From NCBI GenBank assembly GCA_937905825.1, contig CALCXM010000011.1:1-64000 (forward strand): DNA of 64,000 bases. The letters run 5' to 3'. Below, piece after piece: positions 1 through 64,000 of the stretch. The notes under the pieces are model-generated. The model searched no databases and had not been told where the DNA came from. It saw only the letters and a list, made by a program, of their open reading frames with translations. The position numbers were made by a program, and so were the translations under genes. The stretch comes from an uncultured bacterium. Lineage in GTDB: Bacteria; Planctomycetota; UBA1135; GCA-002686595. Position 1 is the stretch's first letter. The number at the start of each line of letters is the position of its first letter.

Positions 1-2026
1 CTTCGTCGCCCATGCTGATCACGTCCTCGACCTTTTCAACGAAGCCGTCAGCCAGCTCGGAGATGTGGCAGAGGCCTTCGACGCCGGGGAGGATCTCGAT
101 GAAGGCGCCGAAGTCGCGGATGGACTTGACGGTGCCGGTGTAGCGAGTGCCAACCTTGGGGGTCTCACACATGGAGCGGATGGCGTCGGCGCAGGCCTTG
201 GTCTTGGTGCTGTTCGTACCGAAGACTTGGATGTTGCCGTCGTCGTCCATGACGGAGACTTTGACCTCGTAGTCAGCCTGCAGGGCCTTGATGGTCTTGC
301 CGCCGGGGCCGATCAGGAAGCCGATCTTCTCGCCGGGAATCTTGATCGATTCGAAGCGGGGAGCGTGCTCGCTGATGTCGGCGGACGGTGCGTTGACCAC
401 TTCGAGCATCTTGCGAAGGATGTAGCGACGACCTTCGAGAGCTTGGCCGAGGGCCGCCTCAAGAAGTTCGCGGCTGACGCCCTTGACCTTGATGTCCATC
501 TGCAAGGCAGTGATGCCGATGCCGGAACCAGCGACCTTGAAGTCCATGTCACCGTTGTGATCCTCGGAACCTTGGATGTCGGAGAGGATGGCGGTTTGGT
601 CGCCCTCCTTCACAAGACCCATGGCGATGCCAGCGATGGGCTGGCTGAGGGGCACACCGGCGAGCATCATCGCAAGGCAACCGCCACAGACCGAAGCCAT
701 GGAGGAAGAGCCGTTGGACTCGGTGATGTTGGAGAGCACTCGCACCGTGTAGGGGAAGCTCTCTTTGGGGGGCAGGACGCTGGCGAGCGCGCGCTCGGCC
801 AACATGCCGTGACCGATCTCGCGACGGCCCGGGCCCATGATGCGACGGGTTTCACCGACCGAGTAGGGCGGGAAGTTGTAGTGCAGGTAGAAGTGCTTGC
901 GGTACTCCTTCTCGAGGCCGTCAATGATGGCGGAGTCGTCGGGGGTGCCGAGGGTCGCGCTCACGAGGGCTTGGGTTTCACCGCGGGTGAAGAGCACCGA
1001 GCCGTGGTTGCGCGGGGCGAAGTTCGGGTCGATGGTGATCTGACGGATGTCAGCGTGACCACGGCCGTCCGTGCGCTTGCCTTCGAGGATGCACTCGCGC
1101 TCGACTTCCCCTTGCAGGTCGTGGTAGAAGCTCTTGATGGCTTTGGTGGCGCAGCCTTTGTCGGCGTCGTCCGTGTTCGCCAGAAGATCGGCGAGCACCT
1201 TGGTGCGAACGGTGCGCATGGCGTCGTCGCGGGCGTGCTTGCCTTCGGTGAAGATGACTGCCTTGAGATCGCTCTTGTAACCCCAGACCTTGGCCTTGAG
1301 GGCTTCGTCCACTTCGGGAACGGTGAACGCTGCGATCGGCTTGGCGGCCAGCTGCTTGAGCTCGGAGACGACAGCGATGACTTCTTTGATGGTCGCTTCA
1401 GCCAGCTGAAGCGCGTCCAGCATGTCGCTCTCGGGCAGCTGGTCGGCGGAGGCTTCCACCATGGCCAGGCCGTTCTCGTGACCGGCGACGACGAGGTTCA
1501 GGCTGGAGCCTTCGCGCAGGTCTTCGTCACTGGGGAATGCGATCAGTTCGCCGTCGACTTGGCCGATGCGGACAGCACCCATGGTTGCCTCGAAGGGCAA
1601 GCCACTGATGGAGAGCGCCGCGAAGGCTGCGATCATGGAGAGCACGTCGGTGTTGTTCACGCCGTCGTACTGCATGGTGAAGCTCATCACTTGAACTTCG
1701 GCTTTGTAACCCTCAGGGAACATGGGGCGGATCGAGCGATCCGTCAGGCGCATGGTGAGGATTTCTTTGGTGGTCGGGCGTCCTTCGCGCTTGAAGAAGC
1801 CGCCGGGAATCTTGCCCGCTGCGGCCGTCTGCTCGCGGTAGTCCACCACGAGCGGGAAGAAGTCAATGTCTTCTCGTGCGCTGCCAGCCGTGACGGCTGC
1901 GAAGACCTTGGAGTCGCCAAGGGTTGCGATCACTCCGCCGCCAGCTTGGCGGGCCATGTGACCGGTTTCGAGCACAAGGGTGCGTCCAGCGATCGTTCGC
2001 TCAACGCGTTTGTAGGTATCAAACAT
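1..2026 (-). CDS. pnp: Polyribonucleotide nucleotidyltransferase (PNPase), 3' end cut by window edge
   Basis: PNPase degrades RNA 3'-to-5' by phosphorolysis and is a core component of bacterial RNA turnover. The gene is absent from the ORF track because it runs off the left edge, but reverse translation gives an uninterrupted protein starting [17 protein letters not shown]. The visible 675 residues contain the first RNase PH domain ([21 protein letters not shown]), the second RNase PH domain ([20 protein letters not shown]), a KH domain ([16 protein letters not shown]) and most of an S1 domain ([19 protein letters not shown]). Only the end of S1 and the tail are missing against the usual length of about 700 residues. 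It lies 235 bases downstream of rpsO, the classical rpsO-pnp order. The ATG at 2026 is preceded only by a weak GAGAT-like ribosome binding site. Confidence 0.97.
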
Positions 2027-2195
2027 CAGTTTTTATCTTTATCTCTTTTCAACGTCATGCCAATTCGATCGCCAGAGCGATCGGGCTCCCGACCCTGTGT
2101 GGTGCACCCTTTTTATGGGCGCGGAAAACCACGAGTCTCAAATGGGGAAGGGTTCACTCCCCCACCTTGGGTCGATGGCTGGAGCCTTGTTTCCA

Positions 2196-2220
2196 GGTCG
2201 GCCCTCGAAAGGGCCAGACC
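2196..2220 (-). promoter_or_regulatory. Hairpin in the rpsO-pnp intergenic region
   Basis: On the transcript strand the sequence folds as GGTC-(bulge)-GGCCCT paired to AGGGCC-GACC around a short TTCGA-type loop. No U tract follows, so it is probably not a simple terminator. In E. coli a stem-loop in the same place is the RNase III site used for pnp autoregulation. A similar role here is inference from position only. Confidence 0.45.
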
Positions 2221-2261
2221 GTGGAATGGGCTACCGCCGTAGTTCTGAAACGGTTGTCGCC

Positions 2262-2537
2262 TTACTTAGCGACGCGCAAGCCCAGCTTGGCCACGATCGC
2301 AACGTAGCGGTCGTGAGCGTTCTTGCGCAGGTAACGAAGGAGACGGCTGCGGCGGCCGACCATCGTCAGGAGACCTCGTCGTGTGGCGAAGTCTTTCTTG
2401 TGCTGCTTGAGGTGCTCGGTCAGGTTCGTGATGTGCTCGGTGAGCACAGCGATCTGAACCTCGGGGGAACCCGTGTCTCCGGTTTGGATGGCGTGTTCCT
2501 TGATGATCTCAAGCTTGCGTTCGGCTTCAATGGCCAT
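2262..2537 (-). CDS. rpsO: 30S ribosomal protein S15
   Basis: S15 is a primary 16S rRNA-binding protein of the small-subunit platform. The 91-residue product has the normal family length (about 89) and the family signature from [17 protein letters not shown] through [19 protein letters not shown] to [11 protein letters not shown]. The start MAIEAERK fits the family N terminus. It lies directly upstream of pnp on the same strand, the arrangement conserved in many bacteria, which supports co-transcription. S15 represses its own translation in several bacteria, but I cannot identify such a site here. The next gene upstream on this strand is uspA, separated by 330 bases and a strong hairpin. Confidence 0.97.
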
Positions 2538-2867
2538 GTGACTACCCTGTTTCCTTGTTCTAAACTGTTCTTAAGGAGTGTCGAACCTTGCGGTCCGCCT
2601 CGATCAACTTGCCCCGATCCCAGAGCAGGGGGCTCCAGTAGGGGGGTGCGCCGGCGCCACCGTCGGGGTGGACCAAAAACCAGCGTGGCTCGGTATCCGT
2701 GACGGACACCCAGCCTTTCGAGGCCAGAGAGTTTAGCGGCGAGGGATGGGCTGTCTACCCTCGCCTGCCCTGGACTTCGGGAGTTTGCGACGGAATCTGG
2801 AGATCCGAGGGGGCTGGAAACAGGGATTCGCCCCCATTGGGAGGGCCTGGTCGAGGCCCTCCCGCGG
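2538..2867. other. Intergenic region between uspA and rpsO
   Basis: No convincing coding sequence lies here; the ORFs in the track are short and overlap each other. The region holds the perfect hairpin listed separately at 2839-2863, just after the uspA stop. The remainder is presumably the rpsO promoter and leader. I do not see a clear -35/-10 pair. Confidence 0.5.
2839..2863 (-). terminator. Stem-loop terminator after uspA
   Basis: GGGAGGGCCT and AGGCCCTCCC form a perfect 10-bp stem around a 5-base loop, five bases past the uspA stop codon. No U tract follows on the minus strand, so termination efficiency is uncertain. Confidence 0.6.
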
Positions 2868-3308
2868 CTATTCCGTACGGGGGAAGGTAATGACGGGGAC
2901 CTTCGAGTTGCGCAAGACGGCCTCGGCCACGCTTCCGAGCACCAGGTGACGCCATCCCGTGCGGCCGTGGGTGGCGATGGCGATCAGGTCCACCTTGTTC
3001 GCTTCTGCGTAGTGATTGACGGCTTGGGCTATCTGCACCCCAGAGATCACCTCCACATTCAGATCGGTCACCCCGTGAAGGTCCTTGCAGCTGTTCTCCA
3101 ATTGAGCCTTGGCGCTCTCGATCTCGGCTCCGATGTCCATAGAACCAATCATCGGGGAAAGCGGCGCCCCGTGGGGCGCGACCAATAGGTCCTGGACGAC
3201 GTGCAGGACGGTGACCTTGGCCTGGATCGAGCGTGCCAGCTTGGCCATGGGCCCGAAGGGCAGAAGAGATTCAGGCGAGAGATCCGACGCGATGAGAATG
3301 TGCTTCAC
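2868..3308 (-). CDS. Universal stress protein, UspA family
   Basis: This is a single-domain 146-residue Usp protein, cytoplasmic and probably nucleotide-binding. The N terminus (MKHILIASDLSPES) is the first strand of the Rossmann-like Usp fold. The C-terminal half carries THGRTGWRHLVLGSVAEAVL, which matches the G-x2-G-x9-G-S/T ATP-binding motif of ATP-binding family members. The length is standard for single Usp domains. The gene is monocistronic: a hairpin follows its stop, and its start faces the divergent esterase gene 215 bases away. The physiological trigger cannot be read from sequence. Confidence 0.9.
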   Translation of the reverse strand: MKHILIASDLSPESLLPFGPMAKLARSIQAKVTVLHVVQDLLVAPHGAPLSPMIGSMDIGAEIESAKAQLENSCKDLHGVTDLNVEVISGVQIAQAVNHYAEANKVDLIAIATHGRTGWRHLVLGSVAEAVLRNSKVPVITFPRTE

Positions 3309-3523
3309 AGCTACCTCCGAGGGGTTGTGGACAGCTGCTACCTATCAAGACAGCAGGGTGCCCTTGCTCCCCCTTTTTCGCACGATAGGCCTAGAAACAC
3401 AAGCCTCGGCGCGGATTCCACCTGACGATTCGGGGTCCGTAGGCCATTCTAGAGACACGTATTGCAGCCGCTCGAGCCCGGTCCATAGCGCCGAGTTCGA
3501 TCGCCCCCAACCAGACAGTTCCT

Positions 3524-5980
3524 ATGCTTCTTCGCGCCGCCCCCCTCACGCTCCTACCCCTGCTGCTCTTCTCTGTGGAGGCCCTGGGCCAAGTAGGAGC
3601 GCCCTTTTGCTTGGGGACCCAGTGTCCGTGCTCGAACGACGATCCGAACGCCGGCTGTGGCAATAGCGGACTGGACGGCAACAGCGCGACCGGCGCGCGG
3701 CTCTTCGCGGCGGCCGGGACCACCAACCACGCGGCGGACGACTTGGTCCTCGCAGCGGAGGGCATCTCCCCCCAACGCTTCGGCGTCTTCGTGGCGGGAA
3801 CCACCCCGGGAACAGCGACCCTCGGCGACGGCCAACTTTGCGTGGCGGGCAACGGCCAGCAGCTGCAACGGCTGCAGCCGCAAACGTCGAGCCTTTCCGG
3901 AACGATCACAGACAGCCAGTTCATTCAGAAGCTCAATGGCTCGGCAGTCGGCATCGTCCAGCCCGGAACCACCCTTCACTTCCAGGTGTTCTATCGCGAC
4001 CCCGGCGGCCCCTGCGGCACGGGTTTCAATCTGAGCAACGCCTTGCCGGTGACCTTCACGGCCGGGCCGATCGAGCTCGATCTCGTGGGCGAGCCTTTGG
4101 CGTTGGAACCGCGCTTTGACTTCGTCGACGCCTTCAACTCCACGGAAACAGTCAGCCTAACCCTCGACCCCCAACGCTACCCGGGCATCGCCAATCAGCA
4201 AACCCAAGTGTTCATCACGGAGGGCCGCAGCCGCGCCGAGTGGGACTTGGATCCAGTGTTGGTGGACGTGCGCGGTGGCGCTTCGGCAGTCAGCTTCGCC
4301 GGCGCGGACCTGGCCGGAAACGTATTGAGCCTCGACTCGGGCACTTTGGCGGGTCCCAGCGGAACGGCAATCTCCCGGGGCTACGACGTGGTGGTCGATT
4401 TGGACGGGGACGGGCTCTTGAGTGACGGGGACTTCGTCGATGGACGGGGCGATGAACACGGCTTTGCTGTCTTCCGCGACATGGTGGCCCCCGGTCCCTA
4501 CACCCCAGTCGAGATCTCGCACGACCACGGGAGCTCCAGCTTCCACCGGCAGAACATCTTCTACCCAGCGAACATCGCTGCGCTCGGGGAGCTGCCCTTG
4601 ATCGTGGTCAGCCACGGCAACGGACACAACTACAACTGGTACGACCACATCGGTGAACACATGAGTTCCTACGGCTTCATCGTCATGAGCCACCGGAACA
4701 ACACCAACCCGGGACCTGACTCTGCGGCGACGACGACCATCGAGAACACTGAGGTCTTCCTGCAGAACTTGGGTCTGATCGCTGGCGGAGTTATGGTTGG
4801 CCATGTGGACCGTCACCGCATGATCTGGATCGGTCACAGCCGTGGCGCAGAGGGCGTGGCGCGCGCTTATCGGCGACTGATCAGCGGCGCCGACACGCCC
4901 GCCCAGTTCGTGGCCTCGGACATCCAACTCGTCTCGTCGATCGCCCCCACCGACTTCCTCGGTGCCAACAACAACCCCGGGGATGTTGCTTACCAACTTT
5001 GGACCGGCGCAGCCGACGACGACGTCGATGGAAGTCCTGCGTCGAACGTCGCGCAGACCTATCACTTGCTGACCCGGGCTGAGGGCCAGCGCTTTGGCGT
5101 GACCTACCACGGCGTTGGGCATGGCGCCTTCCACAATGGCACCGGCTCCCTGGTCGCCGCAGGCCCCTGCATCGTTGGCCGTGGCAACACACACAAGCTG
5201 ATGAATGGCTACTTCCTGCCCACCGTCTACAACATCCTCGGAGAGGACGCGATCGCGGAGGAGTACCTCTGGCGCAAGTGGGAGAGCCTGCGATCCCTCG
5301 GCGTTCCGACTGCGGATTGCCCCGACGTGGTGTACGAGTACTGGAACGGCCCATCCACTGACGCCTTCGTCATCGATGACTTCCAGACCGAAACGGGCGT
5401 AGACACTTCGAGCTCCCAAGGAGCCGTTGGCGGGAACGTCGATATTCTCGTCGAGGCGCGGCTGCAGGACGGGAACGGGAACTTGACCTCCGACTCAGCC
5501 GACCCGATGAACGGCATGACGCGCAACGGTCCCTCGGACAATGATCGGGGCATCGTGTTCCAGTGGACGGCGCCGACCTACCTCGAATTTGAAGTGGTCG
5601 CCGCAGCTCGCAACTTCGCGGACTATGCCTACCTCTCCTTCCGCGCTTGCCAAAGCACGCGCCACCCGTTGACCCTCGCGGACCTCGAAGACTTAACTTT
5701 CGACGTCACCCTGCGAGACGCCTACGGCAACACCAGCACCTTGAACATCGGCGCCTATAAAGGCGGCATCACCGACCCCTTCGCGCGCAGCGGAAACGGG
5801 ACCGGAGCTGGATGGTCCAATGAGTTCGAAACGACTCGGGTCCGGCTCGCCGACTTCGCCACCAATCATCCCGACTTCGTCCTCTCGGACGTGGCCGCCA
5901 TCCGCTTCGAGTTTGCCGGGCCCGGCGCTTCCCCTGTGGGACGCATCGGCATGGACGACATCGAATTGGTCCAGCAGTAA
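3524..5980 (+). CDS. Secreted multidomain protein with alpha/beta-hydrolase (esterase-like) core
   Basis: An 818-residue exported protein with a signal peptide (MLLRAAPLTLLPLLLFSVEA, cleavage near residue 23). Residues about 22-178 are a Cys-containing domain ending in TLHFQVFYRDPGG...FNLSNALPVTF; the same domain forms the C terminus of two other secreted proteins in this window. Residues about 320-600 are an alpha/beta-hydrolase core: LPLIVVSHGNGHNYNWYDH is an oxyanion-side segment and MIWIGHSRGAEGVARAY carries the nucleophile elbow, with Ser439 in GHSRG. The overall look is of the PAF-acetylhydrolase/chlorophyllase-like group. The last 200 residues form a beta-rich domain ending IGMDDIELVQQ that may bind carbohydrate. 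The substrate is unknown. The following gene starts within 40 bases and may be co-transcribed. Confidence 0.8.
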   Translation: MLLRAAPLTLLPLLLFSVEALGQVGAPFCLGTQCPCSNDDPNAGCGNSGLDGNSATGARLFAAAGTTNHAADDLVLAAEGISPQRFGVFVAGTTPGTATLGDGQLCVAGNGQQLQRLQPQTSSLSGTITDSQFIQKLNGSAVGIVQPGTTLHFQVFYRDPGGPCGTGFNLSNALPVTFTAGPIELDLVGEPLALEPRFDFVDAFNSTETVSLTLDPQRYPGIANQQTQVFITEGRSRAEWDLDPVLVDVRGGASAVSFAGADLAGNVLSLDSGTLAGPSGTAISRGYDVVVDLDGDGLLSDGDFVDGRGDEHGFAVFRDMVAPGPYTPVEISHDHGSSSFHRQNIFYPANIAALGELPLIVVSHGNGHNYNWYDHIGEHMSSYGFIVMSHRNNTNPGPDSAATTTIENTEVFLQNLGLIAGGVMVGHVDRHRMIWIGHSRGAEGVARAYRRLISGADTPAQFVASDIQLVSSIAPTDFLGANNNPGDVAYQLWTGAADDDVDGSPASNVAQTYHLLTRAEGQRFGVTYHGVGHGAFHNGTGSLVAAGPCIVGRGNTHKLMNGYFLPTVYNILGEDAIAEEYLWRKWESLRSLGVPTADCPDVVYEYWNGPSTDAFVIDDFQTETGVDTSSSQGAVGGNVDILVEARLQDGNGNLTSDSADPMNGMTRNGPSDNDRGIVFQWTAPTYLEFEVVAAARNFADYAYLSFRACQSTRHPLTLADLEDLTFDVTLRDAYGNTSTLNIGAYKGGITDPFARSGNGTGAGWSNEFETTRVRLADFATNHPDFVLSDVAAIRFEFAGPGASPVGRIGMDDIELVQQ

Positions 5981-6015
5981 GCACCCTTGTTATGGGTCCA
6001 GGAAACACCACAGTT

Positions 6016-6654
6016 ATGCGTCGCCCGTTACTTGCCATCGTTTGTCTCGGAGTTCTCTCTGCGACCGCTTTCACGACCTCCCCAGCCCTACGTCGTAGTT
6101 TGGGCCTGCAGAGCCCATTCACGCAGCCGACGGCCGCGTTCAGTCTTTTCGCAGCGCAACCCTTCGTGCTCGAAGAGAGCTACACCAGTCACGACCGCCA
6201 GGAAAAGCCGCAGGTCAACTCGGGTTGGATCTTGGCTCTGAAGGTGCCTGCAGAGCTAGCGCAGTTTCGCAACGGATTGATGCCCGTGCTTTGTGTTGGG
6301 AACACCACCGCGGAACGTTGGAACTCCGGCGACGGAAGCGGGCAAATCGTCATCACGGTGCCGAGCCCTTTGAACTCGGATGGTGAGCCCCAACTCGACC
6401 TCGCGACTGCATCGATTTGGTTCGCGGAGCCGCAACTGCCAGAGCGGGTGAATGCCTCCTGGATTGCCGGCGCACAGGAAGCTGCGGACGCCGTTGCGTT
6501 GACGCCTTTCGATCGTCAGATGCTCGAACAAGCACGTGCGAAGGGTGGCGAGGTCCTGCACGTCCGCAATCACAACGAACTCGGCAAGGCGCTTAGTCAT
6601 TGGATCGACGAGTACGCACCGGACGAGGCTGAACTCGCCGAGAGCCTGCGCTAG
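6016..6654 (+). CDS. Secreted hypothetical protein
   Basis: I do not recognise the family. The ATG at 6016 is preferred because it places a clean signal peptide at the start (MRRPLLAIVCLGVLSATAFT) with an AGGA ten bases upstream; the ORF track start at 5992 adds eight residues. The 212-residue product has a mature part with WILALKVPAELAQFRNGLMP and a C-terminal acidic helical segment (WIDEYAPDEAELAESLR). No catalytic motif or further membrane segment is visible. It follows the esterase-like gene by 35 bases and is likely in the same transcript. A 276-base stretch with no supported feature separates it from the channel gene downstream. Confidence 0.65.
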   Translation: MRRPLLAIVCLGVLSATAFTTSPALRRSLGLQSPFTQPTAAFSLFAAQPFVLEESYTSHDRQEKPQVNSGWILALKVPAELAQFRNGLMPVLCVGNTTAERWNSGDGSGQIVITVPSPLNSDGEPQLDLATASIWFAEPQLPERVNASWIAGAQEAADAVALTPFDRQMLEQARAKGGEVLHVRNHNELGKALSHWIDEYAPDEAELAESLR

Positions 6655-6930
6655 TCACGACTAGGAACGGACGGCCTGGTGCTTCCAGGTCGTCTGGCCC
6701 CCGGCTCACCATGGGATCGGAGTCAGAGGCTGTTTTCCTGCGCGTTGACACAGAGGCGAGCGCCGTTTTCCTGGTCTTCGAAGTCACTGTCTCAAGGACC
6801 ACGAAGAGGAGACTGCAGAATGGGCGCATTTCCCGCACCTAGCTTTTGTATTGACCCCGCACCGCGAGGCACACTCAAGCGCGCCTCTTGTGGATTGGAA
6901 GTCCACCTAACGACGGGGCTCGAGGAACGA

Positions 6931-8031
6931 ATGAACAAGAGACAGGGAACGCGCTTTCGAATTTCACGCTGGCTCACCAAACTTGGATTGGTGCTGCTGA
7001 TCGCTAGCTCCGCCGTGGCACAGGAATCGCGAACACTCATCGTTGGCACGAAGGAAGCCGCGCCGTTCTCTTTCCGAGCCGCTGACGGCCAGTGGCGCGG
7101 AATCAGCATTGACCTGTGGCGCAGCATTGCCGAAGACCTTGCCCTGAAGTTCGAACTCCAGGAGGCCCCGCTACATGACCTGCTCGAAGGACTCGGTGAT
7201 GGGCGCTTCGACGTGGCAGTGGCCGCATTCACGGTGACTGCAGAGCGTGAGCAAGTCGTCGATTTCAGCCATCCCTTTCATCCTTCGGGACTGGGGATCG
7301 CTGTCCCCGTCGAGACATCGGGAAGCCTCAGGGCCATTCTAGACAGCGTCCTTTCCGTGGGCTTCTTGCAGGCGGCCGGAACGCTCTTGGCCGTTCTGTT
7401 CCTGGGCGGCACGCTGCTGTGGTTGCTGGAGCGAAAGAAGAACCCAGAGCAGTTCGGCGGCTCAATCACCAAGGGCCTGGGCACCGCATTTTGGAGGTCA
7501 GCAGTCACGATGACGACAGTTGGCTACGGGGACAAAGCACCCATCACCCTTGGCGGTCGCGTCGTTGCCATCATCTGGATGTTCGCAAGCATCATCATGA
7601 TCTCTGGCCTAACCGCAGCGATCGCGTCCACGCTCACCGTGTCCAACCTGGAGCTCTCCGTGAGCAGCCCGCGAGACTTGCCGTCCCTGAGCCGCATCGC
7701 ATGTGTGGAAGGCTCAACTGGAGAGGAATACTTGCGCAGCCGCCGACTCCCCTATCTGCCGTTCCCGAACGCCACGGAGGCTGTTCAGTCCTTGAGCGAC
7801 GGCAACACGCAGGCGGTGGTCTATGACGCACCCATTCTGCGATACCTGACCATGAGATCCTTCCAGGAGACGGTGACGGTTCTTCCGGTGATCTTCGAGC
7901 GACAAGACTACGCGATCGCCCTGCCGCTCCACAGCGCTCTCAGGAAGTCAGTCAATACATCCCTGCTGAAGCACGTGAGCGGCGAAGACTGGCACGACGT
8001 TTTGTACAAGTACCTGGGAGCGAATCAATGA
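6931..8031 (+). CDS. GluR0-like ligand-gated potassium channel (prokaryotic ionotropic receptor)
   Basis: This 366-residue inner-membrane protein has the architecture of bacterial ionotropic glutamate receptors such as cyanobacterial GluR0. A signal peptide (to about residue 30) is followed by the first lobe of a periplasmic amino-acid-binding domain (TLIVGTKEAAPFSFRAADGQ, then FDVAVAAFTVTAEREQVVDF). A pore module follows: TM near 145-166, a P-loop with the K+ selectivity filter TVGYGD at 196-201, and TM near 209-232. The second binding lobe runs to the C terminus. The start at 6931 has a GAGGAA ribosome binding site; an in-frame upstream ATG at 6820 would spoil the signal peptide. Its TGA overlaps the ATG of the CASTOR-like channel gene, so the two are translationally coupled. 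The ligand is not predictable from what I see. Confidence 0.88.
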   Translation: MNKRQGTRFRISRWLTKLGLVLLIASSAVAQESRTLIVGTKEAAPFSFRAADGQWRGISIDLWRSIAEDLALKFELQEAPLHDLLEGLGDGRFDVAVAAFTVTAEREQVVDFSHPFHPSGLGIAVPVETSGSLRAILDSVLSVGFLQAAGTLLAVLFLGGTLLWLLERKKNPEQFGGSITKGLGTAFWRSAVTMTTVGYGDKAPITLGGRVVAIIWMFASIIMISGLTAAIASTLTVSNLELSVSSPRDLPSLSRIACVEGSTGEEYLRSRRLPYLPFPNATEAVQSLSDGNTQAVVYDAPILRYLTMRSFQETVTVLPVIFERQDYAIALPLHSALRKSVNTSLLKHVSGEDWHDVLYKYLGANQ

Positions 8032-8426
8032 ATCTGTCACGCAACGGGCTGCTCAGGCACCCGCAATTCTTCCTGGAGAGATGGGTTCAACGGGGAGTCC
8101 TGCACCAGCTCTGCTTGATGTCGGGCCTGATCGTCATGGTCGCCGTACTCGGCGGACTGGCTGCATGGGCCTTGACCTCGAACTTCGAGAGTCCCGCAAC
8201 CGCCATCTGGTGGTCCTTTCTTCGGCTGACGGACCCGGGCTACTTGGGGGACGACGAGGGCGTCGCGCTTCGCATTGTTTCCACGATCGTCACGGTGCTC
8301 GGGTACGTGCTCTTCATGGGCTCCCTCATCGCCATCATGACCCAATGGTTGGCGCTCACAATTCGGAAACTGGAGAGCGGCCTGACTCCCATCGCCATGG
8401 AGAATCACTTTGTGATTCTCGGTTGA
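8028..8426 (+). CDS. CASTOR/POLLUX-like ion channel, N-terminal transmembrane part ending at an in-frame TGA
   Basis: The 132 residues match the membrane part of CASTOR/POLLUX-type (DUF1012) cation channels: a TM helix LCLMSGLIVMVAVLGGLAAW, the pore-region segment WWSFLRLTDPGYLGDDEG, and a second TM helix VSTIVTVLGYVLFMGSLIAI. The ORF stops at TGA 8424-8426 just after ENHFVILG. The same frame stays open beyond it to 10001 and encodes the rest of the family protein. Related proteins continue this strand as LGW, so TGA replaces a conserved Trp. Read through, the protein would be 657 residues, the normal family length. It overlaps the upstream GluR0-like gene by 4 bases. It is either a nonsense mutation, a sequencing or assembly error, or readthrough. 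Confidence 0.75.
   Translation: MNLSRNGLLRHPQFFLERWVQRGVLHQLCLMSGLIVMVAVLGGLAAWALTSNFESPATAIWWSFLRLTDPGYLGDDEGVALRIVSTIVTVLGYVLFMGSLIAIMTQWLALTIRKLESGLTPIAMENHFVILG
8424..8426 (+). other. In-frame TGA interrupting the channel gene
   Basis: This codon 133 TGA joins two halves of one conserved protein in the same frame without insertion or deletion. TGA is a normal stop in neighbouring genes, for example at 8029-8031, so general reassignment is not supported. No SECIS-like hairpin with a GGU loop follows, and the family residue here is Trp rather than Cys. A single TGG-to-TGA change is the simplest explanation. Confidence 0.75.
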
Positions 8427-8675
8427 ACGAACCGCACCTCAGAGATCATCAAGAAACTCCTCACCGCCGCCGGACGCCTCGAGCGCTTTTTCGCCCTGCG
8501 CTCTGGATCGAGCCGGCTACGCATCGTTGTCCTCGCCGACGAGGTCAATGCCGAGCGCAGACTCGAGCTGCGGGAAAGCCTCGGGGCCGCTTGGAATGAG
8601 AGCCAAGTCTTTCTGCGATCCGGCTCCTCCCTCCAGCAAGAACATCTCGAACGCCTCGACCTTCACCGAGCCTCG

Positions 8676-10001
8676 GTGGTGATCATCCCTGGTGCCGACT
8701 TTGAGCTTGGCGGATCCGAACTGAACGACACGCGAGTCGTGAAGACACTGCTGAACCTCGAATCGCACTTCAAGAAGAGGAAGCCCGGAACAAACGTCCC
8801 CTGCGTCGTGGCAGAGCTGTTCGACCCACGCAAGGTGTCCATCGCGCGCAGATCGATCAGCACCAGTTCGGAAATCATCGCTGGCGATCGACTGATCAGC
8901 CGCCTGCTCTCCCAGAGCCTTCGACACTCCGGCGTGGGCCCTGCGCTTCTGAGCCTGCTCACCCACCGCGAGGACACTGGACTGTACCTGCGTGGCTTCC
9001 CGCAGTTCGCCGGGCACTCCCCACGCGCCCTAATCAACTCATTCCCGAAGGCGGTCATCTTAGGCGTCGTCTCGATGGATGGGTCGGAGCCGATCGTTCA
9101 GCTGAATCCGGACTCGGAAGTCATCCTGACCGAAGCGGACCGTTTGATCTTCCTCGCGCCACGCTACGCCGACTGCCAGCCATCTGCCGTTCCTCCGATG
9201 GAGAACCCGGGAGCTGCGGAACTCACCCTTCCACCCCACCCGGAACCGAAGCAACGCCGCTTCTTGATCTTGGGTTGGAGCTACAAGATCCCGACTCTCA
9301 TCGCTGAGTTGTTGGAGACGAGTATCGGTAGTTTCGAGATCACGATCCTGTCCAAGATCGCCAAGAACGATCGCCAGCAGGCCCTCGGCCATCTCGAGTT
9401 CACGAGCCGACTGACCGTGCGCCACGTCGTCGGCGACTACTCGCTTGAACAGGACCTCGGCAAGCTCAACCCGCACGAGTTTGACCATGTCCTCTTCTTG
9501 GCAAGTGGTTGGCTAAGCAACTCTGAAGAAGCTGATGCGCGAACGGTCATGGGTCTGCTTCTATTGCGCTCGCTGCTGGAGGGCCACGACAACACCCCCG
9601 AGGTCCTCACGGAGGTTCTTGACCCCGACAGCGCCGGGGTTCTTGGCCAAACTGCGGACGTGGTCTTCATCAGCCCACAGTTGCTTAGTCACCTCCTCGC
9701 GCACGTGGGACTCCTCCCCGAACTGAATGCCGTGTTCGACAACCTGATCTGCTCCGGCGGGTCTGAGATCACCCTTCGAATGCCCGCGGACCTCGGCCTC
9801 GATTCCAATGCCATTACGTTTGCGGAAGTCCAAGCCGCGGCGGCCAGCCGGGGTTGCATCGGCCTGGGCTTCTATACGGCTCCCTACCAAGCCTCTCCTC
9901 GCAAGCTCGCGCTCAACCCAGATCGTGAACAGAAGCGCAGCCTGCGAGTGGACGATCGAATCATCTTGCTCTGCAGCGAGGGTGACGGGGCAGGCCGGTA
10001 G
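8676..10001 (+). CDS. CASTOR/POLLUX-like ion channel, C-terminal cytosolic part
   Basis: This is the downstream portion of the broken or recoded channel gene; homologous sequence actually begins at 8427, right after the TGA (NRTSEIIKKLLTAAGRL), and 8676 is only the first ATG. It contains two RCK/TrkA-N-like Rossmann domains: the first runs through RLRIVVLADE and RASVVIIPGADF, the second begins QRRFLILGWSYKIPTLIAEL, which itself preserves the LGW motif that the TGA destroys in the first domain. In intact relatives these domains form the cytosolic gating ring. I see no convincing ribosome binding site for independent translation. It converges on rsgA 88 bases downstream. Confidence 0.7.
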   Translation: MVIIPGADFELGGSELNDTRVVKTLLNLESHFKKRKPGTNVPCVVAELFDPRKVSIARRSISTSSEIIAGDRLISRLLSQSLRHSGVGPALLSLLTHREDTGLYLRGFPQFAGHSPRALINSFPKAVILGVVSMDGSEPIVQLNPDSEVILTEADRLIFLAPRYADCQPSAVPPMENPGAAELTLPPHPEPKQRRFLILGWSYKIPTLIAELLETSIGSFEITILSKIAKNDRQQALGHLEFTSRLTVRHVVGDYSLEQDLGKLNPHEFDHVLFLASGWLSNSEEADARTVMGLLLLRSLLEGHDNTPEVLTEVLDPDSAGVLGQTADVVFISPQLLSHLLAHVGLLPELNAVFDNLICSGGSEITLRMPADLGLDSNAITFAEVQAAAASRGCIGLGFYTAPYQASPRKLALNPDREQKRSLRVDDRIILLCSEGDGAGR

Positions 10002-10089
10002 CCCCGCCCTACTGCTTCACGCCCGCCAGGGCCGGCACCCGAGTGTTGGACCACCCGGGCGCCATTCCATTCCGAGGCGCGGCTGAGGG

Positions 10090-11271
10090 CTAGGCCGAGC
10101 TCGACAACTCCCCATGGAAGCGCGCGTACACGCCGTAGCGCGCCTCCGTAATCTCACCGCACTCCACCGCGGCTTTCACACCACAGTCGGGCTCAACGAT
10201 GTGCGAGCAGTTTCGAAAGCGGCACCCAGCGATCGCCGAGTGAAAGTCAGGAAAGTAGTCGGCCAAGTCGGCGGGATCGATCTTCCACAGTCCTAGGGTT
10301 CGGATTCCCGGGGTGTCGATCAACCGAGTGTCATCCGGCAGAAAGTTGAGCTCCGATGCCGTGGTGGTGTGGCGACCTTTGCCGTCGAACTCGCGCCCAC
10401 TTCCCGTCGAGCGCATGCCCTGCGGGTCGATGCCGTTCAGGATCGTCGACTTGCCAACTCCACTGTGCCCCACCAAGACACATGTTTCCCCGGCCAATCG
10501 GGCCCGTAACTCAGGGAGACCGAAGCCCTGGGCGGCGGAGATGCGAAAGACCTCCACGCCCAATTGCTCAAAGGCCAACAGCTCCTCCTCCAAGGCCTGA
10601 GCCGCGCTTTCCGACTCGAGCAAGTCCATCTTGTTGATGGCCAAGACGGGCGTGATGCCGCCGCGCTGAATCGAGAGCAGGAAGCGATCTACCAATCCCG
10701 GCCGGAACGCGGGCTGGGCAACGGAAGCGACAATGACGGTCACGTCCACGTTCGCCGCCAACACGAGTTCCTTGCGGGGGTTTCCGGGGTCGGGCCGCGA
10801 GAGCGTCGTTCGGCGAGCGGCCACACCGACCAAACGCCCAGAGCCATCGGGGCGATTCTCCACCAGCACCAGATCGCCAACCGCGACCTGAGGACTGTTT
10901 TCATCGAGTCGTACCGTGCGCGGCTCGCCACCGTCGCTCACAAGAATGCGATCCCGGGCAACGGAGACGATGACATCAAGGTCCTCGCGACCCTCGTCCT
11001 CGAGCACGTCGAGCATGCGCGCCTGCGCTTCCTGCTTGGCCCTTGCCAAGTCCAATTGCTGGGCGGGTCGCATCGGTTCGAAAGCCGTGCAATCCTCCTC
11101 TTCATCCTTGTCGTTCCATCTTTGCTGGCGGGGTTTGGACTTGCGGCCAGGTGCCCTGCGCTTTGCGTTTTCTTCGAGTAACTTGCGTTCCTCCCGGGTT
11201 CGCATCTTCTTGATTTGTCGTTCGTGAGAGCTCTTGATCGAGCGCTTGTAGTTTTCGTCGGATGACGTCAT
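10090..11271 (-). CDS. rsgA: Small ribosomal subunit biogenesis GTPase RsgA
   Basis: RsgA is a circularly permuted GTPase that binds the 30S subunit late in maturation. The motifs occur in permuted order: G4 NKMD (about 213-216), then G1 GHSGVGKST (about 268-276), then G3 DTPG, followed by a C-terminal zinc-binding segment CRFRNCSHIVEPDC. An OB-like region precedes the GTPase domain. The start at 11271 (MTSSDENYKRS) is chosen because the 35 residues added by the track ORF look non-coding. The 393-residue product is longer than typical RsgA owing to a basic N-terminal extension rich in Lys and Arg (MRTREERKLLEENAKRRAPG), which may help rRNA binding. It is a single gene on this strand. Confidence 0.93.
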   Translation of the reverse strand: MTSSDENYKRSIKSSHERQIKKMRTREERKLLEENAKRRAPGRKSKPRQQRWNDKDEEEDCTAFEPMRPAQQLDLARAKQEAQARMLDVLEDEGREDLDVIVSVARDRILVSDGGEPRTVRLDENSPQVAVGDLVLVENRPDGSGRLVGVAARRTTLSRPDPGNPRKELVLAANVDVTVIVASVAQPAFRPGLVDRFLLSIQRGGITPVLAINKMDLLESESAAQALEEELLAFEQLGVEVFRISAAQGFGLPELRARLAGETCVLVGHSGVGKSTILNGIDPQGMRSTGSGREFDGKGRHTTTASELNFLPDDTRLIDTPGIRTLGLWKIDPADLADYFPDFHSAIAGCRFRNCSHIVEPDCGVKAAVECGEITEARYGVYARFHGELSSSA

Positions 11272-12034
11272 TTCTCGTTCTGTTGGCGAATTGGGCGCTC
11301 TACCTGGAAAACAGGAGCGCCGGAATGGGTGGGCTGGCTGTGGCCACGAAACTCCCGAAGGGGAGCGACGGACCAATCGCGGGGCGCACGCAAAGTCGCG
11401 GAACGATCAACGGGTCGGCTTAGGTGGGCGGAGGGCTCCATGCATGGGCCTTCCTCCTGGCGGAAGCGACGGTTGAGTCTGGGCAGACTTCTGGCGCGCG
11501 GGCGTTTTCGCGTTCAGCGTCTCGCATCGCGCGCCGGCTAGATTCGGAGGACTTGCACTCACAAGGAGCGCGGGTCCAGCGCGTCAGCTCAGGCGGCGAT
11601 GGAGGCGCAAATGACAGCCAGCTTCTTGGTGAAGTTCGTCATAGCATCCTCCTTCGGGGGGTGGGGTCGTCGATCCATGCCCGCGCCGAATGGGCGGGTC
11701 TGCTCGCGAATCTACTCCGGATTCCAAAGTCTCGCAAGCCCTCTATCCCCCTGGATCACAGACCGACCATCCGAACAGGCACGAGGCGCATCAGGAAGAC
11801 CTAGAACTCGATTGTGCCGGGGACGAAACCGCTGATCAGCAGCAGGAGTAGCGCGAGCATCCACCAGTGCGAGGCAATGGTGCGAGTTCTAGCCAGTGAG
11901 TCCTAGCCAAAGGGTGGTTCTGTGTGCATCGCCTTCCGCTGCTCGAGCAGACCTGTGAAAATCTGTGAATTCCAAGCCCCAATCCCGATCCCTTGGCTGT
12001 CCTTGGGCGCGCCCTGGCCTTAGGATTCGGCGCC
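11272..12034. other. Long intergenic region between rsgA and asd
   Basis: About 760 bases between divergent genes with no standard-size gene. The track ORFs here overlap one another and lack recognisable products. Two very short minus-strand ORFs are visible: one of 17 residues at 11589-11642 with a strong ribosome binding site (listed separately), and one of 19 residues at 11801-11860 encoding a hydrophobic peptide MLALLLLLISGFVPGTIEF without an evident ribosome binding site. The rsgA and asd promoters must also lie here, but I cannot place them. Confidence 0.4.
11589..11642 (-). CDS. Candidate 17-residue peptide ORF with strong ribosome binding site
   Basis: A strong GAAGGAGG lies about five bases upstream of an ATG that begins MTNFTKKLAVICASIAA, followed by TGA. 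The peptide looks like the start of a signal peptide: two lysines then a hydrophobic run. It could be a small membrane peptide, a leader peptide, or the remnant of a longer secreted protein. I see no continuation in another frame. Only the quality of the ribosome binding site supports it. Confidence 0.25.
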   Translation of the reverse strand: MTNFTKKLAVICASIAA

Positions 12035-13180
12035 ATGAACTCCCGCCCGATCCCCCCCCGTCCTGTCGCACTGCTCGGCGCGACTGGCACCGTCGGTCAA
12101 CGTTTTTGCGCCATGCTCGCGGACCATCCGTGGTTTCGCCTGGAGCGCTTGTTCGCCTCCTCGCGCAGCGCTGGTAAGTCCTACGGAGAAGCCGTTCGCT
12201 GGCTCGACAGCACCCCTTGCCCCGAACACTTGCGGGCCATCGCCGTTGAAGAGGCCACCCCAAGCGCCATGGGGAAGCTAGCAGAGCAAGGCATCTCTGT
12301 GGTCTTCTCGGCCCTCGATGCAGCGGCGGCGAAGGAGCTAGAACTCGCCTGCGCTGCGGGCGGTGCAAACGTCTTCTCCAACGCCTCCAGCCACCGCATG
12401 AACCCGCACGTTCCCCTGGTTGTCCCCGAAGTCAACGGCGATCACCTGGCGCTCATGCAATCACAGAATTGGCGACACGCGGACGCGACCGGACAGCCTT
12501 CGAGCGGTTCCATTGTGACCAATCCCAACTGCTCGACGATCGGTTTGACATTGGCCTTGGCACCACTTCGCCAGGCCTTTGGGTTGCGGCGCGTCCAACT
12601 CGTCAGCTTGCAAGCCCTCTCGGGAGCCGGCCTGGTTGACGGGGAACCACTGCGCCTAGAGAACAACATCGTTCCGTTCATCTCTGGCGAAGAGGAGAAG
12701 CTCGCGAGTGAGTCTCGCAAGATCCTCGGCACCCTCGTCGAAGACGAGAGCCCACACATCGAGCAAGCCGACCTCGTTGTTTCCGCCACATGCACGAGGG
12801 TTCCCGTGGTGGATGGTCACACTCTGTGCGTGTCTGTTGAACTCGAACAACCCGCGACAGCGCAAGAGCTCAAGAACTGTTGGGTGAACTTCAAGGCGAG
12901 TCCCCAAGAGTTGAACTTGCCCTCGGCGCCCCAGCCTTTGGTGCATGTGCTCGAAGACACCGATGCTCCCCAGCCCGCTTTGCAAAGGGACCTGGGCAAG
13001 GGCATGGCAATCAGCGTGGGACGCCTTCGTCCGGAGGCCCTGTACGGCGAGAGCGATCTCGCGAACAGCTCGGCTCGGCGCTCATGGAAGTTCGTCACCC
13101 TGAGCCACAACCTGATCCGCGGCGCGGCCGGTGGCTCCCTGTTGAATGCGGAACTGGCTTTGGCGACGGATCGGATCTAG
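12035..13180 (+). CDS. asd: Aspartate-semialdehyde dehydrogenase
   Basis: This enzyme reduces aspartyl-4-phosphate to aspartate-4-semialdehyde with NADPH, the branch point for lysine/diaminopimelate, threonine and methionine. The N-terminal nucleotide-binding motif is ALLGATGTVGQRF; the catalytic Cys166 lies in VTNPNCSTIG, and the conserved SLQALSGAG and HNLIRGAAGGSLLNAEL segments follow. Length and motifs resemble the archaeal/fungal-type subgroup more than E. coli Asd. The start at 12035 (MNSRPIPPRPVAL) is preferred over 11993, which adds 14 residues ahead of the Rossmann strand; an AGGA lies about nine bases upstream. The gene stands alone. Diaminopimelate supply fits the peptidoglycan genes later in the window. 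Confidence 0.92.
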   Translation: MNSRPIPPRPVALLGATGTVGQRFCAMLADHPWFRLERLFASSRSAGKSYGEAVRWLDSTPCPEHLRAIAVEEATPSAMGKLAEQGISVVFSALDAAAAKELELACAAGGANVFSNASSHRMNPHVPLVVPEVNGDHLALMQSQNWRHADATGQPSSGSIVTNPNCSTIGLTLALAPLRQAFGLRRVQLVSLQALSGAGLVDGEPLRLENNIVPFISGEEEKLASESRKILGTLVEDESPHIEQADLVVSATCTRVPVVDGHTLCVSVELEQPATAQELKNCWVNFKASPQELNLPSAPQPLVHVLEDTDAPQPALQRDLGKGMAISVGRLRPEALYGESDLANSSARRSWKFVTLSHNLIRGAAGGSLLNAELALATDRI

Positions 13181-13584
13181 GCCGGCCGACAAGGGGCGAT
13201 TGCTCGCTCAGCTCCCAGTTTAGGGCGATGCCCCAGGGGGGCTGTGCTCCCTAGGCTCAACCCCATCCAGCCTGCGCCGCGCGAGAATTCCTGCGACGAA
13301 GTTCATCCAATTGCCACTGGGAGTTCTGCTCAGTTCTCGGGCGCATTCGATTTGCGACTTCTACCCCCCAAGGACCTTCAAAGGCCCTTTCTTTTTTGGG
13401 CTTGTGCAAATCGTGGGGTATCGCTCATTATTGCTGACTGGTCGTGCAATGGCGCGACGCTTCCAAACGACCGACTCGAACCACGATGGTGAGAATCGGC
13501 CTCCTGTTACCCGCTTGCTTGAGCCGTCTGCCGTTCTTCGTGCTTGATGTCCCCAACCGAGCAAAACTGATTGAGACACTACTA
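13181..13584 (+). other. Long leader region upstream of the RRM gene
   Basis: About 400 bases with no supported coding sequence. The frame of the RRM gene is open back to 13444, but the encoded residues look random. An imperfect inverted repeat (AAGGCCC ... GGGCTT separated by a T-rich stretch) lies near 13381-13403 and could be a weak terminator for asd or part of a structured leader. Long structured leaders occur on cold-responsive genes, but that function here is inference. Confidence 0.35.
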
Positions 13585-13944
13585 ATGGGCACACGACTCT
13601 ACGTCGGAAACCTCTCCTGGGATACCAACGAGGAAACTCTCCGCGCGACTTTCGCCGCAGACGGTCGCACCGTCACTGACACGCACATCGTTTCCGATCG
13701 CGACACCGGACGCCCCCGGGGCTTCGCGTTCGTCGAAATGTCGAGCGACCAAGAAGCACAAGATGCCATCTCTGCTCTCGACGGAGCTGAGCTTGATGGA
13801 CGCAACATCCGTGTGAACGAAGCTCAAGAGCGTCAGCCCCGCAGTGGCGGCGGCGGCGGCGGTCGTGGCGGCGGCGGCGGTGGCGGCGGCTACGGCGGCG
13901 GCTACGGCGGCGGCGGTGGCGGCGGAGGTGGTGGTCGCTGGTAA
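13585..13944 (+). CDS. Glycine-rich RRM RNA-binding protein
   Basis: A 119-residue protein with a single RNA-recognition motif in residues 1-82 and a glycine-rich tail. RNP2 is RLYVGNLSW near the N terminus and RNP1 is RGFAFVEM; both aromatic positions for RNA stacking are present. The tail is almost pure Gly with Arg and Tyr, ending GGGRW. Architecture and size match the cyanobacterial Rbp proteins and bacterial RRM proteins often linked to cold shock and RNA chaperoning. The start at 13585 (MGTRLYVGN) is required because the RRM begins there; the longer ORF from 13444 adds unrelated residues. It ends in a clear rho-independent terminator. Confidence 0.92.
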   Translation: MGTRLYVGNLSWDTNEETLRATFAADGRTVTDTHIVSDRDTGRPRGFAFVEMSSDQEAQDAISALDGAELDGRNIRVNEAQERQPRSGGGGGGRGGGGGGGGYGGGYGGGGGGGGGGRW

Positions 13945-13970
13945 GCGATCCTCTCCACCCAACGAATGAC

Positions 13971-14022
13971 GGGCGGCGAGCCTTTTCCTGAATCAAGGAA
14001 GAGACTCGCCGCCCTCTTTTTG
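13971..14022 (+). terminator. Rho-independent terminator of the RRM gene
   Basis: GGGCGGCGAG pairs with CTCGCCGCCC across a roughly 20-base loop that contains its own short TTCCT/AGGAA stem. CTTTTTGTT follows on the plus strand. This is a textbook intrinsic terminator starting 27 bases after the stop codon. Confidence 0.9.
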
Positions 14023-14192
14023 TTCAAGCTCTTGCTCGCCCCGACCTTCTCGCGCTTGCTCGGTTGCACCAGCGAGTGAGACGCGTGACTCAGAGAGATT
14101 GCTCCGACTGGAAGTCCAACAACATGCAGTCTCCCACCTCCCGCTAGCCGAGTCTTGCGAGCGCGGGCAACAGAGCACACGGCGCAAACGAA

Positions 14193-14232
14193 AAGCGGGC
14201 CAGCCTCCAATCGATTGGAGGCTGGCCCGCTT
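14193..14232 (-). terminator. Rho-independent terminator of the downstream lipoprotein gene
   Basis: A perfect 40-base palindrome (AAGCGGGCCAGCCTCCAATC and its complement) lies 23 bases past the lipoprotein stop. On the minus strand it is followed by TTCGTTTG, a modest U-rich tract. Together with the terminator at 13971 it insulates the two convergent genes; about 170 bases between the two hairpins hold no feature I can support. Confidence 0.8.
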
Positions 14233-14254
14233 GAAGGAAAGCGACGGCAGTCGC

Positions 14255-14851
14255 TTACGGCTTGGGCGTGCGCGCCGGCATGATCTCCATCAAGCGGCTT
14301 GCGATGAGTTGAGCCGTCTCTTCAAAGGCGCCCTTCTCGGTGGCCCGATGAGCCATGTCCTGCTGCAGGTAGAAGGTCTTCTCGAAGCGACCGCCCCACA
14401 GCTGGCTTTCGTCCTTGGAGGAGATCATCCACGCTTCCATCACGACGGCGACTTCTTTGTTCGAGCTCCAGCGAGACATGTCCCACTTCTTCACAATGAT
14501 CTTGAGAATCGCGTCCTCGTAGAGAGAGCCGGACTTGTACGAGGCGTTGACCACGCGGCGATCCGTGTAGGGCAAGGCCAGCGCACTGTAGCGACGTAGC
14601 AGCAGATTGCGCTGGAATGCCTTGCGCAGCTCCATGGTCGGGACCACGCCGGCGTTGCCTTCCACGGTGATGGGCGCCACGACCACGTCGGCGGGCTGCA
14701 CGATCTCCAGGGTCCCGTGAAAGATCTCCGTCACGTTCTGGCCGGGAGGATCCGGAAGCGACTGACAAGCCGAGCCCAAAAGGGCGGCGAGCAGCATGAA
14801 AGGGATCAGAAGGGCCCTGAAGCGTCGGTTTGAGTGGTTCGCGAAAGTCAT
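14255..14851 (-). CDS. Lipoprotein of unknown function
   Basis: A 198-residue lipoprotein: the signal segment FRALLIPFMLLAALLGSAC ends in a good lipobox with Cys29. The mature part contains VVVAPITVEGNAGVVPTMELRKAFQ, then RRYSALALPYTDRRVVNASYKSG, and VVMEAWMISSKDESQLWGGRF. This resembles outer-membrane-associated lipoproteins that present a computed resistance to binding partners rather than an enzyme, but I cannot name the family. The start at 14851 is chosen because the 16 extra residues in the track ORF precede a proper signal peptide. The Ig-like surface protein gene lies upstream on the same strand with hairpins between, so coupling is uncertain. Confidence 0.75.
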   Translation of the reverse strand: MTFANHSNRRFRALLIPFMLLAALLGSACQSLPDPPGQNVTEIFHGTLEIVQPADVVVAPITVEGNAGVVPTMELRKAFQRNLLLRRYSALALPYTDRRVVNASYKSGSLYEDAILKIIVKKWDMSRWSSNKEVAVVMEAWMISSKDESQLWGGRFEKTFYLQQDMAHRATEKGAFEETAQLIASRLMEIMPARTPKP

Positions 14852-14921
14852 GGCTTTTGGTAATGCCTGGCCGGGGTAAGAACGCGCTCCTGGGGCCAAG
14901 GGGGCACCCAGGGGAAAGTGA

Positions 14922-14959
14922 AGCCCCGTGGCGGTTTTTGCCTCAAACCGAGCGGGGCT
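14922..14959 (-). terminator. Compound hairpin between the surface-protein and lipoprotein genes
   Basis: The outer stem AGCCCCG/CGGGGCT encloses an inner stem CGGTTT/AAACCG. On the minus strand it is followed by TCACTTTCC, a weak U-containing run. It could end the upstream 3-kb transcript or be an attenuator before the lipoprotein gene. Confidence 0.5.
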
Positions 14960-14975
14960 CCGGGCCGGAGCAGAC

Positions 14976-15001
14976 AGCCGCCACTATATAGGTTGGCGGC
15001 T
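14976..15001 (-). terminator. Stem-loop overlapping the stop of the Ig-like surface protein gene
   Basis: AGCCGCCA and TGGCGGCT form a perfect 8-bp stem that overlaps the TAG stop of the Ig-like gene. No U tract follows. It may protect the mRNA 3' end or act with the hairpin at 14922. Confidence 0.45.
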
Positions 15002-18000
15002 ACTGGGTGAAGGACAGAGCGCCCGAGGAGGCAAACTGTATGTGCCGGCGGGCGATGTCGGAGAACAGGAAATTCTCCGGATCGAATCCGTCCCAGCCCC
15101 AGGCGTCCGTGTAGCTGGTGATCAGACCGTCCGTCAGGCCTACGCCACCGGCGGCCAGATCGATCGGGGGCACGTGAGTGGTGATGTCGACGCCATCTTG
15201 GGCATCCAGGGTCCAGATGTGCCACTGGCGCCCGGTGCTATCCACGAGCAACGTGCGGTAGAGCCCGGCGACCGCCGAGGGGTTGCCCCCATCGATCAAC
15301 ACGTTCTTGCAGGTCAGGTCGTAGGAAGGCCCATTGACCACCGTGGTGATCAGGCCGGGCACTTGGGGCGGGGTCAGGGTTCCTGTCTGGGCGCTCATGG
15401 GCTGACGGGCCCCGCTGCGGTTGCCTGAAGCGTCGACGATTTCGACTCGCAACAAACGCTCGTCTTCGATCATGCGATCCGTTGCGAAGTCTCCCCCGGC
15501 CTTGCCCTTGGCCGAGTACGACGAGCGAATGTCCCACCGGGCCCTGCCTACGTTTTCGTAGGCGAGGCCGAGGCCCATGGTCATCATGCCGCGCAAGCCA
15601 TAGGTCAAAGCTTCCACGGTCACGGTGGGGCCCGTGCCCACGAGGTTAGGGAAGTCCGTGGCGTAATTGATCGGTTCCTCGAAGACCTGGGCGGCCGTGC
15701 CCTGGGGAACGTCTTCGGGGTCGACCCCGGCGCCGGAGAGGAAGTCGTCGACGGTGATGAGAATCCCGTCGACCAGCGGGTGTTCGGTGATTGGCTTACG
15801 CGGGTAGTTCAACTCGAAGGCCAGCAGGTAGGTCTGGGGGGAGAACTCCGCGACCAGGTCGAGGTTGGCTGGATCCTTCGTCGAGAGCGCCGTCACCAAG
15901 CCGATCTCAGTGCCTCGCACCACATTGGCGTCACCAAAGGTGCAGCCGGTCTCATCGAGCAGGGAGTTGTAGCTGCTGGTGTCCGCTTCCTCGATGGTGG
16001 GCCCGGGCAGGATCGAGCGACTGTCCGCGAGGAAGTTGTGAATGAAGCTGGAGGAGAGAGCCGCCCCTGCCGACGAAAGCCCGGCAGTGACCAGAAGTTG
16101 GTTTGCGGGCACGATGATGGGAGTCAGGGGAATCTCTAACCGTGTGTTCGGAACCCCTTGGAAGGTGAACAAATCGTAGCCGTTCGCTTGCACGGTAAAG
16201 ACCGGCTCGCCGCTGCCGACCGTGGGCATCAATGCGTAACCGAATGTGTTCGTGACACCCGTCTGTGCTCCGAAGGTCGCGTCGTAGGCACCGCCCGGAT
16301 CGTATCCCTGACTGATGACGAGGGCACCAGACACCGGTTGCAACGTGGCTGCGTTGTAGACGACGACGTTCACGTCTGCCCCAGCGGGCGGGCCCGTTCC
16401 AGGGCCGCTGCCACCCCGTTGGGTGTAGTCGAAGGACACCACTTCCGAGGCGTTCAAGGCCCGGTCATAGACGGTGACTCGGAAGACCGAAGGCATGTGA
16501 TCGCCCACCTGTCCCGGGAAAACGGGGCGCGCGATGAAGGTCCCGTTGGACGAAGAAGTGGCCACAGGAGGTGCTGGATCGCCCATAGCGTCCTTGTTGT
16601 CATACGTTATGGAGCCGATCTCCAATTCGACCCAGACCGCGTTTGGCTTTTCGGAAGCGACCCCCGCAACAGAGAACTCGAGCAGGTCCGTGAACAATTC
16701 GACCTCCTCGTCGTCCTCGCCGAACAAGGAAATGAACTCCGGCGCCTGCAGGTCCAAGCGCGCGTCCTGGACTCCGGCGGTAGTCAAGTCCACGTCCACG
16801 ACCCGCATGGCTGTGCGTTGCTCGCCCCTGCGCAGAGCGAATCCGATGCCGATGTCCCCGTCCAAGAATTGAGCGGTCAAGGGAGCCGTTGTCTTCACCA
16901 GCTGAACTTCTGGTTCGCGAACGAAGGTCGAGTTCGTACCCAGGGTCAAGGTCACTTCACGCTGCCGGGAGATGAAGGGAATCCCCGACTCGGTGCCATC
17001 GGGGTTTTGTCCCACGAGGAAGATCTCAAGGACATCGCCCTCGGCGGTTCCAACTTCGAGGTCCACCGTGATCTCCAACTCGTTCATCATCGTCAAGTTG
17101 AGGATTCCAAAGGCATCGTTGGGTGTGCTCGTGATCGATGCGAGCCTCGGCGCGGAGAGGTCCGCCGTCGTGAAGCTGATGTCCGTGGTCGCCATCTCGA
17201 AGGATTCGATTCCCGGCCCGCTGGGGGTGATGATCTTGCTTCCCTCTTTCGATAGCTGCAGATCCACCACCGCGATCTCGCCAAGGGTCACGCGCTGGTC
17301 CGTGACCGGATCGAGGCTCTCCCACATCCAGACCCGGGAGTCGGGGACCGCCTGGCCTCCGCTTCCGATGCCCGTGTTGATCACAAGCGCAGACGGCAGG
17401 TCATCGACCGTGGGATCGGCTCCGTTGATCATCAATTCCCAGGAGTCACCGGAGATCGAGGGGATGAACACAATCCGATTGAAGACGGTGACCACTTGGG
17501 TGATCGTGCTGACGTTCGTGGCCCCATTGAAGGGCCAGGTCATCAAGACCTTTGGAACGTCGTCAGGTTCAGCGTCGACGCTGAAGCTCCCCACAACCGC
17601 ACCGTTCGCCAGGACCGCCTCGGCACCCGAGAGGTCGCGGATCGCGCCCTCTTCCGAGTAGGTCAACTCATAGGTTTGACCGGGAACGAGGGGCGGTGGA
17701 ATCAGGATCAGCACGCGCCCGTCGCCAATCAGAGACTCCTGAGGTTGCGCCGTGCTGCCAAGTCCAGCGCTCACCAGGACAAAGGCCCCATCGACGGACT
17801 CCGGCGAAACCGACTCACTGAAAACGACGACGATCGGAGACTCCGGGTGAGCCGCCCCCGACGGGAACACATTCGTCACCCGCGGCCCCCCGGGCAACAC
17901 CGTCTCCCCGGTAGCCGGGAAGGTCGAAGCCAGAGCGTTGACCCCGCCTCCAGGCAAGACTTGACAGCTCCCCTCCCCAAAAACGCAAGCAGGGTTGTCG

Positions 18001-18089
18001 CAGGAGGGAGTCGCGACCATGGCCAGGGCCCCCATGAGCAGGGGCCAGGCGAAACTTGGACGGGGAAAGCGAGTGGTGATTCGATTCAT
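15000..18089 (-). CDS. Large secreted/lipoprotein surface protein with Ig-like (Big_5) domains
   Basis: A 1029-residue exported protein starting MNRITTRFPRPSFAWPLL; the hydrophobic segment ends MVATPSC, a plausible lipobox with Cys30. Two SbsA/Big_5-type Ig-like domains are visible: PRVTNVFPSGAAHPESPIVV (about 70-165) and PKVLMTWPFNGATNVSTI (about 185-290). Further beta-rich modules follow, including ADVNVVVYNAATLQPVSGAL, which looks like a carboxypeptidase-regulatory-like domain near 620-690. No enzymatic motif is evident. It is probably a cell-surface or adhesive protein. The start is set at 18089 because the 48 residues before it in the track ORF are not signal-like. Confidence 0.72.
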   Translation of the reverse strand: MNRITTRFPRPSFAWPLLMGALAMVATPSCDNPACVFGEGSCQVLPGGGVNALASTFPATGETVLPGGPRVTNVFPSGAAHPESPIVVVFSESVSPESVDGAFVLVSAGLGSTAQPQESLIGDGRVLILIPPPLVPGQTYELTYSEEGAIRDLSGAEAVLANGAVVGSFSVDAEPDDVPKVLMTWPFNGATNVSTITQVVTVFNRIVFIPSISGDSWELMINGADPTVDDLPSALVINTGIGSGGQAVPDSRVWMWESLDPVTDQRVTLGEIAVVDLQLSKEGSKIITPSGPGIESFEMATTDISFTTADLSAPRLASITSTPNDAFGILNLTMMNELEITVDLEVGTAEGDVLEIFLVGQNPDGTESGIPFISRQREVTLTLGTNSTFVREPEVQLVKTTAPLTAQFLDGDIGIGFALRRGEQRTAMRVVDVDLTTAGVQDARLDLQAPEFISLFGEDDEEVELFTDLLEFSVAGVASEKPNAVWVELEIGSITYDNKDAMGDPAPPVATSSSNGTFIARPVFPGQVGDHMPSVFRVTVYDRALNASEVVSFDYTQRGGSGPGTGPPAGADVNVVVYNAATLQPVSGALVISQGYDPGGAYDATFGAQTGVTNTFGYALMPTVGSGEPVFTVQANGYDLFTFQGVPNTRLEIPLTPIIVPANQLLVTAGLSSAGAALSSSFIHNFLADSRSILPGPTIEEADTSSYNSLLDETGCTFGDANVVRGTEIGLVTALSTKDPANLDLVAEFSPQTYLLAFELNYPRKPITEHPLVDGILITVDDFLSGAGVDPEDVPQGTAAQVFEEPINYATDFPNLVGTGPTVTVEALTYGLRGMMTMGLGLAYENVGRARWDIRSSYSAKGKAGGDFATDRMIEDERLLRVEIVDASGNRSGARQPMSAQTGTLTPPQVPGLITTVVNGPSYDLTCKNVLIDGGNPSAVAGLYRTLLVDSTGRQWHIWTLDAQDGVDITTHVPPIDLAAGGVGLTDGLITSYTDAWGWDGFDPENFLFSDIARRHIQFASSGALSFTQ

Positions 18090-18488
18090 GAAAGATGCGC
18101 AGGTCAGGAAGGATTCCCCCTTCCAGGAGCAAGTGGCACGCAGATTTGATTCTTGAGGGGGCGGGACAGACCCCCGGCCGGGCCAGCGGCCCCAGTCAGG
18201 ATCGCCGCGGCAGCGCAGACGACCCAGCCTCACCTATCTTCCACCAACCTTCCAAGCGTTGGAAGGTGCCCTTCAAAAACTCGGGCAGATCCGTCAGGAC
18301 TTGGCCTGCGGACTACGGTGAAGTGTGACCCACGACCGATAGCCCAGATAAGGCCCGGAACGGGGATTCGGGACCCTTGGGAGCGGATTCGGAAGGGTTC
18401 GGAAGGGTAGAATCCACGGCCAGGGCCCTTCGGGACCTCAGCTTCTGCAACAACGCTCACGCGCACCCAAACGATGCCTTCGACGCCC
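18090..18488. other. Divergent intergenic region
   Basis: About 400 bases separate the minus-strand surface-protein gene from the plus-strand TPR lipoprotein gene. Both promoters should be here, but I find no clear consensus elements. A CCTTCCAAGCGTTGGAAGG inverted repeat near 18248-18266 is the only visible structure and could be an operator. Confidence 0.35.
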
Positions 18489-20390
18489 ATGCGATTTCGC
18501 TTTCTCGCTCCTCTGCTCCTTCTTCCCCTCGTGGCGGGCTGTTCGAGCACCCAGGGCCCCAGCGATGAGGACCAAGCGCCCGTCATCGCCCCGGAAGTCC
18601 TGGCCCTGGAAAACGCTCGGGCCCTGCTGCTAGAGGACAAGCCCGAGGACGCCCTGCTCGAACTCGACCGGGCCCTGGCCCTGAAAGGCGACGAGCAACA
18701 GTCCGAGGTGCAATTCCTGCGGGGCATCGCCACCCTGCGCATGGGAACCAGCATGGGCGCCCCGATCTTCTTCGAGGATTCCCGCCGAGCCTTCACGGAC
18801 GCCGCGCCCCTGTGGCCCTCCGCCTACTTCGGAGCCGCCCGGGCCGCTTGGATGCAATACTTCCAAAGCAACGACCCGGCGACCCTCGAGCAAGCCTTGA
18901 CCCTGGTGCGCAAGGGCATGCAGCTACGCACGCCCCTGCGCCGCGGCGAGAATTACTACGCCAACTCCCCCGAGCGCACCTGGGGCGAGATCGCCTTCTC
19001 CGCCTTCACCGCTTCGAAGGGCCAAGGCCTGCCGGAAGCGCGCACCAGCGCGCTCTTCAACGAAGCACTGGACGCCCTCGAGAGTGAGATCGGCAAGGAC
19101 CCCACCAACACCTGGGGCTGGAACCAAGTGGCCAACCTGTACCTCTGGGATGCGCGCCGCGCGGACGCGCGCACAACGATCGGCAACGCCCTCGAGATGA
19201 ACCCGATGGACGAGGCCCTGCACACCACCAACGTGCGCCTGGCCGAGGAAGACGGCGGTTGGACCGAGGTGGTGCAGGTCTACGAAGTGTTCGTCTCGAA
19301 GCACGAAGGCAACGCATTGGGCCACTGGTTCCTGGCGCAGGCTTTGTACGAGATGTCGATTGCGAATTTGCGTGCAGAGAAAGAAGACCGCTCCAGGGAG
19401 TTCGCCTCCGCCCTGCATCACTTCGAACGTTGTCGCATCCTGGATTCCACCTACGCAGACGCGACCCGTGGCTACGAAGTGGTCGGCCGCGATGGCTTGG
19501 CTTGGAGCCACTACCACGCGGGCCGTTTGGTGGAAGCCGAGAATGCCTTCTGGTCCATGGAGGAGTTCGTCGAAGGCGGGCTGAACCACTTCGACGAAGG
19601 TCGCCTGCCGACGGGACTCGATTCCCTTGCCTACGTGATCTTTGCCCACAACGTCGAGTGGGAGAGTGGCCGGGACAAGGCCACAGCCCAGGGCTACGAA
19701 GAGGGCTTTCCGCACCTGCGCCGCGCAGCCATCCAAGCGGAGCGCTGTTTTGAATACGCCCCCGATGACTGGAACCGTGCGAACAACGCCGGCTACTTCT
19801 GCCGCGACCTAGCCGTCGAACTCCAGCGCCAAGGCGTTGTGAGCCTCGGCATGAAGCCTGAAGCGGCCGCCAAGTTATTTGCCGCGAGCAACACCTTCAT
19901 GGAGAAGAGCTACCTGGCCTACGAAGCCGCCAGCAAGCTCGCCCCGACCGACGCTCGTACCATCAACGACACCGGTCTAATCCTCGCCTACTACCTACAG
20001 CGCGATCAGACGCGTGCCATGCAGTGCTTCAACGAAGCGCTGCGCCTAGGGCTGTTGCGACTGAAAGAAGCGACACTGCCGGATGACGAGAAAGAATCTG
20101 TGACCGAAGCGGTGGGCGATGCCTATCAGAACATCGGCGTCATGGCTCTGACCCTCGGGGGCAACGCCGCCCGGGCACTCCCCTACTTCGAGAAGAGCCT
20201 CTCCTACTCACTCGCCGGGCGAACGGAAGTGCGCAACTACTACTTACCGCTTTGCCAAAAGGTCATCGCCGGAGACATCGATCCGTTGCTCGTGGTCCAC
20301 GCCAATGTTTGGGGCCAGCTATCCAACGAGAGTGTCGCCAAGCGACTGGCTGCGGCAACCAAGCTACGGGCTGCCCTGGGTGGCGAGTGA
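18489..20390 (+). CDS. TPR-repeat lipoprotein
   Basis: The start at 18489 gives MRFRFLAPLLLLPLVAGCSS, a signal peptide with lipobox VAGC and Cys18; the track start at 18474 adds five residues. The 633-residue protein is helical and Ala-rich throughout, with TPR-like units (LENARALLLEDKPEDALLEL, LGHWFLAQALYEMSIANLR, ALPYFEKSLSYSLAGRTEV). No catalytic motif is seen. Membrane-anchored TPR proteins usually scaffold other proteins in the periplasm. The next gene starts 25 bases downstream and encodes a TPR paralogue, so the two are probably co-transcribed and may form a complex. Confidence 0.75.
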   Translation: MRFRFLAPLLLLPLVAGCSSTQGPSDEDQAPVIAPEVLALENARALLLEDKPEDALLELDRALALKGDEQQSEVQFLRGIATLRMGTSMGAPIFFEDSRRAFTDAAPLWPSAYFGAARAAWMQYFQSNDPATLEQALTLVRKGMQLRTPLRRGENYYANSPERTWGEIAFSAFTASKGQGLPEARTSALFNEALDALESEIGKDPTNTWGWNQVANLYLWDARRADARTTIGNALEMNPMDEALHTTNVRLAEEDGGWTEVVQVYEVFVSKHEGNALGHWFLAQALYEMSIANLRAEKEDRSREFASALHHFERCRILDSTYADATRGYEVVGRDGLAWSHYHAGRLVEAENAFWSMEEFVEGGLNHFDEGRLPTGLDSLAYVIFAHNVEWESGRDKATAQGYEEGFPHLRRAAIQAERCFEYAPDDWNRANNAGYFCRDLAVELQRQGVVSLGMKPEAAAKLFAASNTFMEKSYLAYEAASKLAPTDARTINDTGLILAYYLQRDQTRAMQCFNEALRLGLLRLKEATLPDDEKESVTEAVGDAYQNIGVMALTLGGNAARALPYFEKSLSYSLAGRTEVRNYYLPLCQKVIAGDIDPLLVVHANVWGQLSNESVAKRLAAATKLRAALGGE

Positions 20391-20415
20391 CCGACCAAGA
20401 CCTGAACGAACCTCG

Positions 20416-22104
20416 ATGTTGATTCCCTCCCTGCTTCTCTTCCTCGCGGCGCTGCCCTCCCCCGCCTCCTCCAACGCGGGCTCCCAAAACCCGGCAGCAA
20501 CACCCCAAGCCCCCGAGGCCTGGGCCAGAGCGGTGGAGCAAGGCAGGGCCTTGATCGCCGAGGGCAAGTCCGAGGAAGCGCGTTTGCTGCTGCAAGCCGC
20601 CGACCAAGCGGACGCTGGCGCCCTGCGCACGCGGGTTTGGTACATCCGCGCTTTGATCGAGGACGAGTTCCTGAACGACGCCCTGAACTTCACCGACGAC
20701 CTTGGGGCGGCTGGGCACGAGGGTCCGCAGTTGGACTACCTGTACGGCATGTCCTTCGTCTACAAGGCTCGCAAGTACATTCGCCAGAGCGTGGACCTCT
20801 CCATGGTCGGCATGAATTTCCGGGACGCGATCGCTTTTCTCGCGAGCGCCACAAGCGCTGACCCCGTGCGCTACGGAGATGCTTTCCTGCCTCTCGCCGA
20901 GGCCGCTTGGAATTCGCAGCAACTCGACGTAGCGCGCCAAGCCGCCGCGAGTGCAACGCGCTTTGCTCCCAAGAGCGGAGCGGCCTTCTACATGCTCGGG
21001 GAGATCGCTTTCTCCCAGTACGTGGTGGCCAACGCGGACGAAGCCCTGGCCGAGGAAGCCCAAGGGCATTGGCAGACGACCTTCGACGCCTTTCAAACGG
21101 CAGCCAAACTGGAGGATCGCGACGCCGGGGACGAAGGCCTTCTCGCTAGCTCCTTAAACAAGGCGGGGGATGCGCTCGTCTGGGTCGGTCGCAAGGAGGA
21201 GGCAGCGACCCAGTACGCGAGGGCACTCGGTGCGAGCCCCGCCGCTGTCGACATTGGACAGCTCTATCGAACTCTCGATGCGCAAGCCTTCGACAAGTGC
21301 ATCACGCAAGGCGAAGCCGAATTCAACCAACGTCACGACCCAGCGGACCCCGGGGATGCGACGCTATTGTGGTGGATCGGCTACACGAAGTACGCCCGCG
21401 GCGAGTACGAAGAGGCGCGCACGGAATTTGAGAAGGCCTATGCCAAGTGGCCCGCAAGTGCCAGCAGCAAGTGGTACGTGGCCCTTTGCCATCATCAACT
21501 CGGAGACATCGAAGCCGCCACGGACACGGTCATCGCCTTGCAAGCGGCGGACGCGGTCGCTCTCAATGAAGCGCTGATCGCTGACCCTTCACGGACCCTG
21601 CCCTTCCTCGACATCTTGGTGGCCCACTGCTTCGCGCAGGGTCGCCTAACGGATGCCGGAAGGCTGAGCGCAGCTCAAGGCAACGCCTCGCCGGACACGC
21701 CGCGCTATTGGAACAACGTCGGGCTCTTCTATCGCGACGCGGGCGTCAACCTGCCGCGCGCAGCGGACGGCAAGGCGGTTGAGGATCAAGAACTTCAACG
21801 CAAGTACTTCGAGAAGTCCTATGAGGGCTACTCGCGAGCCTTGGCCCTAGCGGCGGATGACCCGCTGATCTTGAACGACACCGCCGTGGTCTTGCACTAC
21901 TTCCTCGATCGCGACTTGGAGCGCGCCCGCAAGATGTACGCCCTGGCGAATGAGCTTTCTCGCAACGCTCTGAAGACGGACATGCTGACTGCGGAGGAAC
22001 GTCCGCTGATTCAGAAAGCGATGGACGATAGCAGCAAGAATTTGGTCATCATCGACAGGACCATCGCCGAGCGCGCGCAACGCAGAAAAGCTCAGGATTC
22101 GTGA
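20416..22104 (+). CDS. Secreted TPR-repeat protein, paralogue of the upstream lipoprotein
   Basis: The start at 20416 yields a signal-like N terminus (MLIPSLLLFLAALPSPASS); the longer track ORF overlaps the upstream gene. The 562-residue product is TPR-like (ARAVEQGRALIAEGKSEEAR, WWIGYTKYARGEYEEARTEF). Its C-terminal region, LILNDTAVVLHYFLDRDLERARKMY, aligns with TINDTGLILAYYLQRDQTRAMQCF of the preceding protein, showing paralogy. It lacks the lipobox Cys, so it is probably soluble in the periplasm. Short inverted repeats near 22138-22151 (CGCTTC/GAAGCG) might end the transcript. The function is unknown. Confidence 0.72.
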   Translation: MLIPSLLLFLAALPSPASSNAGSQNPAATPQAPEAWARAVEQGRALIAEGKSEEARLLLQAADQADAGALRTRVWYIRALIEDEFLNDALNFTDDLGAAGHEGPQLDYLYGMSFVYKARKYIRQSVDLSMVGMNFRDAIAFLASATSADPVRYGDAFLPLAEAAWNSQQLDVARQAAASATRFAPKSGAAFYMLGEIAFSQYVVANADEALAEEAQGHWQTTFDAFQTAAKLEDRDAGDEGLLASSLNKAGDALVWVGRKEEAATQYARALGASPAAVDIGQLYRTLDAQAFDKCITQGEAEFNQRHDPADPGDATLLWWIGYTKYARGEYEEARTEFEKAYAKWPASASSKWYVALCHHQLGDIEAATDTVIALQAADAVALNEALIADPSRTLPFLDILVAHCFAQGRLTDAGRLSAAQGNASPDTPRYWNNVGLFYRDAGVNLPRAADGKAVEDQELQRKYFEKSYEGYSRALALAADDPLILNDTAVVLHYFLDRDLERARKMYALANELSRNALKTDMLTAEERPLIQKAMDDSSKNLVIIDRTIAERAQRRKAQDS

Positions 22105-22207
22105 GCGAGTACGCCTAGCCAGCTATCGGAGTCGTGACGCTTCGTGAAGCGCTGGGTTCGAACCTTGCCGCGTGGGTCGCGAGCGCCGGCCTAGTAGCGA
22201 GCGCCTC

Positions 22208-23419
22208 TTAGGTTGCGAGCGCGCTCTTGGCCCGCGGCCGTGTTCGCCAGAGCACCACGCTGAGCACCGCACCTCCGAGCAGCAGGAGTCCGCGCAAGCC
22301 CAGGAACTGGTACAGGCCTCCGCCGATCATGGCCGAGATGGCGATGGCAATGGTGCGCGCACTGAACACGGCCCCCATCGCGCCTCCGCGGCGGTCCACG
22401 GAAATCTCGTTCGCGGCCAAGCCATAGGACAACGGGGAAGCACCTGCCATGGAGAGCGCCAGCAGAATCCGGCCCAGGAACAACATGACGAGGTTCACGG
22501 CGCCCGCGTTGACGACCAAGGAGAGGATCACAAGGATCGCGCAAGTGCGTAGCACGCGCGCGTGACCGACCCGGTCGCCGCGGTGACCCCAGAGGGGCAT
22601 GGCGACTAGATTGGCTGCAGCAAAGGCGCTCGTGAGCGCCCCGGTGACCATGCCCACGTCCTGGGGCGCCGCCCCGAGCTCAGCCACGTACAGCTCCATC
22701 ATAGGACTCGTCGCCCCCACCGCCAAAGCCATCCAAAACAGCAGCTTGAGGGCGTCGCGCATGTTCGGGTTGTTCCAAACGTCGACCAAGTCTCGGATGC
22801 TCGCCTGCACAATCCCCAAGGGAGAGAAGCCCTTCTCTACCTGACGCCGATCGCTCGAGCGCTCCTGCGCGAACAGCGCGACGAGCAAGCCTGAGCAAAA
22901 GCTCGCCACGGAAACTCCGAGAAAGACCGTCTCCAAGCCGTGGCGTTGAATCACGAAGCCGCCGACCAGCGGACCTAGAATCGCCCCCAGGGCCATGGCG
23001 GTTTGCAGGGAGCCTGCGACCAGTCCTTGCCTGTCTTTGGGGGCCACAACGCTGACCAAAGTGATGCTCGGCGCGATGAAGCCGGAGAAGCACCCCTGCC
23101 CGAGCCGCAGGGCGAGCAACTCCCAAGGCCCTCGCGCCCAAGCCATCGCACCGACGAAGACCGTGATCGCGAACATCGCCCGCACGGTCATCAGGCGACG
23201 CCCATAGCGATCGCCGATCGCATTCCAAATGGGCGTCATGATCGAAGCCACCAAGGGCGCCCCGCCGAAGATCACCCCCGTCCACAGGGCGATCTTGTCC
23301 TCCGCCACCCCAAGCTTCGCCAGGTGCGAGGGGAAGAAAACCAGGAAGCTCATCATCCCGACTGCAGTGACGAAATTCGCCACCCAGACAACCCAGTAGG
23401 TCCGCTTCCATGAACTCAT
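22208..23419 (-). CDS. Major facilitator superfamily transporter
   Basis: A 403-residue integral membrane protein with about 12 hydrophobic segments, typical for MFS. The loop between TM2 and TM3 has the signature region NAIGDRYGRRLMTVRAM (the G-x-x-x-D-R-x-G-R-R motif A), and a duplicate appears in the second half (WGHRGDRVGHARVLR). The motif-C-like stretch GAILGPLVGGF in TM5 is typical of drug/H+ antiporters (DHA1-type). The substrate is unknown. It lies 111 bases downstream of the HD-GYP gene on the same strand, with a small CCGCGG hairpin between them (23499-23519). Confidence 0.85.
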   Translation of the reverse strand: MSSWKRTYWVVWVANFVTAVGMMSFLVFFPSHLAKLGVAEDKIALWTGVIFGGAPLVASIMTPIWNAIGDRYGRRLMTVRAMFAITVFVGAMAWARGPWELLALRLGQGCFSGFIAPSITLVSVVAPKDRQGLVAGSLQTAMALGAILGPLVGGFVIQRHGLETVFLGVSVASFCSGLLVALFAQERSSDRRQVEKGFSPLGIVQASIRDLVDVWNNPNMRDALKLLFWMALAVGATSPMMELYVAELGAAPQDVGMVTGALTSAFAAANLVAMPLWGHRGDRVGHARVLRTCAILVILSLVVNAGAVNLVMLFLGRILLALSMAGASPLSYGLAANEISVDRRGGAMGAVFSARTIAIAISAMIGGGLYQFLGLRGLLLLGGAVLSVVLWRTRPRAKSALAT

Positions 23420-23530
23420 AGGGCGCCTACACTAGCGAGCCCCCGAAAACGGTCTAGTCCGGAACCGTCCAGCGCCTTCGATTTGCGGGCAGTATTTTCC
23501 GCGGGCGGTTCAGCCGCGGCTTTGCGTTCC

Positions 23531-25057
23531 TCAGGCCGCCGATTCCGGGGAGACCGGGTCCTTGTCGCGCAGGCGCACTCGCAAGCTATTCACTTCGTGC
23601 TCCTTCGACAGGAAAGCGTCCACCAGGTCGGGATCGAAGTGGCTGCCGCTGTCCTTTTTGATCAGATCGAGCGCCTTCTCGTGGCTCCAGGCCTCCTTGT
23701 AGGGGCGCACGCTGGTCAAGGCGTCGTACACGTCTGACAGGGCCAGGATGCGCGCGGAGAGCGGGATCGAGGTTCCCACGAGACCCTGGGGGTAACCGCT
23801 GCCGTCCCAGCGTTCGTGGTGACACAGGGCGATGTCGAGGCCCATGCGCAGGTAACCCGGAGCATGGCCCCCATCGATCACGCTGCGCAACGTATCGGCA
23901 CCAATCTGTGCGTGGGTCTTCATGACCTCCCACTCGTCCGGGGAAAGCGGTCCCTGCTTCAACAGGATGTTGTCCGGGATGCCCACCTTGCCGATGTCGT
24001 GCAGGGGCGCACTGCGGCCGAGGTCCGTCGTGTAGACGTGGTCGATGGTGTCCGTGTACAAACCCTTCTCGAGCAAGCCGGTTGCGATGAGTTCACAAAG
24101 TCCGCTGACTCGTTCCAAGTGCTGGCCGGTCTCCTGGTCACGCATCTCGGAGAGGCGCGCGAGCGCGACCACCGTTGCGTACTGGGCGTCATCCCGTTCC
24201 CGGCGCCGAAGTTCGTTGTGAGTCGCCACGGCGGCGGTCGACGCGATTGCAGCCAGCATGTCGGACTGCTCTTCGACCGAGTCGCTACCATCGGGGCCGA
24301 TCATGTCGACCACGATCTCGCCGATCGGGCCGTCCTTCGTGACGAGCGGTTCCGTCACCATGCGGGCGGACATTTCTGGACCCATGGAGCACTCGATGCG
24401 CACTCCCAGTGGATCGTGAATTTGGACGAAGACCCCACGTCCGCCTAGAACGCTAAAGGCGGCTTCGGCAGTTGCCCGCGCGACACCATCAAAGTCGTCC
24501 ACCTGGTTCAACGCCAAGGCGAGTGTTCGAAAGCAGGAGATCGAGTTCTGTTGCAGGCGAACGCGCTCTTCTAGATTCTCGTTCAGTAGTGAGAGCGACT
24601 CGTTAGAGAACGCCAACTCCCCCATCTCGAGCTCTTCGGCCACGTAGGCCATGTGCGCATCCAATCCGGATTCAACCGCTTCGCGCAACTCGCCGATTCC
24701 GCAGGGCTTAAACAGGAAGCGATGAATGTTGCCGGCGTTCATGGCGGCCACGGCCAAATCGAGTCGCGGCATGCCCGTCAAGATCACGCGGCCCACGGCT
24801 GGGTGCAAGCGCGCGGCTTCAGCCAGGAAATCGAGGCCATTGACGTCCGGCATGCCGTAGTCACTGACGATGACCTGGAAGGGCTCGGGTCCGTTGAGCA
24901 AACCCAGGGCCTCGCCAGCGCTGCTGGCGCAGGTCACGTCGTAGTCCGCGTCGAGCAAGCGGCTCAAGGACTTCAGGAGCAGCGGAACGTCATCCACCAA
25001 GAGCACGGATGGCCTGCGCCCTTCCCGCGTGCCTGACTGATCATTGGTCCATTTCAT
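23531..25057 (-). CDS. Response regulator with GAF and HD-GYP domains (cyclic-di-GMP phosphodiesterase)
   Basis: This 508-residue cytoplasmic protein begins with a receiver domain: LLVDDVP acidic pocket, phospho-acceptor Asp66 in VIVSDYGMPD, and Lys117 in FKPC. A coiled-coil/GAF-like segment follows (about 150-290). The C-terminal HD-GYP domain has His353-Asp354 in APLHDIGKVGIPD, the HHERWDGSGYP segment with GYP at 421-423, and LALSDVYDALTS. HD-GYP proteins hydrolyse c-di-GMP. The start at 25057 has GGGAGGG upstream with good spacing and opens directly on the receiver. No partner histidine kinase is adjacent. Confidence 0.92.
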   Translation of the reverse strand: MKWTNDQSGTREGRRPSVLLVDDVPLLLKSLSRLLDADYDVTCASSAGEALGLLNGPEPFQVIVSDYGMPDVNGLDFLAEAARLHPAVGRVILTGMPRLDLAVAAMNAGNIHRFLFKPCGIGELREAVESGLDAHMAYVAEELEMGELAFSNESLSLLNENLEERVRLQQNSISCFRTLALALNQVDDFDGVARATAEAAFSVLGGRGVFVQIHDPLGVRIECSMGPEMSARMVTEPLVTKDGPIGEIVVDMIGPDGSDSVEEQSDMLAAIASTAAVATHNELRRRERDDAQYATVVALARLSEMRDQETGQHLERVSGLCELIATGLLEKGLYTDTIDHVYTTDLGRSAPLHDIGKVGIPDNILLKQGPLSPDEWEVMKTHAQIGADTLRSVIDGGHAPGYLRMGLDIALCHHERWDGSGYPQGLVGTSIPLSARILALSDVYDALTSVRPYKEAWSHEKALDLIKKDSGSHFDPDLVDAFLSKEHEVNSLRVRLRDKDPVSPESAA

Positions 25058-25484
25058 ATTCGATGCCCTCCCATGAGCGGATCTTGTTTTCGGCTTGTCC
25101 CGCTGCTTGCTGAAGAGCTTCAAACTCCCGCGGTCCATAAGGGGGAAAACATTTCCCGAGGATCGAGGGGGTGGCGATGAGCCCGGTCGCTTGCGGTGGG
25201 GCATCAAAACCTAGGGACCCAAATGCACGCGTTCCACGGGTCAAATTCCCCATTGGAAGCCCCGGGGACGGCGCTCAAGAACCCGCGTCGTTATCTGGTG
25301 TAGGTAGGGTTCCGCTCCCACAACCTGGAGTAGCGTTCCCGTTCCTGCCACGGGCGAGATTCCATTCCGATTCGTGGATCACCGTCGAAGAAAATTCGGG
25401 CGGGTCACGCAGCTGCGGTCGCTGACCCCTCGCGAGGACCCTGGAGAGTTCCCCCTGGCCCGGCGAACGGAAGGCAGCTCGCGC
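25058..25484. other. Intergenic region between the BMC operon end and the HD-GYP gene
   Basis: About 430 bases with no supported gene. A GGGAAA-ACA-TTTCCC hairpin at 25143-25157 sits in the HD-GYP leader. I looked for a c-di-GMP (GEMM) riboswitch there and did not find its conserved core. No U-tracted terminator follows the DUF711 stop. Confidence 0.4.
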
Positions 25485-26849
25485 CTAGTTCCGGAAGCTC
25501 TGGATCGGAGCCGGGATGCGCCCGCCCCGTTCGTGCATGACTTTGCAGCCGAACTTGCCGGGATCCTGGACGATGGCCGTTCCCAGCAAGCCGCCCCATT
25601 CCACGGTTTCGTTCGGACCCTTGCCTGGCACGGGGATGATGCGCACGGCCGTTGTCTTTTGGTTGACCATGCCGATCGCCATCTCGTCGGCGATGATGCC
25701 GGCGATGACGTCTGCACTGGTGTCTCCGGGGACGGCGACCATGTCGAGGCCCACAGAACAAACCGTGGTCATCGCTTCGAGCTTCGCCAAGGACAAGGCT
25801 CCGTCGCGCACGGCTGCAATCATGCCCTCGTCTTCCGACACGGGAATGAACGCACCGGACAAGCCGCCCACGTTGGAGGAAGCCATCACGCCGCCTTTCT
25901 TCACCGCGTCGGTCAAGAGCGCGAGCATCGCGGTCGTTCCCGGAGCGCCCGTGCGGTCCACGCCCATCAGCTCCAAAATGTCGGAGATCGAATCTCCCCG
26001 GGCCGGAGTTGGGGCAAGGCTGATGTCGACGATGCCGAAGCTGGTTTGCAGACGTCTCGCCGCTTCGCGTCCGACGAGTTCGCCCACGCGTGTGATTTTG
26101 AACGCCGTGCGCTTGATGACTTCAGCCACGGACTGCAGATCCGCGCCCGGGCCGAGACGCTCCAGAGCACCGCGCACTACGCCGGGACCGGAGACCCCTA
26201 CGTTCAACACGGTTTCCGGTTCGCCGATGCCCACGTGGGCGCCAGCCACGAAGGGGTTGTCCTCAACCACGTTGGAGAAACACACGAGCTTCGCGCAGCC
26301 CAAGGCACCGGTGTCCGCGGTCAGACGTGCGGTTTCCAAAACGATCTCGGAGAAGCGCCGAACGGCGTTCATGTTGATGCCCGCCTTGGTGCTCGCCAGG
26401 CTAAAGGACGAGCAAACGTGGTCCGTGTTGGCGAGCGCGTTGGGCACCGACTCCAACAGGGCGTGGTCCGCGCGGGTGAAGCCCTTGTGAACGTAGGCGC
26501 TGAAGCCGGCGATGAAGTCCACCCCCACCTCCTTGGCGGCCGCGTCCAGAGCCATCGCTAAGGGCGTCAGATCCTCCGCGCCACTGGGCCCGGCAATCCA
26601 AGCGATAGGAGTCACGGCGATGCGCCGATTGACGATCGGCACCCCGTAGTCCGCTTCGATGGAATCGGCCACCGCGCACAGATTCCTCCCGTGGTGAACG
26701 ATCTTGGTGTAGATCTTCTCGCAGGTGCTTTCCAAGTCCGGGTCGGCGCAGTCCAGAAGGGAGATGCCGAGAGTCGTCGTGCGAATGTCGAGCGTTTCGA
26801 GCTCGACCATGCGCACGGTCTCCAGGATTTCTTGATCGGTGAATGGCAA
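25485..26849 (-). CDS. DUF711 / UPF0210 (PFL-like fold) protein, last gene of the BMC operon
   Basis: The 454-residue protein matches the UPF0210 family, whose known structure has a barrel related to pyruvate formate-lyase but whose function is unknown. Visible blocks are [51 protein letters not shown], and the family-typical glycine-rich region [26 protein letters not shown]. No glycyl-radical RVxG motif is present near the C terminus. The start is a TTG at 26849, 13 bases after the ACT gene stop, with AGGAC upstream; the longer track ORF just reads over the ACT gene in another frame. UPF0237 (ACT) and UPF0210 genes are commonly paired, as here. Its place at the end of a BMC operon is the unusual point. 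Confidence 0.9.
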
Positions 26850-26862
26850 AGTGGGTCCTGAC

Positions 26863-27372
26863 TTAGACGCGGTGCATGTAGCGGAAGACGCGCTCGTGCA
26901 TAACGCGCACGACGTAGTGTTTTTGACGGCCGAGTTCTTCCAAGTCCGCCTTGAGCTGGGTGAACTCGGCGCTGGCTTTGATCTCCACCACGAGTACGAG
27001 GTGGAAGTAGTCCCCAATCGTCTTTTGGGACACGTCGCGGATGCTGGCATCGTGTGCACCGACCGCGGCCGATAGCTCGCCGAGCACGCCCGGGCGGTTC
27101 ACACCAACGGCGGTCACGATCACGCCATCATTGCCGCCCAGGTCCTCCCCCACTGGCTCGGGGCGATCGGATAGGCGCAACAGTTCGTTGTCCACGTCCG
27201 GGCCACGATCGGGGGCTGGCTCCGTGTACGCACCAGCACTAGTCGTGATGGCAACGCCCATGGAACGGGCGACTTCCAGGGCCTGGGGGGTGACGACGGT
27301 GTCCACATCGACGCTGATGGTCGTGCCACTGGCGCGACGCACATCGTCGGCGGTGAGGAAACGGCGGCTCAT
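26863..27372 (-). CDS. ACT-domain (UPF0237) protein with an N-terminal EutQ-N-like segment
   Basis: Residues about 83-169 are a UPF0237-type ACT domain: [20 protein letters not shown], then [19 protein letters not shown] and the family-typical ending [14 protein letters not shown] domains bind small ligands, often amino acids, and regulate enzymes. Residues 1-45 form a separate segment, [12 protein letters not shown]...[19 protein letters not shown], that resembles the N terminus of EutQ and other BMC-linked proteins and is absent from stand-alone UPF0237 proteins of about 90 residues. The start overlaps the stop of the upstream small gene by four bases. With DUF711 13 bases downstream it probably forms a functional pair. 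Confidence 0.85.
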
Positions 27373-27689
27373 CGGTTGTGCTCCTCAGCTGAGTCCGTGC
27401 CAAAAGCGACGGGACCCGATTCGGTAAGGCGATTGACTTGGGCGCGGCCATTCACAACCTGCACGACGTAGGTCCCGTCGGTTTCGAGGATGCGGTGCCA
27501 CAGACAGGGTTTCTTGGTGCTGTTCGATTTTCGCGCGCGTTGTTCGCCCTCCCGCTGAACGGGGATTCCCCGGCGAAAGGCAGCGTCCAACGCGGAGGGC
27601 GTGATGATCGTGAACGCGTCGAGGTACAGCACCTCGTCGGCTCCCATGTCGAGCACATCTTGCTCGCAGATCAATCGCTTGGAGGACAT
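27369..27689 (-). CDS. Small BMC-operon protein with EutQ-N-like segment
   Basis: A 106-residue protein of unknown function. Its first 45 residues (LICEQDVLDMGADEVLYLDAFTIITPSALDAAFRRGIPV) repeat the pattern seen at the N terminus of the adjacent ACT protein: an acidic helix start, a short strand, then ITPSALDAAFRRGI. The second half (CLWHRILETDGTYVVQVVNG) may form a small beta hairpin unit. It overlaps the ACT gene by four bases (ATGA) and follows the BMC-T gene by 24 bases, so it is firmly in the operon. It may help organise the cargo or bind a nucleotide or metal; none of this can be decided from sequence. Confidence 0.75.
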   Translation of the reverse strand: MSSKRLICEQDVLDMGADEVLYLDAFTIITPSALDAAFRRGIPVQREGEQRARKSNSTKKPCLWHRILETDGTYVVQVVNGRAQVNRLTESGPVAFGTDSAEEHNR

Positions 27690-27713
27690 CGAAAAAGGTC
27701 TCGGCGGGAACGC

Positions 27714-28307
27714 TTACAGGAAGCCGACGAGATCCGGGTGGGGACGGGCGATGACCACATCGCGCATGAGTTGTCCCTTCTCCTGGGCGTCCTTGGCTCC
27801 GGCCATCACGGCCGAGCGCACGTCACTCACTTCGCCGGTCAAGGTGAAAAAGCTCTTGCCGCCCAGCCCGTTGGCGATGCGCAACTCAAGCAGATCGACG
27901 GCAGAGGTCTTGAGGGCCACGTCCGCGGCGCTCACGGCGGAAGCCACGGTCGATGTTTGAATCACGCCCAAGGCGTCAAGGCTTCCGTTGATCTTGCCCT
28001 TGCGCCCCAAACCGATCGCGATCTGTTCGTGGGCCTGGGGAATCAGCAAAGAGTCCACGAGGGAGCTGCTGGCCACTTCGACGCCCCGTCGCAGGGCCGA
28101 CTCCAAGGCTTGCACGGAACCCGTGAAGAGCATCACGTACTTGCCCGGCTGCACCGGCTCCGAGAAGAGCATTTTGATGTCCGCTTCCCAAAGGATGGCG
28201 TCGGCCACCTCGATGCCACGGGGCACACAAGTCAGTTCGAGCACGGCGATGGCGGGCTGCAAGTCCGCGCCTTCGGTGAATTGGGGGTTGTGATCGTTTC
28301 GAGTCAT
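27714..28307 (-). CDS. BMC-T shell protein (tandem BMC domains, trimer-forming)
   Basis: The 197-residue protein has two BMC domains in tandem. The first (about 16-95) contains IAVLELTCVPRGIEVADAIL and GKYVMLFTGSVQALESALRRG; the second (about 110-185) contains KTSAVDLLELRIANGLGGKSFFTLTGEVSDVRSAVMAG. Such proteins form pseudohexameric trimers in the facets of microcompartment shells, with a central pore for metabolites or an Fe-S cluster. No pore Cys like that of PduT is obvious in the second domain. The start at 28307 (MTRNDHNPQFTEG) is chosen because earlier codons overlap the BMC-P gene region without homology. It sits between the BMC-P genes and the small EutQ-N-like gene. Confidence 0.9.
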   Translation of the reverse strand: MTRNDHNPQFTEGADLQPAIAVLELTCVPRGIEVADAILWEADIKMLFSEPVQPGKYVMLFTGSVQALESALRRGVEVASSSLVDSLLIPQAHEQIAIGLGRKGKINGSLDALGVIQTSTVASAVSAADVALKTSAVDLLELRIANGLGGKSFFTLTGEVSDVRSAVMAGAKDAQEKGQLMRDVVIARPHPDLVGFL

Positions 28308-28332
28308 CGTTCCTGGGGGGAGCCAATCGCTC

Positions 28333-28668
28333 CTAACGTGGTGTACTGGTTGCGCCCGGGGTTTGGTCGTGGTCCGCGGTCTGTCCGATGCGCCGGCCGT
28401 CCGCAAGGTCCATGGAGTCGACGATGGCCACGATGGCTGTCTGAAAGCCGATGTCGTGTCCCTTGCCGATCGCGTGGCGCGCCGCCCGGCCGTGGACCAC
28501 GAGCACGCGCTCGCCAATCCCGGCGGACACGGTGTCAACCGCGATCATCGTCTCGGCGCTCTTGTCGCCGTCGGTGGTGAAGGGCCGCACGACCATTAGG
28601 CGCAGCCCGCTCAAGGTGGACTCTTTTTGGGTGGCCCAGACGTTGCCGATCACAGTGCAAATGTGCAT
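28333..28668 (-). CDS. BMC-P shell vertex protein (EutN/CcmL family), copy 2
   Basis: BMC-P proteins form pentamers that cap the vertices of microcompartment shells. The 111-residue product begins MHICTVIGNVWATQKESTLSGLRL, the standard EutN/CcmL N terminus, and has the GIGERVLVVHGRAARHA core that lines the pentamer. The start at 28668 shares one base with the stop of the upstream BMC-P gene (TGATG), so translation is coupled. The C-terminal tail DGRRIGQTADHDQTPGATSTPR is longer and more polar than in minimal family members. The 20-residue extension in the track ORF lies inside the neighbouring gene and is rejected. Confidence 0.92.
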   Translation of the reverse strand: MHICTVIGNVWATQKESTLSGLRLMVVRPFTTDGDKSAETMIAVDTVSAGIGERVLVVHGRAARHAIGKGHDIGFQTAIVAIVDSMDLADGRRIGQTADHDQTPGATSTPR

Positions 28669-29018
28669 CAGTTCGTCCCCCCGCTGCTGGCCGAAACGCT
28701 TCCGAGCCGGGGCGTGCTCGAGCGCCAACTGTCGGGCGCGCTCGGAACATCGAAGTCGTCGACGATGCCCACCACCGCGGCTTCGTAGGCGTAGTCGCCG
28801 TCTCCGCCGCAGGCCACGCGCGCCGCCTTGCCGAAGGCCACGATCACGTGCTCGCCAACACCTGCGCCGATCGGATCCGCGGCGACCACGGGCGAGACCT
28901 TGCCATTGGCAGGGTCATCGTTGGCGTCCACCGGTTCGATCACGAGCAAGCGCTTGCCCTCTAGGTCCGCGTTCTTGCGCGTCGCCCAGACCTCACCAAT
29001 CACACGTCCGAGGAACAT
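28668..29018 (-). CDS. BMC-P shell vertex protein (EutN/CcmL family), copy 1
   Basis: A 116-residue paralogue of the adjacent vertex protein. The start MFLGRVIGEVWATRKNADLEGKRL and the core GVGEHVIVAFGKAARVACGG identify the EutN/CcmL fold. Many BMC loci encode several BMC-P paralogues; here two are consecutive. Its start lies one base beyond the stop of the CsoS1D-like BMC-T gene and its stop overlaps the next BMC-P start. The C-terminal Ser-rich tail (SWRSSTPRLGSVSASSGGTN) is not part of the core fold. Confidence 0.92.
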   Translation of the reverse strand: MFLGRVIGEVWATRKNADLEGKRLLVIEPVDANDDPANGKVSPVVAADPIGAGVGEHVIVAFGKAARVACGGDGDYAYEAAVVGIVDDFDVPSAPDSWRSSTPRLGSVSASSGGTN

Positions 29019-29019
29019 G

Positions 29020-29670
29020 CTAGTGATGCTCCTTGGTGTTGGCGCGCCCGGGGATCTCGGCCAGGGTAGCTTCGATCGCAGCCACGGCCTGCTCGATATC
29101 GGCGTCGCTTCCGGCGAGCTGCAAGCGGCCGACAGCGCCGTTGTTTTGCAAATCCACCAAACGCACGCTCGAGGCCTTCTCCGCCTCGTTGGCAGCGATC
29201 AAGGCAAATACTGCGGGAGAGACTTCCAAGGTGTAGAGCGTGTCACCGCCCAAGATCAACATGCCATTGCGCGAACGGTTGATCAGCATCGCCTGGTGAT
29301 CGTCGATGCGCCGGATGATGCGGCTCGTCAGGATCGCAGGCTTCAAGCCTTCCCCGGCACTCGCCCCCATCTCCTTGAGCACCACTTCCCTGGCCATGTG
29401 CACTTGGCTCTGGTCCGGTCCGTGAACCTCCATCGTCCCGTAGGAACGTTCCGTAATCATGGCGCCCGGCCGAACGTCGCAGCTCTTGAGCGCGATGTCG
29501 AGCAAGGAACTCACCACGATTCCCGGACAAACCTCTAGCCACAGAGCGGTCTCTCCGGCGATCGGAAAGTAGCCGTCCGAATTCGACGCGATGGTCGCGG
29601 CGAATTGCGGTTGCAGCTGATCGAGCAACACGACGCCGCGCAGCTCGGAGGTGAGTGGGGTCTGGGCCAA
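29020..29670 (-). CDS. BMC-T shell protein of the CsoS1D/CcmP double-layer type
   Basis: The 216-residue protein matches circularly permuted tandem BMC proteins such as carboxysomal CsoS1D and CcmP. Diagnostic segments are ELRGVVLLDQLQPQFAATIA, CPGIVVSSLLDIALKSCDV, ITERSYGTMEVHG, ILTSRIIRRIDDHQAMLINR and ALIAANEAEKASSVRLVDLQ. In characterised relatives two trimers stack face to face, and the large central pore is gated by conserved side chains, allowing passage of bulky metabolites. The gene lies between the second BMC-H gene (57 bases away) and the BMC-P pair. It is clearly distinct from the other BMC-T in this operon, so the shell has at least two pore types. Confidence 0.9.
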   Translation of the reverse strand: MAQTPLTSELRGVVLLDQLQPQFAATIASNSDGYFPIAGETALWLEVCPGIVVSSLLDIALKSCDVRPGAMITERSYGTMEVHGPDQSQVHMAREVVLKEMGASAGEGLKPAILTSRIIRRIDDHQAMLINRSRNGMLILGGDTLYTLEVSPAVFALIAANEAEKASSVRLVDLQNNGAVGRLQLAGSDADIEQAVAAIEATLAEIPGRANTKEHH

Positions 29671-29727
29671 GAGACTGGAGGGTTAGCTCATTCCGCCCTT
29701 CGCAAAGGAAAGGGCAGCGAACGAAAC

Positions 29728-30018
29728 CTAGTTGCCTTCCGGCGCTTTGGGCAGGAATGCTTCCAGTTCGCCAGCGGGGCGCGGGATCACGTGCTGGCTA
29801 AGCAGCTCGCCAACGCGACGCGCGGCGGCACCACCGGCTTCGACGGCGGCTTTGACCGCGCCGACTTCACCACGCACCATGATCGTGACGAGGCCTCCAC
29901 CGGAGATCTCCTTACCGATCAGGGTCACGCGTGCTGCCTTGCACATGGCGTCGGCGGCTTCCACGGCTCCGACGAGACCACGCGTCTCGATCAGGCCCAA
30001 TGCAATGTTGCTAGTCAT
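29728..30018 (-). CDS. BMC-H shell protein, copy 2
   Basis: A 96-residue hexameric shell protein with the canonical opening [29 protein letters not shown] and the pore strand [25 protein letters not shown]. The C terminus [21 protein letters not shown] is typical of PduA/CcmK-like proteins. It shares most of its sequence with the BMC-H at the head of the operon, so the two are recent paralogues or co-assembling partners. It follows the aldehyde dehydrogenase gene by 67 bases. Confidence 0.95.
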
Positions 30019-30085
30019 CTGTTCTGTGAGTGAGTTTGGAACCCATTGGGGTTCTTAAGAAAAGTGTTCGTTCGAGACGGGCGCA

Positions 30086-32023
30086 TCAGCCTTCGCAGAC
30101 GCCCGTTTGTACGTTCAAGAGAGAGCAGCCGCGGCAGGGTCCCAAGGGACAAGTCTCGCCTGCATGGCTAAGGATCGTTTCGATGTCCAGCGTGCTGAGC
30201 ACGGGCCGCGGGGCGGCTTTTGGACGCCCGCCAGGACGCGGCGTCTGCGCCGGGCGCGGGCCTTGACCTGGGACGTTCTTCGTGAAGACCGGCGCGCTCT
30301 TGAGGCCCGGCTGCACCTTGGACTGCATCCCGGAGCCGGATGGCTTGGGCGCCTGCGGGATCAGAACCGGTTGCGGAGCCGGGATCGGACGCGTGGGAGC
30401 AGGTTGCGGCGCGCTGCGCTGAATCGGAGGCGCGGGGCTCGGCGCTTGCGCACGCGGGGACCCGCCAAAGGTCGGGTTGCCTTGCCAGTTGCTCGTGGTG
30501 TTGATCGCCGAGCTGATCGACTTGGATCGCAAGCTCGGGGCAAGCGCCGGATCGCCTTCCATGTTGGAACCGCGCGGGGCGAGCTGGCCGCCCATGCTGG
30601 CCGCGAGGGCGTGATCCTTCGCCTCTTGTTCGCGCCAATCGCGACGCACGTAGGCCACGCGCTTGATGTTGAGCAGGTGCCGCGCGGAGATGTTGTCCGA
30701 GCTGATGTTGCCCGCTTGCGGACCGCAGCCCAGGCTCACGGATGGATCCAAGTGGGTGCTGTAACCGACCGCGCCCATGGACGTCGGTCCATTGACGATG
30801 ATGCGGCTCGCGGGCTTCTCCAAGAAGAAGGCGTCCAGGACTTCCTGGTCCTCCGCGTGAATCCCCATGGTGTGGCCCAATCCGCCGTGCTTGAGGGTCT
30901 GCATGCAAATGTCGCAACCCTCCTGCCAACCGTCGACCACGTGCACGGAAAGCACCGGGCACAGGATCTCGATCGTGAGCGGCCAATCCCGCCCGACACC
31001 ACCTTGCGGGCAAAGCAGAACAGTCGTGTGCTCTGGCACATGGAAACCCGCGGCACGCGCGATCTTGTCCGGGTCCTGCCCCACCACTTCGGCGTTCATC
31101 ATGCCGTTGCGGTTGCAGTGGCGTGCGAGCATGGCGGTTTCGCGCTCGTCGCACAAATAGGCACCGCGCTTCAACAGCTCGCCCATCAACTCGTCATAGA
31201 TGGGGCGGTCCGCGACGATGGCCTGTTCCGAACAGCAGAAGGTTGCGTTGTCGAAGCTCTGGCTCGTGACGATGGCGCGCGCCACCTCGCAGGGCTTGGC
31301 GGAACGATCCACGTAGACCGGCACGTTGCCAGGACCGACGCCATAGGCCGGGCGCCCCGAGCTGTAGGCGGCCTTGACCAAGCCCTCCCCGCCGGTGGCC
31401 AAGATGATGGCCGTGTCCTTGCTCTTCATCAGCTCGCCGGTGGACTCCAGGGTCGGCTCCTGCAGGGCGATCACTAGGTCCGGGGGGGCTCCCACCGACT
31501 GAATCGCGCGACGCATGATTTCGACCGTTTGGGCGATGCAACGGATGGCGCGCGGGTGCGGCGAGAGCACGATCGCATTGCGACCCTTCACACTCACCAA
31601 AGCCTTGAAAGCGGCTGTAGACGTGGGATTCGTGGTGGGAACGATTCCAGCGATGATGCCCGAAGGGGTGGCCACTTCCACCAACCCGCGGCCAACGTCG
31701 CGGCGGATCACTCCGACTGTTTTCTCGTCCTTGATCGAGTCCCAAGTCCCCATCGAACCAAACAGGTTCTTGAGGATCTTGTAGTGCACGCGACCGATGC
31801 CCGTCTCGTCCACGGCGAGCCGCGCGAGTTCGTACGCGTTGTCCCGAACCGCGTGGGCCATGGCTTCACAAACGCGGTCGATTTGCGCTTGGGAGTAACG
31901 GCTCACTGCCTTTTGCGCCACCTTGGCCTTGGCCAACGCGCTGCGCACTTCTTGCAGGGACCGCAGATCGGGATCGAGTGTTGCCACGGGGATTCTTCGC
32001 GGAACGGCGGGCTTTCGCCCCAC
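30086..32023 (-). CDS. CoA-acylating aldehyde dehydrogenase with Pro-rich linker and C-terminal Cys-rich encapsulation-like tail
   Basis: Residues about 20-480 are an EutE/PduP-type acylating aldehyde dehydrogenase, which converts an aldehyde and CoA to acyl-CoA with NAD+. Visible motifs are GIIAGIVPTTNPTSTAAFKA, the nucleotide-side ATGGEGLVKAAYSSGRPAYGVGPGN, and the catalytic Cys263 in FDNATFCCSEQ. A long Pro/Ala-rich linker (about 515-605) follows. The tail STLDIETILSHAGETCPLGP begins with an amphipathic helix, as in encapsulation peptides, and ends with four Cys spaced C-x4-C-x2-C-x9-C. The 645-residue length exceeds typical EutE/PduP (about 460). The ORF starts with GTG at 32023; a second GTG at 31987 (VATLDPDLRSLQE) is equally plausible. 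It is the only recognisable enzyme of the classical BMC core here. Confidence 0.92.
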   Translation of the reverse strand: MGRKPAVPRRIPVATLDPDLRSLQEVRSALAKAKVAQKAVSRYSQAQIDRVCEAMAHAVRDNAYELARLAVDETGIGRVHYKILKNLFGSMGTWDSIKDEKTVGVIRRDVGRGLVEVATPSGIIAGIVPTTNPTSTAAFKALVSVKGRNAIVLSPHPRAIRCIAQTVEIMRRAIQSVGAPPDLVIALQEPTLESTGELMKSKDTAIILATGGEGLVKAAYSSGRPAYGVGPGNVPVYVDRSAKPCEVARAIVTSQSFDNATFCCSEQAIVADRPIYDELMGELLKRGAYLCDERETAMLARHCNRNGMMNAEVVGQDPDKIARAAGFHVPEHTTVLLCPQGGVGRDWPLTIEILCPVLSVHVVDGWQEGCDICMQTLKHGGLGHTMGIHAEDQEVLDAFFLEKPASRIIVNGPTSMGAVGYSTHLDPSVSLGCGPQAGNISSDNISARHLLNIKRVAYVRRDWREQEAKDHALAASMGGQLAPRGSNMEGDPALAPSLRSKSISSAINTTSNWQGNPTFGGSPRAQAPSPAPPIQRSAPQPAPTRPIPAPQPVLIPQAPKPSGSGMQSKVQPGLKSAPVFTKNVPGQGPRPAQTPRPGGRPKAAPRPVLSTLDIETILSHAGETCPLGPCRGCSLLNVQTGVCEG

Positions 32024-32060
32024 TCATGAACAGAGCAGGACGCGCGCCATTCCCGGTGGA

Positions 32061-32357
32061 TTACTGCTTGTCTTTGGTCGGCGTCAGCGGCGGCAGAATC
32101 TGCCAGACGCTGTCGTGCGGACGCGGAATCACGTGCACGCTAACCAGTTCGCCAACTCGGCGAGCGGCGGCAGCACCGGCGTCGGTAGCGGCTTTGACAG
32201 CCCCGACTTCCCCGGCAACGAACATGGTGACGAGTCCACCAGTGGCGCGCTCCTTTCCAAAGAGGTCAACCATGGCGGCTTTCACCATGGCGTCAGCAGC
32301 TTCGATCGATCCAACGAGACCTCTTGTCTCGACCATGCCTAGGGCGACAGACTTCAT
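32061..32357 (-). CDS. BMC-H shell protein, copy 1 (first gene of the operon)
   Basis: A 98-residue hexameric shell protein: [29 protein letters not shown] and the pore strand [24 protein letters not shown], then [11 protein letters not shown]. The ATG at 32357 is used; the track's earlier start is a GTG three codons upstream. AGGTG lies about eight bases before the ATG. Being the promoter-proximal gene fits the high dosage needed for the major shell protein. The aldehyde dehydrogenase gene follows within 40 bases. Confidence 0.95.
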
Positions 32358-33075
32358 GGGGAACACCTACTTGGGGTGGGAAAAGTGGGGACGAGTCCCG
32401 CGGGGGTTGAACGGTGTCATGTCGGGGGGTCTCTTGGGGGTCTCTTGCCCCCGAGCGTCCAATCCACAAGGAATGGTGCCCTCCGCGGCGGGGATTCTAG
32501 GCTCGGCACGGGGAAATTGCCACGGACAGGTGGGGTCCCCGACAAAGGTCTATGCCTGCCTGGAAGCTAAGGTCCAGTTGCCCCCCCGACCGGGTGCACT
32601 CGGGAACTGCGTCGCATGAGTGTGGATCCGGAGCGAGAGGAGCTCCACAACCCGCGGAGCCTCCAGGGCTCGGACCCACACCCCGGTTGCGGGAGGGCCT
32701 GGTGACACTCGCGCTTCGCCGAAGATCTGCGAAACGTGCCTCGCCGGCCCCAAACTTTGGACAACCGGCCACCTCCGGGGCTCACCGGGCGAGGAGCCCC
32801 CGGCCCCGCCCACATCGTTGCTACGCAGTTCCACGGGGCACAGATTAGGGGCGTTTCGCTGAGCGGAAGGGCTCGCCGCGCCAGCCTCCGGCCCGTAGAA
32901 ACACCCCTTCCAGCCCCCCTCCCGAGCGAAATCGAACCCCCGGGGACCCCACAGGCAACTCGCGCTAGATCCCGGGAACTCCTGATTAAAAAAGTGTGTC
33001 AAGATGAGGCGTTGACCCTCTCCGGCCCCCCCCTCTGGCCCGGATGATCCCTCTTCTTCACCTAACAATCCAATC
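32358..33075. other. Divergent region upstream of the BMC operon and the metalloprotease gene
   Basis: About 720 bases with only overlapping, low-quality ORFs and no recognisable product. On the BMC side it holds a possible leader hairpin (CTC..GGGGG and CCCCC GAG, 32431-32455) within two direct copies of GGGGGTCTCTT. I see no cobalamin riboswitch and no adjacent regulator gene. Both promoters must be here, but no convincing -35/-10 pair is visible. Confidence 0.4.
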
Positions 33076-35589
33076 ATGAGACCTGCGACACTCCCCACGC
33101 TGGCCTGCGCTGTGCTTTTCGGAGCCCCCGCCTTTGCCCAGGGCACCCGCCCCTTCCCCATGCCGACCGCTGCCAGTGACCCCGCCCTTGGCACCGTCAC
33201 CGTCATCCCCGACTTCGAGCAGTTCAAAGAGCTCACGACCCGCCAGCAGGTGACCCTCGAGGACCTGTACCTCCCGGGCGGCGACGTGCTCGACCTCCAA
33301 TTGGAGCGCATCGACCTCGCTCGTTTGAAGTACAGCTTTGTGGTCGACGGCCGGGCTCGGCCTGACTTGCTCGACGACCTCGACATCTCGGTTTGGAAAG
33401 GAGAAGTCGTCGGCCAGCCGAACTCCGAAGTGTTCTTGTCCTTCTCCCGTGAAGGCTCCCGTGGTTGGATCCAACAGGGCACAGAGGTCATGCACCTCAT
33501 GCCGCAGCCGAACGCTCAAGGCAACTGGGCGGAGGGCAGCTCCATCTTCGTTAGCGAGGACACCCTCAATCAGCTCGGGAATCGCCTCGATGGCTTCTGC
33601 GACTACGACGAAGTGTCTGGATCCCTCGGCGAGCGCACGCGCACTGCCCCGACCCTGACCCAGGCTGACTTGGACGCGCAGGCGATGACCCAAGCACTGG
33701 GAAGCAGCTGCAACTTCCGCGAGTGTGCAATCGCTCTCGAAACCGACTACCAGCTCTTCCAGGTCTTCGGCAGCCTCGGCGCCGAAACCGCCTACGTGAC
33801 GTCCTTGACGGCAGCCGCGAGTGATCGTTACCAGACTTCCGTCAACACGGTCCTGACGTTCCCCTACATCCAGTTCTACACCACGAGCAACGATCCCTGG
33901 TCTTCTCCTGAAGGTGGTGGAAGCAGCATCGACATGCTGAACGAGTTCCAAGCCGCTTGGGTTGGAAGCATTCCCACCGGCGCGCGCATCGGTCACTTCC
34001 TGAGTGGTGCTGGCCTCGGTGGCGGCGTCGCTTGGCTCGACATCCTTTGCAACGACACCTACAACTTCTCGGTCAGTGGCAACATCAACGGCAACCTGAG
34101 TTTCCCGATCACCCAGAACCCCAACAACTGGGACTTCATCGTGTTCACGCACGAACTGGGACACAACTTCGGAACGCCCCACACCCACGACTACTGCCCC
34201 CCGCTCGACCAGTGCGCTCCTAGCGGTTACTTCGGTCAGTGCCAGAACAGCCAAGTGTGCACCAACCAAGGCACGCTCATGAGCTACTGCCACCTGTGCA
34301 GCGGCGGCACCGGCAACGTCACGACCTTCTTCCACCCTGCAGCGATCGCGACCATGCAGCCCCTCGTGGACTCCTGCTTGCCGTTGTACACGGGTGCAAA
34401 CGTGACCCCCCCGAGCTTGATTAGCTCCACGGGAACCACCGCAGTGGACGCCGAGATTGTTGGCAACATCCAAGGCAACGTGAGCTTGAACTACCGCTAC
34501 AACGGCGGAAGCTACACCGCGATCACGATGAGCAGCACCGGCGGCAACAACTTCACGGGCAACCTTCCGGCAGCCAACTGCTCGGATACCCCGGAGTTCT
34601 ACATCAGCTACACGGATGCGAGCTGTGGCCCGGTGACCGTCCCCGAGGGTGGCGCGACGACTCCTTTCACGGCCAGCGTGGGAACCGCAACGACGGTCTT
34701 CGCGGATGACTTCAACGCCGACAACGGTTGGACCACCCAAAACCTGGGCGCCACCAGCGGCGACTGGCAGCGCGGCGTGCCCGTCAACGACGGCGGCTGG
34801 GACTACGACCCGATCTCTGACGGCGACGGCAGCGGATCCGCTTACTTGACCCAAAACGAAAGCGGCAACACGGACGTCGATGGCGGCTCCGTGCGCTTGT
34901 TCTCGCCGGTGCTCGACATGAGCGCGAATGGTGTTCAGTTGGAGTACCAGTACTTCCTGCGCCTCTCCAACCAAGATGGTGGAGACAAGCTGGAGCTGGA
35001 GCTCAGCCCGAACGGCTCGAGTGGTCCCTGGACCAGCATCGCTGTGCACGACACGGACGGCGGCCTCGGCTGGCGTTCGCACTCGATCGACATGTCCACC
35101 ACGGGCGTGACGCTCGGGTCCAACATGATGATTCGCGTGACCGCTAACGACGCCGATGCTCAGAGCATCGTCGAAGCCGGTTTCGACGGATTCGATCTGA
35201 GCAGCGTAAGCTGCGGCAACGGAGGCCCGGTCTCCTACTGCGCTGGCAATGGCAACTCTGCCTTCCCCGGCGGAGCGATCCTGAACCACACCTCCGGCAC
35301 CCCTGGCGGGCCCATGAACTTCTTGGTGACCGACCTCCCAAACACTCCCGGGTTGCTCTTCTTCGGTCCCCAGCAGCAGGACGCGCCCTTCGGCTGTGGA
35401 CGCCTGTGCGTGGGCGGTCAACTGACGCGCTCCAACGTGTTCACCGCCTCGGGCAACGTGGTCAACGCCAGCTTCGACACGACGGGGATCGCTTCGACCC
35501 CCTTCAACATCCAGTACTGGTACCGTGACGTCGCCAACCAGATCTCCTGTGGCGGAGCGTTCAACACGTCGAACGCCATCGGGTTCTAG
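33076..35589 (+). CDS. Secreted metzincin metalloprotease (reprolysin-like) with shared C-terminal domain
   Basis: An 837-residue exported zinc protease. The signal peptide is MRPATLPTLACAVLFGAPAFA. The catalytic site is HELGHNFGTPHTH with zinc ligands His359, His363 and His369 and Glu360 as base; the Met-turn is GTLMSYCHLC downstream, which together define a metzincin, closest to ADAM/reprolysin (M12B-like). A pro-region occupies about residues 25-200. Beta-rich domains follow, and the last 125 residues (from SYCAGNGNSAFPGGAI to PFNIQYWYRDVANQISCGGAFNTSNAIGF) are the domain shared with two other secreted proteins in this window. The gene stands alone and ends in a strong terminator. Confidence 0.9.
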   Translation: MRPATLPTLACAVLFGAPAFAQGTRPFPMPTAASDPALGTVTVIPDFEQFKELTTRQQVTLEDLYLPGGDVLDLQLERIDLARLKYSFVVDGRARPDLLDDLDISVWKGEVVGQPNSEVFLSFSREGSRGWIQQGTEVMHLMPQPNAQGNWAEGSSIFVSEDTLNQLGNRLDGFCDYDEVSGSLGERTRTAPTLTQADLDAQAMTQALGSSCNFRECAIALETDYQLFQVFGSLGAETAYVTSLTAAASDRYQTSVNTVLTFPYIQFYTTSNDPWSSPEGGGSSIDMLNEFQAAWVGSIPTGARIGHFLSGAGLGGGVAWLDILCNDTYNFSVSGNINGNLSFPITQNPNNWDFIVFTHELGHNFGTPHTHDYCPPLDQCAPSGYFGQCQNSQVCTNQGTLMSYCHLCSGGTGNVTTFFHPAAIATMQPLVDSCLPLYTGANVTPPSLISSTGTTAVDAEIVGNIQGNVSLNYRYNGGSYTAITMSSTGGNNFTGNLPAANCSDTPEFYISYTDASCGPVTVPEGGATTPFTASVGTATTVFADDFNADNGWTTQNLGATSGDWQRGVPVNDGGWDYDPISDGDGSGSAYLTQNESGNTDVDGGSVRLFSPVLDMSANGVQLEYQYFLRLSNQDGGDKLELELSPNGSSGPWTSIAVHDTDGGLGWRSHSIDMSTTGVTLGSNMMIRVTANDADAQSIVEAGFDGFDLSSVSCGNGGPVSYCAGNGNSAFPGGAILNHTSGTPGGPMNFLVTDLPNTPGLLFFGPQQQDAPFGCGRLCVGGQLTRSNVFTASGNVVNASFDTTGIASTPFNIQYWYRDVANQISCGGAFNTSNAIGF

Positions 35590-35609
35590 TCTGAGCCTGC
35601 GCTGATTTG

Positions 35610-35647
35610 CGGCCGGTCCGGGAAGCTCCCGGGCCGGCCGTTTTTTT
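35610..35647 (+). terminator. Rho-independent terminator of the metalloprotease gene
   Basis: CGGCCGG and CCGGCCG form the outer stem and CCGGGA/TCCCGG the inner one around AGC, followed by TTTTTTTG on the plus strand, 21 bases after the stop codon. It is a strong intrinsic terminator. Confidence 0.93.
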
Positions 35648-35693
35648 GTTGGGAGCCCACGCCGCTCCTGCCGAAAGGTATGCTTAACCACCT

Positions 35694-37133
35694 ATGCTTC
35701 CCCCCACTCAATTGACGCGGGCGCTGCGCAAGTCCGCCGTCCCCTGCTTGTTGCTAAGCCTGCTCCTCAGCGCTTGCGGAGCTGGAGAACCGGCCAAAGG
35801 CAAAGACAAGGACTTGGTGGTCCTCGTCATCATCGACACCCTGCGGCGCGATGCTTTGGGCTGCTACGGCAATTCGGAAGCGCGCACCCCCACCATCGAC
35901 GGGCTCGCGAACGAGGGCACGCGCTTTGCCCAAGCGATCTCCTCCTCCGGCTGGACCCTGCCCTCGGTCGCATCGATGTTGACGGGCAACTGGCCCACCA
36001 TGCACAAGGCCCTGGGCAAGAACTCGCGCCTTACACCGATCACCAAGGACCTGCCGATGGCGTCGGAGGTCTTCGCTGCCAACGGATACCGCTCCCTCGG
36101 ATTTGCAAACGCTGCTTTTCTAAGTCCGCTGCTCGGCCTCGACCGGGGCTTTGAACTGTTCGATCACAAGCACGCATACAACTGGGAGATTCGACGCGCC
36201 GACGAAACCGTCGATGCGGCCCTCCTGGCACTCAGTGAACGAGAAGGCCAAAAGGTCTTTCTCTTGCTGCACCTCTTCGATGCGCACTTGGACTACGACC
36301 CGCCGGACGGGTTCATCACGCCCTTCGTGGGTACGCGCAACGATCCCGACATCCCCATCTCCATGAAGGAGTGCATGGCCCTGCGCCAGGGAGAGGAACT
36401 CGCGAAGCCCAAGCCAGCGGACATCGAGTACCTGCGCAACGCCTACCAGGGAGAGGTCGCCTTCGTCGACAGCGCCATCGAACGCTTCGTGGGCGGCTTG
36501 AAGGACCTGGAACGTTGGGATCACACCACCATGGTGATCACCGCGGATCACGGGGAAGAGTTTTGGGATCACGGTGGCTTCGAGCACGGACACACGCTCT
36601 ATGACGAGCTCGTTCGAATTCCGTTGATCATCCGTGCCCCGAAGAGTCAGACCCTTACGTCTCACTTGGTGGAACGCCAGGTCCGCACGATCGACATCAT
36701 GCCGACGCTCTTCAACATGGCTGGCATCAAGGATTCGCCGAGCTTCATTGGAGAATCGCTCTTGCCGGACATGCTCGGAAAAACTCCGAAGCGCATTCCC
36801 CCCGCCTTTAGCCAAGGGACCCTGTACGGTGCCGACAAGATGTCTTGGCGTCACAACGGGTACAACCTGATCGTCGACCGTGCCCGCAAGGGAGCCGCCG
36901 GCACCGAACTCTACGATCTAGAGCAGGACCCCTTGCAGATGACCGACATCTCGAAGGAGCAGCAAGAACTCACGGACAAGCTCTCCACTGAACTCTCCCG
37001 GTTTGCGCGAGACCTCAAGAGCCGCGCCGAAACGATCTCGACCCCGGAGCTCGAGAACATGGCACCCACGCGGATCAAGGAGTACATGAAGAGCATCGAA
37101 GCTCTGGGGTACAGCGGTCGGGAACAGGAGTAG
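35694..37133 (+). CDS. Sulfatase-superfamily lipoprotein with Thr in place of the formylglycine Cys
   Basis: A 479-residue lipoprotein (signal ending LLSAC, Cys28) of the alkaline-phosphatase/sulfatase superfamily. Metal-binding motifs are present: VIIDTLRRDALGCYG with Asp48 and VITADHGEEFWDHG later. At the active site the usual C/S-x-P-S-R is replaced by Thr88-Leu-Pro-Ser-Val (WTLPSVASMLTG), so it cannot carry formylglycine. Thr nucleophiles are known in phosphoethanolamine and phosphoglycerol transferases of this superfamily, so a phosphotransferase, phosphodiesterase or phosphomonoesterase role is more likely than sulfate ester hydrolysis. It lies alone between two terminators. The substrate is not predictable. 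Confidence 0.82.
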   Translation: MLPPTQLTRALRKSAVPCLLLSLLLSACGAGEPAKGKDKDLVVLVIIDTLRRDALGCYGNSEARTPTIDGLANEGTRFAQAISSSGWTLPSVASMLTGNWPTMHKALGKNSRLTPITKDLPMASEVFAANGYRSLGFANAAFLSPLLGLDRGFELFDHKHAYNWEIRRADETVDAALLALSEREGQKVFLLLHLFDAHLDYDPPDGFITPFVGTRNDPDIPISMKECMALRQGEELAKPKPADIEYLRNAYQGEVAFVDSAIERFVGGLKDLERWDHTTMVITADHGEEFWDHGGFEHGHTLYDELVRIPLIIRAPKSQTLTSHLVERQVRTIDIMPTLFNMAGIKDSPSFIGESLLPDMLGKTPKRIPPAFSQGTLYGADKMSWRHNGYNLIVDRARKGAAGTELYDLEQDPLQMTDISKEQQELTDKLSTELSRFARDLKSRAETISTPELENMAPTRIKEYMKSIEALGYSGREQE

Positions 37134-37182
37134 TTTCTCGTGCGACGCGCTGCACCTGCGCGCGACCAACCGATCGAGCAAG

Positions 37183-37209
37183 AGGCGAGTCTCTCCGAGA
37201 CTCGCCTCG
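37183..37209 (+). terminator. Hairpin terminator after the sulfatase-like gene
   Basis: GAGGCGAGTCTC and GAGACTCGCCTC form a perfect 12-bp stem with a 3-base loop, 49 bases after the stop. The following GCACTTTG is only weakly U-rich. It also lies downstream of the convergent rodA gene. Confidence 0.65.
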
Positions 37210-37414
37210 CACTTTGCCCGGGGAGCCACAGGTTCGGTGCATTCCACCCGGCTGTCAGCAGCCGGAGCCTCCCTACGGACTCGAGGAGTGCGACACGTTT
37301 CCCCAATCCACGGCTGACAAGTGAACCAACCCGCCACACCGCTGTGGTGTGCATTCGACTCCCGCCAGCAGAGAGCGTCACCCTCAAAGGGATCGCCCCT
37401 TGTCGGCCGGGTCT

Positions 37415-38626
37415 CTAGTACTTGCTGAACGCGTCGCGGTCGAGGGAAGGCTCTTGGTTTGCGGAGAGCCCAACGGCGAGCCCGAGGGCCGTGAGGGAAA
37501 CCAAGAGGGACGATCCGCCCGTGGAGATCAAGGGCAGGGTCAAGCCCGTCATCGGCAAGAGCCCGAGGTTGACCGCCACGTGGACGCCCACGTGCGCCGC
37601 GAAGTAGATCGCGACGCCTCCCACCACCAGCCGGGTGAATCGATCGCGCACTTCCGAGGCGCCAATCATGAGCAAGACCACGAGCAAGCAGTAAAGCACG
37701 AGCACCGCGCAGGCTCCGACGAAGCCCGACTCGCCGGCGATCACGGCGAACACGGAATCGGATTCGCGCTCCGGCAGAATGCCTGCCTCGTTCGCGATGC
37801 CACGGCCGAGTCCTTTGCCACGCAGCTCTCCCTGGCCGATGGACATGCGCGAATGGTAGGCGTGGAAGCCCGGCCCTTGGCGCGCATCGATCAGTGGCTC
37901 CGCGTCGATCGCCTCGTACCAGGTGTCGATGCGTTCAAGTTGGTAGTCGCGCACTCCAATCTCGTATTGCCAAGCGCCGACGCCAGCACCGATTCCGAGG
38001 GCGACCAAGAACGACAACAACCAGCCGTTGGCACCGGCGAGGTAGAGCATCCCCAGGGTCACGGGAATGATCGTCATGGCCGTTCCAAGGTCCGGCTGAA
38101 GAACCACGAGCCCCATGGGAATCACGGCCAAGGCGATCGGACCGAACCACTCCCCCGGGTGACTCAAGCGGTTGCGGCACAGGACCCGCGCGAGGATCAA
38201 GATGATCGCGAGCTTCGCAAACTCCGAAGGCTGAATGTCGAACACGCTCGTCTCGATCCAACGCCGGGCGTTGTTGCGTTCCGCGCCGATAAACGGCACG
38301 GCCAAAAGCAACACGAGGCAGGCGGCGTAGAGCTTCCAGGCATTCGCACGCAACCAACTGGGGCGCACAAGGATGCCAATCAGCAGACAGGGACTCGCGA
38401 CGATCAGCTTCTTGATGTGCGACTCGAGCAGAATGCCATTGGCCCGATCATGCTCTACGTCAGCTGTCGCCATCTGGGACAAGAACAGCAGGCCGATCCC
38501 GAGCAAGACGAATCCAATGAACAGGGTATGCCATCCCATCTCGTGCCAACGCACCCAATGAACGGAGAACACGCCTCGCACTGGGGCGAAGTGGCTGGGT
38601 CGGCGCATGGCAGCTCGGCGACTCAT
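37415..38626 (-). CDS. rodA: Rod shape-determining peptidoglycan polymerase RodA (SEDS family)
   Basis: RodA polymerises lipid II into glycan strands together with a class B PBP during cell elongation. The 403-residue membrane protein has about ten TM segments and the SEDS signatures NNARRWIETSVFDIQPSEFAKLAIIL, VLQPDLGTAMTII and GLTLPLISTGGSSLLVSL. The start codon overlaps the stop of mrdA by four bases, so the two partner enzymes are translationally coupled. It is the last gene of the mre cluster. Membrane-bound peptidoglycan polymerase in a planctomycete-like genome supports a conventional wall. Confidence 0.95.
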   Translation of the reverse strand: MSRRAAMRRPSHFAPVRGVFSVHWVRWHEMGWHTLFIGFVLLGIGLLFLSQMATADVEHDRANGILLESHIKKLIVASPCLLIGILVRPSWLRANAWKLYAACLVLLLAVPFIGAERNNARRWIETSVFDIQPSEFAKLAIILILARVLCRNRLSHPGEWFGPIALAVIPMGLVVLQPDLGTAMTIIPVTLGMLYLAGANGWLLSFLVALGIGAGVGAWQYEIGVRDYQLERIDTWYEAIDAEPLIDARQGPGFHAYHSRMSIGQGELRGKGLGRGIANEAGILPERESDSVFAVIAGESGFVGACAVLVLYCLLVVLLMIGASEVRDRFTRLVVGGVAIYFAAHVGVHVAVNLGLLPMTGLTLPLISTGGSSLLVSLTALGLAVGLSANQEPSLDRDAFSKY

Positions 38627-41600
38627 TTCATGGCTCCTTGGACGTAGGCCTGAACCGCCGGCGTGCTCAAGAACTGGGAGGCCACGTAAACCGCGCTGTG
38701 ACTGGAGGTCACACCGATGTCGTGGCAGTAGATGACGACAACCGTCGTCGGACGTTGCGCGGGAAAGAAGCCGATGAACCAGGTGTGCTTGCGCATCTCT
38801 GGCGCCTTGCTGGTGGGAAGCCTCAGTTCGGACAGGTACCCCGGCGACATGGGCTTGTAGTCGGCGCTTCCGGTCTTGCCGGCCAGTTGGAAGTTCAATT
38901 CCTTCTCACTGAGTCCCTTGCCCTGACCGCTGCCCTCCGTGATCACACCGCGCATCGCTTCGCGCACGCGCTCCAAGGCCCAACGGGGCAAGTCGACGGC
39001 TTCTCCCTCTGCTTCGTAGGCATCCCCCCCCACGGACTGCACGAGTCGCATGCGCGGCAGGACTCCGGTGGCGATGCCGGCCACGGCGCGAGCGACCTGG
39101 ACGGGAGTGGCCTCGATCACTGCCAAGCCGTTGGCTGCGCGGTGCATGTCCGTCTGCGAGAAGGGCTTTGGAAGGTGAAAGCTGCGGTTGAGGTGCATTT
39201 CGTACAAGCCGCGCCCCAGGCCCGGATCGCGCACGCCCGTCGGCATGTCAAAGCCGAACATGTGGGCGAGCTCGATGAAGTGCTGCTTGCCTCCAAACAA
39301 CTCGCCGGCCTGGGCAAAGTAGGCATTGCAGGACTGGTGGATCGCGACGTCAAGGGAGATCGCCTGGTGACCCCAGCCACTGTGACAAGCCACTCTCCCC
39401 CAACCAGCGCTTGGCCCCTCCCAGCGCGGAAGGCATTCAAACTCCTGATCGGGGTTCAATCCCAAACGCCCCAGCGCATAGGCCGCCACAAAGGGTTTGA
39501 AGATCGACCCCATCGGCTGAAACAGGGGCATACGCAGGGTGCGCTCGTAGTTGTAGGCGCGCTCTCCATCGCGGAACGGAGAAGGTTCTCCCGGCAGTTT
39601 GGGTCCCGAAGCGGCGGCGAGAATCTGACCATCGACCGTGGCCATCACGATGGCCCCCACGGGATTGTCGAACCAAGTCGGATCCTTGTAGTCCTCATCC
39701 AGGGGGAACACCGGATTCTCGATCGTCTCCTGAGCGGCTTTCTGCAGGTCGATCGAAAGCGTCAAGCGCACGTCTTCTCCATCCTCTCGCGGCTGGAACA
39801 AGGAACTGCGTTCGTGTTCCGAACGCTGCTGCAAGCCCTCGTTCTCCGTGAAGCCGTTGCGCCCGCGCAAGCGCTTGTCCATCAAGCCTTCGACGCCACT
39901 CGTCCCGTGAACCTCGTCGGCGCGGTACAGCTCGGACACGAGGTTCTTGCCCTCGGCCGCTTCCTCCAGGCTGCGATCGTTCTTGGTCAAGATGCGGTCG
40001 AAAGCCTCGCGACCGTACTGTTGCTCCAACACCTCGCTGAGGGTCGACTCGCGCACCACCCCGATCAGCTCGCGGGCCACGAGCACTCCATCGCGATCCA
40101 AAGCCATGGCCAAGCGGCGCGTGCGCGGCTCGACTTCGAACCCCGCGTACTCATGCACGTAGCGCGTCAACGTGTTGATCACCACATCGGCGGGGTTGTC
40201 GAGAATGCGCTCGGGACGGCTGCCGCGATCGCGCACGAAGTAGTCGAGTTTCTTGCGCGCGCGGTCGGCGCGTTCTTCAGTCAACTTCAGGGGCACCGGG
40301 AATCCAGCGCCCATGGCATTGTCGCGCACATAGGCCAGCAGGTTGTTCAGCGCACCTTGGAATTGGGCCTCCCATAGATGCTCCAACCAGGGAATCAGCT
40401 CTTGCTTGTCGCGCGGCTTGGAGGGGTCGTACTGATCGAGTTCTTGGCCGCTCGTCGCGTTCAACTGCCACAGGATACGCGACGCCGCTTCCTCCACGGA
40501 ATAGGGCGCCTCCCAGGGTGCTTTCAGGTCGCCGCGCCAATCCTCCACGGGCTGCGGAGGGAAGAGTTGCGCCACGGTTTCCGCTTGCTTAAAGGGGATG
40601 AACTCCTGCAAAGCCGCCTGGGACCAACCGTGGATCGCCACTTGACTGCGCAGTTCGGACCTCAAGAACGGGAGCGGCTTTGTGGTCGATTCGCCGAATC
40701 CAATTCCGTCGAAGAGCTCGCCCAGTTCCGCAAACACGGCGACTTCATTCGTCGTCGGCCACTTGCGAGTGCGCGCGCGAGCCTCCCGGGGCGTACGCGG
40801 ACGGCGACTGAAGAGCACGGCGAGTTCGCCAATCAACGCATCCTCCGCCAACTCCCCGCGATCATGCCGAAGGCCAGCGCTGATCTGCGCGCGAGGGACG
40901 TGAAACGTCCGGCGATTGTCCAACCAGATACGGCGCATGGCCTGGGCCCAGGTGTCGAGCCGGCTGGCATTCCAACCTAGGCTTTCCGTCACGAAGCTCA
41001 GATCAAAAAGGCTGAGCAGCACCTCCGAGTCTATGCGCCCTGGATCAAACCCGGCGGCCTCCTCAAAGAGGTCCTTTGCGATGGCTTCCTCGATCTCCCG
41101 CCGTTTGACGTCGAGGCCTTCGATCAAGAACCAAAGCGACTCCTCGGAGGTCACGGCCAAGCGACCATCGACACTCACCACATTCATCTTCACAGCGAGC
41201 TGCTCGAGCCGCTTGAGGGACAAGTTCATGCGCCGCACCGCCGTGGCGCGCACTTCCCGAACAGGAATCTTGCGCTCGGCAGCCACAAGCTCCACCCAGC
41301 TCTTCTCCAAACCCTTGCCCTTCTTGAGCGCCTTCTTGATCTCGCTCCACTCCAAGCGACCGGATTGCAACAGGTGCTGGGTGTAGAAACTGAGTTCCGC
41401 CGCACGGCTGCGGCGACGGCTCTCCCCACGGCCGACTTCAGGAAAGTACAGCCCTCCAAGCTCGACAGCTTTGCCCTCCGCAAAGTCCAAGAGCGCACCG
41501 GCCCGACTTTCGATCACGTCCAGGCCCCACTCTTCCAAATGCACAGCGGCGTCCTGCAAGCTCACGCTGCGATGCTCCAGGACACTGCGCGCATGGGCAA

Positions 41601-41868
41601 CTTGTCCGAGGGCGTGCTCTCGCCGGAACTTGCGGTAGATGAAGCGCACCGCGTAAGACTGTTCGTCTTGCACGAACACCTCCCCGTCGCGATCGGAGAT
41701 CTTACCGCGCAGGTAAGGAATCGTCTGGGAGTTGCGCACTAGATTCCTCGCCTCCCCCGCCCAAATCTCGTGCTCGACGATCTGCACCTGATAAAGCCGC
41801 GCAATCAACCCGAGCATCCCCAGGAAGACCAAGACGATCAGCGGCAGGAACCGGCGACTCTTTACCAT
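38623..41868 (-). CDS. mrdA: Penicillin-binding protein 2 (class B, transpeptidase) with a very large insertion
   Basis: The 1081-residue product is far longer than typical PBP2 (about 630). It starts MVKSRRFLPLIVLVFLGMLGLIARLYQVQIVEHEIW, a single TM anchor and the start of the dimerisation domain. The transpeptidase domain is complete: Ser788-x-x-Lys791 in GSIFKP, Ser846-Cys-Asn848, and Lys998-Thr-Gly in AGKTGSAD. Roughly residues 110-640 are an insertion of charged, helical sequence with no recognisable motif, lying between the N-terminal dimerisation part and the catalytic domain. The start at 41868 overlaps mreD by seven bases; the track ORF upstream of it reads over mreD and mreC. It cross-links peptidoglycan for elongation with RodA. 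Confidence 0.92.
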   Translation of the reverse strand: MVKSRRFLPLIVLVFLGMLGLIARLYQVQIVEHEIWAGEARNLVRNSQTIPYLRGKISDRDGEVFVQDEQSYAVRFIYRKFRREHALGQVAHARSVLEHRSVSLQDAAVHLEEWGLDVIESRAGALLDFAEGKAVELGGLYFPEVGRGESRRRSRAAELSFYTQHLLQSGRLEWSEIKKALKKGKGLEKSWVELVAAERKIPVREVRATAVRRMNLSLKRLEQLAVKMNVVSVDGRLAVTSEESLWFLIEGLDVKRREIEEAIAKDLFEEAAGFDPGRIDSEVLLSLFDLSFVTESLGWNASRLDTWAQAMRRIWLDNRRTFHVPRAQISAGLRHDRGELAEDALIGELAVLFSRRPRTPREARARTRKWPTTNEVAVFAELGELFDGIGFGESTTKPLPFLRSELRSQVAIHGWSQAALQEFIPFKQAETVAQLFPPQPVEDWRGDLKAPWEAPYSVEEAASRILWQLNATSGQELDQYDPSKPRDKQELIPWLEHLWEAQFQGALNNLLAYVRDNAMGAGFPVPLKLTEERADRARKKLDYFVRDRGSRPERILDNPADVVINTLTRYVHEYAGFEVEPRTRRLAMALDRDGVLVARELIGVVRESTLSEVLEQQYGREAFDRILTKNDRSLEEAAEGKNLVSELYRADEVHGTSGVEGLMDKRLRGRNGFTENEGLQQRSEHERSSLFQPREDGEDVRLTLSIDLQKAAQETIENPVFPLDEDYKDPTWFDNPVGAIVMATVDGQILAAASGPKLPGEPSPFRDGERAYNYERTLRMPLFQPMGSIFKPFVAAYALGRLGLNPDQEFECLPRWEGPSAGWGRVACHSGWGHQAISLDVAIHQSCNAYFAQAGELFGGKQHFIELAHMFGFDMPTGVRDPGLGRGLYEMHLNRSFHLPKPFSQTDMHRAANGLAVIEATPVQVARAVAGIATGVLPRMRLVQSVGGDAYEAEGEAVDLPRWALERVREAMRGVITEGSGQGKGLSEKELNFQLAGKTGSADYKPMSPGYLSELRLPTSKAPEMRKHTWFIGFFPAQRPTTVVVIYCHDIGVTSSHSAVYVASQFLSTPAVQAYVQGAMK

Positions 41869-42374
41869 TCCTTGTGCCTCAAGGGGCTGAGTCCGGGCAA
41901 GTAGATCACGAAGCCGCCGATGGCCAGGGCGGTCAAGCCACTGGTGAAGGCCACGGGCAAGAGCGCCTCGATGTTCGGCATGCTGGACGCGCTCCGCAGA
42001 AAGCGCACGATCTCCAACCAAAAGGCGAGCCCGCAAGCCCCCACTGCCGTCAACACGCCGCGCCACAAAGGACTCGAGAGCTCCACCATGTGGCGCAGGA
42101 CCGAGGCGAGCCAAGCCAAGGAAAGGAACCCACACAGGATTGCTAAGCTCGGATCGATGGAGAAGCTCTTGCGTCCAATCGCTGCCAAGATGGCGAGCAG
42201 GAACACGTCGTCTTTTTTGACGACGCCCAAGAGGCCGATGAACAACACCATGCCCAGGTCCGGCGTGGCCAAGGCGAAGGTCTCGCTGACTGTCATGCGC
42301 TCCTGCAAGGCGTGAATCCACGCGAACCAAAGCACCACGAGCAGCCAAGCGAGAAAACGCGAATAGGATTTCAC
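41862..42374 (-). CDS. mreD: Rod shape-determining protein MreD
   Basis: A 170-residue integral membrane protein with about five to six TM helices, in the usual position between mreC and mrdA. MreD sequence is poorly conserved, so the call depends on size, topology (FLAWLLVVLWFAWIHALQERM at the start) and context. It overlaps mreC by four bases and mrdA by seven, which means tight translational coupling. It links the cytoskeleton to the wall synthases in the membrane. Confidence 0.85.
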   Translation of the reverse strand: MKSYSRFLAWLLVVLWFAWIHALQERMTVSETFALATPDLGMVLFIGLLGVVKKDDVFLLAILAAIGRKSFSIDPSLAILCGFLSLAWLASVLRHMVELSSPLWRGVLTAVGACGLAFWLEIVRFLRSASSMPNIEALLPVAFTSGLTALAIGGFVIYLPGLSPLRHKEW

Positions 42375-43789
42375 TGCTCACCCTCCGCCACCAAGCTGCG
42401 CGCGCGGGCCGCGCCCGTCCACACGAACAGGTGGCTGAGATCGCGCACTTCCGGATCTTGGTAGACGCGGATCTCGTGGGTGTCCCGTTGCGTGGGAAGA
42501 TCCGACAAACCGATGTAGAGTCCGCGGGGCACGCCGTCCTCGCCGGAGCCCGTGTAGAGTTCCGCGCGCAATGGCGCGCCGCGCGGACCAGCCTGCAGGT
42601 CGATGCGGCAAGTCCAACGGAAGCGCAGGGTTCCATCCTCACGGTCGCGTCCCAGGGAGACAATCTCGCCCATGGGCCGCGGCACGCTCTCCCCGTCGAT
42701 TTTGGCCAACACGGCCAAACGCACGCCGGGATCACCGAGTCCTTGAAGGTCCGCGGTCAAGCTGGAGACTTCGCCGACTCGACCTATCAAGTGCGCGCCG
42801 AGGGCCACGGCCCGGCCGGTTTCGACGCCACCGAGTGCGCCCTTGGAAAGCCTCCGACCTTCCCGGGTAGGCGTCACGTCCCCGCGGGTCATGGCGCGAG
42901 CCGCGACCCAGTTGCCATCCACAAAGGTGTCGAGCTCCAAGAGGCGCGCCTCCGCACCGCCGTCCTCAGGGGTCAACACGATCACTTGGAACAGCCCGCT
43001 CTTGAAGTCGAGGGGCGACTGGATGCGTTGAAGTTTGCTGCCACCTTTCACGATCACCGTCTGCAACTCGCCGATCAGGAAGCCTCTGGAGAGTTGCGCT
43101 AGTTCCGAATCAAAGGTCGCCGGCTCGGAGACGAACACCCGGCCCTCCTCCAAGCCTCGCAGGATCGGATTGTGCAGGGCCAGGTGTAGCTGTCCGTCGT
43201 CCTCGCCGATTTCCTGCGCGAGGCCCCCCACCACAAAGGGAACGTCCTGACCCTTGGGCTCGCCGCGCCAATCCAACGCAGTTGCAGCCACCGAAACGCA
43301 GAAGTCCGCACCGGTCACCAGGCCCACGTGGATCAGGCTCGGGTCGTTCGTATCCAAGCGCAGCACCCGGCCGATGTAATGATCGCCAGTCACGACGGGA
43401 AGGTCCGGGACAATGCCTTCGGTGGTCGACACGCGCACTTCGATCGCGTCCAAGTTGCCACGACTGCGGCGAATCACTTCCCCGTGAATGCGCCGGCGAC
43501 CGATGAGCAGCTCCGGGCGGGTGGGCATGGCGCTGAGTTGTTCTTCCGAAAGCAAGCGCGCTGCGGATCCGCGCACATCCCGAGCGACTCGGTCGATGCT
43601 GACTTCCGCAGCACGAACATCCGAAGAACGCGCCCAGGACAAGGGAGCCACCAGCTCCGCGATGATCCGCGTGGGGACGAACAGGAGATCAATGGCGCGG
43701 TGAACCAGTGGGATCGGCCACACGGAGAGCACCGCGCAGAGAATCAAGAGCACCAAGTACGTGCTCCGCCGACGCCCAAGGACGCGCAT
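42371..43789 (-). CDS. mreC: Rod shape-determining protein MreC
   Basis: A 472-residue bitopic protein: one N-terminal TM (RRRSTYLVLLILCAVLSVWPIPL), then a periplasmic region whose beta-core matches MreC (VRVSTTEGIVPDLPVVTGDHYIGRVLRLDTNDPSLIHVGLVTG). MreC connects MreB/MreD to PBP2 and RodA. The protein is longer than E. coli MreC (about 367) because of extended C-terminal beta-rich sequence. It overlaps mreD and lies 92 bases downstream of mreB. Confidence 0.92.
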   Translation of the reverse strand: MRVLGRRRSTYLVLLILCAVLSVWPIPLVHRAIDLLFVPTRIIAELVAPLSWARSSDVRAAEVSIDRVARDVRGSAARLLSEEQLSAMPTRPELLIGRRRIHGEVIRRSRGNLDAIEVRVSTTEGIVPDLPVVTGDHYIGRVLRLDTNDPSLIHVGLVTGADFCVSVAATALDWRGEPKGQDVPFVVGGLAQEIGEDDGQLHLALHNPILRGLEEGRVFVSEPATFDSELAQLSRGFLIGELQTVIVKGGSKLQRIQSPLDFKSGLFQVIVLTPEDGGAEARLLELDTFVDGNWVAARAMTRGDVTPTREGRRLSKGALGGVETGRAVALGAHLIGRVGEVSSLTADLQGLGDPGVRLAVLAKIDGESVPRPMGEIVSLGRDREDGTLRFRWTCRIDLQAGPRGAPLRAELYTGSGEDGVPRGLYIGLSDLPTQRDTHEIRVYQDPEVRDLSHLFVWTGAARARSLVAEGEQ

Positions 43790-43881
43790 GGAGTGGACTC
43801 CTTATTCAGAACAACAAACGAACACAAGCGGCCGGACGCACGACCTCGGGCGGGCACAAGCGGCCCGACCCGTTGAGCCTA

Positions 43882-44946
43882 TTATCGATCGTCTTCGGCT
43901 GCTAGCACCTGGGAGAACACGTCGAGCTTGTCGAGGAAGATTCCCGTTCCACGGGCGACGGCACTCAAGGGATCCTTCGCCACGCGGGCGGGCACGCCCA
44001 ACTGTTCGGTCACCGCATCGGCGATTCCGAAGAGCAGGGCCCCACCACCGACGAGGGTCACGCCACTGTCGCAGAGGTCTGCAGAGATCTCGGGGGGCGC
44101 CTCTTCGAGGATCGCGCGCACCGCTTCGCAGATCAAACGCACGGGCTGTTCGAGGCACTCACGAATCTCAATGGACGTCACCGTCGTTCGACGGGGCAAG
44201 CCCGTCACGGAGTCGCGGCCCTTGACCTCCATGGAGAGTTCTTGCTCCATGGGATAGGCCGAGCCAATCGTTAGCTTGATGCGTTCAGCGGACTGCTCAC
44301 CGATCAGCAGAGAGTGGTGGCGACGCAGGTGAGAAACGATGGCATCGTCCATTTCGTCGCCGGCGATGCGTAGGGACGTGGCGACCACGGCGCCTGCCAG
44401 GGAGAGGACCGCGATTTCGGTGGTGCCGCCGCCGATGTCGACGATCAAGGATCCGCGCGCTTCGGTCACGGGCAAGTCACATCCAATGCCAGCCGCCATG
44501 GGCTCGTCGATCAGGAATACCTTGCGAGCCCCGGCCCGTTCTGCGGAATGAATCACAGCGCGACGCTCCACAGCGGTGATGCCCACGGGCACGGCGATCA
44601 CGACTTGGGGCTTCACCCAGTGGCGTCCCTCGTGAACCTTCGTGATGAAGTAGCGCAGCATCTTCTCGGTCACATCAAAGTCCGCGATCACCCCGTGACG
44701 CAAGGGGCGGATGGCTTCGATCGACCCGGGGGTCTTCCCCAACATGGCCTTGGCGGTGTTGCCCACGGCCATGCCGTCCAGCAGCACCTCACCGGTGTCC
44801 TTCCTGACCGCCACCACGCTGGGCTCGTTGAGGATAATTCCCCTTCCGCGCACGCTCACCAGAGTGTTGGCAGTGCCGAGGTCGATACCCATATCGACGG
44901 AGAAGCGCCCGAGGGCCCACTCCATGGGTTTGAGAAAATTCACCAT
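43882..44946 (-). CDS. mreB: Rod shape-determining actin homologue MreB
   Basis: MreB forms membrane-associated filaments that direct the elongation machinery. Actin-fold motifs are clear: phosphate-1 MGIDLGTANTLVSVRG, phosphate-2 GSLIVDIGGGTTEIAVLSL, and adenosine motif GVTLVGGGALLFGI. The start at 44946 (MVNFLKPMEW) is favoured; the longer track ORF (45018) adds 24 residues of unlikely sequence, and a Met seven codons in is another option. The 354-residue length fits the family (about 347). It is the first gene of the mreB-C-D-mrdA-rodA cluster. Confidence 0.95.
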   Translation of the reverse strand: MVNFLKPMEWALGRFSVDMGIDLGTANTLVSVRGRGIILNEPSVVAVRKDTGEVLLDGMAVGNTAKAMLGKTPGSIEAIRPLRHGVIADFDVTEKMLRYFITKVHEGRHWVKPQVVIAVPVGITAVERRAVIHSAERAGARKVFLIDEPMAAGIGCDLPVTEARGSLIVDIGGGTTEIAVLSLAGAVVATSLRIAGDEMDDAIVSHLRRHHSLLIGEQSAERIKLTIGSAYPMEQELSMEVKGRDSVTGLPRRTTVTSIEIRECLEQPVRLICEAVRAILEEAPPEISADLCDSGVTLVGGGALLFGIADAVTEQLGVPARVAKDPLSAVARGTGIFLDKLDVFSQVLAAEDDR

Positions 44947-45348
44947 GAGGGAGTACGTCCTGCACTGCATGAATGGCGACCTCAAAAGGTCCTGGGAGCC
45001 CTCGGAGAATCCGAGCATTGCCTCCTAGAAAGGACCTCTGGCCGCACGCGTAACAGGTGGACCTGAGTGTAACTTCCGCACCTTGCCGTTCAAGCTTGGG
45101 AAGTCGCGGATGCGGCTCTTCCTAACCCGCCGAAGTGCGCGCAGCGACGGGCCTCCCAAGGAGTTCGCAATATGCAGAGGGAGCGTTTTCTCGGGAGCCG
45201 ATCAAGCGCTCCCCACTTTGCCCCGCGCGGGTCCGAGAGAACCTACAAAAACAGACCGCACGGCCCTGATGGGAGTGCGGTCTGTCATGAATCGTCGGTG
45301 CAGCTGTTGCCGCGCCGAATGGCCTGCGCAAGCGCAGCCAAGAGAGGC
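44947..45348. other. Region between mreB and the coiled-coil operon
   Basis: About 400 bases without a supported gene. It contains the terminator listed at 45251-45285 and presumably the mreB promoter. Short ORFs in the track here overlap the terminator and lack recognisable products. Confidence 0.45.
45251..45285 (-). terminator. Rho-independent terminator of the coiled-coil/small membrane protein operon
   Basis: ACAGACCGCAC and GTGCGGTCTGT form a perfect 11-bp stem. On the minus strand TTTTTGTAGG follows. It lies 64 bases after the stop of the small membrane protein gene and separates that operon from mreB. Confidence 0.88.
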
Positions 45349-45570
45349 TTAGGGCTTGAAGAGGAAGCCTGCGCCGTAGTGGGTCGCGAGGGCGTAATCC
45401 ACCATCAGGAGGGCCCCAATCAGGAGCACCGTGGTGATGATCGGAATGCCATCATCGATGCCCATGCCCCCGGACTCCTCGACAACTTCGACCTCAGCGG
45501 ATGCGGAGGGCTTGCGGGAGGAAGCGGAGCGGGGAGAACTGCTGCTGCTGCGTGAACGGCTACGTGCCAT
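45349..45570 (-). CDS. Small membrane protein with Ser/Arg-rich N terminus
   Basis: A 73-residue protein of unknown function: a strongly Ser/Arg-rich head (MARSRSRSSSSSPRSASSRK), an acidic stretch (AEVEVVEESGG), and one TM helix (IPIITTVLLIGALLMVDYALA) near the C terminus. It lies 39 bases downstream of the coiled-coil gene and ends before a strong terminator, so it is a genuine operon member. The SR-type repeats might be phosphorylated or bind nucleic acid or phospholipid; that is inference. Confidence 0.7.
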   Translation of the reverse strand: MARSRSRSSSSSPRSASSRKPSASAEVEVVEESGGMGIDDGIPIITTVLLIGALLMVDYALATHYGAGFLFKP

Positions 45571-45609
45571 AGGAAGACTCCTTAAATCTTGGTCTGTAGA
45601 GCTAGGCCC

Positions 45610-46467
45610 TTAGAGACGGGTAGAAGCCTTGTCGCCAGAAGCGATTGTCTGGCCGTCTTCCACGCGGAGGATGATTGCGGTGCACATACCGTCGTGAACG
45701 TTCTCGACGCGGACCTGACCTTTGTAGGCGAGGCCGTTGTGGATCTCGAACGTGTAGCCACGCTGGACGCCATCAGCAGCGCCGACGTTGAGGGCCACAA
45801 GACCGGGCTTCACGTCGTAGACGGCTTGAAGCACGGAAGCGTTGATCAGCTTGGTCGCGCGGATCTCGTCCAGGCTAACTCCGGTCACGTCCACCAGGGT
45901 CGCGATCTGAGTCTCCAGGGAGCTGTTGGTCTTGGCGGCCATGGCCAGCTTGTCGTTGAGACCAGTGATCGTGCGGTTCAACTCAGCGTTCTCCGTGGTG
46001 AGCTTCTCCGACTTGGAGTTGGCTGCCTCGGCTTTTGCGTTCGCTGCGTTGCGCTGCTCAACGGCCTTGTCGCGTGATGCGATCGCTTGATTCTTGCTGC
46101 TCGTCACGTCAGCCAGGGTGCCCTGGATGGCGGAGATTGAGCTGGAGTTGGTCTCGTTGACCGTTTTCTGGTCATTGAGCTGGCGCTCCAAACTGGCGAT
46201 CTGCCCCTCGAGGCGATCACTCTTGGCCTTCTCATCATCGCGCTCATCGCGGGAGGTGGCGGCCTCAGCGCTCGTGGTGTCGTTCTCGACACGAAGAGCA
46301 GAAACTTGCTCGTCCAGTTCGGCCTGCTTGGCGGTCGCCTCAGCGACTGCGGTGTCGTGCTTGACCTTCCAGGATTCGCCCTCTGCCACAAGGGTAGAGG
46401 CCGCAGCAAGGAAGCCAGCAGCGAGGATCAGGTTCAAGACGATGAAAATCCGTCCGATGGGGCTCAT
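45610..46467 (-). CDS. Membrane-anchored coiled-coil protein with C-terminal MreC-like beta domain
   Basis: The 285-residue protein begins with one TM helix (IGRIFIVLNLILAAGFLAAA), then a long coiled coil (about 35-180, rich in Ala, Glu and Lys heptads), then a C-terminal beta-rich domain (GLVALNVGAADGVQRGYTFEIHNGLAYKGQVRVENVHDGMCTAIIL). The arrangement of TM, coiled coil and paired beta domain recalls MreC, though sequence similarity is faint. It could be a structural envelope protein. It is the first gene of a two-gene operon upstream of the mre cluster. Confidence 0.72.
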   Translation of the reverse strand: MSPIGRIFIVLNLILAAGFLAAASTLVAEGESWKVKHDTAVAEATAKQAELDEQVSALRVENDTTSAEAATSRDERDDEKAKSDRLEGQIASLERQLNDQKTVNETNSSSISAIQGTLADVTSSKNQAIASRDKAVEQRNAANAKAEAANSKSEKLTTENAELNRTITGLNDKLAMAAKTNSSLETQIATLVDVTGVSLDEIRATKLINASVLQAVYDVKPGLVALNVGAADGVQRGYTFEIHNGLAYKGQVRVENVHDGMCTAIILRVEDGQTIASGDKASTRL

Positions 46468-46883
46468 GTGAGTTCGTGATGAGGTGGTGGGATCCGGTTA
46501 AGCCAGGGAGCCGGGTTCAAGAGTGCAGCCACCGGTGGTGAACTGCATGGCTCGATGCAGGGCGTGGAGTATACGGATCGGGGAGGACGTATCGGGAGAG
46601 GTTTCTAGGCCATTAACCCGAAGTGGGTGCCGGCCGCGACAATCGGTTGAGAAGCAAGAAGTCCAGAAAGCATATAGCGGAGTGCCAAGGCTTCTCGGTT
46701 GATTCTCGGGGGCTCACGGTCCTCTTGAGTGCGTCCCTAAACCCTTGGTTCACAAGGAGTTCAGGGCAACCGTCAAGGGGATCCCAAAAGCGGGCCGCGA
46801 GTATAGAGAGCAGACCCCTGGGGGTCAAGAGGCGGACTTGCGTCCACGCACTCGGCGGGCACTAACCCCTTTGCAGCTCGGGG
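46468..46883. other. Intergenic region between lnt and the coiled-coil operon
   Basis: About 415 bases with no gene I can support. A tight GACCCC-TG-GGGGTC inverted repeat lies at 46813-46826, shortly after the lnt stop, and might be a weak terminator. The promoter of the coiled-coil operon is presumably in the part near 46470-46560. Confidence 0.4.
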
Positions 46884-48689
46884 TTACGCTTCCTCAAGGT
46901 CGTTTCTTAGGACTCTTTTCCTTCTGAGGCCAAAAATCAGGGGCAGAAGAGCCCCCAGGGGCAGAAGCCAGGGCTGGAGCCAGACAAAGGGAGTCCGGTT
47001 TTTTGCGTCGACGGCCGAGGGAACCGGCAGGGTCACCGTGAGAGCGCCCTCGATCTGGCGGTCCAGCCCCCCCACTCGCAGGCGATCGAGTTCACGGCCT
47101 GCGGCGTCCCAGGCGCCACTCACTCCGCTGTTTGCGCAGCGCAAGAACGCGCGGCCCGTGCACAAGGCGTGCATGCGACTGAACGCGACCATCTGATCGA
47201 ACTCCTGGGAGTCCAAGTACCAAGCTTCGTTCGACACGACCAAGTGAAAGTCCACATCCTGCGCACGCAAAGCCGACGCGTAGACATCGGTGAAGGAGTT
47301 GTCAAAGCACACGGACACACTGAACGGCCAGGACTCGCCATTGGATCCCTTCAGCGGTAAGACGGCCGTCTGCTCCCCGGCGAGGAAGTCGGGGATGTAG
47401 TTAGCAACCGCGTAAATGATGTCGCGCACCCACCGGAACTCTTCGAGCCCAACCATGGTTTCGCCCCCAGGTGCTAGGTGTTGCTTGACTCCAAAGCCAG
47501 TGCGCTCGCCCCCTCTCCAACACATGGCCGTGTTCATGCGTCGCAAGCGACCTTCGTGCGCCTTCAGCATCTCGGCCCCGCAAAAGAAGCTCGCGCCCTC
47601 GGGCAAGAGCCCCTCGAGTTCGCGTCCCTCGGACTGCCCGCCGAAGAAGTGGCGAAGGATGTCCGCTTCCGTTGTTCCCAAACTCCACACCACCGTATCG
47701 AGGCGCTCCGGGGGGACTTGGCCGAGTGGGTTCCACGGATCGATTTCGAGGTCCTTGATCACGTCCTCCAAAGCGGGATCGGCCAAGAGGCTTGGGAACA
47801 TGGACTCCGACCACACGACGAGGTGCGGCGCAGGAGCTTTTTCCTTTGAGAGTTCCTGCAGGCTGTCACTTGTGGCTTGCAAGGACTCCCAGAACAAGTC
47901 TGAACGGGACTCGGACTGTTGCTTGCGAGCTTGGGCGACGTTCGGCTGCACGAGCATCACGGTCGGACCTGGCACGGTCTCTGGCGCTTCGACGATGAAA
48001 CCAAGGAGCAAGCCGAGCACGCTTGGACCGAGCCCGGCGCACCAAGCAAACGCCCCGACTCGCAGCCCGCGCAAGCGAAGCATGTCGGCGATCAAACCCG
48101 CCAAGGCAGCCAGGGCAAAGCCCAAGCCCATAACGCCCCAAACCCTTCCAGAGCCCGCCAAACCCGGAAATTCGGCCATGTAGTGCCCAAGCCGCAACCA
48201 AGACAAACCGATTGGTGGCGGGGTCCAGGCGAGCAAGCTCTCGAACCCGATCCATGCCAAGGGAGTCGCCAGGGCCAAGGGGTAGCGCGCACCCAGGCGC
48301 TTCATCCACCAGCCGCCCCACACGCTCCAGCAACCAAAGCCGACGAACAGCCACAGAAGAGAAAACCAAAACACAATGCCCATCCAAGCGGTCTGCGCCA
48401 GGAGAGCGGCGCCCCCGAGCAGCCACTCGATGCGTTTCTTCTTGGGACCCGGGCGACTGGCCGCCAAGGCCCAGAAAACCAAACCCAAAGCTCCCATGGG
48501 CGTGCCTCCCGGGAAGAGCATCCCCGGTCCGCCGAGAACGTAGAGGACGTAGCCAACCAGCAGCAAGCGCGTGCGTTGCCAGGGACTCAGTTCGGAGATC
48601 GGGTTGGGGGTCAAGTGATGGATCCGGGAGAAGGGATGACTGTACTTTATGTGTCGAGATTCTGTGACGAGCCGCCATGGGCACCGCAA
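46884..48689 (-). CDS. lnt: Apolipoprotein N-acyltransferase
   Basis: Lnt adds the third acyl chain to the N-terminal Cys of lipoproteins in the inner membrane. The N-terminal half has six to eight TM helices. The nitrilase-like half contains the Glu-Lys-Cys triad: Glu in HLVVWSESMFPSLL, Lys in FGVKQHLAPGGE, and Cys in FSVSVCFDNSF. A final TM helix (FVWLQPWLLPLGALLPLIFGL) precedes the Arg-rich tail. The true start is uncertain: the track ORF opens with TTG at 48689, and an internal TTG at LTPNPISELSPWQRTRLLL is as plausible. moeA ends 62 bases upstream. The several lipoproteins in this window would be its substrates. Confidence 0.88.
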   Translation of the reverse strand: MRCPWRLVTESRHIKYSHPFSRIHHLTPNPISELSPWQRTRLLLVGYVLYVLGGPGMLFPGGTPMGALGLVFWALAASRPGPKKKRIEWLLGGAALLAQTAWMGIVFWFSLLWLFVGFGCWSVWGGWWMKRLGARYPLALATPLAWIGFESLLAWTPPPIGLSWLRLGHYMAEFPGLAGSGRVWGVMGLGFALAALAGLIADMLRLRGLRVGAFAWCAGLGPSVLGLLLGFIVEAPETVPGPTVMLVQPNVAQARKQQSESRSDLFWESLQATSDSLQELSKEKAPAPHLVVWSESMFPSLLADPALEDVIKDLEIDPWNPLGQVPPERLDTVVWSLGTTEADILRHFFGGQSEGRELEGLLPEGASFFCGAEMLKAHEGRLRRMNTAMCWRGGERTGFGVKQHLAPGGETMVGLEEFRWVRDIIYAVANYIPDFLAGEQTAVLPLKGSNGESWPFSVSVCFDNSFTDVYASALRAQDVDFHLVVSNEAWYLDSQEFDQMVAFSRMHALCTGRAFLRCANSGVSGAWDAAGRELDRLRVGGLDRQIEGALTVTLPVPSAVDAKNRTPFVWLQPWLLPLGALLPLIFGLRRKRVLRNDLEEA

Positions 48690-48750
48690 CCGCGAGCGTG
48701 ACTAGAGGGCAAGGCACAGGATGGGAAGCCCATGCCACCCGCAAGCTTCC

Positions 48751-49956
48751 TCAAACGATCCGCCGATAGTGCACGCGGTCGCCCTTGCGCAGCACTTGGT
48801 CAGGGGGCACCACGGCGAGCACTTGTGCCCGCGAGAGCCCGACCAGATCTGCGGAACTCTTCCAACGCACAAGCTCTAACTCGTCGACGCCGTCCGCCGC
48901 TTGCACGGCACAGGCTGGCAGGTGTTGTTCGCGGTTGTTCTCACGGGTTGGCCCGCCGATCCAGCGGCCGATGCGCAAGGGCTCGATCCATTGGGCTTCG
49001 GGCAAGCCACTCATCTTTGCAATCGCAGGATTCACGAAGACCTCGTGGCCCACCCAACAGGAAACCGGATTGCCAGGCAAACCGAAGACGAGCTTCTCCC
49101 CGGCCATGCCGAACCACACGGGCTTGCCTGGTTTGATCGCGACTTTGTGGAAGACCTTTTCAACGCCGACCGCTTCGAGGGCTTCGCCCACTAAGTCGTA
49201 CTTCCCCATGGAAACGCCGCCGGTGGTCACGAGGATGTCGCATTCGTCCAGGGCGGATCGGAAGGTCGCGACGAGTCCCTCCAGGTCGTCGCGCACCACG
49301 CCGCTGCGCACCACGTCCGCGCCGGCGGCCCGGGCCAGGGCGGCGAGGTGCAGGGTGTTGCCCTCGCGAATCTGCCCGGGGCCCGGAAATTCGGACGGGT
49401 CGATCAACTCATCGCCGGTGGTCAAGATGGCCATGCGGGGGCGGGCCACCACCGGGACTGGAACGCAGCCCACGGAGGCCAACAGGGAAACCATCGCCGG
49501 TTGCAGCCGGGTGCCCGCGCAGAGAACCTCCTGGCCTTCCGCCAAGTCCTCGCCCCGCTCGCAGATGTGTTGACCGCCGCCTGGGGAGTCTTCGAGCTCG
49601 ACGAAATCGCCCTCTTGCCGGCTCTTCTCGACCATCACGACCGCATCGCAATCCCCGGGGACTTGCCCTCCGGTGTAGATCGCGACGCAGTGGCCCGGAG
49701 GGATAGCATCGGTGAAGGGCACGCCAGCCCGGGATTCGCCCAGGACTCGTAAGCGGGCCTTGCCCTCCGAAAAGTCAGCGCTATGCACGGCAAAGCCATC
49801 CATCGCGGACTTTTGAAAGGGTGGTAGGTCCAAGTCGGAGTGGACGGCTCGGGCCAAAACCCGGCCCGCCGCATCCAAAAGGGAACAGAACTCGAACGAC
49901 TCGGATGGTCGCGTCCTGTCTAGAATGATCGAAACAGCCTCCTGGGGGGTACGCAT
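48751..49956 (-). CDS. moeA: Molybdopterin molybdenumtransferase MoeA
   Basis: MoeA inserts molybdenum into adenylylated molybdopterin, the last step of basic Moco synthesis. The 401-residue product has the normal length. Visible motifs are DLPPFQKSAMDGFAV, IYTGGQVPGDCDAVVMVE, MAILTTGDELIDP, the MoCF-type TTGGVSMGKYD, and GLPGNPVSCWVGHEVFV. The start at 49956 (MRTPQEAVSIILDRT) is the standard N terminus; the track ORF extends 230 codons into the divergent adaptor gene and is rejected. Other Moco genes are not in the window. It may be co-transcribed with lnt. Confidence 0.95.
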   Translation of the reverse strand: MRTPQEAVSIILDRTRPSESFEFCSLLDAAGRVLARAVHSDLDLPPFQKSAMDGFAVHSADFSEGKARLRVLGESRAGVPFTDAIPPGHCVAIYTGGQVPGDCDAVVMVEKSRQEGDFVELEDSPGGGQHICERGEDLAEGQEVLCAGTRLQPAMVSLLASVGCVPVPVVARPRMAILTTGDELIDPSEFPGPGQIREGNTLHLAALARAAGADVVRSGVVRDDLEGLVATFRSALDECDILVTTGGVSMGKYDLVGEALEAVGVEKVFHKVAIKPGKPVWFGMAGEKLVFGLPGNPVSCWVGHEVFVNPAIAKMSGLPEAQWIEPLRIGRWIGGPTRENNREQHLPACAVQAADGVDELELVRWKSSADLVGLSRAQVLAVVPPDQVLRKGDRVHYRRIV

Positions 49957-50044
49957 GGCCGCAGTGTAACGGCATCCTTGCCCCGACCAAACGTCAGTTG
50001 CCGGACTCCCGGCCAGCGGTCCCCTCCCTAGCCTCGAGCTTTGC

Positions 50045-51409
50045 ATGCGCCTCCCCTTCTCGTCCGGTCTATTCTCGCTCCTCCCGCTGCTGATCTTCAC
50101 CGGATGTGCCCAGGAGAACCAGGCCGCTGAACAGGCGCCCGTGACGGGCGAGCTCAAACGAGCCGAGGCAGCCAAAGTCCGCGTGCTGCCCGTCACGCGC
50201 CAGGAAATGCAACGGGCACTGGAAACGACCACAGTGGTCGAGTCGGAGCGCAGCGTTCTCTTGCAGCCCCAGACCAGCGGCCTCGTCATGGAGTTGCTGG
50301 CTGAAGAGGGCGACCAGGTCAAAGAAGGGCAGGTGCTCGCGCGCTTGGACCAACGGGATGCGAAAGCCGCCCTGGCCGACAGCCGCATCGCCCTGCAGGA
50401 AGCCAAGGACAATGCCGCCAAAGGGGAGATTGCGCGACGTGACGCTGAGGGTGCCATCAAGAAGGCGACCCTGTCCTTCGAGCAGGCCAAGCGCGACCAC
50501 GAGCGCAACGAGAAGGCGCGCATGATCTCGGCCCTCGAAATCGAGAAGCTCAAGCTGGCCATGGACACGGCCAACCAGGACTTGGAAGCCGCGATACTAG
50601 CCAGGGACCGCTCGGAGATTGAAGGCCGCGCCTCCGCCACCGCCATCGACCGCGCCCAACTCGCAGTGGAACGCGCTCAAGTCACCCTGTCCCACACGGA
50701 GATCTCGGCGCCCTTCTCCGGAGTGCTCACCGACCGCAAGATTCAGGTGGGCGACAACGTCAGCGGAGCCACCGAAGCCTTCAAGCTGGTGGACCTCTCC
50801 GACCTGCGCACGCGCTTCTATCGTCCCCAACGGGAACTGGCACTCTTCACAGGTCTGGGGGCTAAGTCCGACGGGGACGGTCCGGCCAATGGCGGCTTCC
50901 AGTCGATCGAAGTCACCGCGCACTCGGAGGCCTTGCCGGGCCTCGTGTTCAACGGCGTCATCGAACGCATCAGCCCGAACATCGATTCCACCTCTGGTTC
51001 GTTCCGCGTGACCGTTCGCTTGGAAGAGGAAACCGACGGAGTGCGCTTGCTGCCTGGCATGCTGTTGCGCTTGCGCATGGTCACCGAACGCCATCATGAC
51101 GCCATCACGGTTTCGAAGCGCGCACTTCGCCGCGAGGGTGAAGCCACCATCCTGTTCGCGGTGGAAGAGGGCAAAGCCCGTCGCATCCAAGTCAACGTGG
51201 GCTTCTCCGGAGACGATGTGGTCGAAGTCTTCCCGCTCAACGGACAGAAGCTCGAGGTGGGCATGCAAATCGTCGTCGTCGGCAACCGCGACCTGGAAGA
51301 CGGCCACGAGGTCGAGATCCGCCCCTGGGACGATGAAGTCGAAACCATAGAAGAGACCATCGAAGAAGCCGCCCCTGAGCAAGCGCCCGCAGCGGACGCC
51401 GGCCAATGA
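50045..51409 (+). CDS. RND efflux periplasmic adaptor (membrane fusion protein), lipoprotein
   Basis: A 454-residue lipoprotein (lipobox IFTGC, Cys21). The lipoyl-like half motifs flank a coiled-coil hairpin: SGLVMELLAEEGDQVKEGQVLARLD and ISAPFSGVLTDRKIQVGDNV, with a helical hairpin rich in Ala/Lys/Glu between them (about 100-205). Beta-barrel and membrane-proximal domains follow, then an acidic tail (EVETIEETIEEAAPEQA). It links an inner-membrane RND pump to an outer-membrane channel. Its stop overlaps the start of the first permease gene by four bases. No TolC-like gene is in the window. Confidence 0.92.
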   Translation: MRLPFSSGLFSLLPLLIFTGCAQENQAAEQAPVTGELKRAEAAKVRVLPVTRQEMQRALETTTVVESERSVLLQPQTSGLVMELLAEEGDQVKEGQVLARLDQRDAKAALADSRIALQEAKDNAAKGEIARRDAEGAIKKATLSFEQAKRDHERNEKARMISALEIEKLKLAMDTANQDLEAAILARDRSEIEGRASATAIDRAQLAVERAQVTLSHTEISAPFSGVLTDRKIQVGDNVSGATEAFKLVDLSDLRTRFYRPQRELALFTGLGAKSDGDGPANGGFQSIEVTAHSEALPGLVFNGVIERISPNIDSTSGSFRVTVRLEEETDGVRLLPGMLLRLRMVTERHHDAITVSKRALRREGEATILFAVEEGKARRIQVNVGFSGDDVVEVFPLNGQKLEVGMQIVVVGNRDLEDGHEVEIRPWDDEVETIEETIEEAAPEQAPAADAGQ

Positions 51410-54400
51410 GCAGCGACAACTTCGAACAAGAAGACCTAGCGCCAGCCCCCCCCACCAAAGAGGGCGGCGCTTTTTCTTTTGTCACCCGGCGCCCCGTGGC
51501 CATCACGATGTTCATGGTGGCCATCGCTGTCTTCGGGATGGTTTCCTTGGCGAAGCTGCCGATGGACCTGCTGCCGGAAATCAGCTACCCGACGATGACC
51601 GTGCGCACGAGCTGGCCCGGCGCCGCTCCCGAAGATGTGGAAGATCGCATCTCGGTTCGCATTCAGGAATCCCTGGCGACCTTGTCGGGTTTGGTGCGCG
51701 CCAGCTCGATCAGTCGGGCCGGCTACTCGGACGTGGTGCTCGAGTACGAATGGGGCACGGACATGACCTTCGCCGTGCAAGACGTGCGCGACAAGATCGA
51801 TAGCCTGTTCTTACCCAATGGCGTCGAGCGGCCTTTGATTCTGCGCTACGACCCGAACCTCGATCCGATCTTGCGCTTCGGCATCAAGAGTGCGCGCGGG
51901 ACGGCCAATGAGTCGGATCGCATTCACCTGCGTTGGATCGCAGAGAACCGCATCAAGCGCGAACTCGAAAGCCTGACCGGCGTGGCGGCGGTTCAAGTGC
52001 GCGGTGGCCTCGAAGAAGAGATCCGCGTTCGGGTGGACCCCTACCTAATGACCGCCCACGGCATCTCGCCGGCACAACTTGCCGGGCGCCTGCAGGCAGA
52101 GAACTTGAACGCCTCGGGCGGCATGCTGCGCGAGGGCTCGACTGACTACTTGGTGCGCACTCTGAACGAGTTCGTGGGCATCGAAGAAGTCGCAGAGCTG
52201 CCCATTGTTCAGTTGGGCGATGCGGTCATTCGCGTCAAGGACGTGGCGACGGTAACGCGCACGCACCGCAAGCTCGAAGTGGTCACCGAACTCAACGGTG
52301 GCGACGCCGTAGAGATCGCGATCTACCGGGAAGCCGGATCCAACATCGTCGACGTGGCCGACACGATCAAGCAGCAGGTCTTCGGCACGGAGGAGCAACA
52401 AGCCTACGTCGCGAGCCTCGGCCCCGACGGCAAGCCCGTCGCAAAGGACGGCGAGCAGCAGGAGACCAACATCTTCGAACAACGTCAGAAGGAAAACTTC
52501 CTGGCGCACCGCCTGCGCAAGGACATCAACGTTGAACTGCTGTCCGATCAGTCCACCTTCATTCGAGCCGCCATCGATGATGTCAAGCAAGCCGCCCTGT
52601 TCGGCGCCTTCCTGGCCATCGCGATCATGTGGTTCTTCTTGCAACGCTTCACCTCCACCGTGATCGTGGCCCTCGCCATCCCGATCTCCGTCGTGGTGAC
52701 CTTTGCGCCGATGTTCTTGTTGGGTGTTTCCCTCAACATCATGTCCTTAGGAGGGCTCGCGCTCGGGGTCGGAATGCTGGTGGACAACGCGATCGTGGTG
52801 CTGGAGTCCATTTCTCGCTGTCGAGAGGAAGGCGACAACTTGGCGGACGCCGCAGTGCGCGGGATGCGCGAGGTGGCCGGCGCCATCTTCGCTTCAACCC
52901 TCACGACCGTCGCGGTGTTTGCACCGATCGTGTTCGTGCACGGCATCGCAGGCCAGATCTTCGGCGACCAAGCGGTCACGGTCGTCTCTTCTCTGCTGGC
53001 CTCCCTGCTGGTGGCGGTTCTGTTCATTCCGATGTTGGCCTCCCGTCCGTGGCTCGCCGGGGCGCTCAGCGGCAGCGCGCTGAGCGCCCAGCGGCCTCCG
53101 GCCTTCATGCAAGGCCTCACGTGGAACTGGTCGGGAATCATCCCTTCGCTCTTGATGATGGTCGCCCGACTGGGGCTCTGGATTCTCTGGGCGGTCAGCG
53201 CTGTGGTCACGGTCTTGGCGGGCATCTTGAGTCAGGGCTTCAGCGCATTGACTTGGCCCTTCCGCAAGCTGTTCGATCTGTGCTGGGCGATCGTGGAAAA
53301 AACCTACGCTCCGTTCCTGCGCCAGTCCCTTGCGCACCCATTCATCGTGCTGCTCGCCGTCGGATTCCTCGGCTATTCCGCAATTCAGACCGTGCCCAAG
53401 CTCGGCGTGGAGTTGCTCCCTGAAATCCACCAGGGCGAGTTCACAGCGCACGTGGGGCTCGGAGTCGAGAGCCCACTTGAGAACACTCAAATGGTGCTGC
53501 AAGCCATCGATCGACGCGTACGGGCGATCGAAGGCGTTGAAGTCACTGCTCTCACCGTGGGTGTCGAGAAGGACACCTTGACCCGCGACATCGAGGGCGA
53601 AAACACAGGCCGCTTGACCGTGCGCCTGAGCAAGGAGCACCGGGGCTTTGAGCAGGAAGAACGGATCCTCGCGCTAGTTCGCGGATTGTTCGAAAGCCAC
53701 CCTGAAGTGCGCAGCATCGATGTGTCGAGGCCGACGCCCTTCGCCCTCGACTCTCCCGTGGCCATCGAGATCCGCGGCCATCAGCTCGATCAACTGGCGG
53801 AAGTCGCCGAAGAAGTGCTGCGGCGCATCGCCCCAATCGAAGGCCTAACCAACGTGCGCAGCACGATCCGCCCCGGCCACCCGGAAGCGCGCATCGTGTT
53901 CGATCGCGAGAAGACCCTCGAGTTCAACCTGGACCTGGCCGCCGTCTCGAACCTGGTTCGCGATCAACTGCTCGGAAACGTCGCCACTCGATTGGTGGAA
54001 GGCGAAGAGCGCATCGACATTCGCGTGCAAGCGGACGAAGCACTGCTGCGTAGCTTGGATGACGTCTTGGCCTTGACCGTCAACCCCACTGCCGAAACGC
54101 CCCTGCCCCTCAACTCGGTCGCCCAGGTGGAACTGGTGCGCGGGCCTGCTGAAATCCGTCGCATCGGCAACAGCCGTGCAGTGGTGCTCTCCGCCCAAGC
54201 CCAGGGCCTTGACCTCGCAAGCCTCAACGCGAAGATCACGGAAGCCTTGGCTGACCTCAGAACTCCGCCGGAGGTCGACGTCTCCCTCGGAGGTCAGAAG
54301 CGCGAGTTGGAAGAAGGCATGGAGAGCATGCGCTTCGCCCTGTTCCTCGCCATCTTCCTCGTCTACGTGGTGATGGCCAGTCAGTTCGAGTCATTGATCC

Positions 54401-54903
54401 AGCCCTTGATCATCATGTTGACCGTGCCGCTTGCGGGAGCCGGTGTTGTCTTCGCCTTGTACTGGTTCCAAGTGCCCCTCTCGGTGATCGTGTTCATTGG
54501 ACTGATCCTGCTAGCTGGCATCGTGGTCAACAACGCCATCGTTCTGGTGGACCGGATCAACCAAAAGCGCAACCAAGGGTTGGAACTCAAAGCAGCGATC
54601 CGTGAGGCGGGCCATGCGCGTCTGCGCCCGATCTTCATGACGACTCTGACCACGGCACTCGGGCTCCTACCCCTTACGGGTTGGCTTGCGGAGATCCCGA
54701 TGCTGGGCGTGCTCGGGTCCGGTGAGGGCGCCGAGATTCGCGCACCAATGGCCATCACGGTGATCTGCGGATTGATCAGCTCAACGCTGCTGACCTTGAT
54801 CGTGATCCCCGTCGTGTACTCCCTGGTCATGGGTCTGATCGAGCGCGTGTCCTCCGGTCGTTCGAAGCCCACGGAACCTGCCCCGCAAACCGTTCTCGAA
54901 TAG
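51406..54903 (+). CDS. RND family efflux permease, subunit 1
   Basis: A 1165-residue inner-membrane proton-driven exporter. After the N-terminal TM (RRPVAITMFMVAIAVFGMVSLAKLPMDLLPEI) comes the porter domain, then TM4 with GVGMLVDNAIVVLES, where the proton-relay Asp is kept but the second position is Asn as in MdtB/C-like and other HAE pumps. The C-terminal repeat contains QFESLIQPLIIMLTVPLAGAG and GIVVNNAIVLVDRINQ. The protein exceeds AcrB (1049) mainly through extra hydrophobic sequence between TM6 and TM7 (WSGIIPSLLMMVARLGLWIL and following). The second permease starts 12 bases downstream, as in heteromeric two-pump systems. Confidence 0.93.
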   Translation: MSSDNFEQEDLAPAPPTKEGGAFSFVTRRPVAITMFMVAIAVFGMVSLAKLPMDLLPEISYPTMTVRTSWPGAAPEDVEDRISVRIQESLATLSGLVRASSISRAGYSDVVLEYEWGTDMTFAVQDVRDKIDSLFLPNGVERPLILRYDPNLDPILRFGIKSARGTANESDRIHLRWIAENRIKRELESLTGVAAVQVRGGLEEEIRVRVDPYLMTAHGISPAQLAGRLQAENLNASGGMLREGSTDYLVRTLNEFVGIEEVAELPIVQLGDAVIRVKDVATVTRTHRKLEVVTELNGGDAVEIAIYREAGSNIVDVADTIKQQVFGTEEQQAYVASLGPDGKPVAKDGEQQETNIFEQRQKENFLAHRLRKDINVELLSDQSTFIRAAIDDVKQAALFGAFLAIAIMWFFLQRFTSTVIVALAIPISVVVTFAPMFLLGVSLNIMSLGGLALGVGMLVDNAIVVLESISRCREEGDNLADAAVRGMREVAGAIFASTLTTVAVFAPIVFVHGIAGQIFGDQAVTVVSSLLASLLVAVLFIPMLASRPWLAGALSGSALSAQRPPAFMQGLTWNWSGIIPSLLMMVARLGLWILWAVSAVVTVLAGILSQGFSALTWPFRKLFDLCWAIVEKTYAPFLRQSLAHPFIVLLAVGFLGYSAIQTVPKLGVELLPEIHQGEFTAHVGLGVESPLENTQMVLQAIDRRVRAIEGVEVTALTVGVEKDTLTRDIEGENTGRLTVRLSKEHRGFEQEERILALVRGLFESHPEVRSIDVSRPTPFALDSPVAIEIRGHQLDQLAEVAEEVLRRIAPIEGLTNVRSTIRPGHPEARIVFDREKTLEFNLDLAAVSNLVRDQLLGNVATRLVEGEERIDIRVQADEALLRSLDDVLALTVNPTAETPLPLNSVAQVELVRGPAEIRRIGNSRAVVLSAQAQGLDLASLNAKITEALADLRTPPEVDVSLGGQKRELEEGMESMRFALFLAIFLVYVVMASQFESLIQPLIIMLTVPLAGAGVVFALYWFQVPLSVIVFIGLILLAGIVVNNAIVLVDRINQKRNQGLELKAAIREAGHARLRPIFMTTLTTALGLLPLTGWLAEIPMLGVLGSGEGAEIRAPMAITVICGLISSTLLTLIVIPVVYSLVMGLIERVSSGRSKPTEPAPQTVLE

Positions 54904-54915
54904 GGTAGCTGTCCC

Positions 54916-57900
54916 ATGAAGACCACAGGTTCAAAGTCTTGGTACGGAGCCGCCGTTCGGCGCCCGGTGATGCTGTTCGTCACGATGAGCGCCCTGCTCG
55001 TCATCGCCCTGATCGCTTACATCCGCATCCCGGTGGAGATGATGCCGCGCGGCATGCAGGACGACGGCCTGCGCGTCATCATCCCCAATCCCGGATCCAG
55101 CGCCCAAGAAAACGAGACCAAGGTCGCGAGGATTGTCGAAGAGCAGATTCGAACTCTTTCCGGCATCTCCAATGTCTACAGCCGTTCCAGCGAAGACCGC
55201 TGTGTGATCAGTGTCAACTACGATCGCAACGTGGACATGGACGTGGCCAAAGCTGAGCTGCGCGATCGATTGGAGCGCGCCCGTCCGCAGTTGCCGGACA
55301 CGGTCGAACGGCTTGTGGTTTGGTCTTGGGACAACGACCAAATGCCGCTCATGTGGCTCGCGATCCTGCACTCAGAAGATGGGGACCGAACCGACTACCT
55401 GGTGGACGAGGTCGTGCGGCGCAAGCTCGAAGCGATCGACGGGGTCAGCCAAGCTGAGTTCTACGGCATGCTCGACGACTCGGTGCGCGTGCTGCTCGAC
55501 GAGCAAAAGGTGAAAGCAGCCAACATGGACATCGGCGCGCTGATTCGGCGCCTGTCCAGTGACAACTTCGCGAGCCCTCTCGGCGAGGTCGAGGACGGTG
55601 GACAACGAGTCCTCGTGCGTTCCGACATGCGCTTCCGAACCCTCGAAGAGATCGAGAACTACCCCATCGGCAATGGGCAAGTAATCAGCGACGTGGGCCA
55701 AGTGGTCAAGGCCCAGACCGTGCGCGACCGGCTTTCACGCATTGACGGCAAGTACTCTTACTTTGGGCAAGTCGGCAAGGAGAGCACCGCCAACATCGTG
55801 GAGACCTCGCGCCGCGTAGCGCAAGCGCTCGAGGAGCTGGAAGCGGATCCGCGGGTCAGCGAACACCTAAGCTTCATGGTGCTCTTCAGCCAGGGAGACC
55901 TGATCGAGGCCTCCATCGGCCAGCTGCGCTCCACCGCTCTGTGGGGCGGTGCCCTGGCGGCTTTGGTGTTGTTCGTCTTCTTGCGCCGAGTGCGCGTCAC
56001 CTTGTGCGTGGCCCTTTCGATCCCCATCTCTGCCTTGCTCGCCTTGGGATGGGTTTACTTCACCGGCGGAACCTTCAACATCCTCACGATGACCGGGATC
56101 ACCCTCGGCATCGGCATGTTGGTGGACAACTCGGTGGTGGTCATCGAGAACATCTCTAGTGTGCAACGCCGAGGTGCCAAGCCCCTGGACGCCGCTGCCC
56201 AAGGCGTCTCCGACGTGGGTCTCGCGATCTTCCTGGCAACCATGACCACGGTGGTGGTGTTCCTGCCGCTGATCTTCATGTCCGGCAACCCGATCATCCG
56301 CATCATGTTTGGTGCCCTCGGCCTGCCGTTGTGTGTTTCCTTGATCTTTAGCTTGCTGGTCGCGCTTGTGTTCTTGCCCGCCGTCGCGGGCCGCATCGTG
56401 GGTCCTCGTCACCCCGCGGTGGAGAAGATCGCGTCGATCTTGGCCCCGATCGCAGCGGCCCCCGCTTGGCTGCTCGGAAAGCTCGGGCTCCTGTTGCACA
56501 TGGCCCTGCACGGCGTCGCGGTGTTCCTGTATCACGTTCAACGACTCCTGCTCCTGGTTCTCACTCCCCTGCGCTGGCCCTTCGCTTTGGGACTGCTGGG
56601 CTTCGCAGGCTGGAAGGCGAGTCAAGCAGGCCAAAGCCTGGGCTCTCTCGGCGAGTTCCTCAAGGAAGGTGTTGCCCTCGATGGAACGATCGGAGCGGTG
56701 CAGAGCGTGGCCGGCGTTTGGATCGGTTCCGCTGTCATCGGCGCCGGTCTCGTCGCCTTTGGCACGCCCATCTGGAGACGCATGCTGCAAGGCGCGCCGC
56801 TTTGGAAGCGCAAGCAGAGATCGGCGAACGCTGCCCCCGCTTCCCTGGTGGAATTGGCCACGCGCACCAACAGAGCGCTGCTCGCTTGGAGCCTTGACCA
56901 TCGGGTCCTAGCTGCATTCCTCGCGTTCCTCGGCGCGGCTTCCATCGTCATCCCCCAGGCGAACATGACCGTCACGCCCTTCGGCGAGGACGAGAGTCGC
57001 TCACAACTGGAGATGCGCATTCTGCTCGAGGACAACTTCACCCTGGCGGAAGCCAGCGATGAAATCTGGCGCTATGAGGACCTGCTCGCGAAGAACAAGG
57101 AGCTGCTCGGCCATGACCACGTCTCTTGCCGCTTCGACAGCGACGGTGGAGAGCTCAGCCTCTACTGGGACGAGGCCAACTCGGCGCAGGAGATGAAGCG
57201 CGTTCGCAATGAACTCAAGACCCTGTTCCCCAAGATCCCCGGACACGAAGTTCGCTTCTACGGGGAGGAAGAGGTCAACACGCGCAACCGCTCCATCGTG
57301 GCCTTCGAGTTACTAGGGCCAGATGCCGCCACCCTGGATCGCCTGGGCGTGGAAGCCATCGAGCGCTTGAAGCGCGTGCCTGGCTTGAGCGGTTTGGAGT
57401 CTCCCCTGCAAGATGCACCGGAACAGGTGCGCGTCGCGTTGGACATGGAGAAGGCTTGGCAACTTGGAGTGACCGCCAACTCGACGCTTCAGAACATCTC
57501 CTGGGCCCTGCGTGGATTCAGTCTCCCGCGCTACCACGAGCCCGGGCGTGAGTTGCCTTTCATCCTCGAGTACGACGAGGAACAAGTTGCTGGACTGAAC
57601 ACCCTGCGCGACCTAACGATCTACACAGACTCCGGAGCGATCGCCTTGTCCTCGGTTGCTGACTTGGGATTCGCGCGCGGCCCCAGAACGATTCGACGAC
57701 GCAACGGCCAGGTGGAACACACCATCCTGGCGCGGGTGGACGACCCCAACCAACAAATGGCCGCGTCCGAAGCGGGCTACGCCGCCCTGCGGGAAATGAA
57801 CTTGCCGCGCGGCTTCAGCCTCGGGGATGAGGCATCGGTCACGAACCGTCAGAGCGAAGAGATTCAGGAGATGCTCAATGCTCTGGGGTTCAGCGTGGTG

Positions 57901-58452
57901 CTCGTGTTCCTCCTGATGGCGATCCTCTTCGAGTCCCTGACGAAGCCCTTCGCGGTGCTCTGCACGATTCCCTTCGCGATCGTCGGCGCCTATTGGACCC
58001 TCTACTTGACTGGCACCAACATGGACTCGGTGGGCTACATCGGGCTGATCATCCTGACCGGGGTGGTGGTCAACAACGGCATCGTTTTGATCGACCGCAT
58101 TGACCAACTCTTCGCCTCCGGAATGCCCCGTCGCGAAGCCGTTCTGCAAGGGGGCGCCAACCGCGTTCGTCCAATTCTCATGACTGCTCTCACCACGATT
58201 TTCGGACTGCTGCCCATGGTGATGGCGGAACCGCCTTCGGACGGCATCGACTACAGAGCACTCGGAACTTGTGTGGCCGGCGGTCTGGCCTTCAGCACCT
58301 TCTTCACGCTCTGGGTCGTGCCCTTGGCCTACACACTGGTCTTGGACTTGTTTGCGGCGATCGGCACCTACAGCGCCGGTGGACTTGGAGCCGTCCTTTC
58401 GAGGCAACAGGCATCATCCCCGCGGAAGACGGAGCAATCCACGCCAGCTTGA
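54916..58452 (+). CDS. RND family efflux permease, subunit 2
   Basis: A 1178-residue RND permease paralogous to the preceding one: VRRPVMLFVTMSALLVIALIAYIRIPVEMMP at the N terminus, GIGMLVDNSVVVIENISS in TM4, and GVVVNNGIVLIDRIDQLF with TALTTIFGLLPMVM in the C-terminal half. It also carries an insertion with hydrophobic segments between the two halves (LLLVLTPLRWPFALGLLGFAG and GVWIGSAVIGAGLVAFGTPIW), in the same place as in subunit 1. Two adjacent permeases with one adaptor suggest a heterotrimer like MdtBC. Exported substrates are unknown. Confidence 0.93.
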   Translation: MKTTGSKSWYGAAVRRPVMLFVTMSALLVIALIAYIRIPVEMMPRGMQDDGLRVIIPNPGSSAQENETKVARIVEEQIRTLSGISNVYSRSSEDRCVISVNYDRNVDMDVAKAELRDRLERARPQLPDTVERLVVWSWDNDQMPLMWLAILHSEDGDRTDYLVDEVVRRKLEAIDGVSQAEFYGMLDDSVRVLLDEQKVKAANMDIGALIRRLSSDNFASPLGEVEDGGQRVLVRSDMRFRTLEEIENYPIGNGQVISDVGQVVKAQTVRDRLSRIDGKYSYFGQVGKESTANIVETSRRVAQALEELEADPRVSEHLSFMVLFSQGDLIEASIGQLRSTALWGGALAALVLFVFLRRVRVTLCVALSIPISALLALGWVYFTGGTFNILTMTGITLGIGMLVDNSVVVIENISSVQRRGAKPLDAAAQGVSDVGLAIFLATMTTVVVFLPLIFMSGNPIIRIMFGALGLPLCVSLIFSLLVALVFLPAVAGRIVGPRHPAVEKIASILAPIAAAPAWLLGKLGLLLHMALHGVAVFLYHVQRLLLLVLTPLRWPFALGLLGFAGWKASQAGQSLGSLGEFLKEGVALDGTIGAVQSVAGVWIGSAVIGAGLVAFGTPIWRRMLQGAPLWKRKQRSANAAPASLVELATRTNRALLAWSLDHRVLAAFLAFLGAASIVIPQANMTVTPFGEDESRSQLEMRILLEDNFTLAEASDEIWRYEDLLAKNKELLGHDHVSCRFDSDGGELSLYWDEANSAQEMKRVRNELKTLFPKIPGHEVRFYGEEEVNTRNRSIVAFELLGPDAATLDRLGVEAIERLKRVPGLSGLESPLQDAPEQVRVALDMEKAWQLGVTANSTLQNISWALRGFSLPRYHEPGRELPFILEYDEEQVAGLNTLRDLTIYTDSGAIALSSVADLGFARGPRTIRRRNGQVEHTILARVDDPNQQMAASEAGYAALREMNLPRGFSLGDEASVTNRQSEEIQEMLNALGFSVVLVFLLMAILFESLTKPFAVLCTIPFAIVGAYWTLYLTGTNMDSVGYIGLIILTGVVVNNGIVLIDRIDQLFASGMPRREAVLQGGANRVRPILMTALTTIFGLLPMVMAEPPSDGIDYRALGTCVAGGLAFSTFFTLWVVPLAYTLVLDLFAAIGTYSAGGLGAVLSRQQASSPRKTEQSTPA

Positions 58453-58655
58453 CTGTCTTTGCCCACTCCCGGGCGCCGCGCTCCTCATGTGACGCGGAGA
58501 TCCAATCTCCCAATGACCACGTGGCCGACAAATATGCGACATTCCCTGTCCAACCCTGGGGATACGCCTCGTAGGCCGCTCCCAGGATTGCCCTTGTTGG
58601 TTTTTGACCGAGGGCATGTTTCTTCTCAACACTTCCATAAAAAGACACACACGAC

Positions 58656-58985
58656 ATGAACAAGTCAGCATGGGCCCTTTTGGCCTTGGGTATGTTCTCC
58701 GGCGTCGCCTGCAAGAGCAACGACACCATGACCACCGACAACAATCAGACCTTTGCAGTGGCCGACGCCGCCACTCCCGTCACCTTCGCCATCACCGGCA
58801 TGACCTGAGGTGGCGCATGCCCCCCGAAAGTGCGGTCTGCACTTGGAAGTGTTGAAGGTGTCGAGAGTGTTGAAGTTGATTACGCAGCAAAGACGGCGAC
58901 GGTCACGGTCTCCGCTGGTGCGGATACCAAAGCCATGATCAAGGCCCTCGAGGCCGCCAACTTCGGCGCCACGATCAAGAACTAG
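58656..58985 (+). CDS. Heavy-metal-associated (HMA) lipoprotein, probable selenoprotein with Sec at TGA codon 51
   Basis: Standard ORF calling stops at TGA 58806-58808, but the frame continues to TAG at 58983 and the joined 109-residue product is a complete HMA domain. An N-terminal lipoprotein signal (MNKSAWALLALGMFSGVAC, Cys19) is followed by a linker, then TPVTFAITGMT-U-GGACPPK, and VEGVESVEVDYAAKTATVTV with the terminal ALEAANFGATIKN. In the family the residue at the TGA is the first Cys of the GMTC metal site, exactly where Sec would replace Cys. A SECIS-like hairpin follows (see 58824-58846). The spacing U-x3-C is one longer than CxxC. It sits downstream of the RND operon and ends in a strong terminator. 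It may bind or transfer a soft metal or act in redox chemistry. Confidence 0.8.
58824..58846 (+). promoter_or_regulatory. Bacterial SECIS-like element directing Sec insertion
   Basis: AAGTGC and GCACTT form a perfect 6-bp stem around the loop GGTCT, with a CC/GG pair extending it below a GA bulge. The loop G-U required for SelB binding lies about 27 bases after the TGA, inside the range known for bacterial SECIS (roughly 16-37). The loop and flanking pairs (GC-GGUCU-GC) nearly match the E. coli fdhF element (GC-AGGUCU-GC). The fdhF bulged U is not obvious. SelB and tRNA-Sec genes are not in this window. Confidence 0.75.
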
Positions 58986-59004
58986 TTCTGCTCGCGGAAC
59001 CAAC

Positions 59005-59043
59005 GAGCGCGGGCCCCGCAGTCAAACTGTGGGGCCCGCGCTC
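59005..59043. terminator. Bidirectional terminator between the HMA gene and the chemoreceptor gene
   Basis: GAGCGCGGGCCCC and GGGGCCCGCGCTC form a perfect 13-bp stem with a loop of 13 bases. On the plus strand TATTTGTAG follows. It lies between convergent genes and probably serves the HMA gene, supporting that the CDS really extends to 58985. Confidence 0.85.
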
Positions 59044-59087
59044 TATTTGTAGGCCTCCAGGACGAGAGCCTTACGTCGATGCAGGTG

Positions 59088-60380
59088 CTAAACCTTGTAG
59101 GAAGCTCCCAAATCTCGCAGCGCCATGGCCATCTCACCGATCGCGGTGCCGGCCACATGAATTGAGCTGATGCCGCGACTGCTCTTCTTGATGGCACGGT
59201 CCACACCACTGATGTTTTGGGTGATCTCCTGACTGGCCAGGGAGCATTCCGAGACACCCGAAGAAACGGTTGTCGCAGAAGTCGAGGTTTGCACGATGGA
59301 CTGGGAGATTTCCCTGGCCGCCTTGCTCTGCTGTTCTGTCTCGAGCGCGATCGTCTCCGAGATGAGGTTGATCTTCTTCATGACATCGCTCAAGGCACGA
59401 ATCGACTCGACGGTGACGGCTGTGGTGCTCTGAATGCCTTCAATCCGGGCACGGATGCCTTCCGTGGCGTCTGCCGTCTGATTCGCGAGCTCCTTGACCT
59501 CGGTCGCCACCACGGCAAATCCCTTGCCCGCTTCTCCAGCCCGCGCCGCCTCGATGGTGGCGTTCAAGGCCAACAGGTTGGTCTGTTCCGCGATCTCTTG
59601 GATGGTTCCGATGACTCGGCCGATCTCGTCGGCCGCGGCTCCCAGCTTGCTGATCTCGCCTTCGCTTGACGCGGTCAAACCGGCGGCTTCGGTGGCCACG
59701 ATCAGAGCCTCCTCTGCGTTGGCTGCCACCTTCGTGATGTTGGTTTCCATGCCCTCTGTGGCCGTGACGACCTCCGCAATGGTGACCGCCATCTGCTCCG
59801 CAGAGCCCGTCATCATTTCCATGCTCGAGGACATCTCTTCCGCTGCGGAGGCAACGGTGGTTGACATGCTCGTGGTCGTCTCCACCCCCTCACTTAGGTC
59901 GGTTGCGGTCTCACTTAGACCGGAGGCGGAGTTGGCCAGGCTCTCTGCCATCCGGAGGAACTCCGATACGAGCTCTTGAGTTTTCCCCAACGCAGCGTTC
60001 ATGGTCTGCGCCATCTCGTCCAGTTCATCATTGCCCGCGTCCGCAAGGCGCACGCGGTAGTCCCCTTGCTCCACCTCTTTGATATTGGCCACCATGTTTC
60101 GCATGCGCCCTACCATGCTGCGGCTGAGCAGGAAGCTCGCGGCAATCGAAATCAACGCGGCGATAGCAAGCATGGTCGCGATTCCCGAACTCCCGCCTTC
60201 TCGTACCGATGAGCTCAGGGTGACCACCGCCACGTGATCCTGCCCAAGAGCTGCCGTCAAATGCTCGAGTGCGGCTGCCCGCTCCGCAATACCAGAGGCG
60301 CCGGTCCAAGCGACCGCGCTGAAGAGAACGAGATTGAGCATGCAGATGCCGGCAATTCGTTTTGAGATCGATAGCTTCAT
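59088..60380 (-). CDS. Methyl-accepting chemotaxis protein with minimal periplasmic domain
   Basis: A 430-residue chemoreceptor: TM1 ([17 protein letters not shown]), a very short periplasmic stretch of about 35 residues ([28 protein letters not shown]), TM2 ([18 protein letters not shown]), a HAMP domain, then the cytoplasmic coiled-coil signalling domain with the conserved tip [35 protein letters not shown]. The small outer domain cannot hold a usual sensor fold, so it may sense through the membrane, a partner protein or the cytoplasm. No CheA/CheW genes lie nearby. The gene is monocistronic. Confidence 0.92.
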
Positions 60381-60670
60381 GGGGCCGAAGTGCGCAGCGT
60401 CCCGCGCGACGAAAATGTTGGGGGAAATGGGGAGGGTCCGTGCTCTATCGCCTCCCTCCCAACCTCCTCTGAATGCCTTCCAGGCCTATGGAATCCCTTG
60501 CGAGCAGGTTCCTATCCCTCATTTGGGTAGAACCCACCCTGGGGCCCCCGTGCTTAGGACCCCCTCTCACCCGGAAGCGTGTCATGCCCAAGGGTGACCC
60601 ATTTATGGGCTCCAGCGTTTCCACCTTCTTGGAGGCCAGCCCTCCAATCGCCTGGGGGCAAGTGTGATCC

Positions 60671-61966
60671 TCAGGGGGCGAAGGTAATCGCGAGACCACT
60701 GCTCGCGTTGAATCCCGTACCGCCGGCAGCGGCGTCCCTCAACCAGTATTGGAAGTGCCAGGTCGAGCCTGCGGTGACTTGTCCCGCACCCCCTGAAAAA
60801 GGAGCTGCAGACAGGTCCAAGGCAATGCTCGCCGTGCCATCCGCAGCAGAGAGCGTCGCGGGAAGAACGCGGAAGAGCGGGCCTGAGATGCATAGCTCCC
60901 CATCGCCGAAGGGAGTTGGGGCTTGGGACGAAAGGCCGTAAAAGGGCAAGCCGAAGCCATTGGGGATGTTCTCCACCACGCTTAGAGTCAAGCTGTTCTT
61001 CGAGATCGAGTGGGACCCAATGGCCGTGAGCAACGAACCTGCGCCCAGAGCGGAGTTGTTGTTCGTCTCACAGAACCACCCGGTGGATCCCCCGTGGGGA
61101 TCGAGCACGGTCTCCACGTATCGAATCACCGCACGCACCGTCTGGTTGGTGGCTCGCGTAGCCTTCGGCAAGTGAATGTCCGAGCTGACGTGCACGTGGC
61201 CCGCCGCCACGCACCACGCGGGATCGCTGGGGCTCGCGTGCAGGTCCTGGTACCAGACACCGTGGTACGCGATGAATTCAGAGAGGAAGCCTCCCCCGTC
61301 GCCACTGAAGTCCACAAAGGTGAAGAGGTTCTGAAGACCGGTCACGCGGATCGCGTCCAGCACGTCTTGAACCGGCAGCGTCGAGTTTCGGATCGTCCCG
61401 GCTGGTACAGAGGCATCCGGCGGTGAGGGCGTCGGTTGCAAGGGCGCGCTGTAGTCGTCGATCCAGCTGGCTAAGTTGCGGTTGTTCCATTCCAACTCCC
61501 AGCGCCCGCCGACACCCGCGCGACTGAAGGTGATGATCGCCACAGGTTGGATGTTGTTGGCCAGCGGCCAGAAGTCATTGGAGGTGTCCTGATAGTCCAC
61601 TTCCAGATCCCCCACGCCCTGCCCCAAGCCACTGGGGAACTCCGGGAAATAGGAGTAGACGTCAAACCCGCGCCCCTCCCAATTGGAGCCCTTCCAACCG
61701 TCCGGATTCTGAACCGGGTCCGTCGAGAAGTGCCGGAGCATCGCATTGGTTGGGCTCCAGTACCCGGTCAACATGATCGTTGGGCGCACACCGGCTTCCA
61801 TTTGAGCTTGGCGCGATCCAGGCCCAGCTCCCGCGGGAAACAGGTTGTCCTGCTCCCCAGGCATGTTGCGGAACCTTTCGCCGACCAGTCCTCGCTGCCC
61901 AAGAGCGGATGGCGCGAAGGTTGTGGCCAGGAGAATGGCGAGAGCGGGGGCAAGCGAGTGTTTCAT
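60671..61966 (-). CDS. Secreted protein with pyroglutamyl-peptidase-like core and shared C-terminal domain
   Basis: The start at 61966 gives a signal peptide (MKHSLAPALAILLATTFAPSALG) with AAGGACG upstream; the track start adds 16 unlikely residues. The 431-residue protein has a core (TIMLTGYWSPTNAMLRHF, NWEGRGFDVYSYFPEF, IITFSRAG, FLSEFIAYHGVWYQDLH, CVAAGHVHV) whose order of elements recalls C15 pyroglutamyl peptidases, but the catalytic Cys of that family is not at the expected place. The identification is therefore weak. The last 115 residues (PTPFGDGELCISG ... TWHFQYWLRDAAAGGTGFNASSGLAITF) are the domain shared with the esterase-like protein and the metalloprotease. About 290 bases with no supported feature separate it from the chemoreceptor gene. 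Confidence 0.7.
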   Translation of the reverse strand: MKHSLAPALAILLATTFAPSALGQRGLVGERFRNMPGEQDNLFPAGAGPGSRQAQMEAGVRPTIMLTGYWSPTNAMLRHFSTDPVQNPDGWKGSNWEGRGFDVYSYFPEFPSGLGQGVGDLEVDYQDTSNDFWPLANNIQPVAIITFSRAGVGGRWELEWNNRNLASWIDDYSAPLQPTPSPPDASVPAGTIRNSTLPVQDVLDAIRVTGLQNLFTFVDFSGDGGGFLSEFIAYHGVWYQDLHASPSDPAWCVAAGHVHVSSDIHLPKATRATNQTVRAVIRYVETVLDPHGGSTGWFCETNNNSALGAGSLLTAIGSHSISKNSLTLSVVENIPNGFGLPFYGLSSQAPTPFGDGELCISGPLFRVLPATLSAADGTASIALDLSAAPFSGGAGQVTAGSTWHFQYWLRDAAAGGTGFNASSGLAITFAP

Positions 61967-62419
61967 GAACGTCCTTCTTGATTGGGCGAGCGGCGAGTGG
62001 AGAGGCTCGTTCATCCTAGCGGGCTGCAGCCCATCCGTGGCTCATCCCTCGTTCTGCGCCGGAGCCGGAAACTGACTGGCCTCCGTCTGGACCCGGGAAG
62101 GGTCGCTGGCCGGGTTGGTCCTGGACCTGCGCGTGTCGTCGTGAGGCCCTCCGCGTTCAGAGATCACGCACAAACTACTTCGAGAGCATGTGTTAGGAGA
62201 ACTCCGGCCCGTTGATTCCAGACCCATGCCTGTTCGTCCCTGGACCCCACGCACCGGGCCTCGGCACGGGTTCACCCGCGAATGGGAATAGGGAATCCGC
62301 GGCCTGCAGGACAATTCAGATTCACAGGAAACGGCCCGATTCTTGGGAGATCCGCGCCCCCGCGCCGCCCGAGCCAAACGTCAAGCCGTCAACAGCGGTT
62401 CGCCCTTGCCCGATCCGCT
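61967..62419. other. Divergent intergenic region
   Basis: About 450 bases between the secreted-protein gene (minus) and the methyltransferase gene (plus). The track ORFs here are short and overlap. A GGGCTGCAGCCC palindrome near 62020-62031 is the only clear structure. I see no promoter consensus. Confidence 0.35.
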
Positions 62420-64000
62420 ATGCACCCGACCCAATCCCAATCCACCGCGCTCCACCAACTCCACGTCGGCTGCGGTTCCAACTACCGCTCGGGCTGGGTC
62501 AACGTGGATGTCAATCCGGCGCACGACCCCGACATCCAAGCCTCTGCGGAGGATCTCTCGATGCTCGAGAACAACTCCTGCTCGGTGATTGAGTCCTCGC
62601 AACTGCTGCAGCTCTTGAATCCGGTGGAAGCGCGCGCAGTGCTGCGCGAGTGGCGACGGCTGTTGGCCCCCGGCGGGGAATTGGCCCTTGAGCTGCCAAA
62701 CTTGGCGCGCTGCCTCGAGTCCATCGGAAGCAACGAGGGCGAGTGGGATGCGGGCCTGGTCGCGCTCTTCGGACATCCGAACAACGTGGATGGAAGTGGC
62801 CAAACAACCCCAGCTCGATGGGCGTGGACTCCCGAGTCCCTGATGTGCGAGCTCTCCACTGTCGGGTTCGAGGAGATCCAACTGGTCCCCGCTGCAAGCG
62901 GTCATGCCACTCAAGCAAGGCTAGACATGCGCCTGGTGGCACGGGCGCCGAGTGCAGAAGAGTCGAGTGCCGTGGACGGCGAAACCGATTCGAACCTGAT
63001 CAACCTTCTCGCCTGGCCCAACTATCGTCAGCCGGCCGAGCTCGACCACTTCTTCAATGTCTTCGCTCGGGTGCTCGTCGATCAAGAGCAGGTTTGCTTG
63101 CACTTGCGGGTCGATCCGCAACTCGATCCGGGCCGCGAGGAAGTCATCGCAGCTCTCGGCGAAAGCCACGCCCGTGTACTCGGGGGCGATGCAGCTCTCA
63201 ACGTCGCCCTGCTCGAAGGTCAACTAAGTTCTGAGGAGTGGCGTGAAGCAGGCCAGTGCATCAAGGCACGCATTCAGACGGAGAGTGACGACTCCTGCCG
63301 CAGCGCCGCGCAGCAGATGAGGACCGAAGTGATCGTGGACGCCGCCGGACTGCTCGCCTTGATTCAACGGGCTGAGACCAGCTCCGCAGTCCATTCGATG
63401 CTTGCGAAACAACAAGCCCCTCACTCCGCTGATGCAGTCGTTCCGCAGGCCACCTACGCGGACCGCATCGACGCGCTGCATCCTTGGTGCTACCCGCTAA
63501 CCATTCACGACATCACCGTGGAGCCTGGCGTCGGTACATCAGAGGACGCGTCCAACATGGCCTATCGGGTCGGTTGTCGCTCGACCTTGCTGCTGCAAGA
63601 GATCTTCTCGCGCGTCGACTTCCGAGGCAAATCCCTGTTGGATCTGGGAAGCAACTGCGGTTTCTGGTCCTCGTTCTACGCCATGGCGGGCGCGAATCAG
63701 GTTCTCGGTATCGAAAGCGAGTTGCGCCACGTCGCCCAAGCAGAGCTGTACTGGGGCACCAACCGCTTCCTTCCGATCGAAAGCTACGAGTTCCTAGAAG
63801 GAGATCTGAGTGAAGCAACCATCTGGCAAACAATTCGCCAGCGGGGAGAGGTCGACATTGCGATCTGCACCGGCGCCTTGCACCGCATCAACAACCACGA
63901 AGAAGTGCTCGGTTGGATGGCGCAGGTGACGCGCGAAGCGATGATCCTCGACACGCGAATTCAAGCCGGCCCGGGGCAAGCACACAATTCCTTGACTCCC
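62420..64000 (+). CDS. Multidomain SAM-dependent methyltransferase, 3' end cut by window edge
   Basis: Missing from the ORF track because it runs off the right edge; reading from ATG 62420 gives an open frame of at least 526 codons. The first part is a class I methyltransferase: HVGCGSNYRSGWVNVDVNP and ALELPNLARCLES. A middle region (INLLAWPNYRQPAELDHFFNVFARVLVDQ) resembles segments found beside glycosyltransferase domains. A second SAM-binding domain follows: FRGKSLLDLGSNCGFWSSFYAMAGANQVLGIE. Such tandem arrangements occur in enzymes decorating polysaccharides or glycans, often with further domains at the C terminus, which cannot be seen here. The acceptor is unknown. Confidence 0.75.
   Translation, partial: MHPTQSQSTALHQLHVGCGSNYRSGWVNVDVNPAHDPDIQASAEDLSMLENNSCSVIESSQLLQLLNPVEARAVLREWRRLLAPGGELALELPNLARCLESIGSNEGEWDAGLVALFGHPNNVDGSGQTTPARWAWTPESLMCELSTVGFEEIQLVPAASGHATQARLDMRLVARAPSAEESSAVDGETDSNLINLLAWPNYRQPAELDHFFNVFARVLVDQEQVCLHLRVDPQLDPGREEVIAALGESHARVLGGDAALNVALLEGQLSSEEWREAGQCIKARIQTESDDSCRSAAQQMRTEVIVDAAGLLALIQRAETSSAVHSMLAKQQAPHSADAVVPQATYADRIDALHPWCYPLTIHDITVEPGVGTSEDASNMAYRVGCRSTLLLQEIFSRVDFRGKSLLDLGSNCGFWSSFYAMAGANQVLGIESELRHVAQAELYWGTNRFLPIESYEFLEGDLSEATIWQTIRQRGEVDIAICTGALHRINNHEEVLGWMAQVTREAMILDTRIQAGPGQAHNSLTP

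Follow-up and report, generated by a model that had tools for sequence, protein, structure and literature searches.

Encapsulation peptides (EPs) are typically amphipathic helices of 15-20 residues that stand at the terminus of a protein after a flexible linker, and as helices they are usually poorly conserved. Type I aldehyde dehydrogenases (AldDHs) of bacterial microcompartments (BMCs; IPR013357/TIGR02518) carry such a peptide at their C-terminus (Sutter et al., PMC8217296). For PduP, residues I10 and L14 are required for packing (PMC11157265). Docking in the groove between shell tiles has been shown for Pdu peptides. A C-terminal cysteine motif is known from PduK, in which an Fe-S cluster has been suspected and partly demonstrated (PMC6325248, PMC12058022). 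Here we describe an AldDH encoded on a 64,000-nucleotide stretch of DNA from an uncultured planctomycete (the window, by which the whole stretch analysed is meant). Its tail is a real, lineage-wide module that joins a C-terminal targeting helix, of a sort already known, to a new, invariant tetracysteine cap, with putative roles in targeting and metal binding.

The AldDH gene (32023..30086, minus strand) encodes a protein of 645 aa with the C-terminal end ...VLSTLDIETILSHAGETCPLGPCRGCSLLNVQTGVCEG, and in translation the reading frame is uninterrupted up to ...LSTLDIETILSHAGETCPLGPCRGCSLLNVQTGVCEG. The enzyme domain is of type I, EutE-like (CoA-acylating acetaldehyde dehydrogenase-like), has C263 as its catalytic Cys and occupies 30635..32023 (minus strand). 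The top NCBIfam match is TIGR02518 (531.7 bits, E 1.8e-159, residues 17-467), a score that falls below the equivalog cut-off of 620, and the nearest PDB entry is 5j78, an acetaldehyde dehydrogenase (acetylating), at 1e-145. This sequence match and the BMC shell genes alongside identify the protein as a type I BMC AldDH (IPR013357/TIGR02518-like). The C-terminal position of its candidate EP, which the initial annotation had called unusual, is thus a known one for this type of enzyme (PMC8217296).

The operon runs on one strand, the minus strand, starting with a BMC-H shell protein (32061..32366; PF00936) and the AldDH, followed by a second BMC-H (29728..30018; PF00936), a CcmP-like BMC-T (29020..29670; NF053796, 225 bits), two BMC-P proteins (28668..29018 and 28333..28668; both PF03319), a PduT-like BMC-T of uncertain start (27714..28346; TIGR02526), whose pore motif VQPGKY is without the Fe-S Cys, a small 106-aa protein (27369..27689), an ACT-domain protein (26863..27372; PF13740) and a DUF711 protein (25485..26846; PF05167, 596 bits). 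No family match to the 106-aa protein was obtained in Pfam/NCBIfam-type domain searches. Its N-terminal ~42 residues resemble those of the ACT protein (29%, E=0.001), and this shared N-terminus bears a weak resemblance to the end of type I AldDHs from Acidobacteriota (locus L009, E=0.04). DUF711 and ACT are coupled to the BMC operon throughout the window's GTDB family, and a literature search found no paper mentioning DUF711 together with bacterial microcompartments. Possibly the DUF711 protein is an uncharacterised BMC enzyme. The AldDH tail is, in addition, a marker of a BMC type in which DUF711 and ACT are unusual partners.

Reading of the ORF confirmed that the enzyme domain is followed by a linker, a terminal helix and the motif C-x4-C-x2-C-x9-C. 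The linker, ~100 residues rich in Ala, Pro and Ser (30200..30502, minus strand), is predicted to be disordered, with AlphaFold pLDDT values <50 at residues 508-609; its composition across the family is A 22%, P 17%, S 13% and G 10%. Short islands recur in it (window 30200-30550) among 57 full-length proteins, namely W.GN in 36/57 (shuffled 0.1), K[VS]..A.K in 21/57 (shuffled 0.1) and P.F[TS] in 38/57 (shuffled 3.1), and these may be short interaction motifs.

The putative encapsulation helix LSTLDIETILSHAG (30158..30199, minus strand) follows the linker, and AlphaFold predicted its nine-residue helix, 611-619, in the whole protein as well as in the tail modelled alone. The family consensus, derived from the same 57 proteins, is LSxxEIxxI(L/M)xHAG, in which L1, I6 and A13 are kept in at least 90% and positions 9 and 10 are nearly always I, L or M. 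By eye, I6, I9, L/M10 and A13 fit the register I-x2-Phi-Phi-x2-Phi of the N-termini of PduE (AIESMVRDVL) and PduP (LIRNIL) at the E. coli pdu locus. The initial description of an amphipathic helix stands as far as the predicted helix and its conserved register are concerned, but not for the hydrophobic moment, which in the window protein does not significantly exceed that of shuffled sequences (p between 0.07 and 0.57 for different choices of stretch; median p over the family ~0.1). The conserved register I6/I9/M-L10/A13 is better evidence for the predicted helix than the moment is. Compared with a typical EP the helix is shorter, at nine residues, and, with the Cys cap after it, not strictly terminal. 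Its identification as an EP fits the BMC operon and the conserved register, and on sequence and model the helix is probably an EP.

The cap, CPLGPCRGCSLLNVQTGVCEG (30089..30151, minus strand), is a putative metal site in which the four Cys codons lie at 30149-30151, 30134-30136, 30125-30127 and 30095-30097, so that the motif ends two residues ahead of the stop. With a profile of the tail we found only chance-level matches and no counterpart in Pfam, NCBIfam or PDB, and when the tail model, in which AlphaFold confidence in the cap is low (~50-65), was compared with PDB folds, none matched. Matches to GDF15 in the PDB sequence search (E ~0.05) were dismissed as chance. Literature searches for CPLGPC/CPMGPC found no paper, and no description of such a tail came up in those that combined EPs with metals or Cys. 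The cysteine cap is a new element, without a described counterpart on such an enzyme.

Judging by its sequence, the cap probably holds a metal. Since three Cys stand close together and the fourth far off, with Gly and Pro between, [4Fe-4S] would be slightly favoured over Zn, and the spacing appears more like that of [4Fe-4S] sites than of paired zinc knuckles. A His after the third Cys, seen in 53/57 relatives, is missing in the window protein and would thus not be an essential ligand. This missing His, together with the strict conservation of the Cys amid variable surroundings, also suits a metal-free alternative, in which oxidising conditions would turn the four Cys into disulfides or mixed disulfides and so lock the enzyme into the shell. 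We consider this lock quite unlikely: the invariant Gly and Pro around the Cys suggest that the segment folds tightly and in a defined way about a ligand, and no partner Cys is known in the shell proteins.

As the reading we prefer, though at no better than an even chance, the last 37 residues would act as a bipartite targeting tail made of a shell-docking helix and a metal-binding Cys4 cap. The disordered linker would free the AldDH end, and the short helix, with its I-x2-I-[LM]-x2-A register, would dock to the shell, the presumed site being the groove that separates shell tiles. The Cys4 cap would bind its metal, and the metal would fold the 21 C-terminal residues into a compact structure that makes the binding of shell or cargo more stable or contributes to it. 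This reading is favoured by the conserved BMC operon, the precedent of C-terminal EPs, the predicted helix and linker, the conserved hydrophobic positions that match those of the PduP and PduE EPs, the near-invariant cap with its synonymous codon variation, the retention of the Cys in a clade without the helix and the precedent of PduK; against it count the low-confidence model of the cap, the lack of a PDB fold match, the weak amphipathicity, the shortness of the helix and its loss in one clade of the family (G005 and G065).

Conservation was assessed in 81 species of the window's GTDB family. The AldDH was found in 76/81, with largely the same operon neighbours, and the tail profile also matches 76/81; each set contains one genome that the other lacks (G050 and G075), owing to contig breaks or failed matches. 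Conservation of the Cys in homologues, proposed as a check in the initial annotation, was complete, C-x4-C-x2-C-x9-C standing right before the stop in all 76 of 76 readable tails (57 full-length proteins and 19 further tails). Among the 57 proteins, Gly14, Cys17, Pro18, Gly20, Pro21, Cys22, Gly24, Cys25 and Cys35 (numbered in the 37-residue tail) do not vary at all, and in one of the other 19 tails, that of G043, Ser replaces Gly24. The codons do vary synonymously, with both TGC and TGT for Cys and variation in all Gly and Pro codons, and the Cys4 spacing occurs in only 1/8429 other ORFs of the same loci and in none at the C-terminus. An invariant motif with varying codons and a spacing this rare elsewhere reflects selection at the protein level and not chance. 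According to a profile search, the AldDH alone carries the tail in nearly every family genome. At the end of contig C55 of G063 (L148) the AldDH tail and the downstream operon occur once more, and this additional tail hardly differs from the one in G043; a second locus, transfer or contamination are the alternatives.

Conservation also bears on whether the tail is simply an ordinary C-terminal EP, of the sort that is standard for type I AldDHs, with a Cys cap that does no more than stabilise the end or shield it from proteolysis. The cap core (CPLGPCxG), however, has a mean entropy of 0.38 bits compared to 1.2-1.75 bits for the helix, and such conservation above that of the helix is more than one would expect of a plain cap, which leaves the ordinary EP a slim probability.

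Outside the family the cap is absent, with 0 matching genomes among the 73 others of the order and in a sample of the phylum (392). Sister families f3 and f5 have AldDH orthologues of 53-57% identity, also beside BMC-H/BMC-T genes, that end without the Cys4. The G089 orthologue ends in DAVTAALLGKLG..., the G090 orthologue in HGHSHAPGAPHLCAKC...NPSAVIAALLGK..., and the G092 orthologue has no recognisable tail. In the linker of the G090 protein (L154), HGHSHAPGAPHLCAKC is a different possible metal-binding stretch, located ahead of an EP-like end. The distribution of the motif places the probable gain of the cap at the base of the window's family, and the tree, in which this family forms one clade with a support of 100, agrees. 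The initial annotation had looked to homologues with the same operon and no Cys as the case against its reading. There are none in the family, and the Cys-less sister-family orthologues, which lie in shorter BMC operons, date the gain rather than refute it.

Within the family, G005 and G065 group together as a single supported clade, and their AldDHs retain the Cys cap while the helix segment is replaced. Of the BMC-P genes these genomes have only the triplet and not the operon's pair, and no DUF711 was found in them. The loss of the helix goes with the loss of DUF711 and of the BMC-P pair, but as a single event this is no proof of a link. In this clade the protein can do without the helix, which is outlasted by the cap, so that the invariant Cys4 site of a cargo tail has survived where the helix has gone. 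An anchoring of DUF711/ACT by the Cys cap, as had been suggested at the outset from the letters of the locus, draws on the fact that almost every member of the family shares the operon; as G005 and G065 keep the Cys in genomes without DUF711, serving DUF711 is not what the cap is for, and we hold such an anchor to be extremely improbable.

Further BMC parts are scattered over the window's own genome. Contig C120 (L099:3286-5172) encodes a PduS-like protein followed by a PduT with the pore motif TICSGKY, likely an Fe-S pair; C38 (L100:7210-10258) encodes EutL, EutC and EutB, far from the window operon; and C28 (L166:6105-7779) carries a BMC-P triplet and then a class II aldolase. In G005, too, a class II aldolase lies near the BMC-P triplet (L167), and the two arrangements suggest a BMC of aldolase type whose genes are distributed among several loci. 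Across the family, PduS is present in ~20/81 genomes and EutB in ~6/81, and neither explains a tail present in 76, which thus occurs independently of PduS. We therefore rejected PduS/PduT as a general partner of the tail, PduS being too rare, and likewise ethanolamine lyase as a general source of aldehyde, EutB being confined to those ~6 genomes.

The C120 pair nevertheless gives some ground for a function other than targeting, namely that an Fe-S cluster in the cap passes electrons between AldDH and shell, in a relay of the PduS/PduT type, or senses oxygen or the redox state. Three close Cys and a distal one would suit a [4Fe-4S] cluster, and PduK and PduT offer precedents. With PduS in about a quarter of the family, however, an obligate PduS/PduT electron relay is unlikely; moreover, the operon's own PduT-like BMC-T is without the pore Cys and the AldDH uses NAD and CoA, with no need of a cluster, so that a relay or sensor is on the whole doubtful.

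Coming back to the bipartite targeting tail, cargo loading could be metal- or redox-gated if the cap binds a cluster or Zn. In its most far-reaching form, which we think possible but rather doubtful, the tail would be an undescribed cargo-targeting or redox module of an EP helix and an Fe-S tetracysteine knot, with AldDH loading dependent on the redox or oxygen state of the cluster. At 37 residues, the tail is small enough for direct use as a test tag.

Set beside known systems, the tail shares with the C-terminal EPs of type I BMC AldDHs (IPR013357/TIGR02518, dominated by EUT2) the enzyme type, the C-terminal position, the flexible linker and, as predicted, a helix near the terminus. It differs from them in the 21 additional residues with Cys4 after the helix; the word 'cysteine' does not occur in the main text of the catalogue of these EPs (PMC8217296). 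The BMC-P triplet, the class II aldolase nearby and the AldDH in a separate locus are likewise features of the ACI, PVM and FRAG types (PMC8217296), in whose descriptions, as far as the main account goes, there is no mention of DUF711/ACT or of an extra BMC-P pair. The pairing of triplet and aldolase calls to mind the ACI and PVM types in particular, as a resemblance and not as an assignment of BMC type. PduT and GrpU, as pore Fe-S shell proteins, likewise have Cys-bound clusters in BMCs, but there the cluster sits between subunits in the pore and not on a cargo enzyme, and the operon's PduT-like protein is without that Cys. By analogy, the closest precedent for the cap is the tetracysteine extension of PduK, where as here a BMC protein has a long, flexible extension with a Cys4 at its end. 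In PduK the extension sits on a BMC-H shell protein, whereas here the Cys4 is on the AldDH, and the spacings differ, with C-x2-C-x4-C-x10-C in E. coli PduK (L168) and C-x4-C-x2-C-x9-C in the AldDH; we do not claim homology.
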